Origin: a virus
Length of the DNA stretch: 22,345 nucleotides
Virus record (IMG/VR): IMGVR_UViG_3300020198_000114
Span: 1 to 22,345 of that record
Strand: one strand, 5' to 3'
Made by a program: the position numbers and the translations under genes. Shown here in pieces: positions 1 through 22,345 of the stretch; position 1 is the stretch's first letter, and each line of letters opens with the position of its first letter. Under the pieces are notes generated by a model. The model was not told the DNA's origin. It did no database searches and saw nothing but the letters and a program-made list of their open reading frames with translations.

Positions 1-3000
1 TCGGTAATTTGATTGCCGACCCTCCGCCCTTCCAAATCCGCTTGCCAATAAGACACTTCAACCAAAGTGCCTTTGATTAATGGCGCGTTGGTTGAAAAAG
101 CGCCCAAGATGGGATTGATTGTTACGTCTTTGCGCGCCTTGGTGATCAGTTCCTCAACGAAGAACCACCCAGCGGATGGGTTTGCCAAATAGGTATTAGT
201 ATCCGCTATAGACGCTTGGAATTCCCCTGTAAGCGGATCATATTCCACCGTGCCTTGAGGCAAATCTGAAGCGTTAAGGAATCGATCTACGTAATAGATC
301 CCAACCCTAGACCATTGGGCCATGAAATCAGACCCAAACTTCATTGTGCCCTTGGGGCCTTCAGACGTATCTTGTGTCAGATACTCAATACCAAGGGGAT
401 CCGGGCTAAAGGCTGCCACTCCGTTAGGGATGTATGTGTCCGTTGGCCCCGCTTGAATAACAAACTTCCCATTGGTAAATCGAGGGTCCGTCGTGTCTGG
501 AATCACCAACCCATTGTACGGCAACCCCAAAGATATCTTTCGCAAAGAGATGAAATTTGTGATGGTGGATGGGGGGTTAGACCCGATTCGGAACGCCATC
601 TTCCTGCCACTTGCCAATGCCTCAGACATCAGCGCCTTAGTGTTCCCCCCGTTAGCGGAAAATATAACAGGCGTCAAAATCCGAATGACCATGGTTTCTT
701 GAGGCAAATGGTCAAAATCCATGTATTGAATATCGGCAACCAAAGCGGGGTCAAAATTTGAAGTGGGTGTCCCGGACTCCAAGCTCCAAATGTATGTCCC
801 TGTCTCTGTCGGAGTCGGGGATACCTCCAAAGCACTAGCAACACTAGTCACCGTATACAGACCCATGCCTTGGACAGATAGAATGTCCCCAACCTTAGCT
901 GCGGTAGTTGTGAAGTCTACGTTGGGGTCACTAAAGACATTACTGCTTGCAATAAAATTCCCATTCGCCCCGTTAGAAACTCGACCCAGGAATCGCTTGA
1001 TCAATACCGCATTGCCGGGAACCCCATCTTGCGGAACTAAGTAATCCGTTTCACGGACCAGTAGGTTAGCGGATCGCCCATCACGGGACACATATAACCC
1101 GCCCCCAACCACCGACTCGAAAGATTCTGGTGAAATTCCCGTGTGACCAAAATTCAACGTGACCGTCGGGGCGTTAGCATATCCATCCACCACAACATCT
1201 CGAACCCAATCGAACTTCTTTGCCGTAAACCGATGAATGATGTCTTGGTAATGGATCAGATTCCTATTGATGACACTTGTTGTATCCCCGTCCGTCACCG
1301 TTGTAGATAGATTGAAGAAAACCCCTTCGTCGATCCCCGCGATATCTTGCAAGGGCACTGTATTTAGGAAGAAAAATGGGGTGGCTTGAATACCATCAAC
1401 CAACACTTGATTATCAACCCGACCTGTTGCATGGAAATCCGCCGTGCCATTAATCCCAGTTGGGTCGGTTGGTGTACGGTACATGCCTATAGACACACCG
1501 GAATCAGGCAACCAGTTATCAATACCTCCAACTACTCGCCATCCTGGAACGAACCCTAAAGCCCTACACCCGGACAGATCAAGCACACCACCAACCCCGA
1601 AACCAATCTCAGCCGAACCGGTAACGGGATCTGCCGCTTCTATAACAATGCGTTCCGCGAATACATAGACCGTAGGCAACCCGATATCAGCGACAACTTC
1701 CGCCGTCGTAAAGTAAGTCTTGGATGGGTTTGCCGTTACCAAAGCCACAGACGCCCACGTATGGGGAACACCATCAATGGCAAATCGCAGAACTTCCGTG
1801 CCATCAAAACGGAAGATGGAACGAATACTAGACACCAGCCTAGCCTTATTGGTGTACGTCGCAGGGGTGAAGGCCGCTTGCAAAAAGAAGATCGGCTTGG
1901 CCTCGAATCGATCCTTATCAATGGGAGACAAATACACCCGCGACCCATGCAAACCCATTTCACGCACGACGTAAGCTGTTCCACCAGGAATCCTAGACGG
2001 AACATCCGAACCCTTGTCAACGACAACGACTGATTCCACAGATCCAAGTTGCGTGAACAAAATCGTATCTGACACGCCATCCTGAACTCGGCGAACACGC
2101 CCCGTCGTAACATCTACTGTGTTATCACCCCCTGGTCGCAAGGACGCATCAACACCAACTTGATCCGGAACTGCACCAGTCCCATCTGGGGCATCAAGGA
2201 TTCCAGAAATACCCAACCCACGCCGCGTGTTTGCAAGAACAAACTCCGTCGACAAATACACATAGGATGGGATGTACAACTCGGATGAAACCGCAGTCCC
2301 TGGATTGCCAACAGCATCTAACAAACGCACTGGAGCCCTTGTAGGTTGTTCAATGCCTGACAAGGAAACCCCATCGTATACCACGTGTTCGCCCAGAAAG
2401 TGCTTGCTGAAGTAAGGGCTTGTCGGGTTAGCTTTTGCCAGGTCGAATGAATTGAACCGCAACTTCCCAGTAGTGGCGGACACCAAAACATTCCCGGGAT
2501 CTACCGAAGGATGCGCCAATAAAATCGCATCTGTAGCGACTACGTTAGCAGTCAGATACTTACGAGAACCGAAACGGATTAGCGGCGTTTCGGTCAAGGA
2601 TGGAACAGGAGTGATAAACCACTCATCATCAGTCATCCGACCAATGATGCCATCATTAGTCGCCATGAAAGTGTTGGGGATGTACCATACGGTCTTGCCC
2701 AAATTGGCTTCCACGAAAGTTGGGTTGAACTCCAATTTACCATTGGATTGACCCACACGACCGTTATATGTTGTTGGGAAGGTCGCCCCACTTTCACTGT
2801 CGGGTCGGACAACGATTCCAGCTACGGGCACAGATTGATTCGCATCGGGGGATGCCCCGATGCGAATCATCCCATAGTCATCTGGCGACCCGGATGAAGG
2901 CAACATAGACCCAACGGGCAGGTTCTTGATAGCCGGGATCATATCATAGAAGTCAACATCCTTACGCAGGACCCCCATGTCCAGTGGGGGCGATCCCTTG

Positions 3001-3746
3001 AATGGTTCCCATCGACGGGATTGGGCAACCCAACCGAAACGGGAACCATAGCGATCGTTCTTTGACCACCAAAATCGAGCAGAACCAACCGTATAATGCA
3101 CAACCAGGATTCGGTCGCCACGATCAGCGGATAGCCCCCCGCCCAAAGATGCGATGTGGCCGTCTGTCAGGTGAACCATGCCCAAGCGAGAATCTTGTTC
3201 ACCTTCTTCAAAATACAAAGTTAAGTACGGGTTATCCCCGTGGCGGGCCTGACCACCATGGTTAGCAGGATTGGTGTCGTTGGGGTCCTTCCATCCATCA
3301 TCATCGTAGTTCGACACATCACCACGGGCTACGACAATAGAATATATGCGCCCAATGTCTTTGTTGTCGTTATCCGTGACCAAGGCAACCCTTGAACCAT
3401 CGGTAAACGCACCTACCGTCTCCGTACCAACGGGAAACTTCCCATAGCCTGTTTCTGTCCACCATACAGGATCTGGGTCTACAGGGCCCGCCAAATTCGC
3501 CGTGTTGGCCGCCCACACCAAGTACTCTGTTGGCGTGGTCCCAGGAGCACCTACTATTGCCGAACGGTATTGATCCGCGGCAGCATCCACGAATGATGGG
3601 GCGTCAACATCCAAATCATAAGCTGCCGGAACCGGACGAGCATCCCGAACAACACCTGTTTGCGTCATCCCAGTTGTCGGAGAATTAGCGGGGGCCACTT
3701 GCGAATCCCGCAACACACTGCCTGTCCCGAACGATCGAAATCCCAC
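1..3746 (-). CDS. Very large virion structural protein, probably baseplate-associated (3' end outside window)
   Basis: Reading the minus strand from 3746 gives one uninterrupted frame to the window edge: 1248 codons plus two bases and no stop, so the C-terminus is missing. The start is GTG at 3746, with AAGGTGG (3754-3760) seven bases upstream; it begins two bases after the stop of the previous gene. The protein starts MGFRSFGTGSVLRDSQVAP and is rich in Gly, Thr, Val and Asp, with a beta-strand-like pattern and no signal peptide or membrane segment. Legible stretches include TTGKLRFNSFDLAKANP, LGEHVVYDGVSLSG and FDPALVADIQYMDFDHLPQE. These resemble large structural proteins I recall from jumbo phages. 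Position just after the hub, spike and small spike-associated gene suggests a baseplate wedge or fibre-anchoring protein. That role is inference. A perfect 15-bp inverted repeat lies in codons 293-304. Confidence 0.85.
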   Translation of the reverse strand, partial: MGFRSFGTGSVLRDSQVAPANSPTTGMTQTGVVRDARPVPAAYDLDVDAPSFVDAAADQYRSAIVGAPGTTPTEYLVWAANTANLAGPVDPDPVWWTETGYGKFPVGTETVGAFTDGSRVALVTDNDNKDIGRIYSIVVARGDVSNYDDDGWKDPNDTNPANHGGQARHGDNPYLTLYFEEGEQDSRLGMVHLTDGHIASLGGGLSADRGDRILVVHYTVGSARFWWSKNDRYGSRFGWVAQSRRWEPFKGSPPLDMGVLRKDVDFYDMIPAIKNLPVGSMLPSSGSPDDYGMIRIGASPDANQSVPVAGIVVRPDSESGATFPTTYNGRVGQSNGKLEFNPTFVEANLGKTVWYIPNTFMATNDGIIGRMTDDEWFITPVPSLTETPLIRFGSRKYLTANVVATDAILLAHPSVDPGNVLVSATTGKLRFNSFDLAKANPTSPYFSKHFLGEHVVYDGVSLSGIEQPTRAPVRLLDAVGNPGTAVSSELYIPSYVYLSTEFVLANTRRGLGISGILDAPDGTGAVPDQVGVDASLRPGGDNTVDVTTGRVRRVQDGVSDTILFTQLGSVESVVVVDKGSDVPSRIPGGTAYVVREMGLHGSRVYLSPIDKDRFEAKPIFFLQAAFTPATYTNKARLVSSIRSIFRFDGTEVLRFAIDGVPHTWASVALVTANPSKTYFTTAEVVADIGLPTVYVFAERIVIEAADPVTGSAEIGFGVGGVLDLSGCRALGFVPGWRVVGGIDNWLPDSGVSIGMYRTPTDPTGINGTADFHATGRVDNQVLVDGIQATPFFFLNTVPLQDIAGIDEGVFFNLSTTVTDGDTTSVINRNLIHYQDIIHRFTAKKFDWVRDVVVDGYANAPTVTLNFGHTGISPESFESVVGGGLYVSRDGRSANLLVRETDYLVPQDGVPGNAVLIKRFLGRVSNGANGNFIASSNVFSDPNVDFTTTAAKVGDILSVQGMGLYTVTSVASALEVSPTPTETGTYIWSLESGTPTSNFDPALVADIQYMDFDHLPQETMVIRILTPVIFSANGGNTKALMSEALASGRKMAFRIGSNPPSTITNFISLRKISLGLPYNGLVIPDTTDPRFTNGKFVIQAGPTDTYIPNGVAAFSPDPLGIEYLTQDTSEGPKGTMKFGSDFMAQWSRVGIYYVDRFLNASDLPQGTVEYDPLTGEFQASIADTNTYLANPSAGWFFVEELITKARKDVTINPILGAFSTNAPLIKGTLVEVSYWQADLEGRRVGNQIT
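2836..2869 (-). repeat. Perfect 15-bp inverted repeat with 4-base loop inside a coding region
   Basis: The left arm (2836-2850) and right arm (2855-2869) are exact reverse complements around the loop at 2851-2854. In the transcript this forms a 15-bp stem, nine pairs of it G:C, capped by CAUC. It encodes residues 293-304 of the left-edge structural protein (MIRIGASPDANQ). No T-run follows, so it is not a standard intrinsic terminator. Its function is unknown. Confidence 0.9.
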
Positions 3747-3748
3747 GG

Positions 3749-4399
3749 CTACACCACCTTTGAAAACGACGGTCCAGTAGACGGCAATGATCCTGACTGA
3801 CCTACCACCTTACCGTTACCAACACCCGTCAGGACCAAAGATGCAATACCAAACCCTAAACCATGAGCTAATTTAATCGACGCCGCCCCAGTCATACTGT
3901 TGTTTGCCATTGCCTTTTGTAGTTTCATGATAAGAGCAGAAGGATTCGATATCACCACCTTTGATACATCCGTCCCAACCCCTACCGTGGGGCACACCCC
4001 GGTGTATCCCCCAAACTGCGTTAAGGCATGGACAACAGCCAAAGTCACAATGGCAGACAAACTCGTGGATAAGGGGCCAACGATACCCGCAGAGGACAAC
4101 CCCTCCGTCACCAATGGAATTGCAGGGTGTATGATTATCTTGGTGTTGTGCTTGTGAATCACCCCGGACCCAACCGTTCCGGTTGATATGCCTTCTACGA
4201 CCACATTCAATGGGTCAGTAACCCAACCCAGAAATCCTTCCGCAATGGACCATGCCAATTGATCGAATGCAGCACCTTCCATTGGGAACACTGATGAACC
4301 CTTATACATTTGCAACGCACCATAAACAACAACCTCGTTCAACCCAATACCAACGCTAGGGTTCTTTACCACAGGGGATTTGTTAAGATTGGAAGTCAC
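3749..4399 (-). CDS. Small glycine-rich virion protein, possible spike-tip or spike-associated protein
   Basis: This 216-residue protein is rich in Gly, Val, Ala and Ser. I chose the GTG at 4399, which overlaps the spike gene's TGA as GTGA. A TTG at 4441 would add 14 residues but overlap the spike gene by 46 bases. Three glycine-rich turns follow hydrophobic or helical stretches: GTVGSGVI, GVGTDVSKVVI and GVGNGKVVG, hinting at an internally repeated fold. Alternating small and hydrophobic residues fit a compact beta structure; there is no clear signal peptide. I do not recognise the family. A gene directly after a central spike often encodes a tip or hub accessory such as a PAAR-type protein, but no classic PAAR motif is visible, so that role is only a suggestion from context. 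Confidence 0.75.
   Translation of the reverse strand: MTSNLNKSPVVKNPSVGIGLNEVVVYGALQMYKGSSVFPMEGAAFDQLAWSIAEGFLGWVTDPLNVVVEGISTGTVGSGVIHKHNTKIIIHPAIPLVTEGLSSAGIVGPLSTSLSAIVTLAVVHALTQFGGYTGVCPTVGVGTDVSKVVISNPSALIMKLQKAMANNSMTGAASIKLAHGLGFGIASLVLTGVGNGKVVGQSGSLPSTGPSFSKVV
3754..3760 (-). promoter_or_regulatory. Ribosome binding site for the left-edge structural gene
   Basis: AAGGTGG on the minus strand lies seven bases before GTG 3746. It decides the start: there is no nearby ATG, and the next in-frame ATG is codon 27. Confidence 0.7.
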
Positions 4400-6789
4400 T
4401 TGAATCCGCCAATGTTGAAAGATTTTGCCCCTATACCCCAAGTCGAGTAAGGCAGCCCAGTAAAGGGCTCCAAACTTCCTGAAACGATTATCGATCCTAT
4501 CTCAGTGATGGGCCCTCCAAAGTATACACCCGCACCCCCCATTATCGCAGCTTGGCCTCCCGTTGAGACCACCGCCACACCAGCCGTACCAGATACCGTG
4601 GCCATTCCAGCGGCAGCTGTCATAGACAAAGACCCCGCTTGAGCTGTACCAGAAATGCCCGATGTCCCAATCTCTATCTTGGATGCCATAGCCCGGGCAG
4701 TCCATGACCCTAAATTCGTCTCGTAAGTCATATTGCCGATCAGAATGGTCGTTTTATGGCTACCTGCATTGAACTGTTCTTCCCGGTCACCTAAGGTATA
4801 CAACACCCTTTCTGCAACACCCGCATATGATGGGGTGTACGTCCGCTCGTGTAAGGGCATGTTTGTCGGCATCCCATACTTGGGGCCGCCAAAAGATTCT
4901 TGCGCTTTGCCATTGGAATGCATCTGGTAGGTGTCGGTAGATATAGATACTCGGGCCGCCCCATCCAAAGTCAGATCCCCATGAGACGTGATGCCAACAT
5001 TTGCTGCATTGATCGTAGCCGCCCCAGCTTTGATGGCAACCAACCTTTCAGCTTTGATACGAGCACTGGTTCTGGCCAGAATGTCTACTGATGGTAAGTC
5101 CCCTTCCCCACCATCGGTACCGTTATTACGTTCACCAACAGCAGAATTGTTCTTAGGCGGCCCCCCACCGTAAATCTGAACAGACCCTTCAGATGCCGAT
5201 ATGTTCAGGGATGACTTGTTGTTGGTAACCCATTCTAAGTGACCGTCGGAGATAAACCGCATCCCCCCGCCCAAACCAATCTTCAATGAACCGGACATCG
5301 CAATTTCAGCCGAAAGTCCACTAGGTTTACCACCAATAGACGCCCTAAACTGCCCAGACTTGTTTACACCCCAAAATGTCCCTTGTGACTCAGTGTTACC
5401 CACCGGAGGAATCATGCGGAATAACGACGCTAATTGATCTCCAACCGGAGTCCCCCCATTCAAGTCGGCTCCATCCAACCGTGGGACTGGCATATCCCCT
5501 TCAAAGATCCGTGCCACCAATGGAACACCATACTTTTTGCGACCCTCCTGGGAATATGGGTCATTACCTACTACGGAGCCCATGACGAATTCCATGAAAG
5601 GCACATTAGACGGAGGTGTTACAGGGTCCGCATTCGGATTCGACCCTGGCAAACGATCTGCATCAAACAGATCTGTTTGTTCCGTAACCGGGAGAATTCC
5701 ATCAGATGTGTGGTTGACCTCAATACGATATTCCGTAAAAGTTCTTTGCCCCGCCGCGGTTACGGCATTTGACTTACCATCAGATGCCACACGATAGATG
5801 GATTTGCCTCCGTAATAACCTGACGGATCGTGCTTAGCGTCAACGACAAATCCTGTTTCACTGATGAACCCACCATTCGCCAAGAACACATAAGGATCTA
5901 AAGCACCCCCACTTAGAATAGTCGGACGAGACTTGCCGTCAGCCAAACGGGATCTAGCAAGCAAAGCCGTTGGGGATAAAAACCCACGCGGGGCTTGTTC
6001 ATTCGTTTCGTTATCTGACACATGGAACGGTTCTCCGTCCAAGGACTGATTGACGTCATCCCAGTGAGTACCATCAGACACCATCGTCTTAGGCAGGAAG
6101 GTAGCATCCCGTTGCACCATGCCCGCATAAACACGCGCCCCGGCCATTGCATGAAACTGCTGCAAGGATCTAAGGACCAACGCCTGGTCTTGATCCCGAA
6201 GACGAATTTCATTGCCTCGCCGATTAGCCAGCATGACACCTTCATCCAGCACCAGGTCTGATCCTTGGGATGATGAAGCCAGAACATTGCCCGGGTGCAT
6301 GTGCCGCATCTTCATGCGGACCATCGCATGGGCGCCTTCCGTCATTGTCTTAGCTCGTTCGGATGACATGTCAAATTCATCTGGGTCAAATGACGCGACG
6401 GTCGTCCAATGACGGGCAAAGGAAGTGCCCGGTAAGACCCACGCCAGAATCACTGGAGTCTTGGTTCCGCCCCCTGTTTCCGAGCTTTCTTGTGGTAACC
6501 ACCCAACGACACACATATCACCGATCTCAGGAAGCGCCCCAAAGAAATGCCGCATACCAGCACCCGGGAAAGAAATGGGAACTGGAACCCGTTCGTATTG
6601 CCCCGCCGTTCCAATAATGGTGCGGAGAGTAGCCGTGAAGGCTTCATAGTCAATGTTGACAACCCTAGCCACACCCATGCCCCAATTCAGGTCTGGGTTC
6701 ATCCTGTCCAGATCGCCACGGGCCTTGGCTTCGGATGCTAAGATTCTCGACCGTTGCCCAACATCCCGAGCATGTGAAGTCTTAGCCAT
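4396..6789 (-). CDS. Baseplate central spike protein (OB-fold plus beta-helix, gp5/VgrG-like)
   Basis: Probably the membrane-piercing spike under the tail tube. Numbered from the upstream ATG at 6801, residues 40-125 look like the OB-fold of gp5/gpV/VgrG proteins: GMGVARVVNIDYEAFTATLR, then FPGAGMRHFFGALPEIGD and MCVVGWL. Residues about 485-620 and 680-765 are Gly/Ala/Ser/Thr-rich repetitive strands (for example SLSMTAAAGMATVSGTAG), typical of a beta-helical spike. The region 130-480 between them is long and unrecognised. I see no lysozyme domain of the T4 gp5 kind. Two starts are possible: ATG 6801 (801 residues, 20-base overlap with the hub gene) or ATG 6789 (797 residues, 8-base overlap). 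Neither has a strong ribosome site; I chose 6789 for the shorter overlap. Sitting directly after the hub gene supports the call. Confidence 0.85.
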   Translation of the reverse strand: MAKTSHARDVGQRSRILASEAKARGDLDRMNPDLNWGMGVARVVNIDYEAFTATLRTIIGTAGQYERVPVPISFPGAGMRHFFGALPEIGDMCVVGWLPQESSETGGGTKTPVILAWVLPGTSFARHWTTVASFDPDEFDMSSERAKTMTEGAHAMVRMKMRHMHPGNVLASSSQGSDLVLDEGVMLANRRGNEIRLRDQDQALVLRSLQQFHAMAGARVYAGMVQRDATFLPKTMVSDGTHWDDVNQSLDGEPFHVSDNETNEQAPRGFLSPTALLARSRLADGKSRPTILSGGALDPYVFLANGGFISETGFVVDAKHDPSGYYGGKSIYRVASDGKSNAVTAAGQRTFTEYRIEVNHTSDGILPVTEQTDLFDADRLPGSNPNADPVTPPSNVPFMEFVMGSVVGNDPYSQEGRKKYGVPLVARIFEGDMPVPRLDGADLNGGTPVGDQLASLFRMIPPVGNTESQGTFWGVNKSGQFRASIGGKPSGLSAEIAMSGSLKIGLGGGMRFISDGHLEWVTNNKSSLNISASEGSVQIYGGGPPKNNSAVGERNNGTDGGEGDLPSVDILARTSARIKAERLVAIKAGAATINAANVGITSHGDLTLDGAARVSISTDTYQMHSNGKAQESFGGPKYGMPTNMPLHERTYTPSYAGVAERVLYTLGDREEQFNAGSHKTTILIGNMTYETNLGSWTARAMASKIEIGTSGISGTAQAGSLSMTAAAGMATVSGTAGVAVVSTGGQAAIMGGAGVYFGGPITEIGSIIVSGSLEPFTGLPYSTWGIGAKSFNIGGFK

Positions 6790-9700
6790 TTGGACTACCA
6801 TCAGTTAGTTTCTTCTTGATGTCCGCAGCGGTCTTCTTAGACGCCTCAAACGCCCTTTTCGCAGCATCTACACTACGAGCTTGCTGATCAAAATGTGCAC
6901 CCAACCCACTAGCTGCCTGAATGATAGACGTCGGATGACCATTGGGCGTATCCCCACGCAAAGCTACTTGAGATTGAACCCACGGGATGGCAACTTGAGA
7001 TGTAGTCTGTTGGACCCATTGGACAGTACGATCCACCGCCGCTTCCCCTGATGCGTTGCCGTAATTCGGTTTTCCCGCTCCGGTGAACTGCACATAGCCT
7101 TTGGTTCCCGCAATATCCAGCAAAACTGACGCCTCAGATGCCTTACACGAACAAAACCCCCGCGACGTATGCGGAACCAAATCTGCCAAGCTATAGGCCG
7201 CGTTAATGATAGGCAACTTGGTGATGCCGTCCTTACCATCAGCCACCCAAGCAGCCAATCCAGTCTTCAAAGCATTGCCGTCCGTAGCCGTCTTATCCCG
7301 AATCAGATGATCCGCGTTGACATAGTTCCGGCCAAGAACCCGAACAACCTCGTCTTCCAAGTATTTTTCAGCTATGGCCCCAGCCGCAGCGACCCGCTTC
7401 ACCAGTTTCGGATTATCTGGATCCGGTTGATCAATGAAAATCTTCTGCTTCCGAACGAACACCCGTAAGATGTCATCCACTAACGTCTTGGATAACATGG
7501 AGAAGATGTCTTGCCGATGCAAAACATCAAACACCCCTTCCGGATCAATAGTCACATCACGCCCGTACCTGTATGACCCAATAACGCGGTAACCTTGAGC
7601 ATCCGATATGGGGAACACAGGTGTCGGAACCAAAATCGCCCCACTACCTGATTTGCCTGCCTTACCCCTGACCTTACGAACCTTTTGGGTGGTGATTCGA
7701 GAAATAGCCGTGGTCTTCGAGATCCCCGTCGCACTACCTAAGAAATTATTGTAAGAGGACACAATAAAATCAACAACTTCTGGACTCAAACCCAGAGATT
7801 GCATATTTGCAACCCATGCTTCTTGTGATAGCATGAAAGCATTGAAGTAGGCCTCAACGTAAGCTCTAGCCAACGGAACCCATGCGTTCTTGATGGGGAC
7901 CATATCTGACCCAGCCCACGCTGTCCTAATGTTTCCTTTGCTATCCACCTTAGCCTTGCCAGCCGTGGTTAACTGCCCCTTATCATCTTTGTCCTCAGCA
8001 AACACATAACTATTCAAGGGAACTTTGGTGGATACCTGACCACCATTAGACGCCGAGACGTGAACAGGCAGATCCACCTTGGGAAAATCAGGAATCTTGG
8101 CAGCATCCGATGGAACGATCCCCACCTTGCACGCTGCAAAGGCTTTCCCCATGACCTTGGACATACTCATCAACCACGGACCCATAGCCCATTCCAACGT
8201 GTTCGTGGGCAAGGGCGTTCCTATGCTGTCAGACCTATTCAAATCTGACACATTCCGCTTCCATGCTTGAACCATATCATCGCCCGATACGATGACCGCT
8301 ACCTTATACGTATTCGACCCGCGATGATTATCCCTAAACACCCGATGAGACGCGAACATCAGTTCACGAATCTCCGACGTAGGCAACACTTCACCAGCCG
8401 GATAGTTCGTATTGTTGGTGAACACCGTAATGCCGCGCTGTGGAACCTTATCCTTCAACTCAGCTTCCGGCCGTAACCCTTCAGGGCCTGTCGATGGGTG
8501 TGCCACATATTGTTTACAAGGCAACTCTTTCCACATAGGCTCCAAATACGCCGATGTCGTCACCAACTTCTTCTTGATCGTATCCGCATCCTTAGTCAAA
8601 TGAATGGTCAAAAGGTCTTGGCCTTGATCCTTGGCATGTGGAGAGGATGACGAATAGTAACGATACGATCCTGGCAAGGACTTGTTGGAAAACACTGCCT
8701 TCTTGTCCGACAGCATCTCAAGCAAAGTAATAGATGACCTGGGGTCCCCTGTAAACTTACTTTGGAACGAGTCGGGGGCTTGAAAAGAATCGGTCACCCG
8801 GCGTAGCAACCGCCGGAACTCCGCCAACTTACTATGATCATGCTCCGAAATTTGATCTACTTGCATGCTTTTGGCAGCATGTTCATCCATGGCTTGATGC
8901 AATTTACGATCAGCCGCCAGTTTCTTTGCATCCGCCCGGTCTGCGGCTCTTGATGCCGCGGTTCCAACTTCGTTGGCCCCAGGCATCTCCGCAGCCCGGG
9001 TTGCCGCTTCTTGCAATTCCTTCGCCACCTTAGCTAAGCGTTCCAACTTGGGCAAGGACTTAGCGACCTTTGTAGCTTGCTTTTTTTGGTAGGCAACCAA
9101 ATCCCCAGCCGCTTTCATTACGTTCACCGCCCCCTTCATACCCTTAGCAATGATGGGGGAGACGAACTTCTTTTCAATCTGATCATCTGGTACGGAGTTG
9201 GGCGTCTTAAGATAAAACCACATGCCTTGTTGTCCGTCGCCGTTCCGGACAACGTAATACGGCCCAGGACGTTCCCCTGAGTTATCAGGCCACGAGTCCA
9301 CGATGGACATTCGCACCGCTTGTTTCATCAAGTATTCCAACGTTGCGGGGTCAGTGATTTTGTCGACATCCGACCCCACAATCAAAAACATTGGATCGAT
9401 TTGATTAGGGTCCAAAGCCATGACGACGTTCGGGAAACCTGACAATCTGGGGCGCCCAGACAAATCCAAAACCTCCAATGGCTTTTCCGGCAGTAACATG
9501 TTCGACATATCAATAGCTTCAATGCCGCGTTTGTCCGGGTAACCAGGAGCGAAGAACTTGGATCGTTTACCAATCAGTTGCAACGACGTAACACAACCAG
9601 ACCCAACGGAAAATGAATGGGCAAACGAATTGCAGTAGTAGAAACAATCCAAGTAGGGAACATAAACTGGGTAGCCTGGACGCAATTCCGGTCGCAACGG

Positions 9701-11941
9701 GATAGTCAATGAACCTGACTTGGTGGGGGCATTCATGATGTCTAAGCGATTGACCGCCGCATAGAACATCGACTTTTCATCAGTGAAGTATGACGATTCA
9801 AAATTCCCGGGCCGCCACCCGAATTGAGACACCAAACGGTAATCTATGTAATGACCTTGAACCCCCATTTCATTGTCAATGCCTACCTTGATGTTCGAGA
9901 AATGAGACCCTTTACACACCATGTAAGTGGCTTGAGGTTCCTTTTCATCAAAATTGATCGAAATGATGTCAATGTCCTCAATACGATAAACCCGCGATCC
10001 GCTAGTATCTAAGTTGTACATCGGTGGTTTGAATACGAAATCACCGTCCACATCTTGATAGAACTCGAAACCCGTGGCTTCACAAACTTTGTTTGCCACA
10101 TCCAACTTGGATTCATAGGTAGACTCAAACAATTGGACGGAACCCCATTGGGCAACGTCCGAAACAAAGGCTTGCATCTCGGCCATATTGATTTCCAACT
10201 TGGTAGATGATGCATTTTGGCCGGGAGGCCGACGAGAGCGTGCTTGAACCAAAGCCTCCAACTTTCGCTTGTTGTATAACCCAACGGAAATGGCTTGAGA
10301 CAAGATATTGTCGCCCTTGGCCCGATTACCGTTGAACCGACCGCGGACTAATGACATGAGTTCGGATGATGAAGCACTAGCCAGGAAAGCCGCTTGGACA
10401 GAATTGAACATTTCCCCTGTGATACCATGCATCCTCAGCTTGATATCCTTCAAGCTGAATCGTTTTTGCCAATACTTGAGGTTCAAGGAATAGAGGGACT
10501 CCCCCGTCAAGTCAGACGACGCCGTTTGGTTGGTCTTTTGGGCCAGTGCCCATGAAACCCCTGCTGCCGCCCCGGCAGTATCGTGATGCAACGCATACAT
10601 AATTTCGTAAGGATGTTGGCCCGTAAAATTGTTACCCAACAAACTCATCTTGTTCCCAGAGTTCGGGGCACGAGCACCAAACACCGATGCGTTAGTTGAC
10701 ATTTGCTGGTATTGCCAAAAATGCAACATCGACACGCACTGAATAGACGCGGTATGCATACCCCCCGAATAGGAATGGGACACTTGAGTCATAACCCCGT
10801 GGAACACATGATAGTATGGGTAAGCCAGGACATTTTCGATGTTGTACCCATCCAAATCCAAAGACTCTAGGGTGGATGGGTCAAAGGATGATGTCCCGGT
10901 TCCTCCTCGTGTCAATCGCCCATCGGAGGTTGTGGATGGGACTCCTTCTTTGGCGGACAAGACATAAACCTTTGCGCCTGTCTTGGGGTCTTCACCTTGC
11001 TTGATCCCCATTTGTCGCATCAAGGTCTTAAAGCCTGGCATACCGTTATCAGGAACTTCTGGGTTGTCCCGATAACGCAAGAATCCTTGATCACCATATT
11101 TTTGAATGAACGCTGCATGTGCCTTAGTTGCATCGTAAGCGGAATCAAAAGTGGCAAACTTTTGATCGTATGACCAATACAAATCCCCCTTATGGTATTG
11201 ACCATCTGGATTTGGCGTGACACTGAAGCCATCTTCTGGCCCGTCCTTCTGTCGTTTTTCCTTCGTCTTGAAGGTGACGGATGGGCGACCCGCCGTACCA
11301 GGGGATCCCGCTTTTTGGCCATACATCATATGATCCTTACGATGGATCCCCCCAGATTCATTGTACGACCACACTAAGGACTTGGCGACGAACCGGTCTT
11401 GCTCTAATTGGTTCCCTGGATACGTCTCAACAGCCACCTTCCGAATGACCCCTTCGAATCGTTCCTTCCATTGGACTGGCGTCAACTTTTCACCATCTCC
11501 AGGTTTTGGAACAACCTTGCCCGCCGGATCTTCCTTCACCACCGGATTCGGGGAGGTCTTAGAATCAAGCACGCTCAACTTGGATTTTTCGGTTTGTTGA
11601 CCAAGATTCGAGTACATCCCTTTGACAGGGAAATACCCGCGCATATAAACGTGAACTTCCAAACCAGGACGCAAAATGAACTGGGCGTCCCGGATAAAGG
11701 AATCCCGATGATGTGAAGGGATTACTAGAGAAAACGTGGCTGATCCAGACCCAGGATCACATCCCGCATCTACCGACACCTCAGTAATAAACCTCTGTAA
11801 ATCAATGGATGAATGACACCGTTGGCATCCAGGCAAAGTCAGATCCCCGTTAACGTAAACCAAGGCATCAGGCGTCACTTGCACCAATTTCTGACTACCA
11901 AGACGCCACGTCCCGACATAAGGCCTATTCCCGATACTCAT
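6782..11941 (-). CDS. Giant baseplate hub protein (gpD/gp27-like) with long C-terminal extension
   Basis: 1719 residues; ATG 11941 overlaps the preceding stop as ATGA, with AGG about eight bases upstream. Residues 31-105 begin with a CxxC pair (PGCQRCHSSIDLQRFITEVS), then SATFSLVIPSH and a strand leading to YMRGYFP. Residues 372-405 (YHVFHGVMTQVSHSYSGGMH) and 586-800 (STYESKLDVANKVCEATGFE through GYPVYVPYLDCFYYCNSF) have the look of tail hub or gpD-like proteins that form the ring holding the spike. Residues about 930-1045 are Ala/Lys/Glu-rich and probably coiled-coil. Residues 1050-1719 match nothing I know, and the last 40 residues again look helical. Such hubs are usually about 350-550 residues, so this one is much enlarged. 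Neighbours are two tail-initiator-like genes upstream and the spike downstream, matching usual hub order. Codons 952-954 contain an A AAA AAG slippery sequence. Confidence 0.8.
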   Translation of the reverse strand: MSIGNRPYVGTWRLGSQKLVQVTPDALVYVNGDLTLPGCQRCHSSIDLQRFITEVSVDAGCDPGSGSATFSLVIPSHHRDSFIRDAQFILRPGLEVHVYMRGYFPVKGMYSNLGQQTEKSKLSVLDSKTSPNPVVKEDPAGKVVPKPGDGEKLTPVQWKERFEGVIRKVAVETYPGNQLEQDRFVAKSLVWSYNESGGIHRKDHMMYGQKAGSPGTAGRPSVTFKTKEKRQKDGPEDGFSVTPNPDGQYHKGDLYWSYDQKFATFDSAYDATKAHAAFIQKYGDQGFLRYRDNPEVPDNGMPGFKTLMRQMGIKQGEDPKTGAKVYVLSAKEGVPSTTSDGRLTRGGTGTSSFDPSTLESLDLDGYNIENVLAYPYYHVFHGVMTQVSHSYSGGMHTASIQCVSMLHFWQYQQMSTNASVFGARAPNSGNKMSLLGNNFTGQHPYEIMYALHHDTAGAAAGVSWALAQKTNQTASSDLTGESLYSLNLKYWQKRFSLKDIKLRMHGITGEMFNSVQAAFLASASSSELMSLVRGRFNGNRAKGDNILSQAISVGLYNKRKLEALVQARSRRPPGQNASSTKLEINMAEMQAFVSDVAQWGSVQLFESTYESKLDVANKVCEATGFEFYQDVDGDFVFKPPMYNLDTSGSRVYRIEDIDIISINFDEKEPQATYMVCKGSHFSNIKVGIDNEMGVQGHYIDYRLVSQFGWRPGNFESSYFTDEKSMFYAAVNRLDIMNAPTKSGSLTIPLRPELRPGYPVYVPYLDCFYYCNSFAHSFSVGSGCVTSLQLIGKRSKFFAPGYPDKRGIEAIDMSNMLLPEKPLEVLDLSGRPRLSGFPNVVMALDPNQIDPMFLIVGSDVDKITDPATLEYLMKQAVRMSIVDSWPDNSGERPGPYYVVRNGDGQQGMWFYLKTPNSVPDDQIEKKFVSPIIAKGMKGAVNVMKAAGDLVAYQKKQATKVAKSLPKLERLAKVAKELQEAATRAAEMPGANEVGTAASRAADRADAKKLAADRKLHQAMDEHAAKSMQVDQISEHDHSKLAEFRRLLRRVTDSFQAPDSFQSKFTGDPRSSITLLEMLSDKKAVFSNKSLPGSYRYYSSSSPHAKDQGQDLLTIHLTKDADTIKKKLVTTSAYLEPMWKELPCKQYVAHPSTGPEGLRPEAELKDKVPQRGITVFTNNTNYPAGEVLPTSEIRELMFASHRVFRDNHRGSNTYKVAVIVSGDDMVQAWKRNVSDLNRSDSIGTPLPTNTLEWAMGPWLMSMSKVMGKAFAACKVGIVPSDAAKIPDFPKVDLPVHVSASNGGQVSTKVPLNSYVFAEDKDDKGQLTTAGKAKVDSKGNIRTAWAGSDMVPIKNAWVPLARAYVEAYFNAFMLSQEAWVANMQSLGLSPEVVDFIVSSYNNFLGSATGISKTTAISRITTQKVRKVRGKAGKSGSGAILVPTPVFPISDAQGYRVIGSYRYGRDVTIDPEGVFDVLHRQDIFSMLSKTLVDDILRVFVRKQKIFIDQPDPDNPKLVKRVAAAGAIAEKYLEDEVVRVLGRNYVNADHLIRDKTATDGNALKTGLAAWVADGKDGITKLPIINAAYSLADLVPHTSRGFCSCKASEASVLLDIAGTKGYVQFTGAGKPNYGNASGEAAVDRTVQWVQQTTSQVAIPWVQSQVALRGDTPNGHPTSIIQAASGLGAHFDQQARSVDAAKRAFEASKKTAADIKKKLTDGSPNG
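9060..9086 (-). promoter_or_regulatory. Candidate -1 ribosomal frameshift site (A AAA AAG) in the hub gene
   Basis: Seven A residues followed by G (minus strand, 9087-9080) place the heptamer A AAA AAG in the correct frame across codons Q952-K953-K954. A -1 slip would add six residues (ASYKGR) and stop at TAA 9062-9060, giving a 960-residue product. GGGGA lies about 14 bases upstream, and GCTAAG...CTTAGC downstream could pair as a 6-bp stem. Whether it is used is unknown. Confidence 0.3.
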
Positions 11942-13569
11942 GTGGAAGACCTGACCCTAAATGGATCCACATTGTTTGGGCTAGACATGGCCACCGCACG
12001 CTCACCCAACCCAACATTGTTCACGTTAGACTTGATAAAGCCTTTGTTTGATGGGGGGCTTGAGTTAGCCGGTGGTTGCTGCCCAATCTGAGTAGAATCC
12101 AGGGTTCTGAATGAATCGGCAAAGGGAAGGACCGCATTTTGAGGAACCACAGACAAGAAAGCATCGCCAACACCAACTTCCCGGCCTTGCGTCCTTATCA
12201 CCCCATCAGAACCGACCGAAAAATAACCCGCTCGCGTGCTAGATACATTGCTCATCCCCTGATACCGTGGATCCGACAAACTTGGAACCGGAGACATCAT
12301 TGGGGTCACGGCATAGGATGATTGCGCTGTATCTGCCATGGCGGACACGACAAATTCAATGCTAAACTCAACCCCACCATGCATGTGCTCTTCATCCAAT
12401 GTGAAGTTGAAAGACTCCATATGCCCATAGTAAACCCACCCGTCATACCGAATAGACAATGACCCCACAGCTAAATGAGCATTAGATTTACCCACAGTAT
12501 CATGAATGTACCCCGCATTCCGAAACATGTGGAAAGCATTCATCAAGTTTTGCCAAGCCCTGGAATCACGCCTTGATGCAAACTGAACCCCACGACCACC
12601 GGAAACGAAAGCCCCGCACCTAGCGGTAAATGAAATCTTTGGTTGCTCTTCCCCCCACGCTTGAAACACAAACCCGTATCGTGATCGATCCTGGAACTGT
12701 TGAATCTTGCTGTAAGTTGTGGAGAATGTTGTGGGGTTGATCAACAAAACCAACGGCGGGGTGTTGACCATGGCCGCCAGTTGTCGTGCGATATCCACTG
12801 CCGTGTACACGTCCGCAATAGCAGGGGCCCCTAAGTTTCCCCCCACGTCATCGACTTTAGAGCCATCCGCGGAAGGTTTCTTACTAGGGGTGCTATTGCG
12901 TGCTACAAATTCCTGAATCGAACCCATGCCTGACCTGGATGTATCGAAACCTGCAATCCCTGATTGGGCCAGGGATCTACGAGCCATGACATACCCAGTC
13001 AGATCAGTGCCAAAACCAGAACCTACGGAGAAATCAGTCGCTACCGAATTAACCTTCTTGTTTTGAAACCCACCATCTTCACCATAAACAAGTGGGGGTT
13101 CTACTCTGATCATGAAAGGAGACATAGTTCGGAGCAATGCATCCGACATCTCAACTTGTGGTGCCTGATTCGGTTCTAAGTGAACAGTAATGGCATTAGG
13201 CCATTGCAACCCTTGAAAGTCCTCGGGGACAGGGGGTTGCTTTACCGACTGTTCCATCATGACCGCTTCAGATTCTTGTTGCCGTTTCGACAACTGTGCC
13301 CCAGGCGAAACCAATCCTTGTGCTGAAGCACCCGTTACCGTAGGGTCGCGCAACCGAACGGAAACGGTGTCAATACCTGAAGTCGCTTTTGTCCCCCCTT
13401 TATGTTTCTTACTCCCGGCAATCCCGGAACCAGATGGTGGGGTGGGAGTGAACCCTGTAGTCGCCGCACCAAGGAACTCCGATGATGGTGGACGATAACC
13501 AGGGGGCTTATCTTCACCTGGATCATAAACCGTCACGGATAAACCAGCGATAACGACTTGCTTAGGCAT
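11938..13569 (-). CDS. Tail-initiator or baseplate-hub-associated protein (paralogue of the next gene upstream)
   Basis: 543 residues from ATG 13569. A GTG three bases upstream (13572) is possible, but AAGGAG at 13577-13582 is seven bases from the ATG and only four from the GTG, so I prefer ATG. Residues 1-270 are low-complexity and Pro/Ser/Gly-rich with a basic patch (KKHKGGTKA). Residues about 272-413 form a compact domain: LVLLINP, a WGEEQPKISF strand, GAFVSGG, then a helix (AWQNLMNAFHMFRNAGYIHD) and RYDGWVYYGHMESFNF. The same order occurs in the 234-residue gene upstream, so the two are probably paralogues. The tail (430-543) is Ser/Pro-rich. Location between tape measure and hub suggests a protein joining tail tube to baseplate, like the T4 gp48/gp54 level. 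That equivalence is inference from position. Confidence 0.78.
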   Translation of the reverse strand: MPKQVVIAGLSVTVYDPGEDKPPGYRPPSSEFLGAATTGFTPTPPSGSGIAGSKKHKGGTKATSGIDTVSVRLRDPTVTGASAQGLVSPGAQLSKRQQESEAVMMEQSVKQPPVPEDFQGLQWPNAITVHLEPNQAPQVEMSDALLRTMSPFMIRVEPPLVYGEDGGFQNKKVNSVATDFSVGSGFGTDLTGYVMARRSLAQSGIAGFDTSRSGMGSIQEFVARNSTPSKKPSADGSKVDDVGGNLGAPAIADVYTAVDIARQLAAMVNTPPLVLLINPTTFSTTYSKIQQFQDRSRYGFVFQAWGEEQPKISFTARCGAFVSGGRGVQFASRRDSRAWQNLMNAFHMFRNAGYIHDTVGKSNAHLAVGSLSIRYDGWVYYGHMESFNFTLDEEHMHGGVEFSIEFVVSAMADTAQSSYAVTPMMSPVPSLSDPRYQGMSNVSSTRAGYFSVGSDGVIRTQGREVGVGDAFLSVVPQNAVLPFADSFRTLDSTQIGQQPPANSSPPSNKGFIKSNVNNVGLGERAVAMSSPNNVDPFRVRSST

Positions 13570-14273
13570 CACCCAACTCCTTGATTGCGCAATGTGCTAA
13601 TGCCCAACCGATCTATGGATGAAGCTTGTCCTTGAGCACCAGTTGGACCCATGGCATTCAATGACATAGGACTACGAAACCGCTGGATCTCATCAGAAAC
13701 CTCAAAAGTAGCAGTTAAGATGAATTGATGCGGCTGAGTGGCATCTTCAGACACACTAAAGGTCTTGAACCACCCTAAATAAATCCCTCCATCAAAAGTC
13801 ACCTTGATGATGCCTTGGAACACGATCCTCCCGGCCGTGTCATAAATGGACCCGTTGTTATGAAACATGGATAACATATCCAGGTACTTGTCATATGCGA
13901 TGGTTTCCCGACGTGTACCCCCGGCCCCGTATGCCCCCGGCCCCCCAGTAATGTTAGATAAGCCCGAATACAACCGAAGGAATCCGCCAGTAGCCATATT
14001 GAAGTCAATGGTCTGAACTCCGTCCCCCCAATGTTGTTCGACGTAACCCCCCTTCGTTTGTGTGCGTTCAATAACTTTCTCGTAATTCAACTGCATCGAT
14101 TGAGGGTTGACATGTAAGACTAAAGCCATCCCATCAGGCAAAAGGGACGTTTCATAGTCTGGCGCCAAGATGTCAAACACCACGGGCTTCCGATTGGCCG
14201 CAAGGTTGAATTCATCGTTTGGCGACGAAAAAGCAGATCGAAATAATGGGATAGCATTGCTACGCCTTGCCAT
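13569..14273 (-). CDS. Tail-initiator or baseplate-hub-associated protein
   Basis: 234 residues; ATG 14273 shares its A with the tape measure stop (TAATG), with GAGG five bases upstream. Residues 48-196 form the core: LVLHVNPQSMQLNYEKV, then HWGDGVQTIDF and GGFLRLYSGL, a helix (YDKYLDMLSMFHNNGSIYD), then FDGGIYLGWFKTFSV and a final strand ending in FEVSDE. The WG-x5-I-x-F, FHNxG and DGxxYxG elements recur in the same order in the downstream gene. The C-terminal 35 residues are Gly/Ser/Gln-rich and probably flexible. It directly follows the tape measure gene, the usual place for proteins that start tail-tube growth on the hub. It is more likely a baseplate-tube joining protein than an enzyme, and no catalytic motif is visible. 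The exact family is not recognised. Confidence 0.8.
   Translation of the reverse strand: MARRSNAIPLFRSAFSSPNDEFNLAANRKPVVFDILAPDYETSLLPDGMALVLHVNPQSMQLNYEKVIERTQTKGGYVEQHWGDGVQTIDFNMATGGFLRLYSGLSNITGGPGAYGAGGTRRETIAYDKYLDMLSMFHNNGSIYDTAGRIVFQGIIKVTFDGGIYLGWFKTFSVSEDATQPHQFILTATFEVSDEIQRFRSPMSLNAMGPTGAQGQASSIDRLGISTLRNQGVG
13577..13582 (-). promoter_or_regulatory. Ribosome binding site that favours ATG 13569 over GTG 13572
   Basis: AAGGAG on the minus strand, seven bases from ATG 13569 and four from GTG 13572. Confidence 0.7.
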
Positions 14274-17182
14274 TATGTCCTCACCCGCATAGTCTCCAGG
14301 GCCTTCAAGATAGCGTTAGGTACATCACCCCATTGATTGACATTGATGTTGATAACACCCCCGCCACGACCACCACTACGACGACCCCGGCGATGAATAT
14401 CCACCACGTCATCATCCGCTATCGCGGCGAACTCACGACGTCCGCTAGAGTCAGAGTACATCAGTTCGCCATCCTTCATTCTTACGACATTACCAGAAGC
14501 CGCTAAAGCCCTACCACGGAGATCCTCATTTTGAATGGTGTCCGCCCGACCGGCCAGAACGGCCCGGGCCGCAGCTAAAGCTTCTTCCTGTTTGGCACCA
14601 CCACTCATCAGAGCACTGGCGATGCGAGTTGCCTCTAAGGTTTGGAATATCTTTTCGAACCCCTTCAAGGTTTCTTCACGGTTACGTCCCGTCCGCTTGT
14701 CTGCTGCTCGTTGATCCTTTTCAAAAAAGAATTGATCCACTTCTTTTTGGCTCTTCTCATACTTTTCTTCATCCCCTTTGGCAGACGAGTACGCCGCAAT
14801 TCCAGCAGGGACCGCCCCAACCCCAGCAGTCAACAATCCACCGGCGACAGCCCCCCCAAGTCCTTGCGCAATGGGATCTAACGTAGGGCCCAACACTTGG
14901 TTTTGTTTATAGGTATGCCCTGCAAGTGCCCTTTCCCGTTCCAGTTTTTCTTTTTCTGCCTGGGTCATGGTGACCAGAGTCGCCTGTCTAATGATGTCGT
15001 CCGCACTACCTCGAGTTTTGGACCGATGTACTTGCCGTTTGACTTCCCGTTGACGAGTGATTTCCTTCTCGATCTCCTTTCGCTTTTCACGGGATCCCTC
15101 ATCCGTTCCTTTGACATCACCTAGCATCCTCGTCAAATCTTCGATTTCCTTCTGGACCCGATTTGCGGCTTCATCCTTCATTTCCCGGTTAGCCATACCC
15201 TTGAAACCTGGAATGAAACCCAAAGCCGATACAATTTCGCGAATGGAATCATCAATGGAGTACAACAACGCTTCAATCCGACTCTCAAGTATTTCCGATA
15301 GGGATCGGGTGTTGTCCCGAATGTCACTGGCTATTTCTTGATCCTTGATCCAAGCGTCCTCCTTCTTCTTCTTTTCCTCTTCCAGTTTCTTAGCCCCATC
15401 TTCAGCGGTCGATATCATCAGGCCCATTTCCTTGCCAATCCCCTCCATGGTCACTTTATCGCCCTTGGACTTCAATGATCCAATAGCATCTCGTAGCATG
15501 TCCATGTCTTGTGGGGTCATCTTTCCGCCAACTTGTTCCGCAGCGATTCGACCCACAATATCTTCAGTGTCCATCCTGTCCATATCCAACCGGCCGCCTT
15601 CAACAGCATGCGCGCCACGCACCTTTGCCATCAACCCGCCATACGCCCCCCAATTTTGTATGGCATTCACACCCCCACCTAACCCCCCCTTCCCTTCACC
15701 CGCTCGGGCCACCATTTGGGCATGAGCCGTCTTGGTGCCTAACCCCACTACACCTTCAACCTTATTCAAATCCGCACGCAGAATGTCCGCTTGGTCTCTA
15801 GACATTTGACCTAAACCCTTGGCTAAATCTTCCGGGGACATGTCCGCTCTTAACCCTGCTCTTTCCAATGCCTTATTCAGAGTTTCCTTGCCTGCGCCCC
15901 CCTTCTTCTCGATATCCCTGAAGGACTTACCCAAGGATTCAGCTTGGATCCTGGCGTCAATCTTCGATGTTTCCCGCACTTGCCCTTTGCCCATCTTCTT
16001 GAAACTAACAACGGCATCTCTGGTCGACAAATCTTTGCCTTGCCCCGCCAAAGACTGAGCCCATGCTTTGCCTGCATCTGGGCCCAAAACCTTCCCAGCC
16101 TTAGACAGAAGACCGATAGTGTCTTGTAACCGCACGTTGTACATAGACATGCCTGTCGTAACTTCCAAGACCATGCCGTAGAACCGCTTGGTGTCAAAAC
16201 CTGATTGCTTGGCCGCCGCCGCGATTTCATGAAAATTATCCCGAACACCCTCTAAGGTTGATGACGTTTCTTCAGCCATCTTTGCCATATCGCCAGCAAC
16301 TCTATCCGCGGACTCCCCCAGCAACTTGGCATAGATCACCGTGCCTTTAATCGCTTCCCGTAACTTCAGGGCCGCTTCAGCACTATTCTTGGACCCCTCT
16401 TGGATTTTATCTAAAGTCATGCCCCCTTTCTGCAATGATCCTAGTGCCGATACTGCATCCTTGGTGGAAATTCCCATATTTTCCAGGTAATCAGCGGCGG
16501 CACCCCATCCGGCAAAAGCTTTACGGACATTTTCCATCCCGCCCGCGATATCACTTCCGAACTCTTGCCCGGAAATACCGGCCTCAATCATTGATTTGTT
16601 CAAATCTTTGATTTTGGCATCGGCATCCATAACGACTTTAGCCAATGCCGCCAACCCAACAGCAACCCCGGCGATTGCCATGATGGCAGGCCCAATCGCC
16701 GCTAACCCCTTACCTAAACCAGCGACAGCATCGCCGCTAAGGCCGCCCATAGCGGTTGCTTCCATCTTGGTACCAGCAGCTGTAGCCGCCTTCCCCATCT
16801 TTTGGAACATCCCAAAGATCGAACTCATATCCTTTGACTTAAGAGTTTGGAAGGCACCTTGAATGCCTTCGCCAAAGGTTTTGGATGCCTCCCCCATCGC
16901 TTGGGCCATCACCCGCTTAGACTTAGGGTTGCCAAAGGTCTTACTGATTTTCTCAGCTTGATCATTCAATATCTTGAAGCGTTCCTCATCCCCCTTCAGT
17001 AACGCCTTTTGCATTTCGTCTTTGACACGCCTAAGTCGCTTGTCTAATCTTTCAACATTCTTACTCCCCCAATCCATTTGCCTAGACTTCACGATAACCT
17101 CATTGATGAGGTTATCCATGTTCTCTCTCACCTTTCCGATCTGGTCATCAAGACCCGCATACATAAGGTTCTTGGACGCCAT
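14273..17182 (-). CDS. Tail tape measure protein
   Basis: 969 residues; ATG 17182 follows the previous stop by 11 bases, with GGGGGA about six bases upstream. Long charged helices occupy residues 12-115 and 590-760. There are two hydrophobic Gly/Ala stretches, about 150-185 (LAAIGPAIMAIAGVAVGLAA) and 765-800 (GGAVAGGLLTAGVGAVPAGI), which tape measure proteins often carry. The C-terminus has a Gly/Arg linker, then GGVININVNQWGDVPNAI, a common tape measure ending. These proteins set tail length inside the tube and are ejected ahead of the DNA. At about 0.15 nm per residue the tail would be roughly 145 nm, a rule-of-thumb estimate. Two chaperone-like genes upstream and baseplate genes downstream fit the usual order. 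No lytic or peptidase motif was noticed. Confidence 0.92.
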   Translation of the reverse strand: MASKNLMYAGLDDQIGKVRENMDNLINEVIVKSRQMDWGSKNVERLDKRLRRVKDEMQKALLKGDEERFKILNDQAEKISKTFGNPKSKRVMAQAMGEASKTFGEGIQGAFQTLKSKDMSSIFGMFQKMGKAATAAGTKMEATAMGGLSGDAVAGLGKGLAAIGPAIMAIAGVAVGLAALAKVVMDADAKIKDLNKSMIEAGISGQEFGSDIAGGMENVRKAFAGWGAAADYLENMGISTKDAVSALGSLQKGGMTLDKIQEGSKNSAEAALKLREAIKGTVIYAKLLGESADRVAGDMAKMAEETSSTLEGVRDNFHEIAAAAKQSGFDTKRFYGMVLEVTTGMSMYNVRLQDTIGLLSKAGKVLGPDAGKAWAQSLAGQGKDLSTRDAVVSFKKMGKGQVRETSKIDARIQAESLGKSFRDIEKKGGAGKETLNKALERAGLRADMSPEDLAKGLGQMSRDQADILRADLNKVEGVVGLGTKTAHAQMVARAGEGKGGLGGGVNAIQNWGAYGGLMAKVRGAHAVEGGRLDMDRMDTEDIVGRIAAEQVGGKMTPQDMDMLRDAIGSLKSKGDKVTMEGIGKEMGLMISTAEDGAKKLEEEKKKKEDAWIKDQEIASDIRDNTRSLSEILESRIEALLYSIDDSIREIVSALGFIPGFKGMANREMKDEAANRVQKEIEDLTRMLGDVKGTDEGSREKRKEIEKEITRQREVKRQVHRSKTRGSADDIIRQATLVTMTQAEKEKLERERALAGHTYKQNQVLGPTLDPIAQGLGGAVAGGLLTAGVGAVPAGIAAYSSAKGDEEKYEKSQKEVDQFFFEKDQRAADKRTGRNREETLKGFEKIFQTLEATRIASALMSGGAKQEEALAAARAVLAGRADTIQNEDLRGRALAASGNVVRMKDGELMYSDSSGRREFAAIADDDVVDIHRRGRRSGGRGGGVININVNQWGDVPNAILKALETMRVRT
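17093..17116 (-). repeat. Inverted repeat (10-11 bp stem) near the start of the tape measure gene
   Basis: Arms GATAACCTCAT (17093-17103) and ATGAGGTTATC (17106-17116) are exact reverse complements separated by two bases; as RNA it would be a 10-bp stem with a four-base loop. It encodes residues 23-30 of the tape measure protein (DNLINEVI). Function unknown. Confidence 0.7.
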
Positions 17183-17193
17183 GATCTATCCCC

Positions 17194-18414
17194 CTACCAT
17201 TCCGAAGGAAAAGGTTCTTGGGGTTCTTCACCCCCAGATCGGAAAACAACATTACGTTCTTCTAAACGCTGCTCTAACGGTATCCCGTCATTGGGGCTGA
17301 CAATAACCATTTGACCATCATTGACTTGAAGCGCCCCCGAGTCCGCTTCCCGACCCAAAAACTTCGTATACAAATGCTCCCGAACTACTTCAGGGCCACC
17401 CCCAACTTGCCGAACACCAGGGACGCCTTGCCCACGTTCTTTTAGAATTTCTGACAATTCCTGTGCAGAGTAACCAACTATGGGTTGCGGGGTATCAGAA
17501 TTGATGTCATCACGAGCTACCGCCAACATGGCAGCTTGCTCAGCCAATGCCTGTTTATGCTTTTCGTAATTACTAGCCACCATCCTCTTATAGTTATTCA
17601 CAATATCATCATGCCAATCCGCTTCCCCAGACACCCACCGACGCATTTCATCCGATAAGTCATCGGCAGACTTCCCGCCACTTTTCAAATCCCCTTTGGT
17701 CTTATCAAGTTCCTCCTTACGAATGACCCCCTTAACCGTGTAGAAAAACGTATCCTGAACTCGTTGCCGACGATCTTGCTCCTCCTTACGATTTTGTTTA
17801 TCCCGGTCATCAATCTTCTTGACCCCCTTGGATGCATGTACGGACGTGGCGAATTTGATCCCATCCCAATACACATCATCCTTAACCCTTTGATCTTCGA
17901 TCTGATTATAGAACGTCCACATACGTTGAACGTGGTTTGTTCCAATCTTCGTATTCAGCTCGTTGTGACTAGAAAATGGTTGATTCCCAAAAGACTTCCA
18001 TTTATACCTAGAAACCTTTTCGTAAGCATAGGGTTCCACGGCATCCAAGGCCGCGGTTACCCGATCAAGCATGGACATGACTTCATTGAATAGGATGACC
18101 CTAACGTTGGGCGGGAGTTTCCGAATGGATTTTGCCATCAAAGGAACAACATTATCCTCATTCAATAAATTGTAGCCCCCTACCATCCAAATAGATGAAG
18201 CGATAGCTATACACACCCATTCATCATGGGCTTTGCTATGGGATCGATGCCGGAGAAGGAACCGATCCCCGGGCCCTAACGACCGGAAAGAAAAACACAC
18301 CCCATTGATGGTCACATTATGAGTCAAGAAACCAAAATCAAGTAAGGTTTCAACGTCCTCATACAAAGGGGCGCGTTGTTCGCTCGTTGTTCGTGTTAAC
18401 CCCACTTGCCTCAT
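17194..18414 (-). CDS. Tail assembly chaperone-like protein, second of two
   Basis: 406 residues; ATG 18414 lies 11 bases after the previous stop, with GAGAGG eight bases upstream. Residues 30-50 form a beta hairpin (HNVTINGVCFSFRSLGPGD), followed by hydrophobic helices to about residue 125 (CIAIASSIWMVGGYNLL, VILFNEVMSMLDRVTAAL). This resembles the hairpin-plus-helices layout of the preceding protein. Residues 200-245 are extremely charged, and 245-400 look flexible and helical. Genes between the tail tube and tape measure usually encode chaperones that coat the tape measure during assembly, which is the basis for this call. Typical chaperones are 100-250 residues, so this one carries long extensions. 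An adaptor or minor tail protein is an alternative. Confidence 0.72.
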   Translation of the reverse strand: MRQVGLTRTTSEQRAPLYEDVETLLDFGFLTHNVTINGVCFSFRSLGPGDRFLLRHRSHSKAHDEWVCIAIASSIWMVGGYNLLNEDNVVPLMAKSIRKLPPNVRVILFNEVMSMLDRVTAALDAVEPYAYEKVSRYKWKSFGNQPFSSHNELNTKIGTNHVQRMWTFYNQIEDQRVKDDVYWDGIKFATSVHASKGVKKIDDRDKQNRKEEQDRRQRVQDTFFYTVKGVIRKEELDKTKGDLKSGGKSADDLSDEMRRWVSGEADWHDDIVNNYKRMVASNYEKHKQALAEQAAMLAVARDDINSDTPQPIVGYSAQELSEILKERGQGVPGVRQVGGGPEVVREHLYTKFLGREADSGALQVNDGQMVIVSPNDGIPLEQRLEERNVVFRSGGEEPQEPFPSEW

Positions 18415-18425
18415 TCAAGAGCCTC

Positions 18426-19628
18426 TCACAAAGGTTTCTTGGGAGGCGTGAAACGCGGGTTGGTTCCACGAGGAACTGACGTCGTGTCCTGATGCTGTGC
18501 CTTAGCATGAGGGGCAGTGAGTTCGTCGATCGGACTCATCCGATAAGCCTCAACCCCATCTACCGTGCGGCCTGTGTAAAGAAGTTCATCCGAGGGGGGT
18601 TCACCCCTGTCGCTATCTCCGGTTATCTCCTTTGTAACTTCACGTGCCCCCAAGTGAGGTGGGCGACGCATACTATGGGCGGCGGACAGAACTGATGGAA
18701 TGTCTTGTCCATAATCTACGGCATTCCGCCGTTGAAGGATCAAAAGGTTCTCCGCTTTGATGGCATCGTTCATTGATGCCGAATCCCCCGTGTCCACAAA
18801 AGAATCTTGCACATCAGAAGATGGGGTTTGATCCACAGGGTCTGGCTCTGGTGCTGGTGTATGAATTGGATGATGTGAGCCCATGGGTTTGGCTGCGTGT
18901 GGGATAGCCGATTGACGATGACCCTGCGTTACCGTGGCGGGTTCAGATGTTGCGGCAGCATGAACTTCAGGAGCCGAGTCCTTTAGATCATCTTCAACTT
19001 GATTCAACCCATCATCCTTAGGCCCAGTTTCCTCCCGCTGAATAGTCTTTACCAACCTGGACATGTCACTTTCCAAGGTCTTCTTTTCTGCTTCTTTTCG
19101 TTCCTTCAATGACGTGAGACGGGATTCAAGGCGTTCAATTTCCGTATCCAAATTTGAAGGGGCGAACTCAACCAGATCCTCAGCCTGATCTTCAACTCGA
19201 TTCAATAGGTCTACATACTGACGGTAAACTGCAATACGAGCCGGTGACGCCCACTTCAATAACATCTTCCGCATCGCCACATGCCGCGGAACTTTAACTG
19301 GAACCGCTTTCTTTGGCGTGTCTCCTTTACCTTCAACTTCTAAGGTCTCTCCCGTCTCCACGTACACAACATCCCGAAGGTCCATTGAACCGACAGCCAC
19401 TATGGCATAAGATAGAATCGCCAATTTGACCCGTTCAATGTACTCCAAAGTATCTAGATTTTCATCGCCATCCTTGGTTACCACATACCGCTGTACTTCG
19501 GCTTCTTCTTCAGGAGAAAGTCGACGTAAGGTGACGGTCGTACCGTTCACCTTGAACGAAATCTCACCGTTGCCGACTGCTTCAATTGGGGCGAGAACCT
19601 GCCCCAAGATTTCCATTGTAATCTGCAT
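18426..19628 (-). CDS. Tail assembly chaperone-like protein, first of two
   Basis: 400 residues; ATG 19628 has GAAGGGG (19639-19645) ten bases upstream, while the next ATG (residue 5) would be too far away. Residues 22-150 look like a tail assembly chaperone fold: ISFKVNGTTVTLRRLSPEEE hairpin, helix YIERVKLAILSYAIVAVG, then VKVPRHVAMRKMLLKWASPA. Residues 158-200 are a charged coiled-coil. Residues 200-400 are Pro/Ser/His/Asp-rich and probably disordered. It is the first gene after the tail tube and the 258-base gap, and two genes before the tape measure, as expected for a chaperone. Many phages make the longer chaperone by frameshifting; here the second protein is a separate gene with its own ribosome site. 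The function is inferred from pattern and position. Confidence 0.78.
   Translation of the reverse strand: MQITMEILGQVLAPIEAVGNGEISFKVNGTTVTLRRLSPEEEAEVQRYVVTKDGDENLDTLEYIERVKLAILSYAIVAVGSMDLRDVVYVETGETLEVEGKGDTPKKAVPVKVPRHVAMRKMLLKWASPARIAVYRQYVDLLNRVEDQAEDLVEFAPSNLDTEIERLESRLTSLKERKEAEKKTLESDMSRLVKTIQREETGPKDDGLNQVEDDLKDSAPEVHAAATSEPATVTQGHRQSAIPHAAKPMGSHHPIHTPAPEPDPVDQTPSSDVQDSFVDTGDSASMNDAIKAENLLILQRRNAVDYGQDIPSVLSAAHSMRRPPHLGAREVTKEITGDSDRGEPPSDELLYTGRTVDGVEAYRMSPIDELTAPHAKAQHQDTTSVPRGTNPRFTPPKKPL
19586..19607 (-). repeat. Small GC-rich hairpin just inside the first chaperone gene
   Basis: TTGGGGC and GCCCCAA arms (7 bp, 8-base loop) begin about 20 bases after the start codon at 19628. 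It could affect ribosome loading, but a stem this size can occur by chance. Confidence 0.35.
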
Positions 19629-19886
19629 GTGTCGCTATCCCCTTCAAATCCATGGGGAAGCAACCCTGCTACATCGTGGGTCTAAAAGGCCCTATGTCAG
19701 ACAGCCCAAGGTGTTCGTGCGTGTATCAGGTCTGGTTTGTTTGGCCGTCCCGTCGCCATTAGCAAGGGAGGATACAGCTCAAGATGTTTGTTCGTCTGTC
19801 AGGTCGGGTTTGTCTTCCGTCGGACCACCCCATGCAACAGGGTGCTTCCAGTTCATCTACATTCTACCATTATTGTTGCTTACCGC
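19629..19886. other. 258-base non-coding gap between tail tube and chaperone genes
   Basis: The longest stretch without a credible gene. On the minus strand it holds only short frames (at most 25 codons) without good ribosome sites. It contains an imperfect tandem repeat (19700-19844) and the ribosome site of the chaperone gene. I see no strong sigma-70 promoter and no hairpin followed by a T-run. A weak CACCC/GGGTG pairing (about 19826-19844) lacks the T-run. A phage-specific promoter or RNA-processing region is possible but unproven. Confidence 0.75.
19700..19844 (-). repeat. Imperfect tandem duplication, unit about 70 bases
   Basis: The two conserved cores are 19774-19815 and 19701-19742. 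I count 34 identical positions of 42 without gaps, at an offset of 73 bases. Similarity continues with small gaps on the 5' side of each (minus strand CCCTGTTGCATGG against CCCTTGCTAATGG, then CGACGG in both), so the units lie next to each other. Confidence 0.75.
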
Positions 19887-20708
19887 CTACTGAACGAATG
19901 ACGATTGAACCCCGCCGCCAATACCCGATCCAGCTTCCGGGATCTTAAAGCCTGACTCCCGGAATCGAATCGACCCCAACTGACCAATAGTCGGGTCGTT
20001 GCCCGTTGCCAGAAATTCACCATAGACCGAAGCGAAGTCATGGACATCAGTAACCGTAATGTCACCAGACTCCATGATGAAACCCTGATCCTTTGAAAAG
20101 GTCGTGTTCCACCCGCTAAACCAGCATGCTTCATAGATGGTAATGATAGCGGAGTGCCCACGGTTGCTTCCGGGATGCCCACCTGTTGCCGAGTTGGGAG
20201 TCACTTGCGGGAATGAAACAGGCTTCACCCCACCATCAAACGACCCAGATTTACCTGGCCACCCAATGTTCTCCACGCTCATGTCTCGATCAGCCAAGCT
20301 TGACATGACCATCTGCTGTTCCATATCAAATGGCCATCGGTGATGTGCCAAACTCCGAACCGGGCCATCCACACCCGCAGCATATCCCGCAGCTTGCCAA
20401 AGATTGCACAAATACACCAAAGCCCGCTCAAATGATCCAGTTATCGGTTCAGTGACACCCGGAACCAGTTCGGCAACCTTATCTCCAAATCCAATACCCC
20501 GAATGTTATCAATGGTTCGAGACATCGTTGGGCTAAACGTCGAAAGCACACCCATTTGGTGAAGAGCACTGTTGTTCCCATAATGCGGAGTCAAAAGGCG
20601 AACCTTCTGAGACACCGCCACACGAGTATTCGGACTGGTGCCAAAGTCGTAAAGATAAGAGGTTCCGCCCAAACCGTTGGAACCATGGTTGTCAGTATTA
20701 TTGGGCAT
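19887..20708 (-). CDS. Probable major tail tube protein
   Basis: 273 residues from ATG 20708. GGAGGA (20716-20721) is seven bases upstream; the TTG at 20714 would be almost on top of it, so I reject that start. Recognisable parts are VAVSQKVRLLTPHYGNN, QMGVLSTFSPTMSRT, IRGIGFGDKVAELVPGVTEP, a helix FERALVYLCNLWQAAGYAAG, RSLAHHRWPFDMEQQ, and near the end VTDVHDFASVYGEFLATGND. This resembles tail-tube or virion proteins I recall from large myoviruses, but I cannot name the family. Position directly before two chaperone-like genes and the tape measure gene strongly fits a tail tube. There is no signal peptide. Alternatives are a tube-terminator or another repeated virion protein. Confidence 0.75.
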   Translation of the reverse strand: MPNNTDNHGSNGLGGTSYLYDFGTSPNTRVAVSQKVRLLTPHYGNNSALHQMGVLSTFSPTMSRTIDNIRGIGFGDKVAELVPGVTEPITGSFERALVYLCNLWQAAGYAAGVDGPVRSLAHHRWPFDMEQQMVMSSLADRDMSVENIGWPGKSGSFDGGVKPVSFPQVTPNSATGGHPGSNRGHSAIITIYEACWFSGWNTTFSKDQGFIMESGDITVTDVHDFASVYGEFLATGNDPTIGQLGSIRFRESGFKIPEAGSGIGGGVQSSFVQ

Positions 20709-20715
20709 GATCAAA

Positions 20716-20721
20716 TCCTCC
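20716..20721 (-). promoter_or_regulatory. Ribosome binding site of the tail tube gene
   Basis: GGAGGA seven bases before ATG 20708; it excludes the upstream TTG 20714 as the start. Confidence 0.75.
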
Positions 20722-20756
20722 CAGATCCCACTTCAATGAACGCATAGACGAAATAG

Positions 20757-20786
20757 CGGGATTGTCATTGATTCACAAGCATCCCG
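20757..20786 (-). repeat. Inverted repeat in the short gap before the tail tube gene
   Basis: CGGGAT (20757-20762) and ATCCCG (20781-20786) can pair, and TTGT/ACAA-like bases inside could extend the stem. Downstream on the minus strand is CTATTTCG, not a T-run. It may be a weak terminator, a protein site or chance. Confidence 0.3.
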
Positions 20787-20804
20787 ATCCACGCTCTCCC
20801 TACA

Positions 20805-21434
20805 TCAATGCCCCCAACCTGTGGTTGTCTCATACTGAGGCTTCCCATTCCACGGATAGGCATACTGAACAGAATTTATTCGCACGTAACCCTTCTCTCC
20901 CCCTCGCCCACTAGGGATCTTCCTTATTGGGCGCCCAACGAAATGATCTTTGATCGGAACTACATAATCCTGAGGGGGGCTGGATCGAACCAACTTGGAA
21001 GAAATTTCCTGGAGGATGATAGTTGCCCCAATAACCTTCGTAACTTGATAGAAATTCACGTTTGTTTGATCATACCCCCAACTCGAAACAAGGATATCAT
21101 CCTCCTGGAACCCGTGCTGCCATTCACGCCGTTCCTGCATCCTATCTTGTTTTTGTTGAAGCTGAGACTTGCGATTTTCGATAGCTTCCCTGATGTAAGC
21201 TTCCCTACTGGAATCAGATTTGAAGTTGTAGTGCCACAAAGGCTTGTTCGCCCGGCCCTGGAAAGCAATAGCGACAAACTTGTTGCCATACTCGTATTTC
21301 CAAATCGCCAGATCCGTGCCCTCGGGGTTAACAGGATCCGTGTCCCGAACATCCGGCGGAAGGTAAGAACCACGAGGCATAGCAGGCATTCCCCATGCCG
21401 CTTCCATAAATCGACGTGCTACCCGATGATACAT
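20805..21434 (-). CDS. Phage protein of unknown function with a SWGYDQTN motif
   Basis: 209 residues; ATG 21434 has GGAGG (21441-21445) six bases upstream. The N-terminal half holds WKYEYGNKFVAIAFQGRANK and a helix of charged and Gln residues (REAYIREAIENRKSQLQQKQ). Residues about 108-135 read FQEDDILVSSWGYDQTNVNF followed by YQVTKVIGATIILQEI. I associate this ILxxSWGYDQTNxxFYxV pattern with small proteins of unknown function in phages and mobile elements. The second half looks like a small beta domain. It lies between an unknown gene and the probable tail tube gene, so it may be a virion or assembly protein, or an unrelated gene inserted in the module. No catalytic residues are identifiable. 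The 223-codon plus-strand frame opposite is not supported. Confidence 0.85.
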   Translation of the reverse strand: MYHRVARRFMEAAWGMPAMPRGSYLPPDVRDTDPVNPEGTDLAIWKYEYGNKFVAIAFQGRANKPLWHYNFKSDSSREAYIREAIENRKSQLQQKQDRMQERREWQHGFQEDDILVSSWGYDQTNVNFYQVTKVIGATIILQEISSKLVRSSPPQDYVVPIKDHFVGRPIRKIPSGRGGEKGYVRINSVQYAYPWNGKPQYETTTGWGH

Positions 21435-21486
21435 GACAAACCTCCCAACCCAGCACTTCAGGCTTCAAACCTAAATTGATACGCCA

Positions 21487-21825
21487 TCACAATCCCTTAG
21501 GTAAGCTCCCAACAATCTGATTAGCAATGACACTAATGGGTAACGTTACCGTCTTGGCCAACGTGACGGGGCCGTAAATGACAACTGGGCGACCCGTTGC
21601 CAATTCCTTCATGAACTGACCCACAAGGAAACCATGGCTGTCAAACCCCAGATACAAGTATGAGAACCCGTATTTATCAGGAAAACCTACCTTCGCTGAA
21701 GCATCCCCATTAGGTTCCGGAATCAGATCCTTCCCCATTTTATTGACCACACCTTCCAAGATGGCCATACAATAAACTTGAAGGATCTCTCCGAGGTTTG
21801 TGCTTTTTTGGATGGTGATTCTCAT
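21487..21825 (-). CDS. Small unknown protein of the structural operon
   Basis: 112 residues; ATG 21825 overlaps the preceding stop as ATGA, with GGGG about six bases upstream (in the Lys-rich end of that gene). The sequence starts MRITIQKSTNLGEILQVYC and continues with a short helix, then alternating strands (GFSYLYLGFDSHGFLVGQF, VVIYGPVTLAKTVTLPISV). There is no signal peptide or membrane segment. I do not recognise the family. Tight coupling to the upstream gene suggests a joint role, for example in head completion or at the neck; this is inference from the operon only. Confidence 0.75.
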   Translation of the reverse strand: MRITIQKSTNLGEILQVYCMAILEGVVNKMGKDLIPEPNGDASAKVGFPDKYGFSYLYLGFDSHGFLVGQFMKELATGRPVVIYGPVTLAKTVTLPISVIANQIVGSLPKGL

Positions 21826-22345
21826 TTCTTATCCCCCTTGGCTTTGTCCTTCTTCTTCTTCTTGATCTCATCCGACATAGGAATGGGCTTGCCTTGGAAA
21901 TCCTCCCGATAAACACCAGGCATTCCATCAGCCTCATCCAACATGTCCTTCATCGTCATGTCCACCTGGATACACGACATTTTACGCTTAGGGTCAATAG
22001 TCAGTAAGGCCGCCCACCGATGGTGCCCGTCCAAAATGTGCCCATCCTTGGACACGACAATCTGATCCCCGATGTTGGGGAACTCACCCTTCAAATGGGC
22101 ATCCGCCATGCCAAAGGTCTTGCCCGCCTTGATCTCAGATTGAGTAGCTTTCAGTCTGCCAACAGAAATCTTTTTGGGCTGAATCTTAACACCCCGATCA
22201 CTAAAGGTGTCCAACATGGACTTCAGAACCGAACGGTCATCCTTCGGATCCGCCCCCGCTTCCACCGCCGCCTTGCCTTTGGCGCGGGTTTCTTCATCTG
22301 GACACGCATCCTTGTCGTCGTCTACGAATTTGCCGTTGCAATCGA
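21822..22345 (-). CDS. ParB-like domain protein (5' end outside window)
   Basis: The frame is open from the right edge (first whole codon at 22343) to TGA at 21822, giving 173 visible residues; the start lies outside. A GTG at 22265 is an in-frame codon without evidence of being the start, since upstream codons (DCNGKFVDDDKDACPDE) also look coding. The core is KKISVGRLKATQSEIKAG, then GDQIVVSKDGHILDGHHRWA and a final strand. This matches the ParB/sulfiredoxin-like fold with its GHHRW box that occurs in plasmid-partition ParB and, as I recall, in phage proteins fused to head components. The C-terminus ends in a run of Lys. In this operon it may be the end of a larger head or minor structural protein; nuclease or nucleotide-binding activity cannot be judged from this fragment. 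Confidence 0.8.
   Translation of the reverse strand, partial: DCNGKFVDDDKDACPDEETRAKGKAAVEAGADPKDDRSVLKSMLDTFSDRGVKIQPKKISVGRLKATQSEIKAGKTFGMADAHLKGEFPNIGDQIVVSKDGHILDGHHRWAALLTIDPKRKMSCIQVDMTMKDMLDEADGMPGVYREDFQGKPIPMSDEIKKKKKDKAKGDKK

Follow-up and report, generated by a model that had tools for sequence, protein, structure and literature searches.

A perfect inverted repeat in a putative huge-phage structural gene and its probable origin in replication template switching

Introduction

Why would a viral structural gene carry a perfect hairpin that its reading frame simply runs through? The question is raised by a 15-bp inverted repeat at positions 2836–2869 of the window, as we call the whole 22,345-nucleotide stretch of viral DNA analysed here. 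The readings offered in the initial annotation of this DNA were an RNA element, a protein-binding site and a scar of template switching. Quasipalindrome-associated template switching, as formulated in the Ripley model, is known from T4 rIIB, from the thyA and lacZ reporters of E. coli and from yeast CYC1. It was in T4 rIIB and yeast CYC1 that quasipalindromes were first linked to mutation by template switching (PMC7202029), and the process is also on record for protein-coding yeast genes (PMC8604942).

Results

The repeat reads TGATTCGCATCGGGG-gatg-CCCCGATGCGAATCA, with arms that are 100% complementary (15/15 pairs) and a loop of 4 nt, which the inverted-repeat search placed at 2851–2854 (minus strand). 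The arm lying 3' on the mRNA (2836–2850, minus strand) codes for (S)PDANQ and the arm lying 5' (2855–2869, minus strand) codes for MIRIG; the mRNA-sense strand over the repeat is TGATTCGCATCGGGG CATC CCCCGATGCGAATCA. The hairpin occupies codons 293–304 (M293–Q304, MIRIGASPDANQ) of the minus-strand frame 3–3746, and its arms pair codon to codon (GGG/CCC, ATC/GAT, CGC/GCG and ATT/AAT). Both the sequence and the repeat search bear out the initial description of a perfect 15-bp hairpin with a 4-base loop in these codons, and the frame is open through 2836–2869, undisturbed as had been stated. Folding of 106 nt of RNA around the stem gave -51.9 kcal/mol (z -5.0; z -4.3 against synonymous recoding).

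A G+C-rich 15-bp stem with a 4-nt loop would suit an intrinsic (Rho-independent) terminator inside the gene, but no T run follows the stem on either strand and the site is not listed by the terminator scan. The initial annotation was right in judging that this is not a standard terminator, a candidate that we rejected and to which we attach practically no likelihood. A second, weaker repeat that it had singled out, with 9-bp arms and a 30-nt loop at 3002–3049 (minus strand), does exist but is ordinary, about one such repeat being expected per window. Elsewhere in the window, a perfect 10-bp inverted repeat with a 4-nt loop (GATAACCTCATTGATGAGGTTATC) lies at 17093–17116, near the start of a 969-codon gene (14273–17182); further 9-bp short-loop repeats are found at 2568–2594, 10435–10458 and 11144–11166, and an imperfect one (18 nt, 83%, loop 4) at 57–96, near the 3' end of the gene that hosts the hairpin.

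That host gene (3–3746, minus strand) has 1248 codons in the window, its 3' end lying at the window edge, and encodes a putative structural-module protein of huge phages. The gene itself had no match in Pfam or PHROG; a weak match to a PHROG described as tail fiber came from one of 11 family members, and the family profile brought up no credible hit among PDB sequences. Searches returned 34 further distinct family members; one lies in the 485-kb record LR745208.1, and others come from viral contigs as long as 536 kb. Because homologues of the neighbouring 1719-codon gene were found on four contigs of 372–536 kb, each of which also holds a gene of the family, the window probably belongs to a huge-phage structural module. 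The closest relative, L005 (55% protein identity), joins the window gene with full support and is hereafter called the sister. Later scans added further family members, none closer to the window gene, and looking for nearer relatives with different alignments and a different gene brought up none above 55%. No nucleotide relatives were found in phage records and no protein relatives in plasmids, and neither the exact hairpin pattern in viral contigs nor the core pattern in genome contigs had a match. In one member, L013 (5001–13949), the family gene is apparently fused in frame to the following long reading frame, which stays open almost to where the locus ends; a 14-bp perfect hairpin is present there at 11781.

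The 15-bp stem is far from what synonymous variation offers. When all 13 genes of the window were recoded 400 times with synonymous codons, perfect stems with a loop of 3–10 nt reached 12 bp at most; extrapolation from a roughly four-fold drop per base pair gives a 15-bp stem in about 1–2 of 10,000 windows under this null, an extrapolated value that agrees with the rough count of about one in ten thousand made in the initial annotation. With the amino acids at the site fixed and synonymous codons drawn at random, a perfect stem arises with a probability of about 6e-5, and protein sequence and codon usage alone give a mean of 9.5 of the 15 pairs; therefore, both the motif and the codon choice contribute. 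The surprise is smaller against the empirical background, because in-gene stems of at least 14 bp occur about twice per 810 kb of family coding DNA. The hairpin is real and non-random, and simple chance is an unlikely source of it.

None of the 34 other distinct family members has the perfect 15-bp stem. Other perfect stems near the site in these relatives are 5–11 bp long, mostly at different positions, and the mean excess of pairing in the register of the window, for the 34 relatives against their own synonymous recodings, is +0.1 pairs. The alignment with relatives that had been proposed as a check speaks against an RNA element where the core residues RIG..PDA are shared (L035, L036, L041 and L049), pairing in these members being no better than synonymous chance; only in the sister L005 did it reveal partial pairing. 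There, an in-register quasipalindrome has 13/15 pairs with G-U allowed and 8/15 by Watson-Crick rules. When the codons shared with the window were held fixed, the 13 G-U-allowed pairs compared with 9.3 expected (P=0.003), and Watson-Crick pairs alone gave P=0.06; the fold of L005 is as strong as that of its own synonymous recodings (z +0.1). A mild second case is L030 (8/12 pairs, P=0.02 before correction for 34 tests). The pairing in L005 fits what may be an old quasipalindrome in the two-member lineage of the window and L005, and would be weak evidence of selection on structure. Rfam gave no match at the gathering threshold in the window and one chance-level match elsewhere in 2600–3200, and an Rfam element was rejected. 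Since the perfect stem is found in no relative and there is no excess pairing outside L005, a conserved RNA element is not supported, and this suggestion of the initial annotation largely fails.

We surveyed 810 kb of family coding DNA for perfect inverted repeats, counting identical repeats once, taking the longest open frames as genes without annotation, and deriving the expectation from synonymous recoding. Stems with loops of 3–10 nt were in clear excess, and the excess grew with stem length: observed against expected counts were 42/10.5 at ≥10 bp (4-fold), 21/3.3 at ≥11 bp (6-fold), 9/1.0 at ≥12 bp (9-fold) and 4/0.3 at ≥13 bp. It fell to about 2-fold for loops of 11–30 nt (43/22.9) and was gone at 31–60 nt (34/31.0). 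Mirror repeats, which served as the control, gave 10/9.3 at ≥10 bp, with small excesses in the longer classes, where counts are few. In 240 kb of the sister genome, seven in-gene stems of at least 11 bp were observed against 0.3 expected. A weaker short-loop excess (7/4.8 and 4/1.2, in smaller data), together with some excess at longer loops, was seen in parts of four further huge-phage records, among them that of the distant relative L004. The in-gene hairpins of the relatives are spread over different genes and positions, and the family-wide excess shows that such repeats arise mainly by something other than chance. The 536-kb sister contig also bears perfect hairpins of 14–17 bp with loops of 4–6 nt outside called genes (L108 16358–16395, L109 13798–13831, L110 17110–17145 and 18943–18974, and L115 19093–19126); most have no clear T run directly after the stem and so are not typical terminators.

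A parallel case was found in a close pair of family members, L022 and L021, which are 96.7% identical over 300 bp. At 2021–2053 of L022 the left arm reads CTGGGCCGTGTCC in place of the CTGAGTCAGGTGC of L021, i.e., five changes in nine bases, and the changed arm is the exact complement of the right arm, resulting in a perfect 13-bp stem in coding DNA. This stem lies within a homologue of the window gene at 4396–6801, changes the protein from LGRV to LSQV, and is absent from more distant relatives as well. Because one stem position differs on both arms between L022 and L021, the right arm of L022 probably mutated first. A scan for mutation clusters among pairs more than 80% identical returned the L022 case only, at 13 bp, and a scan in which the match to the arm of the relative itself had to be exact found nothing. 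Clustered substitutions in one arm are thus seen in L022/L021, whereas the nearest relative of the window is only 55% identical.

Which arm of the window repeat changed may be read from the family. Residue frequencies along the MIRIG arm are M.91, I.44, R 1, I.12 and G 1, and along the PDANQ arm P.79, D.21, A.68, N 0 and Q 0, the closing N and Q of the 3' arm occurring in no other member at those columns. In a structure model of residues 205–420, MIRIG forms a family-conserved beta-strand and the 3' arm a loop (model residues 94–100, block pLDDT 86). On residue frequencies, rather than by reconstruction, the 3' (PDANQ) arm is the likelier copy, a role as recipient that its predicted loop would also suit, and the MIRIG arm the likely donor. 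The recipient-arm residues D, N and Q, against S, V and S in L005, are not clearly above gene-wide divergence.

Discussion

From the sequence we infer both the origin of the repeat at 2836–2869 and the direction of copying: the hairpin is probably the product of a quasipalindrome-associated replication template switch. The starting point would have been an imperfect inverted repeat supplied by the protein motif R-[ILV]-G-x-x-P-x-A, which sets GGN against CCN and CGN against GCN in antisense codon register. During replication the growing strand may have stalled, formed a fold-back and used the MIRIG arm as its template before resuming on the original one, leaving the other arm as an exact reverse complement. 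Codon-to-codon pairing of the arms would have kept the reading frame intact, and the protein would have tolerated the rewriting because the altered arm codes for a loop. The hairpin itself is probably without a dedicated function.

Of the readings in the initial annotation, the template-switch scar emerged as the best supported, through the inverted-repeat excess that depends on distance, the L022/L021 pair and the presence of unique residues in one arm. The perfect repeat in codon register counts in its favour, as does an excess that shrinks as the arms lie farther apart and does not extend to 10-bp mirror repeats; against it count the 55% identity of the nearest relative and the single clear homogenisation pattern in a close pair, where moreover one stem position differs on both arms. 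The L022/L021 pattern and the distance-dependent excess are marks of template switching known from T4 rIIB and from genes of E. coli and yeast (PMC7202029, PMC8604942). The coding events of Saccharomyces cerevisiae likewise involve arm homogenisation leading to clustered non-synonymous changes in genes, but there close strains let events be reconstructed, unlike in this huge phage with its distant nearest relative (PMC8604942). The mitochondrial coding palindromes of Nematomorpha (PMC6649704) are also perfect inverted repeats embedded in protein-coding genes; they reach 284 bp and both arms code for conserved regions, whereas the window repeat has 15 bp and only one well-conserved arm. As in the systems of the Ripley model, a short-loop inverted repeat lies in a coding gene and one arm is the exact reverse complement of the other; unlike in those systems, the mutational step is deduced here from relatives that are distant and from one comparable case within the family.

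An RNA hairpin specific to the window/L005 lineage, or a DNA cruciform or dyad protein-binding site, could instead be kept by selection, for example by slowing ribosomes between domains or attracting RNase. The strength of the stem is what such an element would show, and L005 forms the same stem with G-U pairs and keeps more pairs than expected, a surplus that counts against a pure scar and could hint at maintenance. Yet the L005 fold is no stronger than its recodings, the relatives as a group show almost no excess pairing, Rfam is silent, and the in-gene hairpins of relatives sit at other positions and in other genes, so that we regard selection for such an element as unlikely. Selection for hairpins is, in principle, another conceivable source of the family-wide hairpin excess.

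Chance would need the conserved motif to give a partly complementary codon register and codon luck to do the rest. Almost two thirds of the pairs do come on average from protein sequence and codon usage, and where many windows are read, the picking out of a rare event is expected; the low probability of perfect pairing given the residues and the inverted-repeat excess across the family nevertheless make this account improbable. An assembly or library artefact in the form of a fold-back chimera might be suspected in a single metagenomic contig of which neither the viral collection nor phage DNA yielded an identical copy. Such a chimera would end homology at the repeat, whereas here the frame continues into the family-conserved residues SVPV, and a related quasipalindrome exists in L005; this candidate was rejected as very improbable.

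Replication template switching, the reading we favour, accounts for a conspicuous coding palindrome with no need for a regulator, and makes the hairpin a known kind of mutation product, seemingly frequent in these phages, in a new place. We suggest, tentatively and with some doubt, that this family of huge phages might be subject to unusually strong mutational pressure from template switching, which would rewrite several residues at a time in short patches of structural proteins and leave coding hairpins as scars. The inverted-repeat excess in the coding DNA of these huge phages is measurable and offers a way to study template switching by polymerases, and changes of several residues in such genes are not necessarily a sign of positive selection.
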